From Bacteroidota bacterium (GTDB lineage Bacteria > Bacteroidota > Bacteroidia > Flavobacteriales_D > Crocinitomicaceae): 64,000 nucleotides of DNA. Within the stretch, counting starts at the first letter, position 1, and each line of letters begins with the position of its first letter. Under the pieces are notes generated by a model, which was given only the letters and a program-made list of their open reading frames with translations, ran no database searches and was not told where the DNA came from. Where the stretch lies: the NCBI GenBank assembly GCA_016192075.1, contig JACPUU010000018.1, positions 62,001-126,000 on the forward strand, given 5' to 3'. Of this stretch, positions 1 through 64,000 are shown in pieces. A program made the translations under genes and the position numbers.

Positions 1-110
1 TCCCATTTACCATGATGGATTTTCATCCCATTTATCAGGGCGGATTTTCATCCCATCTACCATGGTGGATTTTCATCCCATTTATCAGGGCGGATTTTCA
101 TCCGCCCCTT
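1..110. repeat. 25-bp tandem repeat of small hairpins
   Basis: About 4.4 copies of a 25-bp unit run from the window edge. They alternate between a 'catggtggattttcatccca' type and a 'cagggcggattttcatccca' type, so the higher-order period is 50 bp. Each unit contains GGAT-TTTC-ATCC, which can fold. The last copy makes a stronger hairpin (GGGCGGAT, loop TTTC, ATCCGCCC, about 88-107). It lies just downstream of the minus-strand polymerase gene and may serve as its terminator, although no clear T-tract is present. The array may continue beyond the window. Confidence 0.75.
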
Positions 111-122
111 CATATTTCCCAA

Positions 123-3100
123 TTATGCCCGGTGATCAATTCTTCGGTTTCTTGTTACTACAATTTTTTCTTTTTCTTCGTCTTTAACTTCACTGTAACG
201 CGGGTCCTCCATTACGTCCATTTTTTCCATGTATTCTGTTTCAATGGTAATACAATCATACTCCTCAATTACTTTTCCCCTGATTTTGTAAACCCCGGTT
301 CCCCTGAACTGAAATTTTTGCGCCACCGGCGGAAAATGTACCGTATCCAACCACTGTCCTTCAACATCTAAAAAGGTTCCGAAATACATGGACGTTCCGC
401 CCCGGGTTTGGGTATGTTTGCGGTGAATCAAATATCCTTTGATCCATACTGTTTGACCAATGTATTTGGGTAAATCTTTGGCCAACAAGGTCAGGTCGCG
501 ACCTGACCCCACAGGACACAAAATTGAAAACGGACTGTGCAACGGAAAACTCAACAACTCAATCTGATCAAAGGCATCCTCCTGCCAGGAATTTTCGAGG
601 GCGGGAATTTTATATTCAGGCCGCTGAATGCGGAATAAATCGTTCATTTCATATTCTGTCGTGGGGGCGAGTCGCGACTCGCCCCCACGGGAATTGATTT
701 TGCGCGACCCGCCTCCACGGTGATCCATTTTAAAATGTGCTTCCCACAACAGGCTGCGTTTGTCTTTACCTGTAAACCGGAACGCATCTATGCGAATCAG
801 AATACTGATCTGTTCCAGTGAAATAGTTACCCGGTCAATAAAATCATTAAAACTGATAAAAGGGCCGCCTGCATTACGTTCGCTGACAATGTTCAGTGAC
901 GAATTCTGCTCAAATGACAACAAGATGTGAAAGCCCAGAAAAATGTCTTTTTCAAAAAGTGTGGTTTCAATATCACTTTGATTTACACAGGGCGCATGAA
1001 TGGTTGCCCCGTGAAGGCGTGCTTCATTCACATACAATTCTGTACGGTAAAATCCACCAAAATTATTGATGGTAGCCACCATGTATTCTAACGGATAATA
1101 GGCTTTCAAAAACAAACTCTGGTAGCTTTCAACCGCATATGAAGCAGAGTGTCCTTTGGCAAAAGCATAACCGGCAAAACTTTCTGTCTGACGCCACACT
1201 TCAGCCGTTACGGCGGGGTCGTGCCCCATTTCATCACAGTTTTTAAAAAATTTTTCACGCACCTGGTCAAACTCATCACGTGAGCGGTATTTGCCTGACA
1301 TTCCCCTGCGCATTTTATCTGCCTCACCCAACGTTAACCCGGCAAAATAATGCGCTACTTTAATTACATCTTCCTGGTAAACCATTACGCCAAATGTTTC
1401 AGGCATCAGTTTTAATAAAACCGGGTGTGCTTCGTTTCGTTTTTCAGGATTGCGAAAGCGCTGAATGTAAGCCTGCATCATACCTGATTGTGCAACGCCC
1501 GGGCGAATAACCGAACTGGCAGCAACCAGTCCCAGGTAATCATCAACCTGCAATTTGCGAAGCAGCATACGCATAGCCGGCGATTCTACATAAAAACAAC
1601 CAATGGCTTTGGCCTCACGCAACATCACTTTAATGCGTTCATCCTGTTTGAAGCGATTCATGTCATGAATGTCAATTGGCGGATCATTAGGTTTGGTGCG
1701 GCGTATAATTTCAAGCGTGTCTTTGATTTTTCCCAAACCGCGCTGACTCAGAATATCAAATTTATACAGGCCCACATCTTCTGCAATATGCATGTCAAAC
1801 TGAATGGTAGGGTAGCCTTTGGGCGGCATAAATGTGGCCGTAAAATGCTCAATTGGTTTTTCTGCAATAATAATTCCGCTGGCGTGAATGCTGAGGTGGC
1901 TGGGAAAACCGTGAATGTATTCACTGTACTTTAAAACCAGTGTTGACAAGTGATTCAGATCCCAGGTCTGCACGTAGTCTTTACTCAGTTTATCAATTTC
2001 TTCTTTGGGTAAACCAAATACTTTTCCCAGTTCACGCACTACTGCTTTTTTCTGAAACGTATTGTAAGTGGCAACCAGCGCTGCATTTTTGAATCGTTTG
2101 AAAATATAATCTGTCACATCATCGCGGTCACGCCACGAAAAGTCAATATCAAAATCAGGCGGATTGGTGCGGTATAAATTAATGAAGCGTTCAAAATACA
2201 AATCCAGTTCAATGGGGTCTACATCGGTAATGCGCAGCAGGTAGGCAACAACACTATTGGCGCCGCTTCCGCGACCGACGTAGAAATAACCTTTGGATCG
2301 GGCGTAGGAAACAATGTCCCAGTTCATTAAAAAATAAGAAATGAATCCCATTTGTTTAATGACTGAAAGTTCTTTGTCAATGCGTTTTTGGATTTCTTCT
2401 GTTTTATCCGGGTAACGATACTGCATACCTTCCAGGCAAAGCTTTAGTAAAAGCGCCTCATCTTCCCGGGCACTGGCTGTATAATTTTTCTGATTCTGCG
2501 GCTCAGCATCTTCTGAAAAATCAAAAAAGACCGATGAATTATCCAGTATTTTTTGCGTGTTTGAAATGATTTCAGGATACGCTTCATACAGCTTCAGCAA
2601 GTCATTCAGCGGCAGCATCCGGTGATCAGGCTGCGCCTGTTCTGATTCAGGCAGTTTGCTCAACAGTACATTTTTATCAATGGCCCGCAACAGCCGGTGT
2701 GCATTGAAATCTTTTTTGTTCCGGAAGGTAACCGTTTGCAGAATAACGGCTTTTGAAACGTCTGTTTTTTTGATGCGGATGTAATCCAGGTCTGCCGGTG
2801 AAACACCCACAAATTCATTTTCCCGCAACGGATAATTCCGGCTGCGTTTGAACGGATAAATCACAAACACATTTTCAAATTCCGGCGCCTGTTCAGGAAA
2901 GGGTAAGGCACCTGTTTCTGTCTCCGTTTTATTTTGCAAAAACGGGGTAAGGTAGCGGTTGATTTCTTCAAAACCTGCATTGTTTTTGGCAATGGCTACA
3001 AAGATTTGTTCAATGCCATTTCTGAAATCAACCCCAATAACCGGTTTAATGTTGTATTTAGGTGATTCGCGAATAAATTCAAGACAGGCAGAGGTGGTAT

Positions 3101-3218
3101 TGATATCTGTTAATACAAAACTGCCGAGCCCGTTTTTTTGCGCGAGTTGGAGCAGTGTTTTGGAACTGAATGTTCCGTAACGCAAACTGTAATATGTATG
3201 CGTGTTGAGGTAGATAAT
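123..3218 (-). CDS. dnaE: DNA polymerase III alpha subunit, short form (second DnaE type)
   Basis: C-family replicative or translesion polymerase of about 1031 residues, shorter than the usual main DnaE of roughly 1150 or more. In order it has a PHP domain (YLNTHTYYSLRYG at residues 3-15, LTDINTTSA near 37), the palm with catalytic aspartates in PPDFDIDF (about 352-358) and the third Asp in YKFDIL (about 486), a finger/HhH region, and a C-terminal OB fold (about 915-945). The first ATG/GTG/TTG in frame is a TTG at 3185, which would delete the first PHP motif. Family N-termini support initiation 11 codons upstream at ATT (3216-3218) or ATC (3213-3215), just after an in-frame TAA. Two palindromes (660-689 and 489-508) lie inside the coding sequence and look like in-frame insertions. 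In Bacteroidota a short DnaE often accompanies a Y-family polymerase in an SOS cassette; no such partner is present here. Confidence 0.9.
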   Translation of the reverse strand: MIYLNTHTYYSLRYGTFSSKTLLQLAQKNGLGSFVLTDINTTSACLEFIRESPKYNIKPVIGVDFRNGIEQIFVAIAKNNAGFEEINRYLTPFLQNKTETETGALPFPEQAPEFENVFVIYPFKRSRNYPLRENEFVGVSPADLDYIRIKKTDVSKAVILQTVTFRNKKDFNAHRLLRAIDKNVLLSKLPESEQAQPDHRMLPLNDLLKLYEAYPEIISNTQKILDNSSVFFDFSEDAEPQNQKNYTASAREDEALLLKLCLEGMQYRYPDKTEEIQKRIDKELSVIKQMGFISYFLMNWDIVSYARSKGYFYVGRGSGANSVVAYLLRITDVDPIELDLYFERFINLYRTNPPDFDIDFSWRDRDDVTDYIFKRFKNAALVATYNTFQKKAVVRELGKVFGLPKEEIDKLSKDYVQTWDLNHLSTLVLKYSEYIHGFPSHLSIHASGIIIAEKPIEHFTATFMPPKGYPTIQFDMHIAEDVGLYKFDILSQRGLGKIKDTLEIIRRTKPNDPPIDIHDMNRFKQDERIKVMLREAKAIGCFYVESPAMRMLLRKLQVDDYLGLVAASSVIRPGVAQSGMMQAYIQRFRNPEKRNEAHPVLLKLMPETFGVMVYQEDVIKVAHYFAGLTLGEADKMRRGMSGKYRSRDEFDQVREKFFKNCDEMGHDPAVTAEVWRQTESFAGYAFAKGHSASYAVESYQSLFLKAYYPLEYMVATINNFGGFYRTELYVNEARLHGATIHAPCVNQSDIETTLFEKDIFLGFHILLSFEQNSSLNIVSERNAGGPFISFNDFIDRVTISLEQISILIRIDAFRFTGKDKRSLLWEAHFKMDHRGGGSRKINSRGGESRLAPTTEYEMNDLFRIQRPEYKIPALENSWQEDAFDQIELLSFPLHSPFSILCPVGSGRDLTLLAKDLPKYIGQTVWIKGYLIHRKHTQTRGGTSMYFGTFLDVEGQWLDTVHFPPVAQKFQFRGTGVYKIRGKVIEEYDCITIETEYMEKMDVMEDPRYSEVKDEEKEKIVVTRNRRIDHRA
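489..508. repeat. TCGCGA-centred palindrome inside dnaE
   Basis: A perfect 20-bp palindrome (GGTCAGGTCGCGACCTGACC) read in frame near residue 905 of the polymerase as part of the peptide CPVGSGRDL. The core GGTCGCGACC recurs at 59624-59633. It looks like a small palindromic insertion tolerated in a variable linker before the OB fold. Confidence 0.7.
660..722. repeat. 30-bp perfect palindrome plus degenerate half copy inside dnaE
   Basis: Positions 660-689 form a perfect 30-bp palindrome centred on GTCGCGAC, with arms of G-rich GTGGGGGCGA type. Bases 702-721 carry a degenerate inverted copy of one arm (CCGTGGAGGCGGGTCGCGC on the minus strand). Both are translated in frame, giving a Gly/Ser/Arg-rich stretch (RGGGSRKINSRGGESR) between otherwise polymerase-like sequence. 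Confidence 0.75.
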
Positions 3219-3500
3219 TTTCGTTTTTTAGTTCTGATAACCCGTGTGCGTGTTATGCTTCGTTTCGTATAAACACAAAATAACGATTATTTAATCAATA
3301 TTCGACTATTTTTTAGACATATTTTTGTTAATCAACTGATAATGTGACAAATTATTTTTTAGATTTGCAGCCTCCAAACGACTCTTTGGGTGTTATTCTG
3401 ACATCCTTAAATTCCAGAAAAACGAGATTTTACAGGTTTTAACAAGCTGGTCACAATCCCGGAGCATCGGGAGTGACCCCGTTCAAAAAACAATCGAAAA
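3219..3500. other. Intergenic region between dnaE and the ORF6N cluster
   Basis: This 282-nt divergent region is AT-rich. It contains no ATG on the minus strand within about 90 nt upstream of the dnaE coding start. On the plus strand TAGATTTG at 3360-3367 matches the Bacteroidota -7 consensus TAnnTTTG, but no good -33 TTG lies at the expected distance. It also holds the hairpin at 3449-3478. Confidence 0.4.
3449..3478 (+). promoter_or_regulatory. Leader inverted repeat with GGTCAC half-sites upstream of ORF6N gene 1
   Basis: GGTCAC-aa-TCCCG, loop GAGCAT, CGGGA-GTGACC forms a two-part hairpin 22 nt before the ATG at 3501. The outer half-site GGTCACaa/GTGACC is the same as in the palindrome inside the gene it precedes (3709-3725). 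The inner CCCG/CGGG part resembles common dispersed GC-rich palindromes. It could be an operator, an RNA hairpin or a repeat; the sequence does not decide. Confidence 0.4.
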
Positions 3501-4082
3501 ATGACTCAAAAGAATAACATTATCCCTGATGAAATATTGCTGACAAAAATCTATTTCATCCGCGGGCAAAAAGTGATGCTGGATCGCGATTTGGCAGAGT
3601 TGTATCAAACTGAAACAAAAAAACTCAAGCAGGCAGTGAAACGAAACGCCAGCCGATTTCCCGAAGACTTTATGTTTGAATTACGTTCGGATGAATATGC
3701 GAACTTGAGGTCACAAATTGTGACCTCAAGTCAAAACTGGGGTGGTTCACGTTATATGCCTATGGCTTTCACAGAGCAAGGTATTACCATGCTTTCGTGC
3801 GTTCTTAACAGTCCAAAAGCCATTGATGTAAACATTCGGATCATTCGCGTTTTTACACGCATGCGCGAAATGATACTCACACATAAAGACCTTTTATTGG
3901 AAATAGAAGAAATCCGAAAAAAGATGATCAGCCAGGATGAACGCCTGCCTGACTGCGCCAAGCAGACAGGCATCGATATGGTTCTGGATTATCTGACCCA
4001 ATTCATTACCCATAATGAATCAGAATTGGAAAGACAAACAATTGGATTCAAAACAAAAAAGATTAAACAAAATAAACCGTGA
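3501..4082 (+). CDS. ORF6N-domain DNA-binding protein, tandem copy 1
   Basis: A protein of 193 residues. Residues about 10-100 match the ORF6N domain, a phage- and KilA-N-associated presumed DNA-binding domain: KIYFIRGQKVMLDRDLAELY, a basic segment LKQAVKRNASRFPEDFMFEL, then GGSRYMPMAFTEQG. The C-terminal part is a charged likely coiled coil (LLLEIEEIRKKM) followed by a conserved tail DYLTQFITHNESELERQTIGFK. It contains the central inverted repeat (3703-3731) and an in-frame 27-nt palindromic insertion encoding LPDCAKQTG. Its stop overlaps the start of the next copy (GTGA). Its biological role is unknown. Such genes are common in Bacteroidota chromosomes outside prophages, and no phage gene is nearby. 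Confidence 0.85.
   Translation: MTQKNNIIPDEILLTKIYFIRGQKVMLDRDLAELYQTETKKLKQAVKRNASRFPEDFMFELRSDEYANLRSQIVTSSQNWGGSRYMPMAFTEQGITMLSCVLNSPKAIDVNIRIIRVFTRMREMILTHKDLLLEIEEIRKKMISQDERLPDCAKQTGIDMVLDYLTQFITHNESELERQTIGFKTKKIKQNKP
3703..3731 (+). repeat. Central 14-1-14 inverted repeat in ORF6N gene 1
   Basis: The left arm ACTTGAGGTCACAA, one spacer base A, and the right arm TTGTGACCTCAAGT pair perfectly. In frame this gives LRSQIVTSS. It is the same length and codon register as the repeats at 4281-4309, 4861-4889 and 52397-52425. Confidence 0.9.
3946..3972 (+). repeat. 27-nt palindromic insertion in ORF6N gene 1
   Basis: TGCCTGaCTGC, loop GCCAA, GCAGaCAGGCA, with one A.A mismatch. It encodes LPDCAKQTG between DER and ID. 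Copy 2 reads DERID directly without it, so the element appears as a clean 9-codon insertion. Related copies lie at 5099-5125, 51853-51875 and 52153-52177. Confidence 0.8.
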
Positions 4083-4612
4083 AAAGAGAATCAGACTTAA
4101 TTCCGGACGAAGTATTGCTGACAAAAATCTACTTCATCCGCGGGCAAAAAGTGATGTTGGATCGCGATTTGGCTCAACTATATGGAGTTGAAACCAAACG
4201 ATTGAAAGAACAGGTGCGTAGAAACATTACACGTTTTCCGGAAGACTTTATGTTTGAATTAAGTCCCGAAGAGACTAAAAACTTGAGGTCGCAAATTGCG
4301 ACCTCAAGTCAAAATTGGGGCGGTTCACGCTATCTACCCATGGTTTTCACTGAACATGGCGTACTCATGTTATCCTCCATTCTAAACAGTGAACAGGCTA
4401 TCAATGTCAATATTCGCATCATGCGTCTGTTTACCAAAATGCGGGAAATACTAATGACCCACAAAGACCTGTTGCTGGAACTCGAAGAAATTCGCAAAAG
4501 AATGACTGTTCAGGATGAACGAATTGATTTAGTATTTGACTATCTGACGCAGTTTATTACAAAAGATGAAACGGAATCGGAGCGGAGGAAGATTGGGTTT
4601 AAGTCCAAATAG
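4079..4612 (+). CDS. ORF6N-domain DNA-binding protein, tandem copy 2
   Basis: A 177-residue paralogue that starts at GTG (4079), overlapping the TGA of copy 1, so the two are translationally coupled. It has the same domain order: KIYFIRGQKVMLDRDLAQLYGVETKRLKEQVRRNITRFPEDFMFEL, then LRSQIATSSQNWGGSRYLPMVFTEHG, a coiled coil and the FITKDETESERRKIGFK tail. It lacks the LPDC..QTG insertion present in copies 1 and 3. Its 5' half is nearly identical to copy 1 (for example 3539-3596 against the matching stretch near 4117-4174). Its 3' half is nearly identical to copy 3 (59 identical nt at 4436-4494 and 5013-5071). This mosaic indicates recent duplication with gene conversion. Confidence 0.85.
   Translation: MKRESDLIPDEVLLTKIYFIRGQKVMLDRDLAQLYGVETKRLKEQVRRNITRFPEDFMFELSPEETKNLRSQIATSSQNWGGSRYLPMVFTEHGVLMLSSILNSEQAINVNIRIMRLFTKMREILMTHKDLLLELEEIRKRMTVQDERIDLVFDYLTQFITKDETESERRKIGFKSK
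4281..4309 (+). repeat. Central 14-1-14 inverted repeat in ORF6N gene 2
   Basis: The left arm ACTTGAGGTCGCAA, spacer A, and the right arm TTGCGACCTCAAGT pair perfectly. It differs from copy 1 by a compensated A:T to G:C pair (TCA/GTG becomes TCG/GCG), which changes Val to Ala in the second arm. The half-site AGGTCGC also occurs in the TCGCGA palindrome at 489-508. Confidence 0.9.
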
Positions 4613-4658
4613 AAATCCAGCTCTAACAAATTGTGATTATCAAAAAGGAATTTATACT

Positions 4659-5219
4659 ATGACAACAAAAGAAATTGTAATACCTGAAGAAATGCTGCTA
4701 AGTAAAATTTACGTAATTCGGGGGCAGAAAGTGATGTTAGACAGAGACCTGGCGGAGTTATTCCAGGTAAAGCCATTCAGGTTGCGCGAACAAGTGAAAA
4801 GAAACCTGGTCAAATTCCCCCAGCATTTCATGTTTAAACTTGATAAACAAGAAGTTAGATTGATGGTATCGCAAAATGCGATACCATCACATCAATCCCT
4901 TGGAGGCCAGTTACCTTACGTTTTCACCGAATATGGCATCTTACAACTTTCCAATACTTTAAAAAGTGAAACGGCCATCAAAATGAGTATCCGTATTATT
5001 GAACTCTTTGTAAAAATGCGGGAAATACTAATGACCCACAAAGACCTGTTGCTGGAACTCGAAGAAATTCGAAAAAAAATGGCTTCACAAGATGAGCGCC
5101 TGCCTGACTGCGTCTTGCAGACAGGGATTGACTTGGTATTTGATTACCTCACACAGTTTATTACAAAAGATGAAACGGAATTGGAGCGGAGGAAGATTGG
5201 GTTTAAACCGAATTCGTGA
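4659..5219 (+). CDS. ORF6N-domain DNA-binding protein, tandem copy 3
   Basis: This protein has 186 residues from ATG 4659, which follows a purine-rich AAAAAGGAA. A longer in-frame reading from 4566 overlaps copy 2 and is rejected. The N-terminal half has diverged from copies 1 and 2 (ELFQVKPFRLREQVKRNLVKFPQHFMFKL, then GGQLPYVFTEYGILQLSNTL), while the C-terminal half is almost the same as copy 2 at the DNA level. It has its own central inverted repeat with a different arm sequence (4861-4889) and a LPDCVLQTG palindromic insertion. The basic N-terminal module is the likely specificity part and the shared tail the likely oligomerisation part; this is inference. Confidence 0.85.
   Translation: MTTKEIVIPEEMLLSKIYVIRGQKVMLDRDLAELFQVKPFRLREQVKRNLVKFPQHFMFKLDKQEVRLMVSQNAIPSHQSLGGQLPYVFTEYGILQLSNTLKSETAIKMSIRIIELFVKMREILMTHKDLLLELEEIRKKMASQDERLPDCVLQTGIDLVFDYLTQFITKDETELERRKIGFKPNS
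4861..4889 (+). repeat. Central inverted repeat in ORF6N gene 3
   Basis: TGATGGTATCGCA, spacer AAA, TGCGATACCATCA: a perfect 13-bp stem in a 29-nt span, the same span as in the other copies. The arm sequence is wholly different from copies 1 and 2, and so is the encoded peptide (LMVSQNAIPS), yet the symmetry is kept. Confidence 0.9.
5099..5125 (+). repeat. Palindromic insertion in ORF6N gene 3
   Basis: CCTGCCTGACTGCGTCTTGC followed by AGACAGG, encoding LPDCVLQTG in frame. It matches 23 of 25 bases of the reverse complement of 52153-52177. Confidence 0.75.
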
Positions 5220-5317
5220 TTTAAAGAAAATCCCAGCAAAATCAATCATTTTGAAAGAAAATTACATTTTTTCCGTTACCTTTTCCGTGTCAATACATAT
5301 TGGGGAAATCATCATAC

Positions 5318-5914
5318 ATGAATGAAGCTAAAATCATTGAGCTTATAACAAGCGGAAAGCAGGAAAAAGCTTTCAAACGGCTTTATAAGCTCTACCCAAA
5401 GATGGAAAAACACATTTGCATCAATTCCGGCTCCAAAGAAGAGGCACTGGATGTTTTTCAGGATGCACTCATTATTCTCCACCGCAAAATTTCAACAGGT
5501 ATTGTTGAGAATAGTTTCAGTTGTGAGGGTTACCTGGTAACAACCTGCAAGCTTTTGTGGAACAATGAACTCCGCAGGAAAAAAGTCAGAACCGGTGATG
5601 AACGTGGGCTTGACAAGTTGTTGCACGAAGATGATATTCAAAATCTGATTGAAAAAGAAACCCAATTTAAAACCATCGAAAAAGTACTCCTGAAACTGGG
5701 AGCTAAATGCAGAACCATTTTGCAGCAATTCTATTTCAATGCACTTTCTATGGAAAGCATTGCGCAGAAGTTCGGATTCAAAACCGTTGACGCGGCCAAA
5801 GTTCAAAAATACCGTTGCCTGGAAACAGCGCGGAAAATGGCTTTGGAGAGCACCATGTTAAATACATCCACCTTTAATGAATTTACGGCGGATACAAAAA
5901 CGGAAAAATTATGA
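5318..5914 (+). CDS. ECF-type RNA polymerase sigma factor
   Basis: A sigma-70 family protein of 198 residues. Region 2 (about 20-60: AFKRLYKLYPKMEKHI, then EEALDVFQDALIILHRKI) binds core polymerase and the -10 element. Region 4 is at about 120-175 (LGAKCRTILQQFYFNALSMESIAQKFGF, then VQKYRCLETARKMA). The start is placed at ATG 5318, with GGGG at 5302-5305 upstream; an in-frame TTG at 5300 is less likely. Its last bases overlap the next gene (ATGA), which encodes a membrane protein with an anti-sigma-like N-terminus. The pair is therefore a likely sigma/anti-sigma unit, probably autoregulated. Confidence 0.9.
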   Translation: MNEAKIIELITSGKQEKAFKRLYKLYPKMEKHICINSGSKEEALDVFQDALIILHRKISTGIVENSFSCEGYLVTTCKLLWNNELRRKKVRTGDERGLDKLLHEDDIQNLIEKETQFKTIEKVLLKLGAKCRTILQQFYFNALSMESIAQKFGFKTVDAAKVQKYRCLETARKMALESTMLNTSTFNEFTADTKTEKL

Positions 5915-8340
5915 GAATCGAACTGAAAGTAATTGAAACAATAGAACAGTACCTGATGGGAACGCTATCACCAAATGAAAAAACAGATTTTGAATCACAA
6001 ATGAATCAAAATCCTGAGCTTAAATCACAGGTCGATCTGCAAAACCAGATTATGCAAGGCATTCAACGCATGGCTTTGAAAAATGCGACACAAAGTGCCT
6101 ACAAATCGTACAAACTGCAATCGTTTTTGACCAAAGCAATTGTGATTGCTGTGATTACTACAGCAGCCACTTTGGGTATTATGAAGCTGATAGAAAACAG
6201 CACTGAAAATCCAACGCCGGCAACGTACAACGAAACACAAAGTCAAATTATCTTTGCGGCAAATGATTCGCTTTCAGCAGATGCCAATCAATACCTCGAA
6301 CAGGAAATTTTCAAGATAAACACGCAGCGCGATACCCTGGTAGAAACCAAAGATGGCATCGTGATTTACATTCCCGCAGATGCTTTTAATACTACTGAAA
6401 CTGAAGTAGATCTTTTGATCCAGGGAACTTTAACTACCGAGGATATTCTGATGGCCGGACTTTCAACGGTCACCGCACAAGGCGAAGCACTGGAAACCGG
6501 CGGTATGTTTTACGTAGATGCCTATGTCAATGGAAAACGTGTGGATTTGAAAAAAGAACTGACCGCCAGTATTCCAACCAACGAGGTAAAATCAGGCATG
6601 CAACTCTACGAAGGTGAAAAAAATGCCAGTGGTGAAATTGTGTGGAGCAACCCCAAACCACTGGAAAAATTTCTGACACCGGTAGAAATTACCAAATTGG
6701 ATTTTTACCCACCAGACTATGAAGCAAGCCTGAATGAAATGGGGTATTCAAAGAAAGATTTTATGGATAGTTTGTATTATTCGTTTGCGTGTGAAAACCA
6801 GAACATAAATTCGAATTCAAGGACTTTTAATGAAGCCTATCAATCTGGCAAACGATTATTCCAACAAAACTGCGCTTCATGCCATTCTCCGAATAAAGAT
6901 ATGACTGGGCCCGCTTTAGCTCAATCACGGGAACGATGGATTAAAAACTCAAGTGAAGAAAACCTTTATAAATTCATCCGAAATTCCTCAGCTGTTATTG
7001 CTTCTGGAGATCCTTATGCAAACGAACTATTTAACAAATGGAACAGGTCAGTACAAACATCTCAAAATCTCACAAATCAGCAAATTGATGATGTTCTTTT
7101 CTATGCTGACTGGTTCTATGGCAGGGAAGTTGATCAAACATCTGCGATTACTATTCCGAAATATGATACATATGTTGTTGTCGATTTACCTAAATCCCCT
7201 CGTTCGGTTGTATTAGGCAATGATACTGTTGCTTCAGACAACTCCTGCCCCGGCATCAACCCCGCCAGCATCAAAACCATCTGGAATGACAAATTCAACA
7301 GTACCAATTTAGCTACCCGTGAATTTGAGGAACGCATGCCCTGGATCCACAAATCATGCAACAATGCGGTGCTGGAATTATACATCAACAACCTGGATAA
7401 AAAACTCTCTACAGTAGATTCCATGGCCTTCAAATACCTCAGCGGTGAAGTTCTGGAGAAATTCAAGTACTTTGCTGCACGCGGCGATGGACGGGTTGAA
7501 TTAGATAATCCGGCCTCACAAAAACTGGCATCCTACTTTGAAAAACAACGTGACGCCGAAGCAAAAGCATTGGCTGAAACGCGGAGACAGTTCTGGAATT
7601 ACCAATATAAACTGGATGCAGAAAACGCCTCTGCTGAATATGAATCATCGAACCGAAGTGCAGTCAACCAGGGTGAAATTTTTGAAAAAGAATACAAAAA
7701 AAACCTCTGTAAAGTTGTTACCGAACTGGGTATGAATAAGGATTGTAACTCTTTTATTCCGGAGGCCACTTACACGGTTGGTATTAACAGTATGGGCTGG
7801 AAAAATATTGATCAGTTGGTCTTTGAAGCTACAGCTAACCGTGAAACAACAACTTTTTCAAAAAACGGCAAAACCTCTACAATAACATACAATCCCTGGT
7901 CGGCAACAATTAACGATTTTTCAACATTTGACCGCATCAACGTTTACAACATTCCGGTGGAATTTAATTCATACATCAAATTACCAGGTGCAAACGGAAA
8001 ATACACGTACAAACTAAATGCTGATCTCAGCTATCAAACGGTAGTGCTTGCCTGGACTGCAGACGCCATTTATTTCTTTAAAGCTCCGGCAAATGCGGGC
8101 GATTCCAATATCACGCTGCATAAGGTCTCTGATTCAGAATGGCGCACTGAAATTCAGACATCGTTAAGTGCCGTTCAGGGAATGGCACAAGAACTGGATT
8201 ATACCCAATACATGCAAAACGATCAGAAACGCATCAATACAAACAAAGAGAAAACACAATTAAGACAGAAAATAGAACCAGTGGTTTTTCCGTGTGGAAC
8301 AGCCACAGACACAACAGCGACTATTGTTGGGCCGCTTTAA
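5911..8340 (+). CDS. Anti-sigma factor-like membrane protein with an embedded cytochrome c domain
   Basis: An 809-residue protein. Residues 1-65 are a short cytoplasmic segment with anti-sigma character (VIETIEQYLMGTLSPNEKTDFESQM), followed by one membrane segment (about 73-92, AIVIAVITTAATLGIMKLI). The rest should be periplasmic. A monohaem cytochrome c motif CASCH lies at residues 321-325, inside the segment QSGKRLFQQNCASCHSPNKD, and continues to about 408 with YADWFYG. After it the sequence resumes with NPASIKTIWNDKFN and an ATREFEERM/W repeat-like region. The haem domain therefore looks inserted into an otherwise continuous extracytoplasmic sensor. It is coupled to the ECF sigma gene by a 4-nt overlap. 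A haem- or redox-gated release of the sigma factor is plausible but not shown. Confidence 0.75.
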   Translation: MRIELKVIETIEQYLMGTLSPNEKTDFESQMNQNPELKSQVDLQNQIMQGIQRMALKNATQSAYKSYKLQSFLTKAIVIAVITTAATLGIMKLIENSTENPTPATYNETQSQIIFAANDSLSADANQYLEQEIFKINTQRDTLVETKDGIVIYIPADAFNTTETEVDLLIQGTLTTEDILMAGLSTVTAQGEALETGGMFYVDAYVNGKRVDLKKELTASIPTNEVKSGMQLYEGEKNASGEIVWSNPKPLEKFLTPVEITKLDFYPPDYEASLNEMGYSKKDFMDSLYYSFACENQNINSNSRTFNEAYQSGKRLFQQNCASCHSPNKDMTGPALAQSRERWIKNSSEENLYKFIRNSSAVIASGDPYANELFNKWNRSVQTSQNLTNQQIDDVLFYADWFYGREVDQTSAITIPKYDTYVVVDLPKSPRSVVLGNDTVASDNSCPGINPASIKTIWNDKFNSTNLATREFEERMPWIHKSCNNAVLELYINNLDKKLSTVDSMAFKYLSGEVLEKFKYFAARGDGRVELDNPASQKLASYFEKQRDAEAKALAETRRQFWNYQYKLDAENASAEYESSNRSAVNQGEIFEKEYKKNLCKVVTELGMNKDCNSFIPEATYTVGINSMGWKNIDQLVFEATANRETTTFSKNGKTSTITYNPWSATINDFSTFDRINVYNIPVEFNSYIKLPGANGKYTYKLNADLSYQTVVLAWTADAIYFFKAPANAGDSNITLHKVSDSEWRTEIQTSLSAVQGMAQELDYTQYMQNDQKRINTNKEKTQLRQKIEPVVFPCGTATDTTATIVGPL

Positions 8341-8348
8341 TTTATGTG

Positions 8349-8370
8349 GGGACAGATCGCGATCCATCCC
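8349..8370. repeat. Imperfect TCGCGA palindrome between convergent genes
   Basis: GGGAcaGATCGCGATCcaTCCC: a 22-bp palindrome with two mismatched positions per arm. It starts 9 nt after the stop of the anti-sigma gene and is not followed by a T-tract on the plus strand. It belongs to the TCGCGA-centred group also seen at 489, 660 and 59611. Confidence 0.55.
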
Positions 8371-8372
8371 TA

Positions 8373-9380
8373 TCAATTATATTGATTAAAAAATGTCACA
8401 GTGTTGTTAACTGTATCCTCCATGGTGCGAAATTTCATTCCAATCTTTGCCTTAATTTTTTCATTGGAATACTGAGAGATTGACATGGAGCTGTGTGCCG
8501 TTTCACGGGTGATGTTTTGTTTTTTGCCAAACAGTGTCAGAAAACTTTCAAGCCGCCAGACAATTGCAGCCATCCAGGGTTTTGCTTCAATAGACGGGCC
8601 CTTAACACCAAAGGCGTCGGCAATCTTCACAAATAAATCGCGGTATTTCAGGTTCTCAGCAATCACTAAAAACCGGTCGTTGAAAATGCGTTTTTCAGAA
8701 AGTTCTGCCATTACAAAAGCCACATCCCGCGCATCTACAAAAGCATTCATGCCTGGCGTATAAAACCGCAGGCCTTTTTTAATTACTTTAAAAATACTGA
8801 GTGAACTTTCATTCCAGTTTCCGGGACCCAGAATAACGGATGGATTTACGATCACCGCATTCAGACCCTCTTCTACCCCACGCCAAACTTCATTTTCAGC
8901 GCTGTATTTGCTAATAGCATACCCTGAGTTTTCAGGATCAGTAACCCATTTATTGGTTTCACGATACACCGTTTGCGCGGCTGACCGGCCAATGGCTGCA
9001 GTAGAACTCACATAACACAAATGATCTATTCCTGCACCCAGGCATACATTCACCACATTGGCGGTTCCCTCTTTATTCAGCTTGACCAGTTTACGAAAGT
9101 CACGCCGCCTGAAAGAAACCAGTGCCGCACAATGATAGACAACCGAACAGCCTGCTATACCCTTTTGCAGTGAACAGATATCCAGGATATCTCCCTCAAC
9201 CCATTCAATCTGCTGAAATTTCTGAGGACCGGTTTCACCAAAATAGTAGTCAAATAGTTTACGCGCAGCGGTAAGGTCTGAATTCCTGCGTTTGAGCGCA
9301 CGAATTTTCAGATTTCTTCTGGAGAGTTCTGCAAGTACATGTGTACCCAAGAGTCCTGTAGCGCCGGTTACAAAAATCAT
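8373..9380 (-). CDS. NAD(P)-dependent epimerase/dehydratase, extended SDR family
   Basis: A protein of 335 residues with the Rossmann glycine motif TGATGLLG near residue 5 and the catalytic YxxxK as YAISK (about 155), preceded by a Ser/Thr-rich SSTAAIG. The overall pattern (PSVILGPGNWNESS, then FVDARDVAFVM) is that of the dihydroflavonol reductase / 3-beta-HSD-like branch. The substrate cannot be told. Start: ATG 9380 is preferred over the in-frame TTG at 9389, because a TACCTTTG -7 box (9387-9394) ends 6 nt before the ATG and would overlap the TTG. The mRNA may be leaderless. Confidence 0.85.
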   Translation of the reverse strand: MIFVTGATGLLGTHVLAELSRRNLKIRALKRRNSDLTAARKLFDYYFGETGPQKFQQIEWVEGDILDICSLQKGIAGCSVVYHCAALVSFRRRDFRKLVKLNKEGTANVVNVCLGAGIDHLCYVSSTAAIGRSAAQTVYRETNKWVTDPENSGYAISKYSAENEVWRGVEEGLNAVIVNPSVILGPGNWNESSLSIFKVIKKGLRFYTPGMNAFVDARDVAFVMAELSEKRIFNDRFLVIAENLKYRDLFVKIADAFGVKGPSIEAKPWMAAIVWRLESFLTLFGKKQNITRETAHSSMSISQYSNEKIKAKIGMKFRTMEDTVNNTVTFFNQYN

Positions 9381-9386
9381 TGGGCA

Positions 9387-9394
9387 CAAAGGTA
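9387..9394 (-). promoter_or_regulatory. Putative -7 box TACCTTTG of the SDR gene
   Basis: Matches TAnnTTTG on the minus strand, 6 nt before ATG 9380, which implies a leaderless or near-leaderless transcript. No convincing -33 TTG was seen. Confidence 0.4.
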
Positions 9395-9466
9395 GCGCAT
9401 TTTTAAAACTATGCAGCCTTGACTTGTTTTAACACGTCTGTTTCCGACGAAGGCACACAATTTGAT

Positions 9467-9474
9467 TATATTTG
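9467..9474 (+). promoter_or_regulatory. Putative -7 box TATATTTG of the PPIase gene
   Basis: A TAnnTTTG match 21 nt before ATG 9496. No clear -33 element is visible at 17-20 nt upstream. Confidence 0.4.
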
Positions 9475-9495
9475 TTTACACAATTATTAAAAACT

Positions 9496-10500
9496 ATGCG
9501 ACTACTACTTATTTCTTTTCTGAGCATTTTCTCATTTCTGACCTTTGCCCAGGACGACCTGGAAGATGGAATCTATGCTAAAATCACAACGGCGAGAGGA
9601 GAAATTCTCATCAAACTTGAATATGAAAAAGTGCCCGTAACAGTGGCAAATTTTGTAGGTCTGGCTGAAGGTAATTTCAGTTATGATACTGTAACAATTA
9701 CCAAACCGTATTACGACGGTCTCAAATTTCACCGCGTTATTGCTGATTTTATGATTCAGGGCGGCGACCCGGTTGGCAATGGTTCAGGCGGACCCGGTTA
9801 CGCGTTCCCGGATGAAATTGATACAACGTTAAAACACGTGGGTCCCGGAATTCTTTCAATGGCAAACGCCGGCCCCGGAACAAATGGCAGCCAGTTCTTT
9901 ATTACGCATAAATCTACTCCGTGGCTGGACGGAAAACATGCCGTTTTTGGCCATGTAATCAAAGGACAGGATATTGTCAATGCAACAAAACAAGGTGATG
10001 TGATGGAAAAGGTAGAAATTATACGCGTGGGTAAAAAAGCGCTGAAATTTAACGCCACCAAAGCATTTGCAAGCGGTATTGAAGTGATCAAAGAAAAACA
10101 GAAAGCAGCCATGGCTAAACAAAACAGTGATTTCAAAACTGAAATGGCCAAAACCTATCCCAATGCAGCCCAAACCGAATCAGGTTTAATGTATGAAATT
10201 ACCAAAGAAGGAAACGGTGTTTTTCCGGCAGCCGGACAAACGGTAGAAGTTCACTATACCGGTTATTTTACCGATGGCAAAAAATTCGATTCGTCACTTG
10301 ATCGTAAACAGACTTTCAAATTTGCCTACAAAAAAGGACAGGTTATTAAAGGTTGGGATGAAGGAATTGGCCTATGCAGCATTGGAGGTGAAATTAAACT
10401 CATTATTCCATACTGGCTGGCTTACGGTGAGGCCGGGCGCTCATCCATTCCGCCAAAATCAACCCTGATTTTTGACGTACAGCTTGTAGGTGCCGTTTAG
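9496..10500 (+). CDS. Exported peptidyl-prolyl isomerase, cyclophilin-FKBP fusion
   Basis: A 334-residue protein with a signal peptide ([19 protein letters not shown]). A cyclophilin domain spans about 28-180 ([15 protein letters not shown], then [21 protein letters not shown] and [12 protein letters not shown], all standard active-site blocks). After a linker rich in Lys and Ala, an FKBP domain occupies about 240-334 ([18 protein letters not shown], then [11 protein letters not shown] and WLAYGEAG). Both isomerase classes are complete in one periplasmic or surface protein, a fusion known in Bacteroidota. It probably assists folding of exported proteins. ATG 9496 was chosen because the signal peptide begins there; an upstream TTG at 9472 lies in the promoter. 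A terminator follows at 10529-10560. Confidence 0.92.
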
Positions 10501-10528
10501 CCAGGCATAACCCCGCTATTCGTATTAA

Positions 10529-10560
10529 AAACGGTGAAGCAATGCTTCACCGTTTTTTTT
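10529..10560 (+). terminator. Rho-independent terminator after the PPIase gene
   Basis: AACGGTGAAGC, loop AAT, GCTTCACCGTT followed by an uninterrupted T run: a stem of 11 bp plus an 8-T tract, 28 nt past the stop. Confidence 0.9.
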
Positions 10561-10636
10561 CAAACCAACCAGCTCTATTTTGCGTCTTATTGTACACCAG
10601 ATCTGATCATTAAATAGGACGTATGGTATAATTTCA

Positions 10637-10644
10637 TACTTTTG
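10637..10644 (+). promoter_or_regulatory. Putative -7 box TACTTTTG of the CotH-like gene
   Basis: A TAnnTTTG match 26 nt before ATG 10671, downstream of the preceding terminator as expected for a new transcription unit. Confidence 0.4.
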
Positions 10645-10670
10645 AAAGAGACTGGCATACACTTTAACCA

Positions 10671-12563
10671 ATGAAAAAAACGCTATTCCTGCTGTCACTT
10701 ATTTTGTCGTTTCAGGCAAAATCACAACTTCTTTTTGACCCCACAACCATACACGCGGGACCTGGTGAATTTTACAATGCCGGGCACATTTACACACTTG
10801 AGCTTACTTTTTACGATGCCAATTATCACGCCATTTTAAAAACCTGGAAAGAAAATAACCAGGAAAATTCACTGCCCGCCAAACTGGATTACGGCACGTA
10901 TCATTTTGACAGTGTTGCCGTAAAATACAAGGGCAATTCAACCTTTGCCGTACCCAATACTTTTGGAAATGAAAAAGTACCCTACAACATTGATTTGAAT
11001 GATTACACCAGCGGGCAGGATATTGAAGGCTTTAAAAAACTGAAACTGGGTAACTGCTGGTTTGATCCCACGTTTGCCAAAGAAATAATGGGATCACATA
11101 TTTACAAACAATACCTGCCCTGCTATGAGGCCAACCTGATACGGCTCGTTGTAAATGGTAATTACCTGGGCGTTTATATTAATGAAGAAGATGTATCATC
11201 CCCCTTTTTAAAGAAACATTTTGGCGAAAAAAACGGCGCCTTTTTCAAATGTGAACCCATGACAGAAGCCCAGGCCGGGCACCCGGTTGACTGGCCTGAT
11301 TTACTTTGGCGCGGAGCCGATACCCTGGACTATTATGAAAGTTACGAACGAAAATCAGACTCAGGCTGGGTTGAATTTCTGGATATGATTTACACCCTCA
11401 ATTACAATCCGGCAAATATTGAATCGGTCGTAAACCTTGACCGCGTTTTGTGGGATTTTGCCGTAACCCAGGTTATTTCCAATGAAGATACCTATAACTC
11501 TTCCATCATCCATAACTACTACATGTACCAAACAGCTGACGGAAAATTTCAGATGATTCCCTGGGACCTGACGGAAAGTTTTTGCGGCATTTTATTCACC
11601 AACGGCACACCACAATCCCATTATGAAATGGACCCGCTTTATGGTCTTTCTCCCTATATGACTGACAGGCCGTTGGTTTACCAGGTTTTATCAGACAGTT
11701 ATTACCGCAAGCGTTATTTTGCACACATACGCACCATTCTCAACGATTATTACGATGCAACCTGGATCAAAAACTGGATTCTGGACCTGCAGGCTGTCGG
11801 GTACGATGCTGTTAATACCGATCCGAATAAACCGCATAACATGACCAAGTTTGTGCAGAATATTGATGAGCCTGTAAACTACCTTATTTTTTACACCATT
11901 GCCGGAATTACCGATGTTATTACAAACCGGAAACCTTACCTGCTGGCTTACCCTGACCTGACAGCCGCAGCACCGGTAATCAGCTCTGTAAATCAAAACA
12001 TTCAAAACCCAACCAGTTCAGAAATTGTTTATGTCGGCGCTGCCGTATCAAATGCAAGCAGTGTCAAATTGCGCGTGACCAATAACCCCGCCCCGTACGC
12101 TTCTGATTTTTCAAGTGTTGCCATGCTTGATGACGGGTTGAATGGTGATGCCGCTGCCGGTGACGGAATTTTTACCGCAGCTGTGCCATTTACCACATCC
12201 AACGATCACATCAAATATTACATAGAAGCTGAAAACAGCAATGCACTTATGCTCAACCCTGAGCGGGCTGAATATTTCTACTATCACTATTACGTTGACC
12301 AGGTTGTGGGTGTGGAAGAACCAATAACTGCAGATTTCAGGCTGTACCCTAACCCAACCAGTGACTGGTTGCAGATTGAGCCGGTGAATGGTGCTGAAAC
12401 TTTTTCAGTTACCATTTATAACCTGGCCGGTGAACGTGTGTTTTTAACTGACGGATTGAATGGAAAATATACCGTTGACCTGCGTGAATTCAGTAAGGGA
12501 ACTTACCTCGTAGAATTAACTTCTGACGGGAAACGCCACACTGAAAAAATTATTCTTAATTAA
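10671..12563 (+). CDS. CotH-kinase family secreted protein with T9SS sorting domain
   Basis: A 630-residue protein. It has a signal peptide (MKKTLFLLSLILSFQAKSQ), then a CotH-like atypical kinase region (about 30-330) with the family pattern VKYKGNSTF, then LKLGNCWFDPTFAKEIMG, ANLIRLVVNGNYLGVYINEED and MIPWDLTESF. A beta-sandwich segment (about 430-540, VGAAVSNASSVKLRV, then LNGDAAAGDGIFTAAVP) follows. The C-terminal T9SS type A domain begins at about 553 (FRLYPNPTSDWLQIE and FSKGTYLVEL). The spore-coat CotH kinases phosphorylate coat proteins; the role of the secreted Bacteroidota members is not established. Its end overlaps by 8 nt the convergent gene at 12556. Confidence 0.88.
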   Translation: MKKTLFLLSLILSFQAKSQLLFDPTTIHAGPGEFYNAGHIYTLELTFYDANYHAILKTWKENNQENSLPAKLDYGTYHFDSVAVKYKGNSTFAVPNTFGNEKVPYNIDLNDYTSGQDIEGFKKLKLGNCWFDPTFAKEIMGSHIYKQYLPCYEANLIRLVVNGNYLGVYINEEDVSSPFLKKHFGEKNGAFFKCEPMTEAQAGHPVDWPDLLWRGADTLDYYESYERKSDSGWVEFLDMIYTLNYNPANIESVVNLDRVLWDFAVTQVISNEDTYNSSIIHNYYMYQTADGKFQMIPWDLTESFCGILFTNGTPQSHYEMDPLYGLSPYMTDRPLVYQVLSDSYYRKRYFAHIRTILNDYYDATWIKNWILDLQAVGYDAVNTDPNKPHNMTKFVQNIDEPVNYLIFYTIAGITDVITNRKPYLLAYPDLTAAAPVISSVNQNIQNPTSSEIVYVGAAVSNASSVKLRVTNNPAPYASDFSSVAMLDDGLNGDAAAGDGIFTAAVPFTTSNDHIKYYIEAENSNALMLNPERAEYFYYHYYVDQVVGVEEPITADFRLYPNPTSDWLQIEPVNGAETFSVTIYNLAGERVFLTDGLNGKYTVDLREFSKGTYLVELTSDGKRHTEKIILN

Positions 12564-12936
12564 TATTTTGTGCCAGCCGGTCAAAATACGTCTCCAGGCG
12601 TGAGTTTTTGAGCAGTTTTTCATCACCAACCATCAGCACTGATTTTGGTTTATTATTCTCAAGCCAAAAGCGGAGTGACGATACCGACGCGTTTAGCGTA
12701 GCGTTAATGTCAACCTGGTGTGAAATTTTATGATTGCGCTCCAGTAGTTCACGCAACTCTTTATTCTCTTTGGAAATATTATAATCTTCATGCAACACAA
12801 CGATTGAATCAACTGTATCCAGCAAACTTTCTTTTCCATCAAAAATTTCAACGTCTATGTTCAGTTTTTTTGACCAGTCTTCAACGATCTGTTCAAATTT
12901 ATCGCGGTTTCTCAGCACAATTTTCTTCAGCAGCAT
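12556..12936 (-). CDS. Conserved hypothetical cytoplasmic protein, 126 residues
   Basis: No signal peptide or membrane segment. The sequence alternates short hydrophobic strands with charged helices (MLLKKIVLRNRDKFEQIVEDW, then SIVVLHEDYN, then SVLMVGDEKLL), suggesting a small alpha/beta fold such as a receiver- or TIR-like domain. I do not recognise the family. It runs convergent to the CotH gene with an 8-nt overlap and has a TATTTTTG -7-like box about 30 nt upstream (12966-12973), so it is probably expressed on its own. Confidence 0.7.
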   Translation of the reverse strand: MLLKKIVLRNRDKFEQIVEDWSKKLNIDVEIFDGKESLLDTVDSIVVLHEDYNISKENKELRELLERNHKISHQVDINATLNASVSSLRFWLENNKPKSVLMVGDEKLLKNSRLETYFDRLAQNIN

Positions 12937-12965
12937 AAGTAAGGCTTCATTTCGGAAAGCGGGTA

Positions 12966-12973
12966 CAAAAATA
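12966..12973 (-). promoter_or_regulatory. Putative -7 box TATTTTTG
   Basis: A TAnnTTTG match on the minus strand, 29 nt before the ATG of the 126-residue hypothetical gene. Confidence 0.35.
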
Positions 12974-13086
12974 CGTTTAAAGACGTAGATAGTTATCCGA
13001 TTGTGAAAAATTAGTTATGAAATTAATCAGGTTTAAAACCCGGCCGCACCGGCATTGAGTTGTTCGTGAAGTAATCTTCAAAATTA

Positions 13087-14106
13087 TCAGGCTATCATTG
13101 AGTTACGCTGATATTTCAGGTAATCAAGGCTGTAAAACTGAACGCACAGCAGCACCGTGGCAGCCAAAAGATGCACCGGCTGACCAAAAGCAGGCATGTT
13201 TGCATACGAAAACAGCACACCGGTTACAAACTCCAGCAACAACAGGGCAACAATCCATTTCAGTGTTGGAATGCCATAATGCCCTTTAGAGTTGAGCCAA
13301 AACAGCAGCATATTTACCCCCAGCAATAACCATGAAAAAGAACGATGAAAAAGAAAATCACCCTCCATACGGCTGATCCAGTCAGCGCGGCCAACCGTTT
13401 CTTTTACCATAAAATCAATTTCCTGACGCACTTGTGTACCTAAAACAACCTGTACAAACGTCAGCAAAAGTGAAAACCAAAACAGGTACTTGAAAGCCGG
13501 TGTGAGTTTAAGACTGAATTTTCGGGTTTTGGCTATGCGGATAATCTTCATTTGTATGCCCACAATTACCAGCGCCAACAGCATGTGGATGGTAATGGTC
13601 CACGGAACCAGGTTGGTTGCCACAACAATAGATCCAAACCAGGCTTCAAAACCCATCAGCACCAGGTTGATGGCGCTTAGCCAAAGTAATTGACGGTTAC
13701 GGCGGTATTTAACCAAAACCCATACAAGTGTTATCAGAACGAGATTTCCGGCAACAAAACCCACCAGCCTGTTGCCATATTCTGTCCAGGTTTTACGCGC
13801 ATTAAATGGTTCTTCACGCGTCAGGTCAGGATCATTCAGCAGCCGGGTAGCAGTTTCTGACATGCCTATAGCCGTTAATAATTTCGAAAATTTTTCGACT
13901 TTCTTTTTACGATAGGCCCCGTATGTTTCACGGTAATTGGCCGGTAACTGATCTGAAGCCGTTGGCGGAATAATGCGGTCAAAACAGGTTGGCCAGTCAG
14001 GGCAGCCCATACCTGAACCTGTTGTTCGTACCACACTGCCGGCTAAAATAACCAGCAAAATAAAAACCAGCGTAATCCAGGATAACCTGATAAATGCTTT
14101 ACTCAT
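13087..14106 (-). CDS. ctaA: Heme A synthase (CtaA/COX15 family)
   Basis: A polytopic membrane protein of 339 residues with about eight membrane segments, which converts heme O to heme A for cytochrome oxidase. Family blocks are visible: LAGSVVRTTGSGMGCPDWPTC near residue 20 (with the loop cysteine pair), TEYGNRLVGFVAG (about 110), TIHMLLALVIVG (about 172), FLFHRSFSWLL (about 250) and PVHLLAATVLL (about 310). These last three carry candidate haem-ligand histidines. In TEYGNR the first expected His of the EYxHR motif is Asn, which I believe is usual in Bacteroidota. No other oxidase assembly gene lies next to it. A TACCTTTG box at 14130-14137 precedes it. Confidence 0.93.
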   Translation of the reverse strand: MSKAFIRLSWITLVFILLVILAGSVVRTTGSGMGCPDWPTCFDRIIPPTASDQLPANYRETYGAYRKKKVEKFSKLLTAIGMSETATRLLNDPDLTREEPFNARKTWTEYGNRLVGFVAGNLVLITLVWVLVKYRRNRQLLWLSAINLVLMGFEAWFGSIVVATNLVPWTITIHMLLALVIVGIQMKIIRIAKTRKFSLKLTPAFKYLFWFSLLLTFVQVVLGTQVRQEIDFMVKETVGRADWISRMEGDFLFHRSFSWLLLGVNMLLFWLNSKGHYGIPTLKWIVALLLLEFVTGVLFSYANMPAFGQPVHLLAATVLLCVQFYSLDYLKYQRNSMIA

Positions 14107-14129
14107 GCCCGTGTAGAATTTTAGTTAGG

Positions 14130-14137
14130 CAAAGGTA
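14130..14137 (-). promoter_or_regulatory. Putative -7 box TACCTTTG of ctaA
   Basis: A TAnnTTTG match on the minus strand, 23 nt before ATG 14106. Confidence 0.4.
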
Positions 14138-14181
14138 ATTTGAAATGTAATATCATGAAACTAATATAGAACCTCGAACGG

Positions 14182-14296
14182 GTTGTCATTTCGAGCGTAA
14201 TGAAATGTAGCGAGAAATCTCTTCCCTGCGACCGGAATCTTTGGAATGATCGAACGTTAACCGGATAAGATTTCTCGCTGCGCTCGAAATGACAAC
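14182..14296. repeat. MITE-like terminal inverted repeat element
   Basis: A 115-bp non-coding element. The left end GTTGTCATTTCGAGCG...GCGAGAAATCT is inverted at the right end as AGATTTCTCGC...GCTCGAAATGACAAC, with a unique middle of about 45 nt. It can fold as one long hairpin. It lies between divergent ctaA and the minus-strand AraC gene and has no ORF. GTCATTTCGAGCG...GAGAAATCT repeats of this kind are, to my recollection, widespread in Bacteroidota intergenic DNA. Confidence 0.75.
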
Positions 14297-14324
14297 TCTA
14301 TAAAGAAAATCACGTATTAACAAA

Positions 14325-15143
14325 TCAAACCTCGGGATCATAAAAATTGTTGAACCTGCGGGTCATGCTCTCTTTGGCAAATGAAAACAATACCGGGTTT
14401 GATTTCTGAAAATTTCCCGGTGAAAGCTGCCAGAGATTTTTAAACGCATTAATGCTGTGCGCCTGATCATAAAATCCGGCATCCAGTGCCGTTTTTGTCA
14501 GTGAGCAGGAATCAGACATCAGTGTAAAAAAATGATTCATTTTCCAGGTCATTGCCAGTTCTTTGGCACCAATGCCCAGTGATTGCGTAAAATTTTTGTG
14601 AAGCCCCTGGCGCGTTATACCAATGGTTTTGCACAGTTCTGTAATTGTTACATCGCCTTTGCGGTCCAGTATATAATTTACCTGCGCCCGCAATTGCTCA
14701 TTCAACTCATACTTGTGATTCAACAAATCAAACGCCAGATTTTCAAGTGCTGTTTTACCCAATTCAAGTGTTGCATCACCGTCAAATTCAGCACTGGTAT
14801 GCGCGGTTCTGAAGGTACGGGTCACAACTGTTTCAAGCTCATTAATTCCTTTAATCAACGGGGCATTTTTACCCACAATATTCGGCATGGAAAATGCCTT
14901 GAAACGGATACCGTATAAAACTCCTTTTGACTTAAGCTGAACCGGCCGTGTGGTGATTGGAACCAGGTATAATCCTTTTGGAAATTCCTGCGGCCCGCAA
15001 CAAAAAGATGACAGTGCCACCACCACATTAAATGTACCGTCAGGAAACAAAATTAAATCAGGCTGAATGCGCCCGTCAAAATACCAATAACTCTCAATAA
15101 ATTTTGAGAGTTCAGCTTTTGATTTGATTTCCTGGAGTTTCAT
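14325..15143 (-). CDS. AraC-family transcriptional regulator
   Basis: A 272-residue protein. The N-terminal part (about 1-150) is a ligand-type domain of the kind annotated DUF6597 (ELSKFIESYWYFDGRIQPDLILFPDG). The C-terminal double helix-turn-helix is at about 165-255 (VTITELCKTIGITRQGLHKNF, then LTKTALDAGFYDQAHSINAFKNLWQLSPGNF), a normal AraC pattern. Neither the ligand nor the target is apparent. It is divergent from the 15660 secreted-protein gene across a 516-nt gap, so it may regulate that gene or itself. Confidence 0.88.
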   Translation of the reverse strand: MKLQEIKSKAELSKFIESYWYFDGRIQPDLILFPDGTFNVVVALSSFCCGPQEFPKGLYLVPITTRPVQLKSKGVLYGIRFKAFSMPNIVGKNAPLIKGINELETVVTRTFRTAHTSAEFDGDATLELGKTALENLAFDLLNHKYELNEQLRAQVNYILDRKGDVTITELCKTIGITRQGLHKNFTQSLGIGAKELAMTWKMNHFFTLMSDSCSLTKTALDAGFYDQAHSINAFKNLWQLSPGNFQKSNPVLFSFAKESMTRRFNNFYDPEV

Positions 15144-15659
15144 TACTAAAGTAAAGATAAGTTACAGCTTGCTACCAGTCAACTAAATGTGATGAACGTT
15201 AACCCTTCTTGACAGAAGTTAAAACAAGTTAAGTATACGGTGTGCGGCTTCGGTTATTCAATGCTTTCCGGCACTCCTTTGACAAACGTTAAAACTATCC
15301 CCTAATCTTAACTCCGGCTATTATAAAACAGGCAACGTTGGCATCTGGTTATGTATCTTCAAAATTATTCCCCCTGAATTTTGTTATCGACTAAACAGGT
15401 GTTCATTGGATAAAGAATCTATGACCGGATAATTATTGCGATTGCCGCAAATTACTGGTACGTTTGAGGTCAGTCAACTAATTTTTGTCCATTGCTTATC
15501 TGATTTTTCAAATTTTACCGGTTTTCACAAAATTTTTAATGTTTGTATAATAACTCAAGTTCATTCATACTATTGTTACCGCTTTTTTGTTGAATAATTA
15601 GTAAGTTCGTTACATTGGATGCCTTAATAAATCTTTAAGTACACACATAAATAATCAAA
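15144..15659. other. 516-nt divergent intergenic region
   Basis: AT-rich, with no convincing ORF. It holds one copy of a roughly 73-bp repeat (15272-15344) that recurs upstream of 17752. At 15208-15224 a TTGACAGAAGTTAAAAC resembles the start of that repeat (TTTGACAAACGTTAAAAC). Nothing else was recognised. Confidence 0.5.
15272..15344 (+). repeat. Diverged intergenic repeat, copy A
   Basis: Contains CTTTGACAAACGTTAAAACT, then CTTAACTCCGGCTA and ACAGGCAACGTTGGCAT. It is about 75 percent identical by eye to 17619-17694 in the same orientation. It could be a shared regulatory region or a relic of duplication. Confidence 0.55.
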
Positions 15660-17351
15660 ATGAAAAATAGTCTGTTTTTGATTTTTGTTTTGAACTATTG
15701 CTGCCTCGTCGCTCAAACTCCAAGCCTGGAATGGGTGGAAAAGATTGGCGGCGTATCGTCTGATATTGGCAATTCCATAACCGTTGATGCAACTGGTAAT
15801 ATTTATACAGCCGGTTATTTTAATGGAACCGTAGATTTTGATCCGGGAACAGGAACGACTAATATAACCGCTTCCGGAAGTAGCGATATTTTTATCAGCA
15901 AATTAAATTCTGATGGCAATTTTATTTGGGCGGTAGGAATAGGTGGTTCTGGCGCTGATATCGGTAACTCAATAAAAACCGATGCTTTGGGAAATGTTTA
16001 TGTGACCGGTTATTTTAGCGGAACTGTTGACTTTAATCCGGGCGGCCCGGTAGACAATTTAATTTCAATGGGAGGTGAAGAAATTTTTATACTTAAACTT
16101 GATGCATCCGGAAACTACAATTGGGCAAAACAATTAGGAGGTACAGGAAACGATGCTGGCAAGTCAATTTCTGTTGATCTATCCGGAGCGGTTTTCACAA
16201 CCGGTTATTTTTCCAACACCGCCGACTTTGATCCCGGAGTTCCGGTTAGTAATTTAAATTCAGCAGGATCATACGATATATTTGTTTGTAAATTGGATGC
16301 TTCCGGAAATCTTGCCTGGGCAAAACAAATGGGTGGCGGGACAAATGATATTGGAAACGCATTGACTTTAGATCTCTCAGGAAACGTGTATACCACGGGC
16401 CATTTCAGTACTACTGCTGATTTTGATCCAGGGGTAGGTACAAGTAATTTAAACGGCTTTGGCGCAGGTGACGTTTTCATCAGTAAACTTGACGCTTCAG
16501 GAAACTTCAGCTGGGCAAAACAATTGGGAGGCACAGCCAATGACGTTGGTAACGGGTTAGCGCTTGATGCAGTTGGAAATATTTATTGCGGTGGTTACTT
16601 TTTTAACACAGGTGATTTTGATCCCGGCATCGGAACGTTCATTTTAACTTCTGCGGGAGTCGGCGATAACTTTGTCACCAAATTGAATAGTTCGGGAAAT
16701 TTTTGTTGGGCCAGGAACACCGGGAGCACGTTAGACGATTTTGTTCATGCACTGGAGGTTGATGCTTCAGGTGATGTTTACACTACCGGATATTTTGCCG
16801 GCTCGGCCGATTTTGATCCTGGTGTTGGAACCTATTTTTTGTACTCCTATTTTACTGCCGATTCATCCTTAATAAGAGATCAGATATTTGTCAGTAAACT
16901 TGATTCTGCAGGAAATTTTTCCTGGGCAGCTCAACTTGGCGGTGTAAAAGGATACGGACTTGCTTTAGCAGAAAACAGTATTTATACAACCGGGTTTTTT
17001 ACGAGCACTGCAGATTTTGACCCGATGAGCACTACATTTAATCTTACTACAAACGGATCGGATGATATATACGTCCACAAATTAAATCAAAACTGGGCAG
17101 GAATAAATACAGACACGCACCCAAATTTGTTTCAAATTTATCCAAATCCGGCTGCTGAAAATATCACTATTGTTGCGCACAAGATTCCAAATCTTATTAC
17201 CATTACTGATATTCAGGGAACCAAAATTCTTGAAGTAATTCCAATATCAAAAAACAGTGTTTTAACAATCAGTAATTTTGTTAGTGGCATCTATTTTGTG
17301 CAGGTTACCTTTGAAAATGAATTTGAAACCATAAGGGTTCTCAAACTATAG
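15660..17351 (+). CDS. SBBP-repeat secreted beta-propeller protein with T9SS sorting domain
   Basis: A 563-residue protein with a signal peptide ending near AQ. It is built from about seven SBBP-type repeats of roughly 60 residues, each with the pattern D.xGNIYxxGYFxGTVDFDPG followed by DIFISKLxxxGNFxWAxxxGG. The C-terminal T9SS type A domain starts near 485 (FQIYPNPAAENITIVA, ending IYFVQVTFENEFETIRVLKL). It should be a surface-exposed or secreted propeller; ligand and function are unknown. Upstream lies the copy A repeat; downstream are the dispersed repeat (17393) and copy B. Confidence 0.88.
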   Translation: MKNSLFLIFVLNYCCLVAQTPSLEWVEKIGGVSSDIGNSITVDATGNIYTAGYFNGTVDFDPGTGTTNITASGSSDIFISKLNSDGNFIWAVGIGGSGADIGNSIKTDALGNVYVTGYFSGTVDFNPGGPVDNLISMGGEEIFILKLDASGNYNWAKQLGGTGNDAGKSISVDLSGAVFTTGYFSNTADFDPGVPVSNLNSAGSYDIFVCKLDASGNLAWAKQMGGGTNDIGNALTLDLSGNVYTTGHFSTTADFDPGVGTSNLNGFGAGDVFISKLDASGNFSWAKQLGGTANDVGNGLALDAVGNIYCGGYFFNTGDFDPGIGTFILTSAGVGDNFVTKLNSSGNFCWARNTGSTLDDFVHALEVDASGDVYTTGYFAGSADFDPGVGTYFLYSYFTADSSLIRDQIFVSKLDSAGNFSWAAQLGGVKGYGLALAENSIYTTGFFTSTADFDPMSTTFNLTTNGSDDIYVHKLNQNWAGINTDTHPNLFQIYPNPAAENITIVAHKIPNLITITDIQGTKILEVIPISKNSVLTISNFVSGIYFVQVTFENEFETIRVLKL

Positions 17352-17392
17352 ATTATAATAATTTTAGAATAATTAATCTGACTCTTGTTTAA

Positions 17393-17530
17393 ATTAATGA
17401 GACAGTGATTATGTGAGGCTTTGCCGACCATGTGTTGCTGTCCTTGCTCTCCCGTGCGCCTGTGCTGCAGCTCATTGCCTTCGCTTAGCCGCTTCGGCAC
17501 AGCAAGGTCTGTGCAAGCAGAATCACAAAG
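17393..17530 (+). repeat. Dispersed palindrome-rich repeat, copy 1
   Basis: Shares AATGAGAC, GAGGCTTTGCCGACC and GTGCGCCTGTGCTG with the minus strand of 57190-57392. It also shares GCTCATTGCCTTCGC, AGCCGCTT and AGCAAGGTC with that copy's plus strand, as expected for an element containing internal inverted repeats. Non-coding. Confidence 0.6.
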
Positions 17531-17618
17531 TCGAATTCCTGCAGAATATTCCCGATTGCTCTCCACTTTCAGACAATCCCGGTAAAGCGTTTATTATCCG
17601 CATTGGAATAGGAACCAG

Positions 17619-17694
17619 AACTCTTTTGACAAACGCTAAAAACAGTCTCCTTAGCCTAAACTCCGGCTAACATACAAACAGACACCGTTGACAT
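17619..17694 (+). repeat. Diverged intergenic repeat, copy B
   Basis: CTTTTGACAAACGCTAAAAAC, then CTAAACTCCGGCTA and ACAGACACCGTTGACAT, aligned with copy A. It ends 57 nt before the small membrane gene at 17752. Confidence 0.55.
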
Positions 17695-17751
17695 TTTTAC
17701 AATTTTTCCTGAACACACCCACCTACTTTTGGTGCAGGAAATAGTAAGGTT

Positions 17752-17979
17752 ATGTTCAGATACATTTGTTTAATGCTGATTCTGGTGCTCTCAACGGGCA
17801 ATGTTATCAGGCTGGGAAAACACAACCAGGTTGATTTATTTTTCTGGCTGAGTTTTTCACTGTTACTTTTTTCAATTGTTTGCATTCTTCTGGTTACGCT
17901 AAAAACAATGATACACACCTTAAAAAAACCCAGACGAATACGCTTGCGTGATTTAAAAAAGTATGACGAATTCTGGTAA
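17752..17979 (+). CDS. Small membrane protein, 75 residues
   Basis: Two hydrophobic segments (CLMLILVLSTGNVI at about 6-19, and FWLSFSLLLFSIVCILLVTL at about 31-50) followed by a strongly basic tail (LKKPRRIRLRDLKKYDEFW), consistent with an N-in, C-in inner membrane miniprotein. A GGAAATAGTAAGG stretch just upstream could serve as ribosome contact. I do not recognise the family. A short ORF in an intergenic region could be spurious, but the hydrophobic/basic layout argues for a gene. Confidence 0.5.
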   Translation: MFRYICLMLILVLSTGNVIRLGKHNQVDLFFWLSFSLLLFSIVCILLVTLKTMIHTLKKPRRIRLRDLKKYDEFW

Positions 17980-18105
17980 TAAACTACCAAAATCCTGTGC
18001 GTAGGTGTATTTGTCAAAACTAACAAATACCATTCATACAGGCAGACGGACGTTCATCCTTCAACACCAGAAACCGCTCATACAAACACCTGTCAAAAAC
18101 AACCC

Positions 18106-20604
18106 ATGAACCCATTTTCACACATAAAAAATTCAACACGCCGTAAGTTTGGTCTAAACTCAAACCTGTATATGCTCTACCTGCGCGCACTGATCGTTAT
18201 CTGTTTATCTGCAACAACACATGCTTTTTCACAAAGCACAATTACCGGAAAAGTAGTTGATGAGCGTGATAAAACAGGCATTGAATTTACCACGGTTACA
18301 CTTTTCAACCAGGTTGATTCAACGCTTGTAAGCGGAACCGTTACGGATACTTTGGGAATCTTTGTGCTGGACAATATAGCACCGGGTAGTTATTACGCAC
18401 GGCTGAGTTTTATGGGTTACCAGGTACGGTTCATTTCAGACATTGCAGTCGGCCCTCAAAATCCGGTTACAGATCTGGCAGAAATAAGCCTTGCCGCATC
18501 AGGTGAATTAGGTACTGTAGAAATAACAACCAACCAGGCAGTTTTTGAAACTAAAATTGACAAAAAAGTTTTTAATGCAGATGAAAACCTGACATCAAAA
18601 GGTGGAACCGGGTTGGATTTAATGCGGCAGATACCAACCATCACCGTTGATGAAAACAACAACATTCTGCTGCGCGGTGATGCCAATGTGACCATACTCA
18701 TTGATGGCCGCCCGGGCTCAATGCCCGCAAGTCAGCTGTTACGCCAAATTCCGGCATCAGCCATTGAAAAAGTAGAAATTATCACAAATCCATCTGCCAA
18801 ATATGATCCTGAAGGTGTTTCAGGTATTATTAATATTGTCATGAAAAAAAGCAAACGCAATGGCTTTAACGGCATGGTTAATTCAACGGTTGATTACGGC
18901 AAATTTGTACACGCCAACGGTACCGTTAATCTGAATTACCGAACCAGCAAATTCAACCTCTACACCAACTACAGTTATTATTATGATAAATCCTGGTTTG
19001 GCGGAACACTGGACCGGGATGTACTGCTTGCTGATTCAACCTGGGACCGCCTGCGCAGTGATGATTACGGTGAACGCATCAACACCTATCAAACCGCATT
19101 GGTTGGAATTGATTATTTTGTAAATGACAAAAATACCCTTTACCTGAGTGCCAATGCTGATTTTGGTACCAACGCCGGAACGCGCCTGATGAATTACAAC
19201 AACGTAGATGCAACCGGTGAACTGCTTTCCAACTCACAGCGAAACGGTGATATTGCCGCTCCCAGCCGGTATTATACCGCTACCGGCGGATGGCAAAAAT
19301 CATTCAAAAAGCCGGATCATACCTTGTTTCTTGATTTCAATTTTACCCAAATGCATTTTGACGGAGATGAATGGCTGTGGCATAAATACTATGATCAAAA
19401 CAATGCATTGTACCAGACAAAGTATCAGCATACACTGGATAAAACATTCAACCAGACCCTGCTTGCAAAACTGGATTACGTTTGGCCGATCAATGATTCC
19501 ACCCTGCTGGAAGCCGGCTTTCATTTTACCCAACGCATTGCTGACAATGATTTTTATTCAGCCTCAGCCGGGGATGATGAAACATACACCCCCGATACGC
19601 TGCTCATTAACCGTTTCACCTATACGCAAAACACTTTTGCCCCTTACATCACCTTTTCAAAACAACTCAAAAAACTGGGTGTTAAAGCGGGCCTGCGGGC
19701 AGAACCTACCCTCACCCTGGCCGAACTGGTAAATACCAATACAGCGTTTGTGCAAAATTATTTTCAGCTTTTTCCAAGCGCTCATTTATCCTATAATTTT
19801 AATGATTACACCGTACTGCAGTTTAGCTATAGCAGACGAATCAACCGCCCTGAGCTGGATCAGCTGAACCCCTTCACCAATTATTCAGACAACCTGACCC
19901 TTGAAACCGGAAATCCATTTCTGAAACCGGAGATTATTCATGTCAACGAATTATCTTTTATGTGCTACTGGAAAAAATTCAACATCAACATAACAGCATA
20001 CCACCGTTTAATTAATAACCTCATTCGCCGTGAACTTTTTTACGATGGAATTTACACCCACATTACCAATACCAACCTTGGCAACAGCAACCTCTCAGGC
20101 GGTGATCTGATTCTGACAATTATGCCGGTTAAAGGCATGCGCATTGTATCATCTACCAGTGTCTGGAATACCTCCACCAAAGATACCGACGTAACAGATG
20201 GCAGCTGGCAAAATTACACCGGCATGTACACCAGTTTAATGGCATCTTACCGCATCAAAGGCGGCTGGAGTTTTCAACTCTGGGGTAGTCATTCACCCAC
20301 CACACGGGTAATTCAGGGGTACATTCTGCGCAATTACGGCGGTGGTTTTGGCATTCAAAAAACATTGCTCAAAGAAAAAGCAACGCTGAACGTAAATGTT
20401 TACGATATACTCAAATCACGCTGGTTTGCCTTTGAAAGTTATGATCTTGGAAATTACCAGATGACCAGCATACGCCGGTGGGAATCACGCCACATCTCAG
20501 TGTCATTTACCTTCAATTTTGGAAAAATGACCGAGGGCAAAGAACGAAAACAAAATAATTCAGGCGGTATTGGAGATGATCTGGAAGTGCCATTATCAAA
20601 CTAA
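18106..20604 (+). CDS. Outer membrane beta-barrel protein of TonB-dependent receptor type
   Basis: An 832-residue protein. The N-terminus is long, with a signal segment (LYLRALIVICLSATTHAFSQ) ending near residue 43. A carboxypeptidase-regulatory-like domain follows at about 46-125 (TITGKVVDERDKTGIEFTTV, then GSYYARLSFMGYQV). The plug is at about 165-260 (GLDLMRQIPTITVDENNNIL, then LIDGRPG, EKVEIITNPSAKYDPEGVSG and IINIVMKK). A large barrel follows (YNFNDYTVLQFSYSRRINRP near 565), of the OMP_b-brl_3 type. There is no obvious TonB box and no adjacent SusD. Substrate unknown. Confidence 0.9.
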   Translation: MNPFSHIKNSTRRKFGLNSNLYMLYLRALIVICLSATTHAFSQSTITGKVVDERDKTGIEFTTVTLFNQVDSTLVSGTVTDTLGIFVLDNIAPGSYYARLSFMGYQVRFISDIAVGPQNPVTDLAEISLAASGELGTVEITTNQAVFETKIDKKVFNADENLTSKGGTGLDLMRQIPTITVDENNNILLRGDANVTILIDGRPGSMPASQLLRQIPASAIEKVEIITNPSAKYDPEGVSGIINIVMKKSKRNGFNGMVNSTVDYGKFVHANGTVNLNYRTSKFNLYTNYSYYYDKSWFGGTLDRDVLLADSTWDRLRSDDYGERINTYQTALVGIDYFVNDKNTLYLSANADFGTNAGTRLMNYNNVDATGELLSNSQRNGDIAAPSRYYTATGGWQKSFKKPDHTLFLDFNFTQMHFDGDEWLWHKYYDQNNALYQTKYQHTLDKTFNQTLLAKLDYVWPINDSTLLEAGFHFTQRIADNDFYSASAGDDETYTPDTLLINRFTYTQNTFAPYITFSKQLKKLGVKAGLRAEPTLTLAELVNTNTAFVQNYFQLFPSAHLSYNFNDYTVLQFSYSRRINRPELDQLNPFTNYSDNLTLETGNPFLKPEIIHVNELSFMCYWKKFNINITAYHRLINNLIRRELFYDGIYTHITNTNLGNSNLSGGDLILTIMPVKGMRIVSSTSVWNTSTKDTDVTDGSWQNYTGMYTSLMASYRIKGGWSFQLWGSHSPTTRVIQGYILRNYGGGFGIQKTLLKEKATLNVNVYDILKSRWFAFESYDLGNYQMTSIRRWESRHISVSFTFNFGKMTEGKERKQNNSGGIGDDLEVPLSN

Positions 20605-20969
20605 ACCCTATTGAAAATGCAGGAGATTTTGCTGTAGATCTCTGCACCCAACCCACCTGCACGTTGCCGGCGGGTTTAATCCAAAAAATAACACATACAG
20701 CTAGTAAATTTTTCATGGAGATCAGACCCCGGGAGGAGCATAAGTAAGCCAAATAGTAAAACTCCTCCCGGACTGATCCTAATCACACAACAAGCCGAAT
20801 CTGACCGGCCGGGGAAGCTCCCTTTCGACAGGCACAGCCATGCCCTGAACAAACGCTATTTCAGGTTTACACAAAATAATTCTATAATTTCGTAGTTTTA
20901 CTACCATAACCCGTTTTGAACGATCTGAAAAAAATCACAACAGGTCATGCAAACTCATACTTACTCAAA
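20605..20969. other. 365-nt intergenic region with a long hairpin
   Basis: No gene recognised. It contains the inverted repeat at 20721-20777. A plus-strand reading from 20916 runs into the next gene but is upstream of its signal peptide, so it is taken as leader sequence. Confidence 0.5.
20721..20777. repeat. Inverted repeat CCGGGAGGAG / CTCCTCCCGG
   Basis: The left arm ATCAG-acc-CCGGGAGGAG and the right arm CTCCTCCCGG-a-CTGAT are separated by about 24 nt. No T-tract adjoins it, so it is more likely a dispersed palindrome than a standard terminator. Confidence 0.6.
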
Positions 20970-21632
20970 ATGAAAAAGACCGTGTTTTTAACCTTATTCT
21001 GTTGCTCACAGATGGCGTGGCTTCAGGATCTGCCTGCCGAACCGGCGGGAAAAAAAGAATACCTTGAACAGGGACAGTTTTCACTTGGTTTACGCACAAC
21101 TACCAGCGTTTTCGGGCACGACCCTGTACCCGGTTTGGGTGTTGGCGGACAATTTCGCTTGCAATTGCTGAAATACCTCAATACCGAATGGTTTGCAGAT
21201 TATATTACCATGGATCTGAAAGGCGCCGGGGTAAGAAACAATGCCCATATCGGGTGGTCTGTTATGTTTTACCCCAAACAACTAAACCGTTTTGTACCTT
21301 ACGTAATAGCCGGGCATTGCTTTGACTATGCCAAAATAACCCCGTTAAGCACCCCTTACGATGACCGGTCCGGTGAAATTGTGTCACGCTGGAGCTCGGC
21401 CGTTCAGGCGGGTCTTGGAACACATTTTTTTGTAACCGATCGTTTCAATCTGACCTTTTCAGCGCAATACATGATGCACCTGGGCAATCACCTGGATTAT
21501 GAACTTGTGGAAACCACCTCGAATGGATATTACCTGGTTACTGACCCCAATGCCGTCAGCGGTGACGAACGACTTGAAAGCCACCTGCTGCTAACCCTTA
21601 GTTTAAATTACAGAATTGCTGATTTCTGGTAA
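20970..21632 (+). CDS. Predicted outer membrane beta-barrel protein, 220 residues
   Basis: Starts at the ATG that begins a signal peptide (MKKTVFLTLFCCSQMAWLQ). The mature part alternates amphipathic strands (QFSLGLRTTTSVFG, FRLQLLKYLNTEWFADYITM, GWSVMFYPK, FVPYVIAGHCFDYAKI, LTFSAQYMMHLG) and ends LTLSLNYRIADFW with a terminal aromatic, typical of small outer-membrane barrels. No specific family was recognised. The following barrel gene starts 10 nt after its stop, so the two are probably co-transcribed. Confidence 0.75.
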   Translation: MKKTVFLTLFCCSQMAWLQDLPAEPAGKKEYLEQGQFSLGLRTTTSVFGHDPVPGLGVGGQFRLQLLKYLNTEWFADYITMDLKGAGVRNNAHIGWSVMFYPKQLNRFVPYVIAGHCFDYAKITPLSTPYDDRSGEIVSRWSSAVQAGLGTHFFVTDRFNLTFSAQYMMHLGNHLDYELVETTSNGYYLVTDPNAVSGDERLESHLLLTLSLNYRIADFW

Positions 21633-21642
21633 AACCATGTAC

Positions 21643-22197
21643 ATGAAAAAATTCATTTTTGTCTTTCTGTTTAGTGCACTGTGCCTGACAACCGGTTTTT
21701 CACAAACCGACCGTAACTGGAAAATAAAATCTGCTTTATCTTTTGCCCCCGGTATTCTTACCGAGAAAACCTATACGCTGCAACTTCAGGGTTACCTGGG
21801 TTTTTTACAAAACAAAATTGAGTGGCGGGGTGAGGCTTTTTACTTTTTAAATTCGTTTGGTGACCGTCCGCGCTTTTCAATGAATCACCAGGTTTTTACC
21901 GGTGCATTTTATCATTTTACAGAAACCGCTTTTCAGCCTTACCTTGGTTTTCAACCAGGTATTGCCATTTCACAATCTTCTGAATACGGTTCACTGAATG
22001 CGCAAACACAGCAGCTTGAGTATAAAGTTGCAGCAAACCCGGTGGGCTCTATTGGCGGTGGCTTTGATTTTTACGGCGAAAAACTGTTTTTCTTATTTGT
22101 TGAAACACGCTACATCTTTGGAAAACACAAAGCCGATACCTACCCTGTTTTTTTAGATGAATGGCGTTTTTCTTTTGGCCTGGGTCTTTATTTCTGA
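21643..22197 (+). CDS. Predicted outer membrane beta-barrel protein, 184 residues
   Basis: ATG 21643 opens a clear signal peptide (MKKFIFVFLFSALCLTTGFSQ). The rest is strand-rich (WKIKSALSFAPGIL, LQLQGYLGFLQNKIEWRGEAFYF, AFQPYLGFQPGIAIS, SIGGGFDFY, FLFVETRYIFGKH) and ends WRFSFGLGLYF, with the final Phe typical of outer-membrane barrels. Earlier in-frame starts (TTG 21616, ATG 21637) are possible but overlap the previous gene or lie just upstream of the signal peptide. It is the partner of the preceding barrel in a two-gene unit. Function unknown. Confidence 0.75.
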   Translation: MKKFIFVFLFSALCLTTGFSQTDRNWKIKSALSFAPGILTEKTYTLQLQGYLGFLQNKIEWRGEAFYFLNSFGDRPRFSMNHQVFTGAFYHFTETAFQPYLGFQPGIAISQSSEYGSLNAQTQQLEYKVAANPVGSIGGGFDFYGEKLFFLFVETRYIFGKHKADTYPVFLDEWRFSFGLGLYF

Positions 22198-22369
22198 TCT
22201 CCTGTTTTTTTAGCTGCATTTTCAAAAGCCGTGCAATTACCTGATCAAAAATTAAGTGCCGGATATCAGCGCGTGCTTTCTCTGAATCAGGGCCTTTGCC
22301 GGGTCAATTAATCCGTTCCAATTCGTGAAGATTTCCAGCTGATTAAAAAACTTTTGTTACTTTCGTATC

Positions 22370-22753
22370 ATGGAGAATTTCGTACTCGAAGGCACACCTA
22401 AATCACCCCGCGTTGATTTCAATGCTCAGACCGGTATACTTTTAATCAGCGGCCGCAGCATTCCTGAAAACGCGCGTGAATTTTACCGCCCGCTCATTGA
22501 ATGGGTAGAACGTTATTCTGATCAGCCTAAACCAAAAACCATATTTGATATTTGCCTGGAATATTTTAACACCAGCTCGTCCAAAGCATTGTTTGATCTT
22601 TTTAAAACTGTTGAAAACATGCATATTTCAGGCAAATCTACCATACTGGTAAAATGGAAATATGAAAACGACGATTGGGAAATGCGCGATGCCGGGCTGG
22701 AATACAGTCGCATTATCCAGATTCCGGTTGAAATGATTGAAATTGAAGTTTGA
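22370..22753 (+). CDS. siaC: SiaC-family (DUF1987) regulatory phosphoprotein
   Basis: A protein of 127 residues that matches the DUF1987/SiaC family along its whole length: an STAS-like alpha/beta fold with LEGTPKSPRVDFNAQTGILLISGRS at the start and LEYFNTSSSKALFDLF in the middle. The Thr of that motif is residue 68, the same number as the phosphorylated threonine reported for Pseudomonas SiaC. In that system SiaC is phosphorylated by kinase SiaB, dephosphorylated by PP2C-like SiaA, and activates the diguanylate cyclase SiaD. Here none of these partners is adjacent, so it must work with proteins encoded elsewhere or in another pathway. Confidence 0.85.
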   Translation: MENFVLEGTPKSPRVDFNAQTGILLISGRSIPENAREFYRPLIEWVERYSDQPKPKTIFDICLEYFNTSSSKALFDLFKTVENMHISGKSTILVKWKYENDDWEMRDAGLEYSRIIQIPVEMIEIEV

Positions 22754-22837
22754 TTTCAAGACCCTGTTTACCTGCCTGAATTAGCCCCTGGGTGCCGTTT
22801 GTCTCTTATTTCGTATCTTTCCTGAAATTCACTTCTG

Positions 22838-25579
22838 ATGAAAACATCTTTTCTTTTTGCTGTGGTTTTTATTGCCTTTGCCTGCGAAAACGGCACTACA
22901 GAAACCACCCTGATTGTTCAGCACAACACCAGCGAAGGCATGTCAAATGGCAATGACAGCACCATTCAAAGCAGAATTATTTATGAACTGATGCGACTCA
23001 AAAATCCGGTAACGGGTCAAATACCTGCCGGAATCAGGAACAAGGAACTTGCTTTTGCCCAATCATTGCCACGCAACATGAGCCGTGCCTTTACCTGGGA
23101 GCAACGCGGACCGGTGAATAAAGGAGGGCGCACACGAGCTGTTGCCATTGATGTTTTGAATGAAAACACCTGGCTGGCCGCTGGTGTAACAGGTGGTATC
23201 TGGCGTTCAACCGATGCCGGCCAAAACTGGCAAAAAGTAACCGGTTCTGCACAAATGCACAGTATCACATCCATTGCACAAGACAAACGCCCGGGTCATG
23301 AAAATACCTGGTATGCAGGTACCGGTGAACATTACGGCATTATAAGTGCTTCTACATTTGAAGCCCGCTACAGCGGCAACGGAATGCTGAAAAGTACCGA
23401 CGGTGGAATTACCTGGACAGAACTTACCTCCACACAATCCAACTCGCCGGAAACATTTTTATTAAATCACCAGATGGATTTTGTCTGGAGGGTAGTGCCT
23501 GACCCCAGTAACCTGACTGACGATGTAGTGCTGGCCGCAGTATACAACGGTGTTGTACGCAGTGATGACGGTGGCGCAACCTGGACCGAAGTACTGGGCT
23601 TTTTACAAGGATCATTCAGCAACCTGCATTCTGATTACGTTGACCTGGTGGTTACACCCGATGGTGTTTATTATGCTACACTCTCCAGCGATAGCCCCAG
23701 CAAAGGCATTTTCCGTTCAGCTGATGGCGGGTTAACTTGGGCTGACATTACACCACCCACTTTTCCAACAGGGTATGGTCGTATGACTATGGCCGTGAAC
23801 CCGCTTGACCCCAATGAAGTATGGTTTTTTGGATCAACCAACACCACCTACGCCAATGGCCATTCCCTGATCAAATACAATTATGTTTCAGGTGACGGAT
23901 CTGGCGCCGGCGGAACCTGGGACGACCGCAGCGCAAACCTGCCTGATCAATCCTGCTTCATCAGTGAAATCAGTTTTGAAGCCGGTTATCTCAACACACA
24001 ATCATCGTTTGATGTTCACATTGCTATTCACCCCACTGACCCCAACATTATTTTTGTTGCCGGTACCAGCATCTGGCGTTCGACGGACGGATTCAGCACC
24101 AACACGACCAATAAATGGATTGGTGGTTACCAGTGTGATGATTTGCCTTATGATGATATCAACTGGCAGCTTTCTTATCCCGACCATCACCCTGATCAGC
24201 ATTACATGACTTTTTTGCCGTCTGATCCAAAAGTAATGATCAACGTTAACGATGGCGGTATTTATAAAACAGTCGATAACACGGTTGACTCTGTAAAATG
24301 GGTGCCTATGAATAACGGTTATGTAACCACCCAGTTTTATGCTGTTTCAATGGTGCCCGGTGAAACAACCAGTGATGTGGTTATTGGCGGCATGCAGGAT
24401 AACGGAACCTGGTTTACCAATACCACTGAATTTGATTCAGCCTGGGTAGAAGTAGGCGGTGGTGATGGCATGTATTGCGCCATTACGGAGAATGCAGAAT
24501 TTTATGTAATCTGTACGCAAAACGGTAAAATGTTTTTGAAATCAATAGACGCTGACGGAACCGTGCTGGGGCATGAACGCATTGATCCCGAAAGTGGCCC
24601 GACAAGCTACAACTGGTGCAACAGCCTGAAACTTGACCCTAACAACACCAATACACTTTACTGGAACGGGCGCACCCGTCTTTACCGGTTAGATGATTTG
24701 CATGACATTACCATTTCTGGTGATAAAACAAACAAAGAGCCCAATTTTTGGGTCAATATTGCTGAGAGCAATGTGCTGCCAGGCGGTGGTGTAATCACAG
24801 ACATTGAAATGAGCAAAGCCGGACTCAACAAAGTATGGTATGGTACTTCACAAGGTCATGTTTACCGGCTCGACGATGCCAATTCAGTAAGCCCCGTAAT
24901 GGTTGATCTGACTTCTGATAATTTTCCCGGCGGATCGTGGGTATCGTCCATTGCCGTTGATCCGTTTGACGCAAACAACGTTCTGGTTACATTTGCAAAC
25001 TATGAAATTCCAAGTATTTTTCACACAACCGACGGCGGTTTAACCTGGGATGACATCAGCGGAAACCTGGAAGAAAACCTGGATGGCTCAGGGTCAGGAC
25101 CAGCTGCTTTGTGGGCTGAAAATTACCCGGACGGAACCCTTTTTGTGGGCACCTCAGTAGGCCTTTTTACAACCACTTTTCCGGACAGCGCAAACACCGT
25201 GTGGACCCTTGAACCCGGTATTGGAAACGTTGTGATCAACCACATGGATTACCGCACATTTGATGGTAAACTTATTGTAGGCACGCATGGAAATGGAGTG
25301 TTTTCAACCAACCTGGCACCAGCATTTGCAGGCATGAAACCTGCGCTTCAAACAGATAATCTGCTCCTGTATCCAACCGTTTCAGGTTCACAAATTACGC
25401 TAAGTGGTAGCGGAATTACATACCTTGAAATTTACGACCTGAATGGACGGTCTGTTTATTCATCCGCCACCGGATTGGACCAAAATACCATTGATGTCAG
25501 CGGATATGAACCCGGTACTTACCTTGCGGTAATCTACCAGGGAGAAAAACGGAGCGTGAAAAAATTTGTCAGAAATTAA
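22838..25579 (+). CDS. BNR/sortilin-like beta-propeller secreted protein with T9SS sorting domain
   Basis: A 913-residue protein. The N-terminal hydrophobic segment ends FIAFACENG; the Cys at 16 could be a lipobox but the match is weak, and the T9SS domain points to secretion by that route. Several Asp-box (BNR) repeats are present: GIWRSTDAGQNWQKV near 125, MLKSTDGGITWTEL, VVRSDDGGATWTEV, IFRSADGGLTWADI and IFHTTDGGLTWDDI near 740. These define a sialidase/VPS10-type propeller. The C-terminal sorting domain is at about 845-913 (LLLYPTVSGSQITLSGS, then YEPGTYLAVIYQGEKRSVKKFV). No catalytic sialidase residues are evident, so it is more likely a binding or structural propeller. Confidence 0.88.
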   Translation: MKTSFLFAVVFIAFACENGTTETTLIVQHNTSEGMSNGNDSTIQSRIIYELMRLKNPVTGQIPAGIRNKELAFAQSLPRNMSRAFTWEQRGPVNKGGRTRAVAIDVLNENTWLAAGVTGGIWRSTDAGQNWQKVTGSAQMHSITSIAQDKRPGHENTWYAGTGEHYGIISASTFEARYSGNGMLKSTDGGITWTELTSTQSNSPETFLLNHQMDFVWRVVPDPSNLTDDVVLAAVYNGVVRSDDGGATWTEVLGFLQGSFSNLHSDYVDLVVTPDGVYYATLSSDSPSKGIFRSADGGLTWADITPPTFPTGYGRMTMAVNPLDPNEVWFFGSTNTTYANGHSLIKYNYVSGDGSGAGGTWDDRSANLPDQSCFISEISFEAGYLNTQSSFDVHIAIHPTDPNIIFVAGTSIWRSTDGFSTNTTNKWIGGYQCDDLPYDDINWQLSYPDHHPDQHYMTFLPSDPKVMINVNDGGIYKTVDNTVDSVKWVPMNNGYVTTQFYAVSMVPGETTSDVVIGGMQDNGTWFTNTTEFDSAWVEVGGGDGMYCAITENAEFYVICTQNGKMFLKSIDADGTVLGHERIDPESGPTSYNWCNSLKLDPNNTNTLYWNGRTRLYRLDDLHDITISGDKTNKEPNFWVNIAESNVLPGGGVITDIEMSKAGLNKVWYGTSQGHVYRLDDANSVSPVMVDLTSDNFPGGSWVSSIAVDPFDANNVLVTFANYEIPSIFHTTDGGLTWDDISGNLEENLDGSGSGPAALWAENYPDGTLFVGTSVGLFTTTFPDSANTVWTLEPGIGNVVINHMDYRTFDGKLIVGTHGNGVFSTNLAPAFAGMKPALQTDNLLLYPTVSGSQITLSGSGITYLEIYDLNGRSVYSSATGLDQNTIDVSGYEPGTYLAVIYQGEKRSVKKFVRN

Positions 25580-25584
25580 CCGGG

Positions 25585-26364
25585 TCAATCACCAAAACTG
25601 GAAATACCGGATGGGCCCGCTTTGAAATTATACGCAACACTTACCGTTGCATACTGGTGTGCATTTACATGGTCAACCCCTTTGTCTATCCGATAATCAG
25701 GTACACCAAATGTGTAGTAGAAATTCATGCGGAAACTTTTGTGCGTATAACTCATTCCGGTTTTAAATCCAAAATCAAATCCGCGCATGTTTTCTACAGA
25801 ACTTGATTCAGTAAACGTGCTGGATGTTGGCGGCGGAAACAATGAAGAAATAATACCGCTTGGATCAAGTGAATCCATATTAAATGTCTGCAGAAAAGGA
25901 ATTTGTTCATCCGTACGTTCTTTTGACCAGGCACCTACCAAAAAATTCATGTACGGACCGGCAAAAAAAGAAACTTCTTTAAAGTTGAATGTTGCCAGTG
26001 CCGGTACTTCCATCCCAAATAAAGAAACTATGCCTTTGGTTTGTGAATAAACACTGAAGTCTACACCAGAAAGACCAAAATCTTCCAGATCAAACCCAAA
26101 TACGCTTAACGATGTTGTATCAGCCGACTGGTACATTTTTTTGCGTTGTGAAAAATACACCCCGCTGCGAAGCGAAAAAAAATCGGTCAGCTGATATTCT
26201 ACATTTGCACCGGCATACCAGCACAAATGATAATCTCTTCCCAAATCTGTTTTCTCAACCATGATCGCATTTGTCCCTAATTCAGGGCCAAATGACCAGT
26301 TTTGTGCCTGAGCAGTGAAGGTAAGGCTGAAAAAAGCCAAACCAACAGCGAGTTGTTTTTTCAT
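25585..26364 (-). CDS. PorT-like outer membrane beta-barrel protein
   Basis: A 259-residue protein with a signal peptide (MKKQLAVGLAFFSLTFTAQAQ). It then shows an eight-stranded-type barrel pattern (WSFGPELGTNAIMV, NVEYQLTDFFSLRSGVYFSQ, LATFNFKEVSFFAGPYMNFLVG, MRGFDFGFKTGMSYTH, FRMNFYYTFGVPDY, ATVSVAYNFKAG), as in the PorT/outer-membrane beta-barrel family. It is 9 nt downstream of the large T9SS gene on the same strand, so it is probably in its operon. Whether it helps secrete or anchor that protein is inference. Confidence 0.8.
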   Translation of the reverse strand: MKKQLAVGLAFFSLTFTAQAQNWSFGPELGTNAIMVEKTDLGRDYHLCWYAGANVEYQLTDFFSLRSGVYFSQRKKMYQSADTTSLSVFGFDLEDFGLSGVDFSVYSQTKGIVSLFGMEVPALATFNFKEVSFFAGPYMNFLVGAWSKERTDEQIPFLQTFNMDSLDPSGIISSLFPPPTSSTFTESSSVENMRGFDFGFKTGMSYTHKSFRMNFYYTFGVPDYRIDKGVDHVNAHQYATVSVAYNFKAGPSGISSFGD

Positions 26365-26373
26365 TCAACAAAT

Positions 26374-29300
26374 CTAAATATTATTCAAATCGATTTGCCG
26401 CATGGCTCCATACCATTTTAAAACCCGTTCACCAACACCCGGCACCTCAACATGAAAAAGGTATACACCACTGGCAATAGGAATGTCTTTGTGGTTCTTC
26501 AATGTCCAGTCAACAAATGTAAATTCATTGTCTTTATCAATGCGTTTAACCAACTGACCACTCATGCTGTAAATTGTAATGGTGCAGGTTTCTGGCAAAT
26601 TGGTAATACGCACCCGGTTGTCAATACCGTTGCTTTCATAACCTGAATAGGCATAATATGGGTTTGGAACAATACGAATTTCACTGAGCGCATCAACCGC
26701 CACCTCATTTTGGTTTGTGAGTGTCTGAATACCGGTTGTACTGAAACGATAGGCCGGCAGCCCATTATTAATTCCGGTATACACCTGCTGCTGGTATGGA
26801 TGAGCAACACGTACCTGAATACGAACATCTGTTTCAAGCACCGCGTGATCGGGCAACAGCATGGGTGCCATAATCCACTGGCAATTTTTCCAGGCTTTTG
26901 TATATGACACGGCTGTTTCTGTCTGAAGTTGTGTATAAAGCCATGATCCGTTGTCATATGCCGGCATACCGCTGCCGCCAACATCTACACCAAAAACATA
27001 AATGAAATGGCAGCCGCCAAAAACCGGAAGCCCGACATTATCATACAACTCAGCAGTTGGATTCCATTTCATATCCTTGCCGTTTGAGCCTCCCAGCCAG
27101 GAGTTTTCACTAAAAGCCAGGTTAAGCCGTGTGCCCGTTTCCACATCAATGGCATAGCCCGGAAACCAACCCATTCCTGTACCGCTTTCTGCATTGCCGT
27201 TTATGTCAACGGACGCCGATGCGCGCAATTTCATGATGGACGAATTTCCGATTGCCTGCGACTCAACATGTGATGCTTCAATAACCGGGCAGCGTGTCCA
27301 TTTAGACTGGTCAGATGTCACTACAAGGTCAATGCCATGCAAATCTGCAAAACCGGTCTGATTCTGAGCTACCGAAGGACTGAACCACGATGTAGGATTT
27401 AAATCTGTATCATACACCACATCCGGATATCCGATTGGCATCCCTAAAAATTCAGCCCCTGCAAGTTTAAACGGCGCAATGGTTCCACCCAGCAATTTTT
27501 CATACTCTTCAGCCTCATCCAGGTTCTTGTCTTTGTAGTAGCATGGATTGTACAATTCACCGCCAATACATTCAGTTGCTGTTGGTGTATAATTTCCAGA
27601 CCGTATCCAGTTAGATGGATAATAATTGTCATCATCCATTATACCGCTCAGCCAGATTTTGGATGAATCAGAAAAAGTGATGCGCGCATCAATGGGTTTT
27701 GTTTTCCAGTTAAGATACGCAAAGTTATCATCGTCGTATTTTGTTTGTGAAATACGGACAGAAATACCCCATTCCGGAATGAGCTGCTCGGAGGCAAAAC
27801 TGATTGGGTGATCTGAAAAAACAGTATCGGTAATACCCACCTGAACCATATACCATCCGGCTGAATCAAGATCACCTGAGGCATCTGCCGTAAAGTATAA
27901 TTCAAATGCGGCGTCAGGCAGATTTAGCGGATCTATGACTTTAATTTTTACCGGCCCTGCACCTGAACTATATTCCAGTTCATTGGTTGTGTTATTGCTC
28001 AGAATAATTTCTTCAGCAGCGGTAGAAATTTCTGTATAGTTACCACCATTTCCCCAACCATCAATGCGCGTTACCGGCAATTCATAGCCGTAATTTACTG
28101 AAAAACCAGTGCCCCCGTTTTCCGGTGCCGGATCATGCGGAATGGCTTCATAGGCCACAATTTCACCAATCGCCGCTTTTCGGCTGGCCAGGTAGGGCAT
28201 TTTTTGACCATCCAGTAAATTGGGATCGTCCGGGTCATATTTTTTAAACTGATTGGATGCATAGGTAACAGCCATGTAGTAATACCGTTTGAAGTTTACA
28301 AGTTTGCGGTCCCCGGTGGCAAACATATCTTCCGTAACACTGAATGAGTGACCCAGCCCTTCATTCAAACCATCTACTTTAACCTGTGGCATGCTTGTAC
28401 CCAAATCTTCATCATAAACATAGTTTACCAGTTTGGAAATGCTGTCTTTGACATCACATTGAAAAACCAGCCTGGCTTTATTGACATCATCCAGCTCGGT
28501 AGGTGAAACAGTGGCATCTACCAATTGAAAAACCTGGTATCCCTGAAAGCGGAAGTAGTTATCAAAATTGGGGTCGTTGTCTACATTGACAATAAACGGA
28601 TCCAGCTCAGCATAATCTTCGTAATAATTATTTGACGTTACCGGATTGTAGAGTGAAATAATCAGTTCATTTTCCATTTCCTGGATGGATAACCCGGGGG
28701 CATGCGGACCATCGAGCACTTTAAAACAGTTGTCAAAAAGTGCCTGTGCTTTATCGTCCGCCTTTTGAAGCTCCCCTACTGATTCAAACGGATCACCCTC
28801 TGTAGAGCGCGCCCACAAAATACCATAGGTGATATTATTTACGGCTCCGGGTTTTAATACAAACGGGCCGGCAGATTGCGCAAAGCGGCGGTCATACGGA
28901 AAATTTCCGGCTGTTTGTTCAGTCCAGGGTTGCTGCACAAATCCACCTGTACCCCAACCAACGGGATCTGTGTCTCCCGGAAACATGTAGTTTGCTTCAA
29001 TTGCCGGATTTGCATCCGGGTCACCCGGGTGACCATTACCGCCGTACACAAAATGGGTTCCGTCTTTCCAGTAACCGGTCAGGTAGTTGTAATAATCCTG
29101 CGCTGTTTGCGGATCTGTTTGTGCTGACCCCCCGCCCCCGGTATTGTTGTAATAGAGAAACCGGCACATCCCAATCCGCTCGTTGTCAATAACACCGTCG
29201 CCAAAACCAATTCCCAAACCTGAATACGGAATTCCGCCTTGTGAAGTGGCCTGGTTAAAATCAGCTACCAGCGGGTTATCTTCTCCGTCATTATCTTTGT

Positions 29301-30372
29301 AGGGGCCTTCAAAAAAATCAATGCCTGCTGCTGGTGGATGTTCACCATAACCTTTCCAGCCGCCATTATCAGCATCAACGGCATTGCCGTTGTAACAATA
29401 AGCCAACCCGCGGCTCACATCACACCCTACATAATCGTCAAACGGGTTTCCGAGTCCGGCATCAATAAAAATTCCGAAATAGGTATCAAAAAGTGTTTGC
29501 GTTGACCGGTTTACCAATTCATAATTGTAAAAGGTCATGTTATTGATTTCATCATTGGTTGCAAAGGCAAACGCCTGGCAGCGGATTTCCATTCCCAGCG
29601 GATCACCGCCGGTTTCAGTGTGAATGTTTCCTTTATCATTCATTACCCACCAGATTGTTTGATCACCGTAAAGTGTTACGGTGCGGTCATTCGAACAATC
29701 CAGGTCTTTATTGATATCATACCAGGGATAATCACCATCCTGCGGGTTATAAATTCCGTCCTCGTTACGGTCATAAAAAGGAGCCAGGTAAAAATCCTGC
29801 CCCAGCGACGGATCACCGTGAGCAGGCCATTCTAAGATCGCTTGCGGAATTTCGTAATCAGGAAATAATTCACCCTGCGTGTGAGTGCCCTGCAAGGCAT
29901 CATTTTCTCCGGCGGTATACCAGGCATCAAATTCTCTTACTTCGTCTTGCGTAATAACAAAATGCTGATCGTATTTGGTGCAGGTTTCAGGCGTAATTTC
30001 AGCATCACCGGCTTCAGTAAGCGGACCCGTCCAATAATCCTGCCCGTCACGGTAACGCACAGCAGCCAGTTTCAGCTGATCGTTGATATCAACACCGCCA
30101 AGCCACAAAGCCGACGTAAAAAGCGCCATAATGCCAGAACCTTTTGGAACTTCGTACTGTGATAAATTCTGCCCTGCTATTTGCCAGAGATTTCCGCCCG
30201 AATGAATGAGCGCCCGCACATTATTATATTCCAGGTAAGCTGATGAATTTGCCGGCGCACAACCAGCAGCACGCTCATCAATAACGGGTGCATGCGATTC
30301 TAATCCATAAGGTTGTGCAATTGCCCGAATGGTCAGCACTAAAAAAATTGCAATGGCAGAACAAGATTTCAT
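26374..30372 (-). CDS. Very large secreted protein with T9SS-type C-terminal domain, 1332 residues
   Basis: The start is at ATG 30372, opening the signal peptide (MKSCSAIAIFLVLTIRAIAQ). The body is not assignable to an enzyme family. Visible features are a calcium-type loop DRNEDGIYNPQDGDYPWYD (about 205), several Asn/Gly/Asp-rich segments and strand-rich regions. The C-terminal segment SEIRIVPNPYYAYSGYESN...NLPETCTITIYSMSGQLVKRID...IASGVYLFHVEVPG is a T9SS/FlgD-like sorting module. It is probably surface-displayed. The barrel gene at 25585 follows directly. Confidence 0.8.
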   Translation of the reverse strand: MKSCSAIAIFLVLTIRAIAQPYGLESHAPVIDERAAGCAPANSSAYLEYNNVRALIHSGGNLWQIAGQNLSQYEVPKGSGIMALFTSALWLGGVDINDQLKLAAVRYRDGQDYWTGPLTEAGDAEITPETCTKYDQHFVITQDEVREFDAWYTAGENDALQGTHTQGELFPDYEIPQAILEWPAHGDPSLGQDFYLAPFYDRNEDGIYNPQDGDYPWYDINKDLDCSNDRTVTLYGDQTIWWVMNDKGNIHTETGGDPLGMEIRCQAFAFATNDEINNMTFYNYELVNRSTQTLFDTYFGIFIDAGLGNPFDDYVGCDVSRGLAYCYNGNAVDADNGGWKGYGEHPPAAGIDFFEGPYKDNDGEDNPLVADFNQATSQGGIPYSGLGIGFGDGVIDNERIGMCRFLYYNNTGGGGSAQTDPQTAQDYYNYLTGYWKDGTHFVYGGNGHPGDPDANPAIEANYMFPGDTDPVGWGTGGFVQQPWTEQTAGNFPYDRRFAQSAGPFVLKPGAVNNITYGILWARSTEGDPFESVGELQKADDKAQALFDNCFKVLDGPHAPGLSIQEMENELIISLYNPVTSNNYYEDYAELDPFIVNVDNDPNFDNYFRFQGYQVFQLVDATVSPTELDDVNKARLVFQCDVKDSISKLVNYVYDEDLGTSMPQVKVDGLNEGLGHSFSVTEDMFATGDRKLVNFKRYYYMAVTYASNQFKKYDPDDPNLLDGQKMPYLASRKAAIGEIVAYEAIPHDPAPENGGTGFSVNYGYELPVTRIDGWGNGGNYTEISTAAEEIILSNNTTNELEYSSGAGPVKIKVIDPLNLPDAAFELYFTADASGDLDSAGWYMVQVGITDTVFSDHPISFASEQLIPEWGISVRISQTKYDDDNFAYLNWKTKPIDARITFSDSSKIWLSGIMDDDNYYPSNWIRSGNYTPTATECIGGELYNPCYYKDKNLDEAEEYEKLLGGTIAPFKLAGAEFLGMPIGYPDVVYDTDLNPTSWFSPSVAQNQTGFADLHGIDLVVTSDQSKWTRCPVIEASHVESQAIGNSSIMKLRASASVDINGNAESGTGMGWFPGYAIDVETGTRLNLAFSENSWLGGSNGKDMKWNPTAELYDNVGLPVFGGCHFIYVFGVDVGGSGMPAYDNGSWLYTQLQTETAVSYTKAWKNCQWIMAPMLLPDHAVLETDVRIQVRVAHPYQQQVYTGINNGLPAYRFSTTGIQTLTNQNEVAVDALSEIRIVPNPYYAYSGYESNGIDNRVRITNLPETCTITIYSMSGQLVKRIDKDNEFTFVDWTLKNHKDIPIASGVYLFHVEVPGVGERVLKWYGAMRQIDLNNI

Positions 30373-30506
30373 AATGACCAATTTACACCTTTCCACTGAT
30401 TCACCTTCATGCAGATTTTACAAAAGGTGTTATTCTTATACAGATGAGAAGAGAAAAACGGAAAGCAGCAACCGCAAATGTGTTTATCAGCAACAGCACT
30501 GTTCCC

Positions 30507-31808
30507 TCACTTAATCGTTTGTACAAAATCAATGATGAGTTGCTGTACTTCATCAAATTTGGTGAGTGGTGTATTTTCTGCTGTATCAAAAATGTCGTGA
30601 TAATTGGTAACGCTGCCCATGGAATAAATGAAAAACGCAGGTACGCCGGCTTCTGAAAAAAAGTAGTGATCTGAATTAGCGGCAGCACCGCGCTTTTTAA
30701 CTTCAGGCAGGTAGTTTTTTTCCTGGTTAATGGCCACAAGCGTATTGAATGGCTCTTCATGCACTGCCCCGTTAACAACAGTGATACCTTTGTCAGCCGC
30801 GCCCATAATGTCAATATTCAGCACAAACCTGACTTTGTTCAGTTTAAAATACGGATGCGTGACAAAATAATTGGAGCCTACCAGGCCGGCTTCTTCACCG
30901 CTGAAAAAACAAAAAACAACCGTGTAATCAGGCTGGTGTTGTACATAATAATTAGCCAGTGACAGCAACATGGCGCAGCCGCTGGCATTGTCATTGGCGC
31001 CTGGAAAATAGGTGTCGGCACCCATTCGCCCCAGGTGATCGTAATGTGCAGAGAGAACAATGAATTTGTTTTTCTTTTTACCCGGTATGCAGCCAATCAC
31101 ATTTTTGGTTTCATACTTTGGTTCATACCTGTTGTTAATTTTCAGCGATACTGTTTCCGCTGCATGATATACCGCAGAATCTATTTCAATCATCGGATAA
31201 TTTTTTTGTGACCGGCCAACTGAATAGGTCTTCTTTGAATCGGTCACCCATATGGCGGGAAAATACATCATGGCATCTGTTACAAAACCACGAATCGACT
31301 TTAACAATTCTTTATCGGTGACATCGGTAAAATTAAATGCATAAATCCGTTGTCCTTTTTTTTCAAGATCAAACCGTGGTTTGCCGCCATAGGTTGAATA
31401 AAAATTCTCTGAATTAATTTCAACCAGTTCAAATTCGCCCGCAGCGCTGCCTGAGATGGGGTCCAGTATATACTCATCACCGGGCACCAGCGTATCTGTA
31501 CCCAATGCCACCAGAATGGGGTACGGAAAAGTATTCACATTTAATTTATACTGCTGCTCGTAGGGAAAATCTTTAACCGGTTGTACACCGATGCGTTTTA
31601 ATTCATCAACCAGAAAATCGGCCGCCCGAACATCACCCTGATTCACATAACCGCGGCCGTCAAAATGTTCACTGCACAGTGTATCCAGAATTGAACGGGC
31701 ATAGTCTTTTTGACCGGTTACGGGAAGAACCGTCAAAAAACAGACAACAGAGAAAAAAAAATTTAGAATTGTACCCGGTAATTGTATTTCAGGCCGAACG
31801 TGTTCCAT
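30507..31808 (-). CDS. M28-family zinc aminopeptidase, exported
   Basis: A 433-residue protein. ATG 31808 overlaps the stop of the upstream gene (TAATG), indicating coupled translation. The N-terminal hydrophobic segment (ILNFFFSVVCFLTVLPVTGQ) exports it. The C-terminal half carries the M28 co-catalytic zinc set: LSAHYDHLG (His), GANDNASGCAML (bridging Asp), FFSGEEAGLVGS (Glu base and Glu ligand), FVLNIDIMG (Asp) and NSDHYFFSEAGVPAFFI (His). All are present, so the peptidase should be active. Bacteroidota homologues process peptides in the periplasm or outside the cell. Confidence 0.92.
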   Translation of the reverse strand: MEHVRPEIQLPGTILNFFFSVVCFLTVLPVTGQKDYARSILDTLCSEHFDGRGYVNQGDVRAADFLVDELKRIGVQPVKDFPYEQQYKLNVNTFPYPILVALGTDTLVPGDEYILDPISGSAAGEFELVEINSENFYSTYGGKPRFDLEKKGQRIYAFNFTDVTDKELLKSIRGFVTDAMMYFPAIWVTDSKKTYSVGRSQKNYPMIEIDSAVYHAAETVSLKINNRYEPKYETKNVIGCIPGKKKNKFIVLSAHYDHLGRMGADTYFPGANDNASGCAMLLSLANYYVQHQPDYTVVFCFFSGEEAGLVGSNYFVTHPYFKLNKVRFVLNIDIMGAADKGITVVNGAVHEEPFNTLVAINQEKNYLPEVKKRGAAANSDHYFFSEAGVPAFFIYSMGSVTNYHDIFDTAENTPLTKFDEVQQLIIDFVQTIK

Positions 31809-32638
31809 TACAAAAAACGGCGCTCTACCAGTTCTACAAATTTGATAATGGTTTTTTCTTCCAGATCCCATTTGTAAACCGATGCGTAAACGTTCAGCTT
31901 TTGTTTCGCCACTTCTGCATTGGCGCAAGAGTTGAGCTCATTGATAGCTGTTTCGTAAGCCTTACTGTCGCCGGCAAATAAAAAATTGATGTATTCAAAT
32001 TTCTTTCCAATACCAATCTCTGCCTTCAGGTCTTTAACCGGTGTAAGTCCCAGTTTTTTGCGCAGCGGAAGTTCCTCTTCTTTTTTCAGCTTATCATTCA
32101 GGTCAACGTCATCTTCTTTCAAAAACTTTTCATGCAATGAGGTGGCATCGGGTTTCACCTCTTCACGAATAACATGAATTGGTTTTTTAACCTCAGGTTC
32201 AGCCACCGGTGTTTCTTTTTTCAAGGCCTGGTCGGCAGACAGGTCTGCTTTTGGTGCTTCAAAAACCGGGGTTGAAAAATCAACTTCGAGCCCGGGCTCT
32301 TTTTCTTTTTCGGTATTGGTTGTAAAATCAAAAACAGGTTCTGCCGCTTTTGTATCAACTGGTTTGGATTCATTCAAAATAGTAAAATCAAATGCCGGCT
32401 CTGCTGCTTTTTCTGCAACTTTAGGTGGCGCTGTAATTTCTTCGCGGGCGGGAGTTGGTTCACCGTATTTTTCATATGCCTTGTAGCGAATAACCGCCAG
32501 GCGTTCATGCAGGTCTGCCGCATTTTTTACCAATGCCTCCAGTTCTGAAACCGGAAGATTTCCGTCTTTTAACCGGGCAATTTTTGCTTCCAGTTCAGCG
32601 ACGAGTTTTTGCAGACTCTGATACGACGTTTTCCCCAT
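31808..32638 (-). CDS. Conserved hypothetical cytoplasmic protein with disordered middle
   Basis: About 276 residues from ATG 32638; a GTG at 32656 would add six residues. The N-terminus is a coiled coil (SYQSLQKLVAELEAKIARL). The middle (about 70-190) is low complexity, rich in Pro, Glu, Lys and Ala, with a repeated short motif EPAFDF / EPVFDF / LEVDF. The C-terminus is a well-formed module (SLHEKFLKED, then KDLKAEIGIGKKFEYINFLFAGDSKAYETAINELN, ending FVELVERRFL) that recurs in Bacteroidota proteins of unknown function. No signal peptide. Its stop overlaps the M28 peptidase start, and it is divergent from tdk. Confidence 0.8.
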   Translation of the reverse strand: MGKTSYQSLQKLVAELEAKIARLKDGNLPVSELEALVKNAADLHERLAVIRYKAYEKYGEPTPAREEITAPPKVAEKAAEPAFDFTILNESKPVDTKAAEPVFDFTTNTEKEKEPGLEVDFSTPVFEAPKADLSADQALKKETPVAEPEVKKPIHVIREEVKPDATSLHEKFLKEDDVDLNDKLKKEEELPLRKKLGLTPVKDLKAEIGIGKKFEYINFLFAGDSKAYETAINELNSCANAEVAKQKLNVYASVYKWDLEEKTIIKFVELVERRFL

Positions 32639-32684
32639 TTTTTGCAAGTTATTCACATTTTAATACAAGAGCTAAATTTACATC

Positions 32685-32692
32685 TATATTTG
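32685..32692 (+). promoter_or_regulatory. Putative -7 box TATATTTG of tdk
   Basis: A TAnnTTTG match 19 nt before the TTG start of tdk, in the divergent region with the hypothetical gene. Confidence 0.4.
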
Positions 32693-32711
32693 GCTTCCAA
32701 ATCCTGAAAAC

Positions 32712-33323
32712 TTGAAAATTTCCAACAAACAAGGTGTTAACATCTCTGACCGTATTACGTTCAGCCCCCGTGTATCTAACGCAAAAATTCAGGTTGTATG
32801 CGGACCAATGTTCTCAGGAAAAACAAAAACCCTGATAGGGCTTATCTCAGGCTATCTTAAAGACAAAAAGAAAGTGGTGGTTTTTAAACCAAAGCTGGAC
32901 GATCGTTATGCTGAAGAGGCTATTGTATCACACGACCGGGATGAAGCAAGTGCTTACGCTGTGAGCCGTCCGGCTGAAATACTTGATTTGTTTCACCGTG
33001 CTGATGTGGTTGCCATTGACGAGGTACAGTTTTTTGATGAATCTATTGTAACGGTTTGTGAAACCATTGCTGATTATGGAAAAACAGTGATTGTTGCAGG
33101 CCTTGACCTTGATTACCTGGGCCGGCCGTTTGGCTCAATGCCACAGCTGATGAGTGTTGCCGATGAAATTATCAAACTTAATTCGGTTTGCACCTTTTGT
33201 TCAGGCCGCGCACGCTTTTCACATCGGGTTTCTAAAGAACATGGCGTTGTGGTGCTGGGTGAAAAAGACAAATACGTCCCTCTCTGCCGCAGCTGTTACA
33301 ATGAAATGAATTCCAAATTGTAG
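32712..33323 (+). CDS. tdk: Thymidine kinase, type II
   Basis: A protein of 203 residues that phosphorylates thymidine in nucleotide salvage. The P-loop GPMFSGKT is at 31-38, the Walker B-like DVVAIDEVQFF is near 97-107, and the substrate lasso holds the zinc pair CTFC and CRSC (about 163-198). The start appears to be TTG (32712), since no ATG precedes the P-loop. An N-terminal extension of about 25 residues relative to the minimal enzyme results. It stands alone, divergent from the 31808 gene. Confidence 0.93.
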   Translation: MKISNKQGVNISDRITFSPRVSNAKIQVVCGPMFSGKTKTLIGLISGYLKDKKKVVVFKPKLDDRYAEEAIVSHDRDEASAYAVSRPAEILDLFHRADVVAIDEVQFFDESIVTVCETIADYGKTVIVAGLDLDYLGRPFGSMPQLMSVADEIIKLNSVCTFCSGRARFSHRVSKEHGVVVLGEKDKYVPLCRSCYNEMNSKL

Positions 33324-33406
33324 CATTCAATCGCTCAACGCCATCAATTAATCACCGGTAAACAAATCATCCTGCTCAACATGTACCCTGAGTGAGCAGA
33401 AATACG

Positions 33407-33414
33407 TAGTTTTG
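33407..33414 (+). promoter_or_regulatory. Putative -7 box TAGTTTTG of murF-alr
   Basis: A TAnnTTTG match only 7 nt before ATG 33422, suggesting a leaderless or nearly leaderless mRNA. Confidence 0.4.
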
Positions 33415-33421
33415 ACCCGCT

Positions 33422-35719
33422 ATGAACCTTGATTTTTCTGTTGAACAATTGCAGAACCTGCTTGGGGCTGATATAACCGGCGTTTCTACCCTGCACGATC
33501 ATTTCAATGTACGCAGTGTAATTATTGACACCCGCAATCCCGCACTTACTGAAAACACCCTCTTTATTGCACTATCAGGGTCTAAAGAAGACGGCCACAA
33601 GTACCTCGAAACGTTTGCTGCCAAAGGAGGCAAAATTGCCGTAGTAAAAAGGCCTGTAACAGACGTTGACATTTGTCAGCTCATTGTAAAAGACCCGCTG
33701 GAAGCCCTGCAGAAAATTGCCGAAAACCACCGCCGTAAATTTACCATACCGGTTATAGCTATCACCGGCAGTAACGGAAAAACGATTGTCAAAGAATGGC
33801 TCTATCATGTTTTAAAAGATACCTACTCCATTGTCAGAAGCCCTAAAAGCTATAACAGCCAGATTGGTGTTGCGTTGTCACTGCTTGAAATCAGCAACTC
33901 GCATACACTGGGCATTTTTGAGGCCGGAATTTCACGACCGGGTGAAATGGAAAAGCTTGAAAAAATGATTCAGCCCACCCTGGGTGTTTTTACCGGAATT
34001 GGTGATGCCCATAGTGCCAACTTTAATTCGCCCGATCAAAAAGAAGCCGAAAAATTACTTCTTTTTACGCACGTCAAAAAACTTTTTGACAATACCTCAC
34101 TGGTATCCTACAGCATTCCGTTTTCAGACGAAGCATCCCGCAAAAATGCAGCACTTGTTCAGCAGGCCGCCCTATACCTTGGTTTACCTGAAGCCCGCGT
34201 GCGTGAACGGTTAATGACACTTCCTCCCGTATCCATGCGGCTGGAACAAATTGAGGGTAAAAACAATTGCCTGCTGCTCAATGATGCTTACAGCGCTGAT
34301 CTGCAATCACTGGAAATTGCACTGAAACAGCTGCAGGTAATTACCAAATATCAAAAGCGAATTCTTTTTCTGACACCGCTTGAAGATAACCTGAAAGAAC
34401 AGGTAGACAGCTCGCTTCAGCAACTTATAAAACCAGAAATTGTACAACAGGTAATTTTTGTAGGTGATCTTGATTACCTGCCAAAACTGGATGTACCGGC
34501 AATCATTTTTCAATCAGCCGAATCTTTTCTTAAAAGCAACAGCACATTTGAAAATGCAACCATTTTGTTTAAAGGATCACGCAAATACGGTCTTGAAAAA
34601 ATTGTGCAGCAACTGGCAGCCAAAAAGCACGTCACCAAACTGGTTATAAACTTTGCCGCACTGCGCAATAACCTGAATTATTTCAGATCCAGAATCAGCC
34701 CTGAAACCAAAATTCTGATCATGGTAAAAGCACAGTCATACGGCGGGGGATTAGTTGAAATGGCCCATTTTCTGGTTGATCAGAAGATTCATTATTTTGG
34801 TGTGGCTTATGCTGATGAAGGTGTGCAGCTGCGCAAATCAGGTATTACATTACCTATCCTGGTGATGAATCCTGAACAAAGTGCCTACGATGAAATTATT
34901 GATTTTAACCTGGAACCGAGCATTTATTCACCCGAGGTGCTGGACTCATTTGTTCATCATCTTATTTTAAGACAGCAGCACAGTTTTCCGGTTCATATAA
35001 AGCTTGATACCGGTATGAACCGCCTGGGATTTGTAGAAGAACAAATTCCGCAATTGCTGGATACGCTGCAAGTACAGCCTGAGGTTTATGTCAAATCTGC
35101 CTTTTCACACCTTTCTGTTGCAGATGATGAGGCTGAAAACAGGTTTACCTCAAACCAGATACGCACCTTTGATATAATGAGTGGTATGCTCGCCGACAGG
35201 CTTTCGTATAAATTTGAAAGACACCTGGCAAATTCAGCAGGAACCGCAAATTTCAACCGGGCCGAGTATGATATGGTGCGACTGGGCATTGGTATTTTTG
35301 GCCTCATTGACAAAGACAACAAAGAGCTTGAAAATGTACTCAGCCTCACCACACAAATTTCACAAATCAAAAAAATAAAAGCCGGTGACAGTGTTGGCTA
35401 TGGGCGCACTTACATGGCAACGCACGATCACTCAATTGGTGTTATACCGGTTGGTTATGCAGACGGTTTGCGGCGCGGCCTGAGCCAGGAAAACTGGTCG
35501 GTAATTATAAAAGGGAAGCCCGCACCTATTATCGGTAACATTTGCATGGATATGTGTATGGTCAATCTTGAAGGCATTGATGCACAAACGGGCGATGAGG
35601 TGGAAGTTTTTGGAGACAACAATTCCATTTTTGAAATGGCCCTGAATCTGAAAACAATTCCATACGAAATTATTGCCGGCATTTCATCCAGGGTGCACCG
35701 GGTTTATATCGACGAATAA
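33422..35719 (+). CDS. murF-alr: Bifunctional UDP-MurNAc-tripeptide D-Ala-D-Ala ligase / alanine racemase
   Basis: A 765-residue fusion linking D-Ala supply to the last cytoplasmic muropeptide step. The MurF part (about 1-400) has the ATP loop ITGSNGKTIVKEW near 115 and FEAGISRPGEMEKLEK. The Alr part (about 405-765) has the PLP lysine in ILIMVKAQSYGGG, the barrel blocks HIKLDTGMNRLGF and VRLGIGIFGL, and VGYGRTYMATHDHSIGVIPVGYADG. Oddity: the MurF central domain looks short. The sequence passes from FDNTSLVSYS straight to IPFSDEASRKNAALVQQAALYLG, where relatives usually have some 50 more residues; the total is also below the usual roughly 820. Either the central lobe has been trimmed or there is an in-frame deletion. 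Confidence 0.92.
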   Translation: MNLDFSVEQLQNLLGADITGVSTLHDHFNVRSVIIDTRNPALTENTLFIALSGSKEDGHKYLETFAAKGGKIAVVKRPVTDVDICQLIVKDPLEALQKIAENHRRKFTIPVIAITGSNGKTIVKEWLYHVLKDTYSIVRSPKSYNSQIGVALSLLEISNSHTLGIFEAGISRPGEMEKLEKMIQPTLGVFTGIGDAHSANFNSPDQKEAEKLLLFTHVKKLFDNTSLVSYSIPFSDEASRKNAALVQQAALYLGLPEARVRERLMTLPPVSMRLEQIEGKNNCLLLNDAYSADLQSLEIALKQLQVITKYQKRILFLTPLEDNLKEQVDSSLQQLIKPEIVQQVIFVGDLDYLPKLDVPAIIFQSAESFLKSNSTFENATILFKGSRKYGLEKIVQQLAAKKHVTKLVINFAALRNNLNYFRSRISPETKILIMVKAQSYGGGLVEMAHFLVDQKIHYFGVAYADEGVQLRKSGITLPILVMNPEQSAYDEIIDFNLEPSIYSPEVLDSFVHHLILRQQHSFPVHIKLDTGMNRLGFVEEQIPQLLDTLQVQPEVYVKSAFSHLSVADDEAENRFTSNQIRTFDIMSGMLADRLSYKFERHLANSAGTANFNRAEYDMVRLGIGIFGLIDKDNKELENVLSLTTQISQIKKIKAGDSVGYGRTYMATHDHSIGVIPVGYADGLRRGLSQENWSVIIKGKPAPIIGNICMDMCMVNLEGIDAQTGDEVEVFGDNNSIFEMALNLKTIPYEIIAGISSRVHRVYIDE

Positions 35720-35723
35720 CTTG

Positions 35724-35769
35724 CTAACCCCCTCAACCCCGGATTTAAATCCGGGGTTAAGGGGGTTAG
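35724..35769. terminator. 46-bp palindrome after murF-alr (possible terminator)
   Basis: CTAACCCCCtcAACCCCGGA-TTTAAA-TCCGGGGTTaaGGGGGTTAG, written as two arms around TTTAAA with one mismatch. It lies 4 nt past the stop. No T-tract follows on the plus strand. The core AACCCCGGATTTAAATCC is repeated at 37232-37249. Confidence 0.6.
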
Positions 35770-35934
35770 GGGTGGTACGGGCCTAATCGGTTTAGATAGT
35801 GCATTAACGGTTCCTAAAACTTACAAACAAAGCACTTAGCGTCAAAAATGGCACATGATTTGCAGCGTTTGGGTTGCATCCGATTATGAACACTAAAAAT
35901 CAAATTGGTTACGCGCTCCAAAAAAAACTGAATT

Positions 35935-37185
35935 ATGAAAAAAAACTTACTTCTTTTCACCTTTGCAGCGCTTGCGCTCGCCGGGTGTAAAAAATACAAA
36001 AACAAAGAAGTGTATGCCAACGTTCCGGTGTACATGGATTACTCCGCTTTCCGCGGATCTTTTTCATTTGAAAAAGATGCAGCCATTCAGGGTGCGGGTA
36101 ATATCTATGTTTACAATGATTACATTTTTTTGTCTGAAGAAGACAAGGGAATTCATATCATTAACAACACTAACCCCACAGCACCTGTTGTGGAAGGTTT
36201 TATGAATATTCCCGGCAACACGCAAATGGCCGTTAAAGATCATTATCTCTACGCCAACAGTTTTATTGACCTGCTGGTGATTGACATTTCTGTTATCAAT
36301 GATCCAAAACTGGTAAACCGCATAACCGATGTTTTTGCGTATGCAACCCCTGCAACCAATGATGAATACCCGGTTGCAGATGTTCACACAGACCGCGGTG
36401 TGGTAATTGGATGGAAAATTGAAAAAACAAAAGAGGTTTCAGGTTTTGGCTCTAAGTTTTTTGTTTCAGACTGTGCAGAATGTGAACAAACACAAATGAC
36501 TACTAAAAGTATGAGTTCGGTTCCAACCACGCTCTCAGGCTCCATGAGTAAATTTGCCATCTACGATAATTACCTGTATACCGTTGATGATGATAACATA
36601 CTGAGTTTTGATATTTCAACACCAACCAGTCCTTCCAAAAAAACGGGCCGGCCTACATACCGGACCTGTGAAACACTTTTTGAAAAAGACGGTTACCTGT
36701 ATATGGGAACAACCACCGGCATGGTTATTTACAACGCTAAAAATGCGCCTACTGACCCAACCGAAATTTCAGATATTGAGCACGTGGAATCCTGCGACCC
36801 GGTTGTTGTTTCAGGTGACTATGCCTTTATCACCCTGCGCTCAGGCAATGATTGCGGCAGCGTGAACGATGAACTGCAGATTGTAGATATCAGTAACAAA
36901 TATTTTCCGTGGGTTCGTAAAAAATACGACATGTCAAACCCATACGGATTAGGTGTTGACAATAACCTTTTGTTTATCTGTGACGGTGAAGACGGGTTAA
37001 AAGTGTATGACAATTCTGACCCGGTTAAATGCGGTCAAAACCTGCTTTATACGCATTCAAACGTAACAGCCAAAGACATTATTCTGAACAACGGCATTGC
37101 CATTTTGATTGCTGAGCACGGAATTTACCAGTACAACTACACCAATCCTGAAAATCTGCAGCACATCAGCTCACTTGAATTTTAA
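35935..37185 (+). CDS. LVIVD-repeat lipoprotein
   Basis: A 416-residue protein. It is a lipoprotein by signal (MKKNLLLFTFAALALAGCKK, lipobox LAGC, Cys 18). The mature part consists of LVIVD-type propeller repeats: YVYNDYIFLSEEDKGIHIINNTNPTAPV, then LYANSFIDLLVIDISVINDPKLV, YTVDDDNILSFDISTPTSP, AFITLRSGNDCGSVNDELQIVDIS and LFICDGEDGLKVYDNSDP. It is likely anchored in the outer membrane. Family function is unknown; it is a common Bacteroidota surface propeller. A strong hairpin at 37225-37268 follows. Confidence 0.88.
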   Translation: MKKNLLLFTFAALALAGCKKYKNKEVYANVPVYMDYSAFRGSFSFEKDAAIQGAGNIYVYNDYIFLSEEDKGIHIINNTNPTAPVVEGFMNIPGNTQMAVKDHYLYANSFIDLLVIDISVINDPKLVNRITDVFAYATPATNDEYPVADVHTDRGVVIGWKIEKTKEVSGFGSKFFVSDCAECEQTQMTTKSMSSVPTTLSGSMSKFAIYDNYLYTVDDDNILSFDISTPTSPSKKTGRPTYRTCETLFEKDGYLYMGTTTGMVIYNAKNAPTDPTEISDIEHVESCDPVVVSGDYAFITLRSGNDCGSVNDELQIVDISNKYFPWVRKKYDMSNPYGLGVDNNLLFICDGEDGLKVYDNSDPVKCGQNLLYTHSNVTAKDIILNNGIAILIAEHGIYQYNYTNPENLQHISSLEF

Positions 37186-37224
37186 ACTTTTCTTTAATTA
37201 ATAATTGATTTTCTTTTGAAAAGG

Positions 37225-37268
37225 GAGTTTAACCCCGGATTTAAATCCTGGGTTAAACTCTCTTTTTT
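37225..37268 (+). terminator. Terminator with the TTTAAA palindrome core
   Basis: GAGTTTAACCCcGGA-TTTAAA-TCCtGGGTTAAACTC followed by TCTTTTTT (37261-37268). A long stem with a T-rich tail serves as terminator of the LVIVD lipoprotein gene. It shares AACCCCGGATTTAAATCC with the palindrome at 35724. Confidence 0.75.
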
Positions 37269-37291
37269 GTTTTTGGAACTACCGTATTTCG

Positions 37292-37299
37292 TACTTTTG
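37292..37299 (+). promoter_or_regulatory. Putative -7 box TACTTTTG of the YicC gene
   Basis: A TAnnTTTG match 18 nt before ATG 37318, with TTTTG at 37271-37275, 16 nt upstream, as a possible -33 element. Confidence 0.45.
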
Positions 37300-37317
37300 A
37301 ACCATCAATTGAATGCT

Positions 37318-38190
37318 ATGCTACAATCCATGACTGGTTTCGGTAAGGCCTCGGGGACTTTCAAATCAAAAAAAATAACGGTTGAAATCAAATCACTCAA
37401 CAGCAAAAGTTGCGATTTGTTTTTGAGAATGGCCTCTGTCTATAAAGAAAAAGAACTGGATCTGCGCAAGCGGATTACCGAAGTGCTGGACCGCGGTAAA
37501 ATTGATTGTTTCATTACCGTTGAAAATACCGGCGAAGCCAATGGCAACATTATTAATAAAGAACTGGCGGCGGCTTATTACAATAGCCTGGAGCAGCTAA
37601 GCACCACCCTGAAAATAAAGATGGAAGATCCCATGAGCATTCTGATGCGCATGCCTGATCTTTTTGCCAATCAAACAGAAGAGTTCAGTGAAGAGGAATG
37701 GAAATTCATTGCCGGCCTGGTAGAAGAAGCGCTGAAAAAACATGTTCAGTTCCGTAATGATGAAGGTAAAGGACTCAGCCGTGAATTTCAAAACCGCATT
37801 GGCCAGATCAGGCAATTGCTGAGCGAAGTGCCGCAATACGAAGCAGCCCGCATTGATACCATCAAATCACGCATTGAAACCAACCTGGAAGAATTTGTGG
37901 GCGGCGCAAAAGTGGACAAAAACCGGTTTGAACAGGAGCTGATCTACTACATTGAAAAAATTGATATTGCTGAAGAAAAACACCGCCTGGCGCAGCACCT
38001 TGATTATTTTGATGAAACCATGAACCAACCTACATCACAGGGTCGCAAGCTTGGTTTTATTACCCAGGAAATTGGCCGTGAAATTAATACACTGGGCTCC
38101 AAATCATACCACCCTGAAATGCAAAAACTGGTTGTTCAAATGAAAGACGAGCTTGAAAAAATCAAAGAGCAGGTGCTGAATACACTCTAG
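37318..38190 (+). CDS. YicC/YloC-family endoribonuclease
   Basis: A protein of 290 residues. It starts at ATG 37318, matching the invariant family opening MLQSMTGFGKA. The reading upstream to 37216 crosses the terminator and promoter and is rejected. The N-terminal YicC domain includes VEIKSLNSKSCDLFLRM and LRKRITEVLDRGKIDCFITVE. The conserved C-terminal block is QGRKLGFITQEIGREINTLGSKSYHPEMQKLVVQMKDELEKIKEQVLN. E. coli YicC has been reported as an endoribonuclease acting on sRNA; the family often neighbours gmk, which is not seen here. Confidence 0.92.
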   Translation: MLQSMTGFGKASGTFKSKKITVEIKSLNSKSCDLFLRMASVYKEKELDLRKRITEVLDRGKIDCFITVENTGEANGNIINKELAAAYYNSLEQLSTTLKIKMEDPMSILMRMPDLFANQTEEFSEEEWKFIAGLVEEALKKHVQFRNDEGKGLSREFQNRIGQIRQLLSEVPQYEAARIDTIKSRIETNLEEFVGGAKVDKNRFEQELIYYIEKIDIAEEKHRLAQHLDYFDETMNQPTSQGRKLGFITQEIGREINTLGSKSYHPEMQKLVVQMKDELEKIKEQVLNTL

Positions 38191-38304
38191 CCCCTAACTC
38201 CGGAATTTACCCGTTTTTTGGTACTGCCCGCAAGCAATGCGCCTGCTCACCAGCTACTTTTACAAGGTTGGCACCCCGTTTGCACATGTTGTGTAAACAT
38301 CTGT

Positions 38305-39129
38305 ATGAAAGTCATTCCCACACTGCTGCTAATTTTAATTCCAATCCTGTTGCCGGCACAGCTCAACCAAAAATATGTGGAAAAACCAGAAGGGAACTTT
38401 ACCTACTGTTATCACCAAAACGGAAAAATTTCTACTGAAGCATTTTATACCAATGCCAGCGGATACATGGCCCCTGGTTATGCCAAAGCCTTTGACAAAA
38501 GCGGAAACGAAATTTACAACCAACCTGTTTCACGCACCGGGCTGCTGAGTTCTGTTCAATTCTCATACTACGAAAATGGCGCTGTAAAAACTGCCCATTA
38601 CAGTTCACACCCTGATGCCGGCATTCAATGGTATGAAAAAACCACCGGCTTTGATGAAGCAGGTAAAATTACCAGCGAAACAGAAATGAGCAATGACACC
38701 TGGGGGACGCAGTTAACCGTGCCCGACTCTACCCGTGAACGGCTTGAGAAAGAAAACGCACTGACAGAGCAAATGCTGCGCACCCGGGAGAAGCGTGAAA
38801 AACGGGATCAGTTTGTGAAAGATTCAACTGCATTCTACATCACCTCCACCGAAAACCTGGAAGACGGGACCGTGCTTCAGTTTATTCCAGACCCTGAACA
38901 CGGGCAACGCCGGCAGGTTATTACCCGCAAAGGAAAAATTATACGCACCACCACCGAATTTTTTATAAAAACCGGAGGCATTCAATCTATTACCCGTACC
39001 TACTTCAAAAACGGACGCATTCACGAAGAATATACGTACGAAGCACAAATCTGGCATTACCGTGAATACGATCAGAAAGGAAGAATTGTTCAGGAAATCC
39101 TGAACCAGTCTGTTGCCCATTCGGAATAA
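38305..39129 (+). CDS. Exported protein with MORN/YwqK-like repeats
   Basis: A 274-residue protein that starts at ATG 38305, which opens the signal peptide (MKVIPTLLLILIPILLPAQ). It contains several short repeats of the kind YYENGAVKTAHYSSHPDAG, YCYHQNGKISTEAFY, YFKNGRIHEEYTYE and EYDQKGRIVQEI, resembling MORN-like or YwqK antitoxin-type repeats found in many Bacteroidota exported proteins. A charged helix (RERLEKENALTEQMLRTREK) interrupts them. Function unknown. Confidence 0.75.
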   Translation: MKVIPTLLLILIPILLPAQLNQKYVEKPEGNFTYCYHQNGKISTEAFYTNASGYMAPGYAKAFDKSGNEIYNQPVSRTGLLSSVQFSYYENGAVKTAHYSSHPDAGIQWYEKTTGFDEAGKITSETEMSNDTWGTQLTVPDSTRERLEKENALTEQMLRTREKREKRDQFVKDSTAFYITSTENLEDGTVLQFIPDPEHGQRRQVITRKGKIIRTTTEFFIKTGGIQSITRTYFKNGRIHEEYTYEAQIWHYREYDQKGRIVQEILNQSVAHSE

Positions 39130-39168
39130 ACTTGGTATAATTACGCTTGTATCCAAAATGCGTTCATT

Positions 39169-39879
39169 ATGCTCCGGAAAATTTTTGTCTTGTCTGGCTT
39201 GTTGGTTTTATGTGCAACAGCCCTCAGCCAGCGTCATGCTGATTTAGGAATCCGTCTGAATTCTGCCGATTATAACCGTGTTCAGCTTGAATTCAGAAAA
39301 CCCGTTGGTGAAAACTATTACAGTCGTTTTGGATTGTCTATAGGGTTTCAGTATAACTATCCGCGCAGAGATATTTTTGATGCCAACGATACGGTGGTTA
39401 CTACCCGCCAGGAAGATATTTTTGGAAATCACTACGATTTCAGATTCGGTTTTGAACGTGAGATTTCGTATGAATGGCTTACGTTTCATGCTGACCTGAT
39501 TTTTGCCTACAGCTCAATTACCAACCGCCGGTGGAATTACTACCACATACTGGATTCAACCGGCACCTCGTGGGATTTTTCACACGAAAGTCCTTATGGC
39601 ACAACCGATGAAACAGCTACTGCAGTAAATTCTGTAGTGGGCGGCGGTGTTGCTTTAGGGCTGTCTTTTAATTTTCCGGTGACTGAGAATTTTATTCTGA
39701 ATTTTACCGGTAATTACACCGGTATGATGCGTTATACTGTAGCTCAAAAAGAAACCAACGATCTCTTCAATGAATTTGAATATACCAAAAGTTCGTTGTT
39801 TGAAGTGTACCCTTCAGCAGGGTTAGGATTGCGGTTTATTTTTACAGGGAAAGAGAGCGAGGCACCGGTAGAACCGTAA
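39169..39879 (+). CDS. Predicted outer membrane beta-barrel protein, 236 residues
   Basis: Signal peptide MLRKIFVLSGLLVLCATALSQ, then strand-rich sequence (YSRFGLSIGFQYNYP, YDFRFGFEREISYEWLTFHADLIFAY, VVGGGVALGLSFNFPV, FILNFTGNYTG) closing near LGLRFIF. The family was not recognised. It ends 1 nt before the convergent stop of the 39881 gene. It is 39 nt downstream of the MORN-like gene and may be co-transcribed with it. Confidence 0.75.
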   Translation: MLRKIFVLSGLLVLCATALSQRHADLGIRLNSADYNRVQLEFRKPVGENYYSRFGLSIGFQYNYPRRDIFDANDTVVTTRQEDIFGNHYDFRFGFEREISYEWLTFHADLIFAYSSITNRRWNYYHILDSTGTSWDFSHESPYGTTDETATAVNSVVGGGVALGLSFNFPVTENFILNFTGNYTGMMRYTVAQKETNDLFNEFEYTKSSLFEVYPSAGLGLRFIFTGKESEAPVEP

Positions 39880-39880
39880 T

Positions 39881-40585
39881 TTACCCGACCAGGTCACAAT
39901 ACCAGAACGCATTATTCCAGTTTGTGTTTTCTGCTGACTCAAACGTGCGTTTTACTTTTTCACCAATCTCAAATTCAATGGCGCTTTTGAAAAGGGGGCC
40001 GTCAAAAACAAAACTGTGAAACTCACCGTTTTCACCACACGGGTCAACATTCGAAGGCAGGTCACGCAAAAATTGTTCATCAATCAAACGACCCACAAAA
40101 GAATCATCCAGGTACTTCGCATCCACGCAAACGGTAACTGCCTTAAAACCCAACGCAAGAAATTCACGCACGGTTCTGGCGGTATCTTTTTTCCAGAGTG
40201 GAAACACGGCCTCTATCTTTTCCTCAGCCAGTTTTGCCGTGCGGTACATCTTCAAATCTTCCAGAAAAAGATCACCAAAAGCGGCATGTGTTATACCCTG
40301 TTCTTTTAACAAAAGCATTTTTGATTTCATCAAACCATTGTATGTTTCCATCGAAACTTCACCGGGAATTTCAAGAATTTCAAGCGGCAATCCAATAGCG
40401 GCTGCCTGCCTGATTAAGAGTGATTGCCTGACACCGTGCATTGAAATACGACCAAACTCCTTATTAACAGAGGTGAGTAAACCACAGACATCAAACTCCC
40501 GCTCATTCAATAAATAGTACAACGCCAGTGTGGCATCTTTGCCGCCGCTCCAGTTCATAATCAGTTTTTTTGCAGAATCTTGCAT
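39881..40585 (-). CDS. ATP-binding DUF71 / diphthine-ammonia ligase-like protein
   Basis: A 234-residue protein. It starts at ATG 40585 so that the PP-loop MNWSGGKDATLALYYLL lies near residue 10. The block MHGVRQSLLIRQAAAIGLPL and the C-terminal DPCGENGEFHSFVFDGPLF are hallmarks of the DUF71/Dph6 adenine-nucleotide alpha hydrolase family. Bacteria lack diphthamide, so the substrate is another compound; an amidation or cobalamin-related role has been proposed for bacterial members. The longer in-frame reading to 40657 lacks support. Confidence 0.88.
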   Translation of the reverse strand: MQDSAKKLIMNWSGGKDATLALYYLLNEREFDVCGLLTSVNKEFGRISMHGVRQSLLIRQAAAIGLPLEILEIPGEVSMETYNGLMKSKMLLLKEQGITHAAFGDLFLEDLKMYRTAKLAEEKIEAVFPLWKKDTARTVREFLALGFKAVTVCVDAKYLDDSFVGRLIDEQFLRDLPSNVDPCGENGEFHSFVFDGPLFKSAIEFEIGEKVKRTFESAENTNWNNAFWYCDLVG

Positions 40586-40723
40586 GGTCAGCTTTTTGCA
40601 GTGAGGTGTCTCCGGTTTTAAGTTGGGGTCAAGCGGCAGTACCGGGTTGTCCGCCACCCCTTTTAACCGTATACCAGCTGTTTAACAGGTTTGGTGGAAC
40701 GGGTGAGGACCCGGGTAAAAACT

Positions 40724-40758
40724 AAAAAGCCGAAGACGTTTTCACGTTTCGGCTTTTT
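40724..40758 (-). terminator. Terminator of the histone H1-like gene
   Basis: AAAAAGCCGAA...TTCGGCTTTTT forms an 11-bp stem, with an A/T-rich flank giving a T-tract on the minus strand. It is 20 nt past the H1-like stop; its symmetry would also work for the plus strand. Confidence 0.85.
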
Positions 40759-40777
40759 AATAAGTGCTAAATACTCC

Positions 40778-41086
40778 TTATTTTTTAGCGGCTGGAGCTG
40801 CTGCTGCTGGTTTAGCTGCTGCTGCTTTTTTAGGAGCTGCTTTTTTCTTAGGAGCTGCTTTTTTAGCTGCTGCTTTTTTAGGAGCTGCTTTTTTAGCTGC
40901 TGCTTTTTTCTTAGGAGCTGCTTTTTTAGCTGCTGCTTTTTTAGGAGCTGCTTTTTTAGCTGCTGCTTTTTTAGGAGCTGCTTTTTTCTTAGGAGCTGCT
41001 TTTTTAGCTGCTGCTTTTTTAGGAGCTGCTTTTTTAGCTACAGCTTTCTTAGCTGGAGCTTTCTTTTTGGCTGTTGCTTTTGCCAT
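40778..41086 (-). CDS. Histone H1-like DNA-binding protein, Lys/Ala/Pro repeat
   Basis: A protein of 102 residues from ATG 41086 (MAKATAKKKAPAKKAVAKK). After a short start, almost the whole protein repeats KKAAPKKAAA and AKKAAPKKKAAP, ending in an Ala/Pro-rich tail (AAAKPAAAAPAAKK). This is the composition of eukaryotic H1 C-terminal tails and of bacterial Hc1/Hc2/AlgP-like nucleoid proteins, which bind and compact DNA. The repeated codons make an internal tandem DNA repeat (units near AGCTGCTTTTTTAGCTGCTG), so copy number probably varies between strains. Open frames on the opposite strand are mirror images of this repeat and are not genes. Confidence 0.85.
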   Translation of the reverse strand: MAKATAKKKAPAKKAVAKKAAPKKAAAKKAAPKKKAAPKKAAAKKAAPKKAAAKKAAPKKKAAAKKAAPKKAAAKKAAPKKKAAPKKAAAAKPAAAAPAAKK

Positions 41087-41670
41087 AATTGAAAAAATTT
41101 TAAGGTGAGTATGGGTCAAATGTAAGGCGAATTTGTTTCCATGCTTATATATGAATTCGAAATATCCAACAATCAATTGTTGAAAATGTCTGTTAGTTAT
41201 CCACATTTTTTTTTGATCTGTCTGAAAAAAAATTTTCTCCACATTTTTTGAACCTGTATATTTTATCAACGTTTCAGAAGTTTTTATTTTTTTCTATCGC
41301 AATTTTTTTTTGATTTTTTTGACCCCTTAAAAAGAATTTTTTTATTGTGAATAACTCGTTGTTTTTTTCGAAAAAAAGTTTTTCAGAGGGGAGTTTTTGG
41401 ATGCAAAAGCAGAATTTTGTCTTCCGGATTTTCATTTTTTGGAGTCACAATGCTGTCCCTTTTTTTGAGCAGTTCATTTTTTTTACCGCGTATGGATGCA
41501 TCAAATTTTTACCAGACCGGATTTTATTTTTTACTTTTTTAAATCCGCAACTATGCGTTCTTCAATCTTCAAAAACACCAGTAAAATCAATGCATTTCAG
41601 TAAAGCGCATCGCATCTGATTTTCAAAAATCAGATTTTGCATCAAACGGGTTCTCTTAAAAACAGTTTTT
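41087..41670. other. 584-nt AT-rich intergenic region
   Basis: Long T runs on the plus strand (for example near 41205-41232 and 41291-41316). An open frame at 41347-41619 is Phe-rich, composition-driven and not credible. A perfect 10-bp hairpin ATCTGATTTT-ca-AAAATCAGAT sits at 41614-41635, 35 nt beyond the minus-strand stop at 41671, without a T-tract. The leader of the H1-like gene is at its left end. Confidence 0.5.
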
Positions 41671-42897
41671 TCAATTGTAAAGAACAATGCGATGCGTTGT
41701 TTGATCATTTCTGTTTTGAACCACCAGGGAATAAATTCCGCCCGGCAGTGCCGAAACGTCAACTATTGTTTTTTGCCCGGTCAGATTTTGTTTACTCACT
41801 ATACTGCCTTTCATATCCATAATCAGACAAAAATCAGCCGCATCTGATTCTTTCAATTCAATAACCAGCATTTCAGTTGCAGGATTTGGATAAACACGAA
41901 TTTCTTCTGATGCGCTTGTTTCAGTCATCCCTGTGTATCCGCCAAAATAGTAATAGGCAATATCTACCCATGCACCCGGACCCAATGGTTTATAATTACT
42001 GTACAACACAATTTCTCCGTTTGACTTAACGGCTGCTCCCAAATCTGCAATCACGTATGTGGTGCTTCCCTCATCTAAAAGAATTGCACCCTGCTTCATT
42101 GCCATAGAGTCTGCAGTAACCGGCCAGTTTATGCCATCAGTTGAAACAGCTTCACGGTGTGAGGTACCGAGATAGGAAGTATACATGTGATAGATTCCGG
42201 CTGAATCTAAAATCACAACCGGATCATGACATTTTTCATAGAGCGGTGCAAAATCTGTCCAGGTTAATCCTTCATCGGCAGACGAAGCAGTATATAACCC
42301 TGCCGGTGAACCAATGTCCATGGTTGAATCACGCCCGGTAATAATTGCTTTGGTATCTCCGTTCATGTCTTTATATACCGCAGGGTGACTTGCCGATTTA
42401 AAATAACTGTCTGCCTGGTATGGCTGAATTTCTACCCGGATGCCCTCGTGTGTGAAATGAATTCCGTCACTGGAGATCATACTGCGAATATGAAAAAGCG
42501 GTTCATCGGGAAAAGTAACATCCTGGCTGGTGCGGTAAAATAAACGATAATCTCCGTTGGCCAATTTTAGAATCCCCGGTCCCCCGAGATTATAAATCCG
42601 GTTTGCCGGATCAAGAGAAGCGGTCATAATGGTATCTTCCACCGTCCAGTTAATCATATCCGGTGAGCTGGCATACCAGATTGCATTGGCTGATCCATAC
42701 TTGGCTATATAATACATATAATAGGTAGAATTAATACGAACCACATCCGGCATAGCACCCATTGGAGCATAGGCTGCCCCCGAAGCATCTGCGCCTATTG
42801 AATAACCCTGAAATTGCCACTGCTCTGTCTGGGCCTGAACCGTACCGCCGCATACCAGACAGACAACACCAACCAAAATTGTTTCTTTTATATTCAT
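41671..42897 (-). CDS. GH43-like five-bladed propeller secreted protein with T9SS sorting domain
   Basis: A 408-residue protein with a signal peptide ending VQAQ. The propeller blocks are of GH43/GH32 type: MPDVVRINSTYYMYYIA, IWYASSPDMINWTVEDT, GILKLANGDYRLFYRTS, SSDGIHFTHEG and KCHDPVVILDSAGIYHMYTS. The acidic catalytic triad of true glycosidases cannot be confirmed by eye. The T9SS domain is at about 335-408 (IRVYPNPATEMLVIELKE, then LPGGIYSLVVQ). The lipoprotein at 43111 has a related propeller, so the two may act on the same glycan or arose by duplication. Confidence 0.82.
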   Translation of the reverse strand: MNIKETILVGVVCLVCGGTVQAQTEQWQFQGYSIGADASGAAYAPMGAMPDVVRINSTYYMYYIAKYGSANAIWYASSPDMINWTVEDTIMTASLDPANRIYNLGGPGILKLANGDYRLFYRTSQDVTFPDEPLFHIRSMISSDGIHFTHEGIRVEIQPYQADSYFKSASHPAVYKDMNGDTKAIITGRDSTMDIGSPAGLYTASSADEGLTWTDFAPLYEKCHDPVVILDSAGIYHMYTSYLGTSHREAVSTDGINWPVTADSMAMKQGAILLDEGSTTYVIADLGAAVKSNGEIVLYSNYKPLGPGAWVDIAYYYFGGYTGMTETSASEEIRVYPNPATEMLVIELKESDAADFCLIMDMKGSIVSKQNLTGQKTIVDVSALPGGIYSLVVQNRNDQTTHRIVLYN

Positions 42898-43110
42898 AGT
42901 TTAGTTTTTTACTATTTTGCCCAAGCCGCAAAAAGCGCCGGTTTGGGTTAACCGATAAAAATAAATTCCATTTTCCCGGGTACTGCAATCAACACCGCTG
43001 TTTTCAAATATGGCCTCGTGCAGCATTATTTTTTTATACATATCCTAAAACCGTATGGTATTAATTTCATCCTGTTTTTGCTTTGATCATTGATTCGTTG
43101 TTAATCCTAC

Positions 43111-44115
43111 CTAAATCATTCGGGTTGTATAAACCATCAGATATGTTCCATCAGGTAATTTTACCACTGCAGGATCTTTCAGGTACGACACTTCACTGCT
43201 GCTTCCTCCAAAGACAAGGCGATACCCGGTATCAATGGTCCAGTTGACACCATCGGCTGTTGTGAAACTTTTGAGATTCTGGTTAGGGTTAAACGCACTC
43301 ATGATACGATACGAAGATCCGGTCACATAACCGTTGCTGATAAAATGCTGATCTGTACCATCGGCAAATATATAGCTGCCCTGTACACTGAAATTAATTC
43401 CGTTGGAACTTGTTAAGTGCCAGTGTTCCGTATTCACCGCATTAGCGGCATACATGTGCCACTGTCCGTTAAGTTGAAAAGTATTTGAATCAAAAATATG
43501 GTCTGATGATGAATAGGCTGCTGTATCGGTAAATGTAAAATTAATTCCGTCTGTACTCTCATAACAAAGTACGCATCTCTTGCCGCTGATGTCAGTTGTG
43601 GCAAACATCCGGATGTTTCCATTTTCCAGTAGAATTGCGTCAGGGTCTACTGGTTTAATACCTGCCCCAAATCCGGTAAAATTACAATGGTTGAAAGCCC
43701 ACGTTTGTCCGTTGTCAGCAGATACAGCACACGAAGTGGCATTTTGCGTGGTACCCATATTCCAGCCCGTATAATAAAGAAAAAGTTTGTCATCCTTATA
43801 AATCAGATCCGGCACATTGGCCTGGTCTGTTACTACATTACCCGTTGTTGTAAATGTCAAACCGTCCGCCGAGGTTGCTGTCAGCAGACGAAAATATGCA
43901 GGACTCTCCAGGTCTGGTGCGGTTAAATCAGGTCCGGAAGGCGGTGTAAAATCATTCTCCAATAAAGGGTCTGGTGTATACGTACAGGATCCGTCATCCT
44001 TTTTTGCCTCCTGATTGTAATTCTCAGCCTGAGAATCTGTACACCCTTCCTTCTTGCAGGATAATGTGACCAATACAGTTATACCAAATACAAAAAAATT
44101 TAATCGTTGATTCAT
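43111..44115 (-). CDS. GH43-like propeller lipoprotein
   Basis: A 334-residue protein that starts at ATG 44115. The lipobox-like VTLSCKK near residue 21 suggests a lipoprotein. Next is a Cys pair motif common in Bacteroidota secreted proteins (GCTDSQAENYNQEAKKDDGSC). It then has a propeller with repeated SADNGQTW, STDGINFTFTD, SSNGINFSVQG and TADGVNWTIDTG blocks, similar to the 41671 protein. It lies directly downstream of the response regulator gene on the same strand and probably closes that operon. Substrate unknown. Confidence 0.8.
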   Translation of the reverse strand: MNQRLNFFVFGITVLVTLSCKKEGCTDSQAENYNQEAKKDDGSCTYTPDPLLENDFTPPSGPDLTAPDLESPAYFRLLTATSADGLTFTTTGNVVTDQANVPDLIYKDDKLFLYYTGWNMGTTQNATSCAVSADNGQTWAFNHCNFTGFGAGIKPVDPDAILLENGNIRMFATTDISGKRCVLCYESTDGINFTFTDTAAYSSSDHIFDSNTFQLNGQWHMYAANAVNTEHWHLTSSNGINFSVQGSYIFADGTDQHFISNGYVTGSSYRIMSAFNPNQNLKSFTTADGVNWTIDTGYRLVFGGSSSEVSYLKDPAVVKLPDGTYLMVYTTRMI

Positions 44116-44204
44116 ACCTGAAGTTTTTAAATCAATAGTATGCAACCGGCAACACACTTTCCATAACTTGTATACGAACGCGCAAAAAAAATAGATCAAC
44201 CCGT

Positions 44205-44891
44205 TTAACCCGACCCGGTGAGTGATTTGTATTTATCTCCCAATGGAATTTCAACACCGTTGATCACCACACAACGACTATTAAACTGACTGATTTTGGA
44301 TTTGTTTACAATATACGATTTGTGAATGCGGCTAAATGAACCTGATGACAACAGCTCTTCCATGGCTTTCAGGTTCATTCGCGTGAGCAGCGGCTTAGGT
44401 TGCTGAACCAGAAAAATTTTTACATAATCTTTCAGGCCTTCAATATAAAGAATGTCATCCAGGTGAATCACGTACTTTTCATGTTCTGAACTTACCAGTA
44501 TGGTTTTTTGCCGTGACAAATCCCTAAGCCGGTTTATTTTTTCCCGGGCTTTTTCACAGGCCGTTCTGAAGCGATCCTGGTCAATGGGTTTTAACAGATA
44601 ATCGACCGCATTCAGGTTATAGCTTTCTGCGGCATAATGGTCAAAGGCGGTTGTGAAAATAACGGCTGTTTCTTTTCCCAGGTGTTTACTCAGTTCTATT
44701 CCGGTCATTGCCGGCATTTGAATATCCATAAAAACCACATCGGTTGTATAAACTGAAAGATAGTCCAGTGCTTTTTTTGAAGATGTAAATGTCGCTTTCA
44801 GTTCAAGCCATTCTATGGCCTCAACATTCCCCTTCAGAAGGGCCAGGGCCAAGGGTTCATCATCGATCAGAATGCAGGTAATCTTTGTCAT
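44205..44891 (-). CDS. LytTR-family response regulator
   Basis: A 228-residue protein. The receiver domain (1-120) has the phospho-acceptor Asp 56 in VVFMDIQMPAMTG, acidic DDEP at 10-13 and the KPID Lys near 103. The C-terminal LytTR DNA-binding domain (about 128-228) shows YVIHLDDILYIEGLKDYVKIFL and SRIHKSYIVNKSKI. The start overlaps the sensor kinase gene by 4 nt (ATGA). Its target genes are probably the adjacent secreted and lipoprotein genes; this is inference. Confidence 0.93.
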   Translation of the reverse strand: MTKITCILIDDEPLALALLKGNVEAIEWLELKATFTSSKKALDYLSVYTTDVVFMDIQMPAMTGIELSKHLGKETAVIFTTAFDHYAAESYNLNAVDYLLKPIDQDRFRTACEKAREKINRLRDLSRQKTILVSSEHEKYVIHLDDILYIEGLKDYVKIFLVQQPKPLLTRMNLKAMEELLSSGSFSRIHKSYIVNKSKISQFNSRCVVINGVEIPLGDKYKSLTGSG

Positions 44892-45892
44892 AGGTCAAGC
44901 TGCAGCTCTGTTGAATATAACTCTTTTTGCTGAATAACCGACAAAACATAATGACCCGGATAACAAAGTTCCAGGCGGTTTTTTACATTAGCCATTCCAA
45001 TGCCTGATTCAATTTCACGGATGCCGGAATCAGCCTTAAACCGGTTGCGCGTATGCAGGTACAGTTTCTGATTAGCTAACCGAATTGTAATCTCAATAAA
45101 ATCCTGTTCATCACCGTGTACCCCATGCTTAAAGGTGTTTTCAACAAAACCAATGAGCAAAAGCGGTTCAATAAAAATGCCGTTTCCGGCTTCCGGCAAA
45201 TCAACCGATAAGTTAAATTCTTTGGGTAAACGCAATTGCTGCAGCGCAATGTAGTTACGGATATAATCTATCTCCAATGAAAGATCTACCTTGTTAAGAC
45301 TACCGCTGCTGAGCATGTAGCGCATCAGCTGAGATAATCGTACCACACTCTTCTCTGCCTGGAGCGGATTGTACCGGATCTGGGCCACAATATTATTCAG
45401 TGTGTTGAATAAAAAGTGCGGGGTAATCTGAGACCGTAAAAAACGAAGTTCGGCCTGCTCCTTTTCTGTCTTCAATTTTAGTTCCCGTAATCTAAACTGC
45501 ACATAATCTGCCAGCAACCGCCAGGCAGACGAAGCCGCTGCAATCTGAACAATTGGTACAATGGAATTGGTTCTCAAACTGAACGGATGATTACCGCCGC
45601 TCGTAAAAAGTGCCGCTAAATTCAGGCACAGAAAAATTCCCAGTGCAGCGCATAAAAGCCAGACCAGGTAAATACCCAATCCATGCAACTCCAGCTTTTT
45701 GGGAATGAGGTAAAAGTAGTTCCCATAAAAAAGACCAACTAATAAAACATGTTGAAATGTATAGTGCAACAGGGAGGACCCGGTCCAGAATTCAGCCCGG
45801 TTTTTGTTTGCAATCAGCGGCATTCCTATAAAAAGCAGCCAGCCCAGTAACTGCAGGGCGCCATTTACCTGATTGAAGTACCGGAATTTCAC
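44888..45892 (-). CDS. LytS/YehU-type sensor histidine kinase
   Basis: A 334-residue protein. It has four probable membrane segments in residues 10-125 and a short coiled coil (LRELKLKTEKEQAELRFL). The HisKA_5-type phosphorylation motif is QITPHFLFNTLNNIVAQI, with His 159. The ATPase part contains FVENTFKHGV (N box) and GIGMANVKNRLELCY (G box). It has no large periplasmic sensor, so the signal is probably sensed in the membrane. It is 17 nt downstream of the T9SS gene 45910 and overlaps the response regulator, forming one operon. Confidence 0.93.
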   Translation of the reverse strand: MKFRYFNQVNGALQLLGWLLFIGMPLIANKNRAEFWTGSSLLHYTFQHVLLVGLFYGNYFYLIPKKLELHGLGIYLVWLLCAALGIFLCLNLAALFTSGGNHPFSLRTNSIVPIVQIAAASSAWRLLADYVQFRLRELKLKTEKEQAELRFLRSQITPHFLFNTLNNIVAQIRYNPLQAEKSVVRLSQLMRYMLSSGSLNKVDLSLEIDYIRNYIALQQLRLPKEFNLSVDLPEAGNGIFIEPLLLIGFVENTFKHGVHGDEQDFIEITIRLANQKLYLHTRNRFKADSGIREIESGIGMANVKNRLELCYPGHYVLSVIQQKELYSTELQLDL

Positions 45893-45909
45893 ACTTTTTA
45901 TTTCATGGA

Positions 45910-47229
45910 TTAATCAACATTAAATATAGCTGTTGAAACCTGATTGTTCTCGGTTAATCTTATAATATAGCATCCGGCGCTTAATTGTGCGGTTTTTAGC
46001 GTATTGTCATTTTGCTGTGCGTGTATCAGCTGACCGTCCATGGAAATTAATTCAATCAAAAAAACAGAACCGGTGGTTTGAACGGTCACCTGATCCTGTG
46101 CCGGATTTGGATAAAAAGAAACCGGGGCCAATTCATTGACCGGAGTATTCACCAGACCATTTATCTGATAAACGTCCAGGTGTGCCTGCCAGTCTTTATT
46201 GTTTGCCGGATAATCATAGCTTTCCACATCGTAAGAAATGTAGAGTTTATCTGCACGCTTTAGCAAAAAGGGCCGGTTTGCATTGTAGCTGTGAACACCG
46301 GCAGTAACGGGAACCGTGTAATTGGTGACAACCGTAGTACTGATCAGGCTCCAGGACGTGTCAAAAATTTTTATGCGCACATTTCCATGATTGTGATCAC
46401 CGGTATGAAACGCAACATAATAATACGTGCCATCAAAGAGAACTCCCTGTGACCATTGCCCGTCCGGATCCAGCAGCGTGGAACTGACATAATTGAACCC
46501 TGCATCGTATTTAAACGCATATAAATCACGGTCATTAAAATTGTTCATCGTTACCTCATAATAATATCCCGCATTATAAATCATACTGGAACCCCAGGTT
46601 ATTTTTGACGGCGTGTTCAGCAAAACAGGCGCAGCAACCTCGGTGAGATCCAGATCATACTGGTATATATCGGTATAGGGCATCAGTGAAAGACTGGGTG
46701 GATTAATAGGCGGACAAACACCACTGTCATACATGGCGCCAATAATTAATTTACCATTGGTATAATTCATGAGCTGATCAATGTTTGACTCACAGGCATC
46801 AAGTGGTATTGTAACCTGGTCAATCAGGTCAAAATTATCGTCGTATTTGCTGAGCAGATAATCGCCTGTTCCACCAACTGTCAAATGAAAATAATTGGTG
46901 TCCACCATCAGCATGGCAAAATCACCTGCGCCAGTTTGTCCGGGCAACACACCAACATTACCGGTTTCATTCAGTGCATTATCAAGTTCAAGCCAGGTAA
47001 AATTAGTCAGCACCCCGGCCGGGGTAGGCTGGTCATAAAGCCTTGCGGCATAAACAAGATAAAACTTGTCCCGGGTTTCGTGATAAAATATACGCGAAAA
47101 AGCACCGATAGTATCAGTTGCATTTGGGGTTAGCGAATCTTTTGATAAAAGCGTCAGATCAACCTGGGCAGAACCTGATTGTATCATAAGCCGTATGCTG
47201 AGAAGCAAAAGAAAAATTGTTTTTTTCAT
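45910..47229 (-). CDS. Secreted protein with T9SS sorting domain, propeller-like, 439 residues
   Basis: Starts at ATG 47229 with a signal peptide (MKKTIFLLLLSIRLMIQSGSAQ). The body has strand-rich propeller-type segments (FSRIFYHETRDKFYLVYAARL, YFHLTVGGTGDYLLSKYDDNFDLI, YYYVAFHTGDHNHGNVRIKIFDTSW, FLLKRADKLYISYDVESYDY). It ends with a T9SS type A module (VSFYPNPAQDQVTVQTTGS and LSAGCYIIRLTENNQVSTAIFNVD). No enzyme family was recognised. It is first in the minus-strand operon leading to the LytS/LytTR pair, so it may be linked to the signal these sense. Confidence 0.8.
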   Translation of the reverse strand: MKKTIFLLLLSIRLMIQSGSAQVDLTLLSKDSLTPNATDTIGAFSRIFYHETRDKFYLVYAARLYDQPTPAGVLTNFTWLELDNALNETGNVGVLPGQTGAGDFAMLMVDTNYFHLTVGGTGDYLLSKYDDNFDLIDQVTIPLDACESNIDQLMNYTNGKLIIGAMYDSGVCPPINPPSLSLMPYTDIYQYDLDLTEVAAPVLLNTPSKITWGSSMIYNAGYYYEVTMNNFNDRDLYAFKYDAGFNYVSSTLLDPDGQWSQGVLFDGTYYYVAFHTGDHNHGNVRIKIFDTSWSLISTTVVTNYTVPVTAGVHSYNANRPFLLKRADKLYISYDVESYDYPANNKDWQAHLDVYQINGLVNTPVNELAPVSFYPNPAQDQVTVQTTGSVFLIELISMDGQLIHAQQNDNTLKTAQLSAGCYIIRLTENNQVSTAIFNVD

Positions 47230-47452
47230 CTTATATCGTTTGTTTTTCAAACATACGAAATGCTGAATTTAATACCATCAATTGTATAGAATACCCTGGA
47301 TTTTGTAGATGAATGCAATTACCCGGGTATCTTAAATGCGGTATCCGGTTGTAGAATCTGATAGATGGTGCCAGACGTACAACGCATACCCGAAACACCG
47401 TATCTAAAAGCGTGAAAAAATGAAAACGGGTTGCGAAATTTGCCGCTGTATT

Positions 47453-48715
47453 TTACTGCTTCACAACACGCAGTTGCTGCCGTTCACCTTTGTGCATAAA
47501 TTCCAGCAAATACACCCCGGGTCCGACAGCAGAAAAATCAATTTGAATTGTTTCTCCATTTACAACAACAGCCGCTGGTATTTTTTGACCAGTAAGTGTA
47601 AAGACCGCAATTTCTGAAAGATCACCCTGCCCTACATTGAGATACAGCATATCATTGGTTGGATTTGGATACGATACTACCTGGCCGTTGTCAACCGGTG
47701 CAGTTATACCAAGTTCACCCGAACAGGATGCGGGAATACTATCAGTAGTAATAAACGTGGTACAATTATCACAAAAAACACTTTTGAAAAAACATACCGC
47801 CCGGCCCACACGGAAAGCGCTGGGCATAATGTAAATTCCATGACCACCGCCCGGTTTAATGTTCAGCTCACTGCAAACACCGGCATTTGTAAGCAGAGTG
47901 TGTAATGTTGCAGAACCGTATTCAATACTGCCCGGCAAACTGCTGCATGAAGCGCTCGAATCAATATCTACCGTTGGATCAGCATCACCGTGGAAAGCAA
48001 TCATGGGTACCATTTCATCCACCTCAACAGATGTGCTAAGTGCCCCTCCCCAATTGTTGAAAATGGCCTTGATGGAATAATCAAAACCGGGACTTTTCAA
48101 ATCTCCCAACAACGGTTGAATATAAGGGTGATAACTATTCCATTCATCCTGTGAAAGGTAAACCAATGCCAGCGATGTACCCGCTCCGGCACTTCCACCG
48201 CCTACAAACATCCAGGACGTATCAATTTTTAACAGGGCAGCATTGTCTGCCACATATTCAAAAGCTGCATTCGCATCCTGAAGTGCGCGGTAAACCGCAT
48301 TGTCATACGTTGAATCACACATGCCGGTATGCCCGAGGCGGTAGTCAATTGTAGCAGCAACAAAACCCCGTTTAGCAAATTCAATACAATCATCATTCAG
48401 GTCTATTTTACTGCCGGATGTAAAGCCGCCGCCATGAATCAACAGAATAAAAGGACGCATCGGAAGCGGATCAATTGAATTCTTGGGGAAATAAACGTTG
48501 AATTGCAAATCTTCATCCACGTTATTCCAGTTGGTTGCTGTTCTGTAAACAACAAATTTCATGGAGTCTAATTGTGCATCCGTAAAATATTCCTGCTCTG
48601 TAAACCGGTTATCGCCTGTACAGTATTGGGCTGAAACCAACTGACTGGTAAAAAGAAAAACAATTGCTAAAAATGTCTTTTGAATTTGTCGGAAAAAAAA
48701 GGGAGTACAGTTCAT
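47453..48715 (-). CDS. Secreted alpha/beta hydrolase (carboxylesterase type) with T9SS sorting domain
   Basis: A 420-residue protein with a signal peptide ending VSAQ. The hydrolase domain has the oxyanion block IHGGG (His 94 to Gly 97), the nucleophile Ser 175 in VGGGSAGAG, a likely acid Asp in FHGDADPTVD (246 or 250), and the base His 292 in GGGHGIY: a complete triad. The C-terminal T9SS domain is at about 345-420 (VSYPNPTNDMLYLNVG, VGPGVYLLEFMHKGERQQLRVVKQ). It is most like feruloyl/acetyl esterases or BD-FAE type. The gap of 223 nt to 45910 suggests a separate transcription unit. Confidence 0.88.
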   Translation of the reverse strand: MNCTPFFFRQIQKTFLAIVFLFTSQLVSAQYCTGDNRFTEQEYFTDAQLDSMKFVVYRTATNWNNVDEDLQFNVYFPKNSIDPLPMRPFILLIHGGGFTSGSKIDLNDDCIEFAKRGFVAATIDYRLGHTGMCDSTYDNAVYRALQDANAAFEYVADNAALLKIDTSWMFVGGGSAGAGTSLALVYLSQDEWNSYHPYIQPLLGDLKSPGFDYSIKAIFNNWGGALSTSVEVDEMVPMIAFHGDADPTVDIDSSASCSSLPGSIEYGSATLHTLLTNAGVCSELNIKPGGGHGIYIMPSAFRVGRAVCFFKSVFCDNCTTFITTDSIPASCSGELGITAPVDNGQVVSYPNPTNDMLYLNVGQGDLSEIAVFTLTGQKIPAAVVVNGETIQIDFSAVGPGVYLLEFMHKGERQQLRVVKQ

Positions 48716-48896
48716 GTGTCTAGTTTGAGTATATAAAATTTCTATTCAGACTTGCCCTAATATAAAAGGTTTAACCGGCTTGTACAAATCAGGTTGAAAA
48801 TATGCGGGTAAGTTGGGGGTGAATGAAGATTCGCTCCCATTTCCGGGTAGTTTACCTGACGATCCGGTCCCGGGATACATGCTTTCCCGGGTTTCT

Positions 48897-48904
48897 TATA
48901 TTTG
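48897..48904 (+). promoter_or_regulatory. Putative -7 box TATATTTG of the TPR-CHAT gene
   Basis: A TAnnTTTG match 24 nt before ATG 48929. A CCCGGG-rich inverted repeat (about 48869-48891) sits just upstream, where a -33 element would lie. Confidence 0.4.
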
Positions 48905-48928
48905 TATCGTAAACCCAAATCTCTAAAC

Positions 48929-51841
48929 ATGAATTTTTCGCCTGTTTTACTACTTGCTGCCTTCATACTCAGTTATTCAACGGCTCTAAAAGCACAACCA
49001 TCTGAAATCAATAGTCAAAAAAATGAACAGTACTATGTACAGATTGATTCATTGCTTGCACTTAAAAAGATAAACGATGCCCTGCAGGTGTGTGACGAGC
49101 TTATTCAGTTTGCAGAAATAACTTACGGACAATCAGACACTGCCTATGCTAACGCGCTTGCCCTGAAAAGTGAGTGTTTTTTGTATGCAAAAAAATATCC
49201 GGATGCCATCAGCCTGCAAAATGAAGCATTGAAAATCCGCAGGCAAATACCCGGAGAGGAATCCAGCTGTGTCAGTTCTCTCAACACTTTGTGGCAACTT
49301 CATAAACCTCTGGGGCAATATGACCGTGCCGGAATTTTTCTCAAAGAGGCCATTGCCATCCAGGAAAAAATTGGACCAACTGATCCGGAAATGGCCATAC
49401 TGTGCAGCAATATGGGCTATCATTACCGGGAAACCGGGTATTTTGAACTTGCTGAAGCCTATTACCTGAAAAGTATGACCATTGGCCTAGTTCATTACGG
49501 TGAAAACGGAATTGAAAATGGCCCTACCCTGAACAATCTCGGAAACCTGTACCGAAGCATGGGAAACTATAAAGAAGCGGAGTATTATTATTCAAGGCTG
49601 TATACTATTCTATATACACTCAACGGTGCTTCACATCCGAAAACAAGACTTGCACTCAACAACCTGGCGTTAATCAATGAAGATATGGGTAATACACCAA
49701 AAGCCGAAACATACTATCTGAAAGCGCTGAGTATTGATATTTCTGTTGACACCTCATCCTACATTGCATCCCTTATCAACCTGGCCACTTTGTATTCCAA
49801 AAATGGGTTCTATGACAAAGCAGAACAATTTAATCTGCACGCACTGGAGCTTCAAAAGAAGTTTTTTGTATCAGAGAATGCAGACATTTCTACCACATAT
49901 TATAACCTGGGAAGTTTATTCCTTGATAAAAAAGATCCGGCAACAGCCCGCAGCTATTTTTCAAAAGCACTGGAAATACGTCTGCGGCTTTTTGGAGACA
50001 AACACCATCTCTATGGTTTAGCCTTATTGGGCCTTTCGAAAGCCGATTATCAGGAAGAAAAACAAGACGATTGTATTTTAAACGCTAAAGCAGCAAAAGA
50101 AATTCTTGTTGCAACTGTTGGAAATAAACATCCCTATTATGAAAATACCATTTTCACCCTGGCAGATGCTTATCTGCACTTTAATCAGCCTGACAGCGCA
50201 GAGAGTTATTTCATAGAAGGGTTAAACCTGCAGTATTACCTGATCAAACAGCAATTTTCATTCATGTCTGAAATGGAAAAAGAAATTTACCTGAAAAAAA
50301 TCAGCAAACGATCTTCAGCATTCTTGTCATACTGCTTAAAACGAAAAGAATCGAATCCGTCCATTACCGGCGAAGTATATAATTATGTACTGAATACCAA
50401 AGGACTTTTGCTTAAATCCAGTTCCATGCTGCGCAACACTATTTTGAATGGCACTGACCAGGAACTGAAAGACAAATATGATCAATGGATTGCCCTGAAG
50501 AAAAAGATAAACACACTTTACAATACACCTATTGAGAAACGCAAAGAAGATGCAGAGAAACTTGAAGAGGAGGCAAACCTGATTGAAAAAGAACTGGTGC
50601 GTTCAGGCTCAGGGCTGGAAGAAAATAACTCCATTATGGAAAACTCGTGGCAGGATGTACAGGCCCAACTTAAAAAGCAGGAGGCAGCCATTGAGTTTTT
50701 TCATTTCAAAAAAACCAAAGACAGCACCATCTATTGTGCACTTATCCTGAAAGCTGATAGCAAAGCGCCTGAACTGGTTGAGTTATTTGAAGAAAAACAA
50801 CTCCGTGAAATTCTTGGCACCAACATCAGCAATGATTACAAACAAATCAATGCGGTATATGGAACAAAAACCAAAAAGAATGCTGCACTTTACAATCTTA
50901 TTTGGGCACCCCTGGAAAAGTTTCTGGACAAAACCACCAAAGTAAATGTATCACCCAGCGGGTTGTTACACAAAATCTCATTTGCCGGCCTGGCCAAATC
51001 AAATGGAAAATACCTGGCCGATGAGTTAGCTGTATCTATTCTGTCCACTACTTCAGGCATTGGAAAATCAACCTTGCTGGACATTACCGCAGACAGCAGA
51101 ATCAGCCTTTTTGGGGGCATTCAATACTCCGCCGATTCTTCCAACTCATACCCATGGCAATACCTCAACGGAACCAAAACAGAAAGTGATGCTTTATCAG
51201 GAACCTTTATGGGTTACACTAAAAATGTAGCCTATTTTACAGGAAACAATGCTACCAAAGCCCGTTTTATTTCTATAGCTCAAAACAGCACCATTCTTCA
51301 CATTGCAACACACGGTTTCTTTTTCCCTGATCCGGCAGCTATTATGGAAGGAATGATTGATACCAGTGAATCCGGAGACATTCAGTTCAGAGGCGGACCA
51401 TCACGCGCAGCTACGTTGTATGCAAACAGCCAAAACCCGCTGATGCGCTCAGGACTTGTTTTTGCAGGTGCCAATGATTTCTGGAACGGTGAAATAACCG
51501 AAACAGAAAATAACGGTGTATTAACTGCATTGGATGTAATCAACATTGACCTGCGGCAAAATAAACTGGTAGTTATGTCTGCCTGCGAATCAGGACTGGG
51601 AGATATTGTAGGCGGTGAAGGTGTTTATGGTTTACAACGGGCTTTTAAAATGGCCGGAACCGATTTTATTATTATGAGCCTCTGGCAGGTGCCTGATCAG
51701 GAAACCGCTGAATTTATGCAGACTTTCTACCGTCTTTTATTTGAGAAAAAAGACATTGCCCTGGCGTTTTCAGAAACGCAGAAAATTATGCGCAAAAAAT
51801 ACGACCCTTATTATTGGGCGGCTTTTGTGCTGTTGCGATAA
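48929..51841 (+). CDS. Exported TPR-CHAT caspase-like protein
   Basis: A 970-residue protein. The signal peptide (MNFSPVLLLAAFILSYSTALKAQ) points to export. About eight to ten tetratricopeptide repeats of Kinesin-light-chain type occupy 40-430 (for example MAILCSNMGYHYRETGYFELAEAYYLKSM and TLNNLGNLYRSMGNYKEAEYYY). A coiled-coil linker follows, then a C-terminal CHAT domain (about 620-970) with the caspase-like dyad His 795 in HIATHGFF and Cys 886 in MSACESG. It ends GGEGVYGLQRAFKMAGTDFIIMSLW and YYWAAFVLLR. The dyad is intact, so protease activity is possible. Craspase-type partners are absent and the signal peptide suggests an extracytoplasmic role. Confidence 0.9.
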   Translation: MNFSPVLLLAAFILSYSTALKAQPSEINSQKNEQYYVQIDSLLALKKINDALQVCDELIQFAEITYGQSDTAYANALALKSECFLYAKKYPDAISLQNEALKIRRQIPGEESSCVSSLNTLWQLHKPLGQYDRAGIFLKEAIAIQEKIGPTDPEMAILCSNMGYHYRETGYFELAEAYYLKSMTIGLVHYGENGIENGPTLNNLGNLYRSMGNYKEAEYYYSRLYTILYTLNGASHPKTRLALNNLALINEDMGNTPKAETYYLKALSIDISVDTSSYIASLINLATLYSKNGFYDKAEQFNLHALELQKKFFVSENADISTTYYNLGSLFLDKKDPATARSYFSKALEIRLRLFGDKHHLYGLALLGLSKADYQEEKQDDCILNAKAAKEILVATVGNKHPYYENTIFTLADAYLHFNQPDSAESYFIEGLNLQYYLIKQQFSFMSEMEKEIYLKKISKRSSAFLSYCLKRKESNPSITGEVYNYVLNTKGLLLKSSSMLRNTILNGTDQELKDKYDQWIALKKKINTLYNTPIEKRKEDAEKLEEEANLIEKELVRSGSGLEENNSIMENSWQDVQAQLKKQEAAIEFFHFKKTKDSTIYCALILKADSKAPELVELFEEKQLREILGTNISNDYKQINAVYGTKTKKNAALYNLIWAPLEKFLDKTTKVNVSPSGLLHKISFAGLAKSNGKYLADELAVSILSTTSGIGKSTLLDITADSRISLFGGIQYSADSSNSYPWQYLNGTKTESDALSGTFMGYTKNVAYFTGNNATKARFISIAQNSTILHIATHGFFFPDPAAIMEGMIDTSESGDIQFRGGPSRAATLYANSQNPLMRSGLVFAGANDFWNGEITETENNGVLTALDVINIDLRQNKLVVMSACESGLGDIVGGEGVYGLQRAFKMAGTDFIIMSLWQVPDQETAEFMQTFYRLLFEKKDIALAFSETQKIMRKKYDPYYWAAFVLLR

Positions 51842-51852
51842 CTAATCCCCCG

Positions 51853-51875
51853 CCTACAGGAAGCAGTCAGGCAGG
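51853..51875 (-). repeat. Palindromic element upstream of ORF6N remnant
   Basis: On the minus strand it reads CCTGCCTGACTGCTTCCTG then TAGG, matching the coding-sequence insertions at 3946 and 5099. It is in opposite orientation to the following ORF6N remnant. Confidence 0.65.
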
Positions 51876-51877
51876 TA

Positions 51878-51964
51878 TTGAAAAACAGGGGATTAAAGAA
51901 TGACGTGATTGTTCCGGATGAAATGTTACAGCATACGGTTTTTGAAATTCGTGGAAGATTGTAA
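51878..51964 (+). pseudogene. Truncated ORF6N gene remnant (28 codons)
   Basis: From TTG 51878 it reads KNRGLKNDVIVPDEML, then QHTVFEIRGRL and a stop. Residues 5-24 align with the start of the intact gene at 52183 (KNDVIVPDEMLVRKIYEFRG). The homology breaks at the RGE/RGR position. The TAA is followed at once by a 19-bp-stem hairpin (51965-52006). Both this copy and the 52183 gene share the same upstream context (AATCCCC...GCAGGTATTGAAAAA), so it is a duplicated 5' end whose body was deleted or replaced by the hairpin. Confidence 0.75.
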
Positions 51965-52006
51965 GCGTAAGTAAGGGGCGGAAAATCTTCCGCCCCTTAC
52001 TTACGC
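51965..52006. repeat. Long perfect hairpin fused to ORF6N remnant
   Basis: GCGTAAGTAAGGGGCGGAA, loop AATC, TTCCGCCCCTTACTTACGC: a 19-bp perfect stem beginning right after the TAA of the remnant. The GGGGCGGA part resembles the hairpins at 88-107. There is no T-tract. It may be a mobile palindrome inserted into the gene. Confidence 0.8.
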
Positions 52007-52090
52007 ACGGACTCATGAAATTGCAAGAAAAATCAAACCCTGCACGATATTCTTTTCAGATTTTTTATACATTCGCTTCATACACGCACT

Positions 52091-52115
52091 TGCCGGTATT
52101 ATTCTGATACTGGCA
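52091..52115 (+). repeat. Imperfect inverted repeat upstream of ORF6N gene 4
   Basis: TGCCgGTAT, 7-nt loop, ATACtGGCA, about 67 nt before the gene start. The outer TGCC/GGCA resembles the half-site GGTGCCaa/ttGGCACC in the gene, but the match is only 4 to 5 bases, so it may be coincidence. Confidence 0.35.
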
Positions 52116-52152
52116 TCCATTTACAAAAACGATACTTTACTAATTATTAATC

Positions 52153-52177
52153 CCCTGCCTGCAAGACGCGGTCAGGC
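52153..52177 (-). repeat. Palindromic element directly upstream of ORF6N gene 4
   Basis: The minus strand reads TGCCTGACCGCGTCTTGCAG then GCAGG, 23 of 25 matches to the coding insertion at 5101-5125. It ends 5 nt before the TTG at 52183. Confidence 0.75.
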
Positions 52178-52182
52178 AAGTA

Positions 52183-52779
52183 TTGAAAAATATGGTGTCA
52201 AAGAATGATGTGATTGTTCCGGACGAAATGCTGGTTCGCAAAATTTATGAGTTTCGGGGTGAAAAAGTAATGTTAGATAGAGATCTGGCGGAACTTTATG
52301 GTGTTGAGACAAAGTATCTGAAAAGACAAGTGAATAGAAACATCGAGCGTTTTCCGATAGATTTTATGTTTGAATTAACCGAAACTGAGTTTGAAATTTT
52401 GAGGTGCCAAATTGGCACCTCAAAACATAAAAGTCTTGAAAAAAGTGACCTGAAAGCAAGTAATACTGCCGAAAATCGTGGTGGTTCCCGCTATTTACCC
52501 ATGGTATTCACCGAACAAGGAATCGCCATGCTATCCAGTGTATTAAACAGTCCGCAGGCCATTCAAACCAACATCCGTATCATGCGCTTTTTCACCCGCA
52601 TGCGCAAAATGATTCTCCAGCACGAAGAACTTCTTAAATTCATTCAAATTGTTGAACAAAAAACGGATGGAAACGCCAAAAGCATTGAATTGCTTTTTGA
52701 GTATATGGATGTCTTAATGGAGCAAAAAGAAAAAAACCAATCACGTAAAGCAATTGGGTTCAAGACGAAGAAAAAATGA
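52183..52779 (+). CDS. ORF6N-domain DNA-binding protein, copy 4
   Basis: A 198-residue protein from TTG 52183, or 195 from ATG 52192. The ORF6N domain spans about 8-125: KIYEFRGEKVMLDRDLAELYGVETKYLKRQVNRNIERFPIDFMFEL, then LRCQIGTSKHKSLEKSDLKA with a short insertion, then NRGGSRYLPMVFTEQGIAML. The C-terminal coiled coil and the RKAIGFKTKKK tail match the cluster at 3.5-5.2 kb. It has its own central inverted repeat (52397-52425) with arms unlike those of copies 1-3. The tail lacks the LPDC insertion; instead the same palindrome lies immediately upstream. It is convergent with kbl, with stops 2 nt apart. Confidence 0.85.
   Translation: MKNMVSKNDVIVPDEMLVRKIYEFRGEKVMLDRDLAELYGVETKYLKRQVNRNIERFPIDFMFELTETEFEILRCQIGTSKHKSLEKSDLKASNTAENRGGSRYLPMVFTEQGIAMLSSVLNSPQAIQTNIRIMRFFTRMRKMILQHEELLKFIQIVEQKTDGNAKSIELLFEYMDVLMEQKEKNQSRKAIGFKTKKK
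52397..52425 (+). repeat. Central 14-1-14 inverted repeat in ORF6N gene 4
   Basis: TTTTGAGGTGCCAA, spacer A, TTGGCACCTCAAAA: perfect. It encodes LRCQIGTSK. Relative to copies 1 and 2 the middle pairs have changed together (TCA/GTG or TCG/GCG becomes TGC/GGC), altering Ser to Cys in one arm and Val/Ala to Gly in the other. Confidence 0.9.
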
Positions 52780-52781
52780 AT

Positions 52782-53981
52782 TTAGTACGCTGCTTTCACA
52801 ACCCCCAGCTCTTTTCCAATCTTTTCAAATGCAGCAATGGCTTTATCCAGTTGTGCTGTGGTGTGCGCGGCTGAAATCTGAACGCGAATGCGGGCCAAAC
52901 CTTTTGGAACCACCGGGTAGAAAAAGCCAATGGCATAAACACCTTCTTTCAATAAACGGTTGGCAAATTCCTGCGCAACTTTGGCATCGTAAAGCATTAC
53001 GGGAATAATAGCAGAATCACCTTCACGGATTTCAAGACCTGCTTTTTTGATTCCGGTTTTGAAGTGTTTGATATTGGCCTCCAGTTTATCACGCAAATCA
53101 GTGGTTGAACTCAGCATGTCAAAAACAGCAATGGATGCACCTACAATAACCGGTGAAAGTGAATTTGAAAACAAGTACGGACGCGAGCGTTGACGCAGCA
53201 TGTCAATGATTTCTTTTTTACCGGATGTAAAACCACCCATAGCACCACCCAGTGCTTTTCCTAAGGTTGAGGTAATGATATCAACACGGCCCATCACGTT
53301 GTGATGTTCATGGGTACCACGACCGGTTTTACCAATAAAACCCGTTGCATGACTATCGTCAACCATCACCAGCGCATCGTATTTTTCAGCCAGGTCACAA
53401 ATTTCATTGAGTTTGGCTACATAACCGTCCATCGAGAAAACACCATCGGTTACAATAATCCGGTTGCGGTGCTTTTGAGCATCTTTTAACTGCTGTTCCA
53501 GATCTGCCATGTCTGAATTTTTATAGCGATACCGGGCCGCTTTGCACAAACGTACTCCATCAATGATAGAAGCATGGTTCAGCTCATCTGAAATAATGGC
53601 ATCTTCTTCACCAAACAACGGTTCAAACACCCCACCGTTTGCATCAAAGGCAGCGGCATATAAAATGGTATCTTCCATCCCCAAAAAATCAGAAATTTTC
53701 TTCTCCAGAATTTTGTGATTGTCTTGTGTACCACAGATAAATCGAACGGATGACATGCCATACCCGTGCGTATCCAACGCCTTTTTTGCACCTTCAATCA
53801 CAGCCGGGTGTGATGATAAGCCCAGGTAATTGTTAGCACACATGATAATCACTTCTTCTCCCGTACTCACTTTAACCTGCGCACCCTGTGGTGTTACAAT
53901 AATGCGTTCATTTTTATAAAGCCCTGCTTCTTTTATTGCGGCAAGTTCGTCTTGCAATTGTTTTTGAAGTTTTCCGTACAT
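52782..53981 (-). CDS. kbl: 2-amino-3-ketobutyrate CoA ligase (glycine C-acetyltransferase)
   Basis: A 399-residue PLP enzyme of the alpha-oxoamine synthase family that cleaves 2-amino-3-ketobutyrate with CoA to glycine and acetyl-CoA in threonine breakdown. It starts at ATG 53981 ([26 protein letters not shown]), the normal family N-terminus; the in-frame extension to 54125 is rejected. Visible are [58 protein letters not shown] and the PLP lysine in [14 protein letters not shown] (about 244). No threonine dehydrogenase (tdh) adjoins it. A TATATTTG box (54008-54015) precedes it. Confidence 0.94.
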
Positions 53982-54007
53982 AGTTGGTTGAATTGTGATA
54001 TAACACA

Positions 54008-54015
54008 CAAATATA
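54008..54015 (-). promoter_or_regulatory. Putative -7 box TATATTTG of kbl
   Basis: A TAnnTTTG match on the minus strand, 26 nt before ATG 53981. Confidence 0.4.
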
Positions 54016-54136
54016 GTTAAACATCGGGAGTATCTTTGAGGGTGAATTATGGATTTGTACTGAATGATTTCTGAACCCCTGCGGATAAGCCGGCAAAGCA
54101 ACTTCAGCCAAAAACAACAAACCAAAAACAGGTACT

Positions 54137-55024
54137 ATGAACCATTATACAGACGTTTTTCTGAAATCATTTGGTGATTTTGCGCGTTATACCTGGAGTG
54201 AAATCACCTTTCAGGTTGACCCCTGGTATGTCAATTATTTCTGGTGGCTTATTGTGCTCTCATTGGTTGTATGGGGACTTGAAATTGCTTTTCCCTGGCG
54301 AAAAAATCAGCCCCGCATCCGCAAAGATTTCTGGATGGATGCGTTCTTTATGTTTTTTAACTTTTACATTTTTAAACTGATCATTTTTATGGCCTTTTCA
54401 AATGTAACTGAACTGGCATTTAAAGATTTAACCGGCGGCGATCTTTCCCGGTTTGCTTTGATCGATGTATCCGTTATGCCCGCCTGGGCACAACTGCTGC
54501 TCTTTTTTCTGGCAACTGATTTTATTCAATGGTTTACGCATGTTTTACTGCACCGCTTTAACTGGTTGTGGCAGTTTCATAAAGTGCACCACTCCGTAGA
54601 ACAAATGGGCTTTGCTGCGCACTTGCGGTATCATTGGATGGAAAATGTGTTTTACACCCCCATGAAGTATATTGCAGTTATGCTGATTGGTGGTTTTACA
54701 CCCGAACAGGCCTTTATTGTTTTCTATTTTGCCATTGCCATCGGGCACCTGAACCACGCCAATATCAATGTGCCTTACGGTCCGCTCAAATATATTCTGA
54801 ACAGTCCACAGATGCACATCTGGCACCATGCTTATGAAATACCAAAAAACCACCCGCGCGGTGTGAATTTTGGAATCACACTAAGCATCTGGGATTATAT
54901 TTTTCGCACCAACTATATCCCTGCTGACGGGCGGGATATACGCCTGGGTTTTGAAGGCATTGAAAAATTTCCAAAAAAATTTCTGGGCCTCAATTTGTAC
55001 GGTTTCCGGAAGACAGCTGGATAG
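54137..55024 (+). CDS. Sterol desaturase / fatty acid hydroxylase family membrane protein
   Basis: A 295-residue protein with four or so hydrophobic segments and the diiron histidine clusters of the family: HVLLHR (near 135), HKVHHS (near 150), then HWMENV, GHLNHANINVPYG and HIWHH (near 232). All expected His positions appear present. Such enzymes hydroxylate or desaturate lipids or carotenoids; the substrate cannot be told here. It is divergent from kbl and stands alone. Confidence 0.9.
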   Translation: MNHYTDVFLKSFGDFARYTWSEITFQVDPWYVNYFWWLIVLSLVVWGLEIAFPWRKNQPRIRKDFWMDAFFMFFNFYIFKLIIFMAFSNVTELAFKDLTGGDLSRFALIDVSVMPAWAQLLLFFLATDFIQWFTHVLLHRFNWLWQFHKVHHSVEQMGFAAHLRYHWMENVFYTPMKYIAVMLIGGFTPEQAFIVFYFAIAIGHLNHANINVPYGPLKYILNSPQMHIWHHAYEIPKNHPRGVNFGITLSIWDYIFRTNYIPADGRDIRLGFEGIEKFPKKFLGLNLYGFRKTAG

Positions 55025-55192
55025 CCCAAAACAATTACCCGGTTTCTGCCTTTGTGCTAACAATTACCGGTGCAGAAGCTAACCCTGAAAATTTCACCTG
55101 CTGAATCTTGTCTGTCAGAAATTGATGACTGGCTAATACATCCGGGCAGTTTGGTTTTTTACTACCTTTACATAAACTGAAATAACAATTTT

Positions 55193-55693
55193 ATGGGTCA
55201 GGTACTTTTAAGAGGAGAAGCAGTAACAACTTCAGGTGAAATTCCAAAAATTGGTGAAAAAGCCAAAGACTTTACACTGGTTAAAACAGATCTTAGTCGT
55301 GTATCACTGAAAGATTTTGCAGGGTCTAAACTGGTATTGAATATTTTTCCAAGTATTGACACCGGAACATGCGCGGCCTCGGTACGTCAGTTCAATAAAC
55401 TGGCCGCTGACATGCACAACACCAAAGTATTGTGTATTGCGCGTGATTTGCCCTTTGCCATGAAACGCTTTTGCGGCGCTGAGGGCATTGAAAATGCCAT
55501 TCCGCTTTCTGACTTTGCTACGGGGCAGTTCGGAAAAGATTACGGACTGGAACTAACCAGCGGAAAAATGGCCGGTTTGCACTCACGCGTAGTTATTGTG
55601 GTAGATGAAAACGGTATTATCCGTTATACCGAACAGGTCAAAGACATTGTGAACGAACCAGACTATACACCTGCACTTAATGCTCTGAAGTAA
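55193..55693 (+). CDS. tpx: Thiol peroxidase (Tpx-type peroxiredoxin)
   Basis: A 166-residue protein. The peroxidatic Cys 60 is in SIDTGTCAASVRQFN and the resolving Cys 94 is in AMKRFCGAEG, the standard atypical 2-Cys Tpx spacing. The N-terminal VLLRGEAVTTSGEIPKIGEKAKDF is family-typical. It reduces lipid or alkyl hydroperoxides in the cytoplasm or periplasm with thioredoxin; no signal peptide is present. Its stop overlaps the ATG of the next gene (TAATG). Confidence 0.95.
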   Translation: MGQVLLRGEAVTTSGEIPKIGEKAKDFTLVKTDLSRVSLKDFAGSKLVLNIFPSIDTGTCAASVRQFNKLAADMHNTKVLCIARDLPFAMKRFCGAEGIENAIPLSDFATGQFGKDYGLELTSGKMAGLHSRVVIVVDENGIIRYTEQVKDIVNEPDYTPALNALK

Positions 55694-56214
55694 TGCTGAA
55701 AAAAATACTGCTGGTTTATGTTATTGCGGCACTTATTGTGTCTGTAGCAACAACCCTGATGCAGGTTCAGCCTGCCTTGTTTTTCATTGAGCTGCTTACC
55801 GGATCTGACAATAAATTTCCGGTATCGGCAACCATATTGCTTACTATGCTGGCACTGCTGCTGCCCGCCTTGATTGTGGCACTGATTCCTCGTCTTTTTA
55901 ATACAAAACAGCGGAACCTTGTACCTGACCTCACGGGTAAAACCGGTATTTTGGTAAGACGTGAACGTGCACTTTCCAATGCCGTTTATACTGACGCAGT
56001 TATGGTCAACGGTGAAAAAAAATCAGCCGTTTCCAATGGTAAATCAACCTTTGCCGAACTGCCTTCCGGATCTTACAAAGTGTTTATAAAAGGAGCAACC
56101 ACCGGTTCGCCGGTTATGGACATTACCCTTGCCGCAGGCCAGGTGCTGAAACTCAAAACCGGTTATGCCATTGATGGTTTAAAAACCAAACAATACCTTG
56201 AAACGGACGACTAA
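55693..56214 (+). CDS. Membrane protein with two N-terminal helices, translationally coupled to tpx
   Basis: A 173-residue protein. Membrane segments are at about 5-25 (ILLVYVIAALIVSVATTLM) and 48-68 (ILLTMLALLLPALIVALI). A soluble part of strand pattern follows (YTDAVMVNGEKKSAVSNGKSTFAELPSGSYKVFIKG, then MDITLAAGQVLKLKTGYAIDGLKTKQYLE), resembling a carboxypeptidase-like or PEGA-like beta module with GSYKV. I do not recognise a specific family. TAATG coupling to tpx suggests shared expression; a peroxide-related role is only inference. Confidence 0.75.
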   Translation: MLKKILLVYVIAALIVSVATTLMQVQPALFFIELLTGSDNKFPVSATILLTMLALLLPALIVALIPRLFNTKQRNLVPDLTGKTGILVRRERALSNAVYTDAVMVNGEKKSAVSNGKSTFAELPSGSYKVFIKGATTGSPVMDITLAAGQVLKLKTGYAIDGLKTKQYLETDD

Positions 56215-56273
56215 TTGTAAAAAATTCATTCCGCCTGGAGCCGGCCTTTTTTATTTGCTCAAAACCAAAAAAC

Positions 56274-57140
56274 GTGAAATTAACCATCACTCACCGGCAA
56301 CTGATTCCACAAATTCCATCCGCATCAGGAATTGAAATTGTGGGGAACACCAGTTACATTATTGGTGATAATTCACCCTGGTTATTTAAACTCAATGAGC
56401 ATTTTGATGTTACCGCCGCCTGGCCCGTCTATACACTCGAAAACGCAGTACAAGGTGTTATTCCCAAGCCGGTTAAACCAGACTTTGAAGCCATGACATT
56501 GATTGGTGGTGTTTTTTATATTTTTGGTTCCGGCTCTATAAGTCCGCAGCGTGAATTGCTCATTAAATTGAACCCGGATGAACCCCAAAACTGTACCCGG
56601 CATGTGCTCACTGATTTCTACACACAGCTAAAGCGTTTCTGCCAGCTGGCAGATGATGAACTAAACATTGAAGCAGCTGTTTCCACCACCGATTTTATCT
56701 ATCTTTTTAACCGCGGAAAAAATTGCCTGATTCGTTTTTCAATTACGGAGTTCAACCAGTTTCTGATTAACAGTAACAACACCGTAGAACTCTGCAAATT
56801 TGATGTTGAACTGCCAACTGCCGGGGTTACTGCCAAAGTTGGTTTTTCGGGAGCAACCTTTGTTCCACAACTGCAAAAAATACTTTTTACAGCCTCAGCA
56901 GAAGATACAAAAAACTGGATTGACGATGGCGAAATTCTGGGAAGCTATCTTGGATTAATCAATTTAAAAACACATCAGCTGGAAGCTTACATTCCCATTT
57001 CTGAAAATAAAACACAGCTGCCGCTTAAGGTAGAATCTGTTGCGGTAAAGTCATTCTCAAACGGTAAAGCCCAGCTGTTTTTTGTGTGTGATCAGGATGG
57101 TGAAGCCTCAGAATTGATTGGCGCCGAACTGGTATTTTGA
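56274..57140 (+). CDS. DUF6929-like beta-propeller protein
   Basis: A 288-residue protein that starts at GTG 56274. No signal peptide. The strands recur in propeller fashion (IEIVGNTSYIIGDNSPWLFKLNEHFD, FEAMTLIGGVFYIFGSGS, IEAAVSTTDFIYLFNRGKNCLIRF, GATFVPQLQKILFTASAEDT, YLGLINLKTHQLEAYIPI, VESVAVKSFSNGKAQLFFVCDQDGEASELIGAEL). The layout resembles families annotated DUF6929 in Bacteroidota. Cytoplasmic; function unknown. Confidence 0.75.
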   Translation: MKLTITHRQLIPQIPSASGIEIVGNTSYIIGDNSPWLFKLNEHFDVTAAWPVYTLENAVQGVIPKPVKPDFEAMTLIGGVFYIFGSGSISPQRELLIKLNPDEPQNCTRHVLTDFYTQLKRFCQLADDELNIEAAVSTTDFIYLFNRGKNCLIRFSITEFNQFLINSNNTVELCKFDVELPTAGVTAKVGFSGATFVPQLQKILFTASAEDTKNWIDDGEILGSYLGLINLKTHQLEAYIPISENKTQLPLKVESVAVKSFSNGKAQLFFVCDQDGEASELIGAELVF

Positions 57141-57189
57141 TGTTGCATAAAGCAGTGCGATATACATTTTGATTCCGCTGCGGGCAGCG

Positions 57190-57392
57190 GGGAATATGAC
57201 GCGTAGAGCCCGACGTTATTATGCTTGCGCCTCCGCTATAGCTTATACTTATGCCGGAGCTCATTGCCTTCGCGCAGCCGCTTACGCTTGCGCAGAAGCT
57301 ACAGTGTAGGCGCACGGCATAGCAAGGTCAGCACAGGCGCACAGCGACACGCGGTCGGCAAAGCCTCGCATACGAATAGTCTCATTGATTTA
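57190..57392 (-). repeat. Dispersed palindrome-rich repeat, copy 2
   Basis: Non-coding, GC-richer than its surroundings. Its minus strand shares AATGAGAC, GAGGCTTTGCCGACC and GTGCGCCTGTGCTG with 17393-17530. The plus strand shares GCTCATTGCCTTCGC, AGCCGCTT and AGCAAGGTC. Internal inverted repeats such as GCGCAGCCGCTT/AAGCGGCTGCGC-like segments are visible. Probably a non-autonomous repeat. Confidence 0.6.
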
Positions 57393-57431
57393 ATCCTTCT
57401 CTAACGCCTGATTAACACTACTTCTGCTACT

Positions 57432-57662
57432 TTGCAAAAAAAAGTGCGCACATTAACACTGATACGAATCGCCCTGTTGATTTTCATTTTGTGCCTGGCC
57501 GGCTACAATCAAAGTATTGAAGAGGCCGGCCCCGGAATTGAAACGGAGTCAAATGAGCTGCAAAACCAAGTGAGTGGCACCTCAACAGGTTGCCAAAAAA
57601 TTTCGCTGCTGGTTCAAAGACAATCTGCAGAAAACAAAACTGTCCGTTTCAAAGATTATTAA
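57432..57662 (+). CDS. Small exported-type protein, 76 residues (tentative)
   Basis: The start is TTG 57432 or GTG 57444. The N-terminal part has a positive end and a hydrophobic core (LIRIALLIFILCLAGYNQS), like a signal peptide or a weak lipobox. The rest is polar (EEAGPGIETESNELQNQVSG) with one further Cys. Its stop overlaps the convergent ispG stop by 3 nt. No family was recognised and no strong ribosome site is visible. Kept as possible because the N-terminus looks like an export signal. Confidence 0.4.
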   Translation: MQKKVRTLTLIRIALLIFILCLAGYNQSIEEAGPGIETESNELQNQVSGTSTGCQKISLLVQRQSAENKTVRFKDY

Positions 57663-59596
57663 TTTTCTTCCACCCAATCACCGTATTCTTTGATCAGATT
57701 AATCAGCGCATCAACTGCTTCATTCTCTGACACATTTTTTCTGACAACGGTTTTTTCTTTGTAGAGGTTGATTTTTCCCTTACCCACGCCCACATAGCCA
57801 TAATCTGCATCAGCCATTTCTCCGGGGCCATTTACAATGCAGCCCATAATGCCAATTTTAAGGCCCTTCAGGTGATTGGTTTTAGCGCGTATTTTAGCGG
57901 TGGTTTCCTGCAAATCAAAGAGTGTTCTACCGCAGGAAGGGCATGAAATATATTCTGTTTTTGAAATGCGCGTGCGGGTTGCCTGCAAAATTCCAAACGC
58001 GGTAGAAGCAGTCAACTGGGGGGTTGAACAATTTACCGTGCAAATGAAAATTCCGTCGCCCATACCATCCAGCAGCAGCGCTCCAAAATCAGTGGCGCTG
58101 TATAATTGAAAGGTTTCGTTGTCCAGATTTTTGTAGGTATTTTGAATGATAACCGGTACCTCAATTCCCAGGCGCATCAGCTCCATAAAAAAGCGTCTCA
58201 TTTCAACAGCACCATGATTGTTATCACTGCGCAAAACCAACACCATTGGGTGTTCTGAAAACGTTGATTTCAGCCGGTGAATATCTGTTACGTCAGTTGC
58301 TGCAATGCGTACAAAATTCAAGTTTTTTGAGCGCTTTTCAGACACCAGATAATCTTCAAAATCAAATATCGGGTAGACCTGGTTTTTCTCTTTCCAGGCG
58401 CGCGACTCACAGATAATTCCAAGCGTGCCCGGTAACTCAAAATCAGGAATGGTTGTTCCGGTATACACATAATCCACCGCCTGATCTTTAATGGTCCACT
58501 TGTCATCAACAATGTTGTAAATATATCCCAGCGCAAATAAATTTACCGGTTTAACCGTTTCCAGATTACTCAGATCAGAAACGATTACGGGCACATGATG
58601 TTCACCAATATTCAGAACCGGTTTTGTTTTTCTGCGATTGTACTCAAAGGGGTTGTAAGGCAGGTCAAACGTAATGGGGGCAATATCAAAATGAAAGGCA
58701 CGATTGGTATATCGTTCTGCCAGTTTTTTTGCTACCGGAATTTCAAATTCAGGTTCTTCTGTTAATGAAACGCGAATGGTATCACCAATTCCATCTTCCA
58801 GCAAGGTGCCTATTCCAACGGCTGATTTAATACGGCCGTCTTCTCCTTCACCGGCTTCAGTAACACCCAAATGCAGCGGGTAAACACGCCCTCTTTCAAG
58901 CATTTTTGCCGCCAGTAAACGATACGCCTGTACCATTACCTGCGGATTGCTTGATTTCATGGAAATGATCAGATCAAAATAAGCGTTGTCTTCACAAATC
59001 TGAACAAATTCCAGCGCTGATTCAACCATTCCCAGCGGTGAATCACCGTAACGGCTCATAATGCGGTCAGACAGTGAACCGTGGTTGGTGCCAATACGCA
59101 TAGCGCGTTTTTTGGCTTTGCACAACAAAACCAACGGTGTGAATTTGTCACGGATCCGTTTTAATTCAGCGGCATACGATTCGTCTGTATAATCAAGCGT
59201 TTCAAATTTTTTCTTGTCGGCATAATTACCCGGGTTCACGCGGATTTTTTCTACGTGATGCGCCGCTTCTTCAGCCGCATTTGGTGTAAAATGAATATCA
59301 GCCACAAGCGGAGTTGTATGCCCCAACTGATTCAATTCATGGCGGATTAATTTGAGATTTTCAGCTTCCTTGATAGATGGCGCAGTGTAACGCACCAGCT
59401 CACACCCTGCCTCAATCATTCGAATAGCCTGGGCTACGGATGATGTTGTATCCATGGTGTCGGTGGTTGTCATGGATTGTAACCGGATTGGATTATCACC
59501 CCCAAAACCTATACCACCCACCATCACCTCACGGGTTTTTAACCGTGAATAACGGGTAAGGCTGTTGCAGTATTTTTGGTTTTTGTTTTCTGACAT
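57659..59596 (-). CDS. ispG: (E)-4-hydroxy-3-methylbut-2-enyl-diphosphate synthase, large form
   Basis: A 645-residue MEP-pathway enzyme. The N-terminal TIM barrel (about 1-290: RTREVMVGGIGFGGDNPIRLQSM style start, VADIHFTPNAA, VRVSLTEEPEFEIP) is followed by the large insertion domain (about 300-510) found in Bacteroidota, Chlamydia and plant enzymes. The C-terminal [4Fe-4S] domain has YISCPSCGRTLFDL and GIMGCIVNGPGEMADADYGYVG, giving three Cys ligands, with the Glu in NGPGE as fourth. Complete. It lies 46 nt downstream of metG on the same strand, with a palindrome between. Confidence 0.95.
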   Translation of the reverse strand: MSENKNQKYCNSLTRYSRLKTREVMVGGIGFGGDNPIRLQSMTTTDTMDTTSSVAQAIRMIEAGCELVRYTAPSIKEAENLKLIRHELNQLGHTTPLVADIHFTPNAAEEAAHHVEKIRVNPGNYADKKKFETLDYTDESYAAELKRIRDKFTPLVLLCKAKKRAMRIGTNHGSLSDRIMSRYGDSPLGMVESALEFVQICEDNAYFDLIISMKSSNPQVMVQAYRLLAAKMLERGRVYPLHLGVTEAGEGEDGRIKSAVGIGTLLEDGIGDTIRVSLTEEPEFEIPVAKKLAERYTNRAFHFDIAPITFDLPYNPFEYNRRKTKPVLNIGEHHVPVIVSDLSNLETVKPVNLFALGYIYNIVDDKWTIKDQAVDYVYTGTTIPDFELPGTLGIICESRAWKEKNQVYPIFDFEDYLVSEKRSKNLNFVRIAATDVTDIHRLKSTFSEHPMVLVLRSDNNHGAVEMRRFFMELMRLGIEVPVIIQNTYKNLDNETFQLYSATDFGALLLDGMGDGIFICTVNCSTPQLTASTAFGILQATRTRISKTEYISCPSCGRTLFDLQETTAKIRAKTNHLKGLKIGIMGCIVNGPGEMADADYGYVGVGKGKINLYKEKTVVRKNVSENEAVDALINLIKEYGDWVEEN

Positions 59597-59610
59597 TTAA
59601 TTTTATTTGG

Positions 59611-59650
59611 TCCGTCAGGCGCTGGTCGCGACCAGCACCTGCCTAACGGA
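59611..59650. repeat. TCGCGA palindrome between metG and ispG
   Basis: A perfect 16-bp core GCTGGTCGCGACCAGC (59621-59636), with outer arms TCCGTCAGG / CCTGCCTAACGGA that pair imperfectly. The metG stop codon lies in the right outer arm. The core GGTCGCGACC is the same as in dnaE at 494-503. It could attenuate readthrough from metG into ispG. Confidence 0.65.
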
Positions 59651-61700
59651 TTTCACAACCGGCTTCAAATCCTTCTTCCGGCGATACAAAACTCAATTTA
59701 CCTTCAGCATTTTCAGCCATTAAAATCATGCCTTGTGATTCTACTCCGCGAATGGTACGCGGAGCCAAATTCATCAGCAACGTTACTCTTTTTCCAATCA
59801 CCGCCTCAGGTGCATAATGTTCTGCAATGCCTGATACGACAGTGCGTTTATCCAGTCCGGTATCTACCGTTAATTTTAATAATTTATCTGCCTTGGGTAC
59901 CCGTTCAGCCGCCAGAATTTTGCCAACGCGGATATCCATTTTGGTAAAATCATCAAACGACACATTCTCCTTTTGTTTGGCAAATGTGCTGACACCTGCT
60001 GCTTTGCTTGCCTCCAGTTTTGCAACCTGTGCAGCAACAAAACTGTCTTCTACTTTAGCAACCATAATTTCGGCCTGGTTTAAAACGTGTCCGGCTGCGA
60101 GTATAGAATCACTGCCTGCCATTCTCCAATCAAGGTTTCCAATGTTTAAGAAATGGGCTATTTGTTTTGATTTTTGCGGTAAAAACGGTTCAAACGCAAG
60201 GGTTAAATTAGCCGTAATCTGCAAGGCAATATTCATGATTGTTTTTACACGAATCATGTCAGTTTTAGCCAGCTTCCAGGGCTCTGTTTCAGCCAGGTAT
60301 TTATTTCCCAAACGGGCCAGGTTCATGGCCTCTGTCTGTGCCTCGCGCAATTTGTAGCGCATAATCAACTCATCTATCTTTGCAGGGAAAGCGGCCAGTT
60401 CAGCCAGCACATCCTGATCCATATCAAACAAGGGGCCGCGCTCAGGTACCTCACCCTGGAAATATTTTTGTGTGAGCACAATGGCCCTGTTCACAAAGTT
60501 TCCAAGAATATCTGCCAGTTCATTATTCACCCGTGCCTGGTATTCTTTCCAGGTAAATTCACTGTCTTTACTCTCAGGTGCAATGCTGGTCAATACATAT
60601 TTCAGTTCATCATTTTTATCCGGATTGTCAGCCATAAATTCATGCAGCCATACCGCCCAGTTTCTGGATGTCGAAAATTTATCTCCTTCCAGGTTGAGGA
60701 ATTCGTAAGCCGGTACGTTGTCAGGTAAAATGTAATCTCCGTGCTCTTTCAGCAGAATAGGGAAAATGATGGTGTGGAAAACAATGTTGTCTTTGCCGAT
60801 AAAATGAACCAGTTTGGTATCACCGGTCCAGTACTCTTCCCAGTTTTTTCCATTCTCAGCCGCCCATTCTTTGGTGGCAGAAATATACCCGATAGGCGCG
60901 TCCAGCCAAACATACAATACTTTGCCGTCAGCATTTGGCAATGGTACTTTAACGCCCCAATCCAGGTCACGGGTCATGGCCCGGGGCTGCAACCCGCCAT
61001 CAATCCAGCTCATACACTGCCCAATAACCTGGTTGCGCCATTCTTTTGGATTGTGATGCTGTTTGCCGTTGAGAATACCCTCTTTGATCCAGGTACGCAG
61101 CCACTCTTCATGGCGCTCCATGGGCAAAAACCAATGTGATGTTTCTTTTAAAACCGGCGCTTTACCGCTCAAGGTTGAAACCGGGTTAATCAGGTCAGTG
61201 GGGCTCAATGCCGAGCCGCATTTTTCACACTGGTCGCCGTAGGCATTTTCATTGCCGCATTTAGGACACGTCCCAACAATGTAGCGGTCAGCCAGAAATT
61301 GTTTGTATTCGGTATCGTAATACTGCTCGGTTGTTTTTTCTACAAAACTTCCGTTGGCATTTAGTTTTTTGAAATATTCCTGCGCAGTTTCATGATGAAC
61401 CTGGTTCGATGTTCTGGAATAAATATCAAATGAAATATTAAAATCAGCAAAGGCCTTTTTGTTGATGGCATGGTATTTATCGACAATTACCTGCGGTGTG
61501 CTGTTTTCTTTTTTTGCGCGCAGGGTAATGGCTGCGCCGTGTTCATCACTGCCACACACAAAAACCACATCTTCTTTTTTCATGCGCATAAACCGCACAA
61601 AAATGTCTGCCGGTAAATAAACGCCGGCAATGTGACCTAAGTGAAGCGGACCATTGGCATAAGGCAGGGCCGCAGTTACGGTATATTTTGTTTTGTGCAT
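59643..61700 (-). CDS. metG: Methionyl-tRNA synthetase
   Basis: A 685-residue class I synthetase. The HIGH signature is in [16 protein letters not shown] (about 14-29), the zinc knuckle is [18 protein letters not shown] (about 145-162) and the KMSKS counterpart is KFSTS (about 342). The anticodon-binding helical domain follows ([27 protein letters not shown]). The C-terminal EMAP/Trbp111-type tRNA-binding domain runs from about 570 ([27 protein letters not shown]). Full-length dimer-type MetRS. A TATCTTTG box (61723-61730) precedes it. Confidence 0.96.
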
Positions 61701-61722
61701 GTAAATTGTTGAAATAACACCG

Positions 61723-61730
61723 CAAAGATA
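61723..61730 (-). promoter_or_regulatory. Putative -7 box TATCTTTG of metG
   Basis: A TAnnTTTG match on the minus strand, 22 nt before ATG 61700. Confidence 0.4.
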
Positions 61731-61762
61731 CGGTTTGTTTGGGATTGTTAAGTAAAAGGATT

Positions 61763-61770
61763 TATCTTTG
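61763..61770 (+). promoter_or_regulatory. Putative -7 box TATCTTTG of the LD-carboxypeptidase gene
   Basis: A TAnnTTTG match 70 nt before the GTG start; a TTG at 61745-61747 lies 15 nt upstream. Weaker than the others because of the long leader. Confidence 0.3.
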
Positions 61771-61840
61771 TTCAGCCCACTGAAATTGAGCCCGACATGA
61801 AATACGAAGTATTCACGAACACCTATTAAAAAAATTCAGC

Positions 61841-62725
61841 GTGAGTAAAAAAATCCACATCACCGCACCGGCTAAAGTTATTGATAAAGCCTGTATTGAT
61901 TTTGCGGTTGATTTTTTGAAGAAAAACGGGTTTGCCGTTAGTCTGGCTCCCCATGTGCTGGGTAAAAACAATTATTTTTCAGGCACCGATGCTGAGCGCC
62001 GTGCTGATTTTCAGGCCGCGCTGGACGACGATTCCATTGATTTTATTTTATGTGCACGCGGTGGTTATGGGTCTGTGCGGATTATTGATGAGCTGGATTT
62101 TTCAACCTTTATCAAAAAGCCCAAACTGGTTATTGGTTTTAGTGATATCACGGTTTTTCACAACCACATTCACAACCATTTTAACCTGCCAACACTGCAC
62201 GCCAGCGTTCCGCTGAATTTTCAATCCAATACACCAGAGGCCTTAAATTCCCTGCTGAATGTTCTCAACGAAAAGCCAAACCGGTATGACATTCAACCCT
62301 CACGCTACAACCGTAACGGTAAGGTACAAGCAATTGTGGTAGGTGGCAATTTATCCATTCTTTATTCGCTGATTGGCACCAATTCAGATTTGCAGACGGA
62401 CGGAAAAATTTTGTTTATTGAAGATATTGGCGAACACATTTATGCGCTTGACCGGATACTGTATTCACTCAAAAAATCAAACAAGCTTCAAAATCTTGCA
62501 GGCCTTATCGTTGGCGGTATGACGAATATCAAAGACACCGAAATTCCATTTGGAAAAACAATGGAAGATGTAATTTCAGAAATAATGGCTCCGTATAAAT
62601 TCCCGGTGTGTTTTAATTTTCCCGCAGGGCATGTTGACGATAACCGGGCTATTCTTTTGGGGAAAGCAGCTACACTTGTTGTTGAAACGGATGCGGTACG
62701 ATTTGAGCAATTTTTTACCGCTTAG
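61841..62725 (+). CDS. Muramoyltetrapeptide LD-carboxypeptidase (peptidase S66)
   Basis: A 294-residue protein from GTG 61841. It removes the terminal D-Ala from muramoyl tetrapeptides in peptidoglycan recycling. The family blocks are ARGGYGSVRIIDELDF, the nucleophile Ser in LVIGFSDITVFHNHIH (about 107), the Glu in LFIEDIGEHIYALDRIL (about 203) and the His in FPAGHVDDNRAILLGK (about 268), so the Ser-Glu-His triad is complete. No signal peptide, as expected for a cytoplasmic enzyme. Divergent from metG. Confidence 0.92.
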   Translation: MSKKIHITAPAKVIDKACIDFAVDFLKKNGFAVSLAPHVLGKNNYFSGTDAERRADFQAALDDDSIDFILCARGGYGSVRIIDELDFSTFIKKPKLVIGFSDITVFHNHIHNHFNLPTLHASVPLNFQSNTPEALNSLLNVLNEKPNRYDIQPSRYNRNGKVQAIVVGGNLSILYSLIGTNSDLQTDGKILFIEDIGEHIYALDRILYSLKKSNKLQNLAGLIVGGMTNIKDTEIPFGKTMEDVISEIMAPYKFPVCFNFPAGHVDDNRAILLGKAATLVVETDAVRFEQFFTA

Positions 62726-62739
62726 ATACTGTTAAAAAT

Positions 62740-62900
62740 GAAAACAAGTTTGACAGATACCAGGATTCCCCGCTGATTTGCGCTGATTTAATTTCGCAGA
62801 ATACGCTGATTTTTTTGAATTTCTATCCCAATTCTGCGCAATCTGCGGCCCTTATCCGCGACAATTTGCGGGAATCTTTTGATCAAAAAATCAAATTTAA
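62740..62900. repeat. Degenerate GCTGATTT / CGCAGAAT repeat in intergenic region
   Basis: CGCTGATTTGCGCTGATTT, then CGCAGAATACGCTGATTT, and further on GCGCAATCTGCGG and CGCGACAATTTGCGGG form a string of short related and partly inverted units. This type of intergenic repeat is, to my recollection, common in Bacteroidota. Open frames across it are not credible. Confidence 0.5.
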
Positions 62901-62978
62901 ACAGTTTCTTGGCCATTCTCCTCCAATACCTGCAACGCATAAATCCGCGCGCATCACAATAATTCCCGGTTCAATTCG

Positions 62979-62986
62979 TACTTTTG
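62979..62986 (+). promoter_or_regulatory. Putative -7 box TACTTTTG of the glycosyltransferase gene
   Basis: A TAnnTTTG match 9 nt before ATG 62996, again implying a very short leader. Confidence 0.4.
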
Positions 62987-62995
62987 GGCTGAACC

Positions 62996-63715
62996 ATGAA
63001 TCAACCGCCTGCAAATAAGAAGCACTTAAGCCTGATTTTACCTTGTTACAATCCGCCTGTAAACTGGGAAAAGATTGTGGTTGAATCTGTAAAATCCATC
63101 GCTGAAAAAACCGGGCAACAGCTTCAGCTCATCATTGTCAATGACGGTTCCACCAAAAATACCGAACCTGAAAAGGTTGAATTTATCCGTCGGTCTTTGC
63201 CTGATTTTGAGTGGATTTCATATACCGAAAACCGTGGAAAGGGTTATGCGCTCCGGCAAGGAGTAGCAAAGGCAAACAGTGATCTGATGATTTACACGGA
63301 TATTGATTTTCCGTACCTTGAATCCAGTTTTCTGGGGCTCTACAAAACACTGCAGCAGGGGTATGATGTGGTGCCGGGTCACCGCGGAAAAGAGTACTAT
63401 TCAAAAACGCCGTTTTTGCGCAAGGTTATTTCCAAATTTCTGCGATGGACACTGAAAACATTTCTGCGGTTACCAACCGATGACTCACAATGTGGTATCA
63501 AGGGTTTTAACCAAAAGGGAGCCGCGGTTTTTATGGACACCCGGATTGACCGCTTTTTGTTTGACCTGGAGTTTATCAAACTTTCAAGCAAACGAAAACT
63601 CCGTTTTCAGAAAGTTGAAGTGGAGCTTAAACCCAATGTAATTTTCAGCAAGGTAAACGGCCGGATATTGCTGCGCGAATCAGTCAACTTTTTTAAAGTT
63701 TTGTTCCGGAAATAA
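62996..63715 (+). CDS. Family 2 glycosyltransferase
   Basis: A 239-residue protein. A GT-A fold is visible: LSLILPCYNPPVNWEKIVVESV at the start, LQLIIVNDGSTKNTEPEKVEF, the substrate loop NRGKGYALRQGVAKANSD, and the metal-binding DxD as MIYTDIDFPY near 100. The acceptor-side segment is DDSQCGIKGFNQKGAAVF, typical of the dolichyl-phosphate-glucose/mannose synthase-like GT2 group. No membrane helices. Possible donor: UDP- or GDP-sugar to a polyprenyl phosphate. A stand-alone gene. Confidence 0.9.
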   Translation: MNQPPANKKHLSLILPCYNPPVNWEKIVVESVKSIAEKTGQQLQLIIVNDGSTKNTEPEKVEFIRRSLPDFEWISYTENRGKGYALRQGVAKANSDLMIYTDIDFPYLESSFLGLYKTLQQGYDVVPGHRGKEYYSKTPFLRKVISKFLRWTLKTFLRLPTDDSQCGIKGFNQKGAAVFMDTRIDRFLFDLEFIKLSSKRKLRFQKVEVELKPNVIFSKVNGRILLRESVNFFKVLFRK

Positions 63716-63782
63716 TTCCTGTCATTTTACCGGCATGATCTGCGGGGCAGTTACCTGTTTTCGGGGTCAGAAATACCACCGG

Positions 63783-63998
63783 TCAATGCCTGAACGAATC
63801 TGCTTTCAGCCAATAATTATTGTAGATAATGTATTCCTGGTTACCGCGTTTGGTGCGCCTGAATAAAGGATTGCCCTGCGACCGCTGAATCAGCAATTCA
63901 TCAAGGTAATACGGCTCTCCGTTTCCATTACCGGTAATAAGCAGATTGAATTTTTCAATAAGCGGTGAAACTTCAAACTCAAGGGTTACAAAACACCA
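63783..63998 (-). CDS. C-terminal fragment of an unidentified protein running off the window
   Basis: A continuous minus-strand reading frame of 71 codons ends at TGA (63783-63785) and stays open to the window edge. It reads WCFVTLEFEVSPLIEKFNLL, ITGNGNGEPYYLDELLIQR, and closes near YNNYWLKADSFRH. The codon pattern is typical of a coding region. The family was not recognised. Convergent with the glycosyltransferase gene. Confidence 0.65.
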   Translation of the reverse strand, partial: WCFVTLEFEVSPLIEKFNLLITGNGNGEPYYLDELLIQRSQGNPLFRRTKRGNQEYIIYNNYWLKADSFRH

Positions 63999-64000
63999 GT

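Follow-up and report, generated by a model that had tools for sequence, protein, structure and literature searches.

In Bacillus subtilis, the palindromic parS site sits within spo0J/parB, the gene of its own binding protein. parS is a fixed 16-bp sequence that serves segregation. lacO2, in lacZ, is an intragenic operator, and repressor sites in coding DNA allow looping. We analysed a 64,000-nucleotide stretch of DNA from a Bacteroidota bacterium (the window), in which four ORF6N genes each carry a palindrome within their coding sequence. The palindromes of such genes occupy a fixed register and covary between their arms, are conserved as DNA and not as protein, differ in sequence between families, and cluster around ORF6N genes. 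To our knowledge, no such overlap of coding DNA and a covarying palindrome has been described. A search of the open-licence literature likewise found no description of a conserved, covarying palindrome inside the coding DNA of several predicted DNA-binding families.

Four ORF6N genes and their coding palindromes

All four window proteins matched the Pfam ORF6N family (PF10543) with 96.4–131.1 bits, against a curated cut-off of 27.8 (E 1.2e-27 to 1.8e-38). ORF6N gene 1 (3501–4082, plus strand; E 2.7e-37) contains a perfect inverted repeat at 3703–3731, ACTTGAGGTCACAA A TTGTGACCTCAAGT, a 14-1-14 arrangement with 13/13 pairs at the family register. Gene 2 (4079–4612, plus strand; E 1.8e-38) contains another perfect 14-1-14 repeat at 4281–4309, ACTTGAGGTCGCAA A TTGCGACCTCAAGT. 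In the AlphaFold2 model of its product (mean pLDDT 81.2), this palindrome would correspond by coordinates to about residues 68–77, the predicted end of helix 63–73 and the low-confidence loop after it. In gene 3 (4659–5219, plus strand; E 1.2e-27), for which we adopted the ATG at 4659 in place of the start at 4566 in the ORF list, the perfect repeat is of the 13-3-13 type, lies at 4861–4889, TGATGGTATCGCA AAA TGCGATACCATCA, and has 12/13 pairs at the register. Gene 4 (52183–52779, plus strand; E 1.3e-35) carries a 14-1-14 palindrome at 52397–52425, TTTTGAGGTGCCAA A TTGGCACCTCAAAA, with 13/13 pairs.

A previous sequence-only reading had pointed to these four 29-nt inverted repeats. A repeat search confirmed three of them, and the fourth was read directly from the letters because the search returned a longer imperfect pair that encloses 52397–52425. 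Every time, the palindrome is centred on position 1 of the codon that follows Q in L-R-S-Q. The same reading held that differences between copies are compensated and alter residues on both sides, which is true of copies 3 and 4 but not of copies 1 versus 2: there TCA/TCG on the 5' side is synonymous, leaving V/A as the sole residue change. A candidate half-site pair, GGTCAC...GTGACC, was also read at 3449–3478, 22 nt upstream of the gene 1 start codon, as a single weak case. Unlike the gene that holds parS, none of the four window genes encodes a ParB/Spo0J-type protein: Pfam places all four proteins in ORF6N, with an additional sub-threshold Phage_pRha match for gene 1. The Rha profile (PF09669) had a match in 7/148 genomes, one of them above the cut-off and several of them to ORF6N genes.

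Pairing is conserved at the DNA level

We scored the symmetry in ORF6N genes at large. At one codon register, 205 of 228 distinct genes had at least 10/13 Watson-Crick pairs. Among 243 genes picked without the motif, 222 contained a palindrome of at least 11/13 somewhere in the gene and 103 one of 13/13. Control DNA of the same loci, 528,210 bp separated from every ORF6N gene by more than 700 bp, held 34 palindromes of at least 11/13 (one of them also with a CAA.TTG core) and none of 13/13. The symmetry is not limited to the source genome: at least 11/13 pairs were found in 17/20 genes of an Acidobacteriota set, in Sulfuricurvum, Treponema and Butyrivibrio plasmid genes, and in 10/15 viral-contig genes. 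Legionella and Haliovirga plasmid genes (loci L218 and L220) were weak at the register, with 8/13 and 9/13.

A null that preserves codon usage and amino acids had been proposed along with the original observation. We ran it on the 228 genes, aligned as proteins to set the register, and pairing exceeded it: the observed mean was 11.46/13 pairs, versus 5.92 under synonymous recoding. Gene by gene, the excess reached p < 0.01 in 186/228 cases, and 10/228 genes were at or below their own null. Covariation was measured on 85 diverse genes, taken from the first 90 among 118 after dropping five frame-shifted ones (L195, L200, L205, L209 and L210); kinship was handled solely by this choice of diverse rows. 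The percentage paired and the covariation score were above 500/500 shuffles, the latter at 0.443 versus 0.149 in shuffles, with 0/500 reaching it and slid controls at 0.05–0.09. Two of the five measures, the numbers of pairs with two-sided changes and of pair types, were not above shuffles, which we counted against recognition of an own site. In 8 ORF6N genes the palindrome has moved by exactly 2 nt, hence into a different frame, where it encodes unrelated peptides such as LVTNCDR.

The codon null, the covariation, the other-frame copies and the flanking non-coding copies described below strongly support pairing above the protein level, as the sequence-only reading had suspected. Together with the genome core counts against a reversed control, they indicate that the constraint acts on nucleotides. 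The ORF6N palindromes thus keep dyad symmetry at the DNA level, as an operator would.

Most ORF6N genes share a near-fixed core, TCRCAA-N-TTGYGA, flanked by symmetric outer arms, the whole element spanning ~29–31 bp. When sites were chosen by the core alone, outer-arm complementarity was retained in genes, in leaders and downstream. The arm subtype tracks the protein loop that follows the palindrome (A 48/49, B 31/35, C 101/103, D 7/7), with loop and arm classes set after viewing the sequences, 215/228 genes counted (13 with a register score <8 were dropped) and 21/215 in the arm class "other". At the viral locus L127, an unusual core occurs in the gene and again 76 nt upstream. At L116, a TTCC core within the gene is accompanied by a TCAC core upstream, which counts against recognition of an own site. 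Some genes contain two palindromes, the loop fitting the nearer one on visual inspection (L016, L114, L186, L198).

Copies around ORF6N genes and palindromes of other families

Palindromes of at least 11/13 occurred at ORF6N loci with a density of 0.66 per kb within 300 bp upstream and 1.60 per kb downstream, against 0.066 per kb at 700–1500 bp. The upstream enrichment is thus about tenfold, yet it involves a minority of loci: 38/227 had such a palindrome within 400 bp upstream, which we counted against recognition of an own site. The exact CAA-N-TTG core was present in 21/46 of these sites, and 16/21 of the exact-core copies sit 23–76 nt ahead of the frame's first ATG; some of the remaining upstream sites are AT-rich or terminator-like. 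With upstream copies in a minority of loci, an operator acting at promoters only is insufficient.

The strict core gave 65 sites in 395 genomes and none for the reversed control, with 1–4 sites per positive genome, so a genome-wide dispersed repeat is not supported. Among the matches listed, 44/47 genomes with a core site also have an ORF6N match (at least 117 genomes have one), and 63/65 core sites are inside or close to an ORF6N gene or what looks like a fragment of one. There were two solo copies. Under a looser pattern, GGTNNCAANTTGNNACC, the window's genome had 3 sites, versus 1 for the reversed control. In Flavobacterium, arrays of palindromes lie just 3' of ORF6N genes. One downstream array mixes several outer-arm subtypes, all of them palindromic, and, judged by eye, array subtypes do not match that of the adjacent gene. 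Such mixing is compatible with a structure requirement as well as with single-protein specificity, and we counted it against recognition of an own site. In viral contigs, the ORF6N core had at least 120 matches versus 22 for a scrambled palindrome. Among the matches listed, 3/120 were in ORF6N ORFs, 90/120 fell outside ORF calls, and 59 of these 90 have five consecutive T or A next to them, so that they look like terminators.

KilA-N, Bro-N/DinD and RhuM genes, E. coli K-12 dinD included, have their own, different coding palindromes. The family cores (a slash marking the centre) are TCGAA/TTCGA for KilA-N, GAC/GTC or GAT/ATC for DinD-like genes and often CGGAA-N-TTCCG for RhuM. These palindromes were counted with either centre parity and anywhere in the match plus ~200 bp, hence some sites are off register (for example L403, L429 and the second ones in L432 and L472). 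The codon null was surpassed in all four families, the KilA-N, DinD and RhuM registers coming from regular expressions that caught part of the loci and the RhuM centre being set by majority from the palindrome itself. The flanks of KilA-N, DinD and RhuM genes showed little or no palindrome enrichment, with no enrichment at the leader or promoter seen for RhuM or DinD, and this too counts against recognition of an own site. Profile comparison covered four of the six family pairs (ORF6N with KilA-N, DinD and RhuM, and KilA-N with DinD) and found no homology in these four. Against solved structures, sequence search returned three ORF6N matches (E 0.22–0.98), which we judged to be chance, and none for the other three families. 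A fold search with the ORF6N model ranked Dachshund (1l8r) first, a weak match (prob 0.92, E 0.1), and returned nothing at E ≤ 0.001. Given the lack of homology in the four pairs compared and the weak Dachshund match, we infer DNA binding by these proteins from their family annotation.

A proposed own recognition site and its alternatives

Taken together, these results are best explained, in what we regard as an even call, if each encoded protein recognises the palindrome in its own gene, within the stretch that codes for its DNA-binding domain; an own recognition site was one of the functions offered by the sequence-only reading. Each gene may thus contain an address recognised by its own protein. 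The palindrome would act as a double-stranded DNA element of ~29–31 bp, which the protein would occupy as a symmetric dimer. Such binding, within the gene and also at the extra leader or downstream copies of some ORF6N genes, could lead to autoregulation (by looping or as a road-block) or tag the locus. Since the same nucleotides spell both the site and the DNA-binding domain, specificity and target would travel together when modules are swapped. More tentatively, and at somewhat less than even chances, this could be a general rule of KilA-N-like domains: in at least four families, each domain would have its own target site within the DNA that codes for it, and the two would co-evolve, codon against reverse-complementary codon.

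Several other processes could keep the two arms matched. A DNA hairpin or cruciform might serve recombination that swaps a short cassette, the palindrome plus the next loop codons, among paralogues and free-standing copies. Outer arms that differ within one array yet remain complementary fit such an exchange, as do solo palindromes and short remnants at apparently replaced genes, and the second palindromes with a loop fitting the nearer one by eye. Apparent Flavobacterium orthologues, again by eye, are near-identical at both ends, with the palindrome lying in the central part where they diverge. A pure structure would have no need of family-specific conserved cores, however, and the ORF6N core is almost invariant; we consider cassette exchange rather unlikely. 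Template-switch (quasi-palindrome) mutation could hold the arms identical without functional selection. It is said to homogenise inverted-repeat arms in yeast coding genes (PMC8604942). Such switching would be expected to produce two-sided changes without mismatched intermediates. It leaves unexplained the conserved family cores, the leader and 3'-flank copies, the retention across phyla and the rarity of palindromes in the 528 kb of control DNA, and we find it improbable. We give equally little weight to a REP-like selfish palindrome family that multiplies within and beside ORF6N genes in the way REP does around RAYT genes: the Flavobacterium 3' arrays, the tandem extra copies in genes and the two solo copies would suit it, but with so few strict core sites per positive genome, nearly all near ORF6N genes among the matches listed, there is no dispersal.

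An RNA structure had been among the functions first suggested, and an mRNA hairpin might affect translation, decay or termination. A 13–14 bp stem is possible in the transcript, and in viral contigs the core often lies beside a T-run, like a terminator. Compensatory changes are present, as in a structured RNA, but a G-U excess is absent. Over 227 ORF6N sites there were 63 G-T versus 95 A-C mismatches; a second count gave 41/58 in genes, 7/11 in other-frame genes, 24/26 in leaders and 45/79 downstream, and the 85-gene alignment had ~15 G-U cells among 1079, versus 172 two-sided changes. Rfam had 0 matches within the window at gathering thresholds. The lack of a G-U excess disfavours an RNA hairpin, which we hold to be very improbable. 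Least credible of all is protein constraint only, a symmetric peptide motif encoded palindromically by chance. Residues at the site are partly conserved, lifting the null to 5.9–8.3 of 13 pairs, but four families surpass that null, and the unrelated peptides of the frame-shifted copies, like the non-coding copies, contradict a protein-level explanation.

If the palindrome is an own site, many functionally uncharacterised proteins of phages and bacteria (KilA-N, Bro-N/DinD, ORF6N, RhuM) would have targets readable from their genes, and what these widespread domains bind would be directly testable, E. coli dinD first. If the general rule holds, with E. coli dinD and phage KilA-N genes among its cases, such domains would carry a portable, self-addressed operator able to outlast horizontal transfer and the shuffling of domains, and specificities could be read from coding sequence alone. 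If the palindrome is instead an element of recombination or mutation, it would be a strong natural case of DNA-level constraint within coding sequence.

Inverted repeats in coding sequence are described in other settings. Nematomorph mitochondrial genes of four species have perfect ones of up to 284 bp (PMC6649704); those found here are short, fixed in register and located in bacterial and phage genes for DNA-binding domains. The yeast template-switch repeats (PMC8604942) also have matched coding arms, and the process as described there would not predict a family-specific core or flanking copies. The ORF6N palindromes resemble the REP/RAYT system, since short palindromes cluster around a single gene family, but they are not dispersed in the genome and, within the gene, sit at a constant codon register. 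Whereas lacO2 lies in a target gene, the site here is in the DNA-binding-domain DNA of the presumed regulator itself and is conserved across phyla. parS offers a further likeness, a palindrome in the gene for a predicted DNA-binding protein, which here would bind its own site. Unlike parS, the arms vary between genes and covary, and several families have each their own palindrome.

Inverted repeats in the ORF6N genes of the window

The sequence-only reading had described a 29-nt inverted repeat in each of four ORF6N genes. We located all four in the sequence: at 3703-3731, 4281-4309 and 4861-4889 in genes 1 to 3 (3501-4082, 4079-4612 and 4659-5219) and at 52397-52425 in gene 4 (52183-52779), all genes on the plus strand. 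The repeat centre is in each case the first base of the codon right after the Q of an L-R-S-Q motif. All four genes match the Pfam profile PF10543 and are the four matches of a whole-genome ORF6N search. Genome-wide (4.65 Mb), the pattern GGTNNCAANTTGNNACC occurs three times, each time within these genes, versus once for the reversed control pattern; the core of gene 3 is a variant.

Other repeats were observed in the window. Genes 1 and 3 carry, in frame, a 26-nt interrupted palindrome, CTGCCTGACTGCG..GCAGACAGG (3945-3970 and 5100-5125), which gene 2 lacks and which has a third copy elsewhere in the genome. Directly ahead of intact gene 4, an apparent truncated ORF6N N-terminus (51890-52006, by eye) leads into an inverted repeat (51965-52006) whose 19-bp arms match perfectly. 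A spacer-less perfect palindrome of 15+15 nt lies within a DNA polymerase III alpha-like gene (660-689), and another, of 10+10, at 489-508.

Pairing across ORF6N genes

We gathered ORF6N genes by homology, independently of the motif. The sources were the 80 best of 300 named loci; some of the ORF6N matches in the window's phylum, where 117 of 395 genomes had one (the phylum was taken as Bacteroidota because the named relatives mostly are); genomes from the phylum of an Acidobacteriota record (38 of 149 match); plasmids; and viral contigs. Palindromes with at least 11 of 13 Watson-Crick pairs were present in 222 of 243 genes (227 loci), and 103 of the 243 scored 13/13, while 528,210 bp of control DNA held 34 and none, respectively. 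With the register fixed by protein alignment of 228 distinct genes, 91 genes had 13 pairs, 65 had 12, 40 had 11, 9 had 10, 10 had 8-9 and 13 had five or fewer. The claim that pairing is maintained above the protein level held against a null in which every gene was recoded synonymously according to its own codon usage: the observed mean was 11.46 pairs versus 5.92 after recoding (228 genes), and 186 of the 228 reached p < 0.01. Compensated changes between the arms were likewise found. Among 85 diverse genes (83 distinct), the covariation score was 0.443 versus 0.149 (sd 0.010) in 500 shuffles, paired cells made up 91.4% versus 74.6% (0/500 shuffles reached either value), and 172 cells carried two-sided changes versus 45. 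Neither the number of pairs showing two-sided change (10 versus 8.8) nor that of pair types (24 versus 24.2) was in excess in this set.

The ORF6N palindrome is a nucleotide element. Eight of the 13 genes unpaired at the register (comparison loci L126, L167, L195, L200, L202, L205, L209 and L210) have a palindrome of 10-13 pairs offset by exactly 2 nt, and thus in another reading frame, so that a different peptide, such as LVTNCDR, is encoded. The palindrome of L219 lies 6 nt from the register, frame unchanged; L182 and L208 have 9/13 pairs, and no comparable palindrome was found in L129 and L130. When copies were selected on the core only (at least 10/12 core bases), outer pairs 7-13 were still more frequent than expected among 155 distinct copies in genes, 51 in leaders and 120 downstream, and symmetry stopped near position 15. 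Palindromes of at least 11/13 had densities per kb of 0.66 in the 300 bp upstream, 1.60 downstream and 0.066 at 700-1500 bp. The 400 bp upstream contained 46 sites, distributed over 38 loci. An exact CAA-N-TTG core was present in 21 of them, and 16 of these 21 lay 23-76 nt ahead of the frame's first ATG. Downstream, 44 loci together had 109 sites, mostly in Flavobacterium arrays, and 83 of the 109 had the core. At L076:3520-3800, L066:3520-3775 and other Flavobacterium loci, the non-coding DNA directly 3' of the ORF6N gene has ORF6N-type palindromes of mixed subtypes in arrays of up to seven.

Genome-wide, the core GGTCRCAANTTGYGACC has 65 sites in 47 of the 395 genomes, and the reversed control none. 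Of these 47 genomes, 44 belong to the 117 with an ORF6N match and three to the other 278. Among the matches listed, 36 of the 65 sites fall inside an ORF6N match and nine within about 260 bp. The remaining 20 were inspected: 10 are within ORFs that match the profile, two beside such ORFs, six in apparent fragments (by eye), and two (L364 and L375) are seemingly solitary. In viral contigs (L241-L360) the core also occurs in phage intergenic hairpins, with at least 120 matches versus 22 for a scrambled control, often close behind a stop codon and next to T-runs.

Four subtypes of outer arm were distinguished: A (TTGG), B (TYAA), C (TTGA) and D (GGT). Among the 194 genes assigned to one of them, 187 have a following protein loop of the type that accompanies their arm subtype. 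Several of the exceptions have a second palindrome, of the fitting type, closer to the loop. Flavobacterium genes that appear to be orthologues are near-identical at both ends and divergent in the middle, which holds the palindrome.

Palindromes of RhuM, Bro-N/DinD and KilA-N genes

RhuM genes (PF13310) have a coding palindrome of their own, and we therefore examined Bro-N (PF02498) and KilA-N (PF04383) as well. A palindrome with 11/13 pairs or more was present in 18 of 26 loci for RhuM, 22 of 30 for Bro-N and 14 of 23 for KilA-N, at mostly family-specific locations and with sequences that differ between families: for example GAACTGTTCGGAA-N-TTCCGAACAGTTC in RhuM, GACCATTTTGTTGAC/GTCAACAAAATGGTC in DinD-like Bro-N, odd-centred forms such as CAACTGTCGACAA-N-TTGTCGACAGTTG in other Bro-N genes, and TTTAAACCCGTCGAA/TTCGACGGGTTTA in KilA-N. 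The RhuM gene of the window's genome (L412) and L417 have a palindrome frame unlike that of the remaining RhuM genes. We place RhuM alongside the other families by inference; it is absent from the published list. Observed pairing exceeded the codon null in KilA-N (11.92 versus 7.56, 53 genes), DinD-like (12.25 versus 8.12, 8 genes) and RhuM genes (11.55 versus 8.33, 11 genes), and dinD of E. coli K-12 has 11/13 pairs. The KilA-N palindrome sits in codon register, its codons covarying with their reverse complements (LV/DQ, SL/EG, PI/DG, MV/HH, YG/AI); in viral KilA-N, the best palindrome (at least 10/13) is at the family place in 31 of 34 distinct loci.

Sites of one family also lie just upstream of genes of another: DinD-type (L503:1397) and ORF6N-type (L458, minus strand, 1364) ahead of KilA-N genes, and KilA-N-type (L432:1411) ahead of a Bro-N gene that directly follows an N6-methylase gene. 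These solo palindromes are apparently remnants of replaced genes. At L213, L432 and L472, ORF6N, Bro-N and KilA-N genes adjoin DNA-methylase genes; the L213 gene is flanked by methyltransferase and restriction subunit S genes.

AlphaFold2 modelled the product of ORF6N gene 2 with a mean pLDDT of 81.2; here the palindrome codes for the last part of helix 63-73 and a low-confidence loop preceding strand 88-91. For KilA-N (model pLDDT 87.7) the residues encoded by the palindrome are about 68-77, corresponding to helix 70-79, and likewise precede strands and a helix. The order of elements is similar in the two models; profile comparison detected no homology between families in the four pairs compared.

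A DNA element and its candidate roles

Because transcript hairpins tolerate G-U pairs, an RNA element would be expected to show more G-T than A-C mismatches on the coding strand. The RNA structure suggested by the sequence-only reading did not bear this out: G-T mismatches numbered 63 versus 95 A-C, without G-T excess in any of four compartments (41/58, 7/11, 24/26 and 45/79), and Rfam had no family match within the window. These results point to a DNA rather than an RNA element.

We found no description of these palindromes among the titles and abstract starts listed for the open-licence literature, in several searches among the best matches only. In passages of individual papers, "palindrom" occurs solely in the name of CRISPR (PMC6591296, PMC5571608), for a viral termination signal (PMC3058096) and for half-sites of another fungal factor class (PMC12470788).

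We predict from sequence, with moderate confidence, that the DNA-binding protein encoded by the gene recognises the palindrome, a site within the coding DNA of its own domain. This reading draws on the DNA-level dyad, the family-specific core, the location within the codons of the predicted binding domain, the extra leader and 3' flank copies at some ORF6N genes, and the linkage of subtype to the neighbouring loop. A structural DNA hairpin or cassette-exchange element is unlikely; the best argument for structure is that the outer arms vary inside a single array. Template switching is more improbable still, as is a REP-like element. Self-recognition is the simplest account covering all observations. 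The systems used for comparison are parS, lacO2 and REP.
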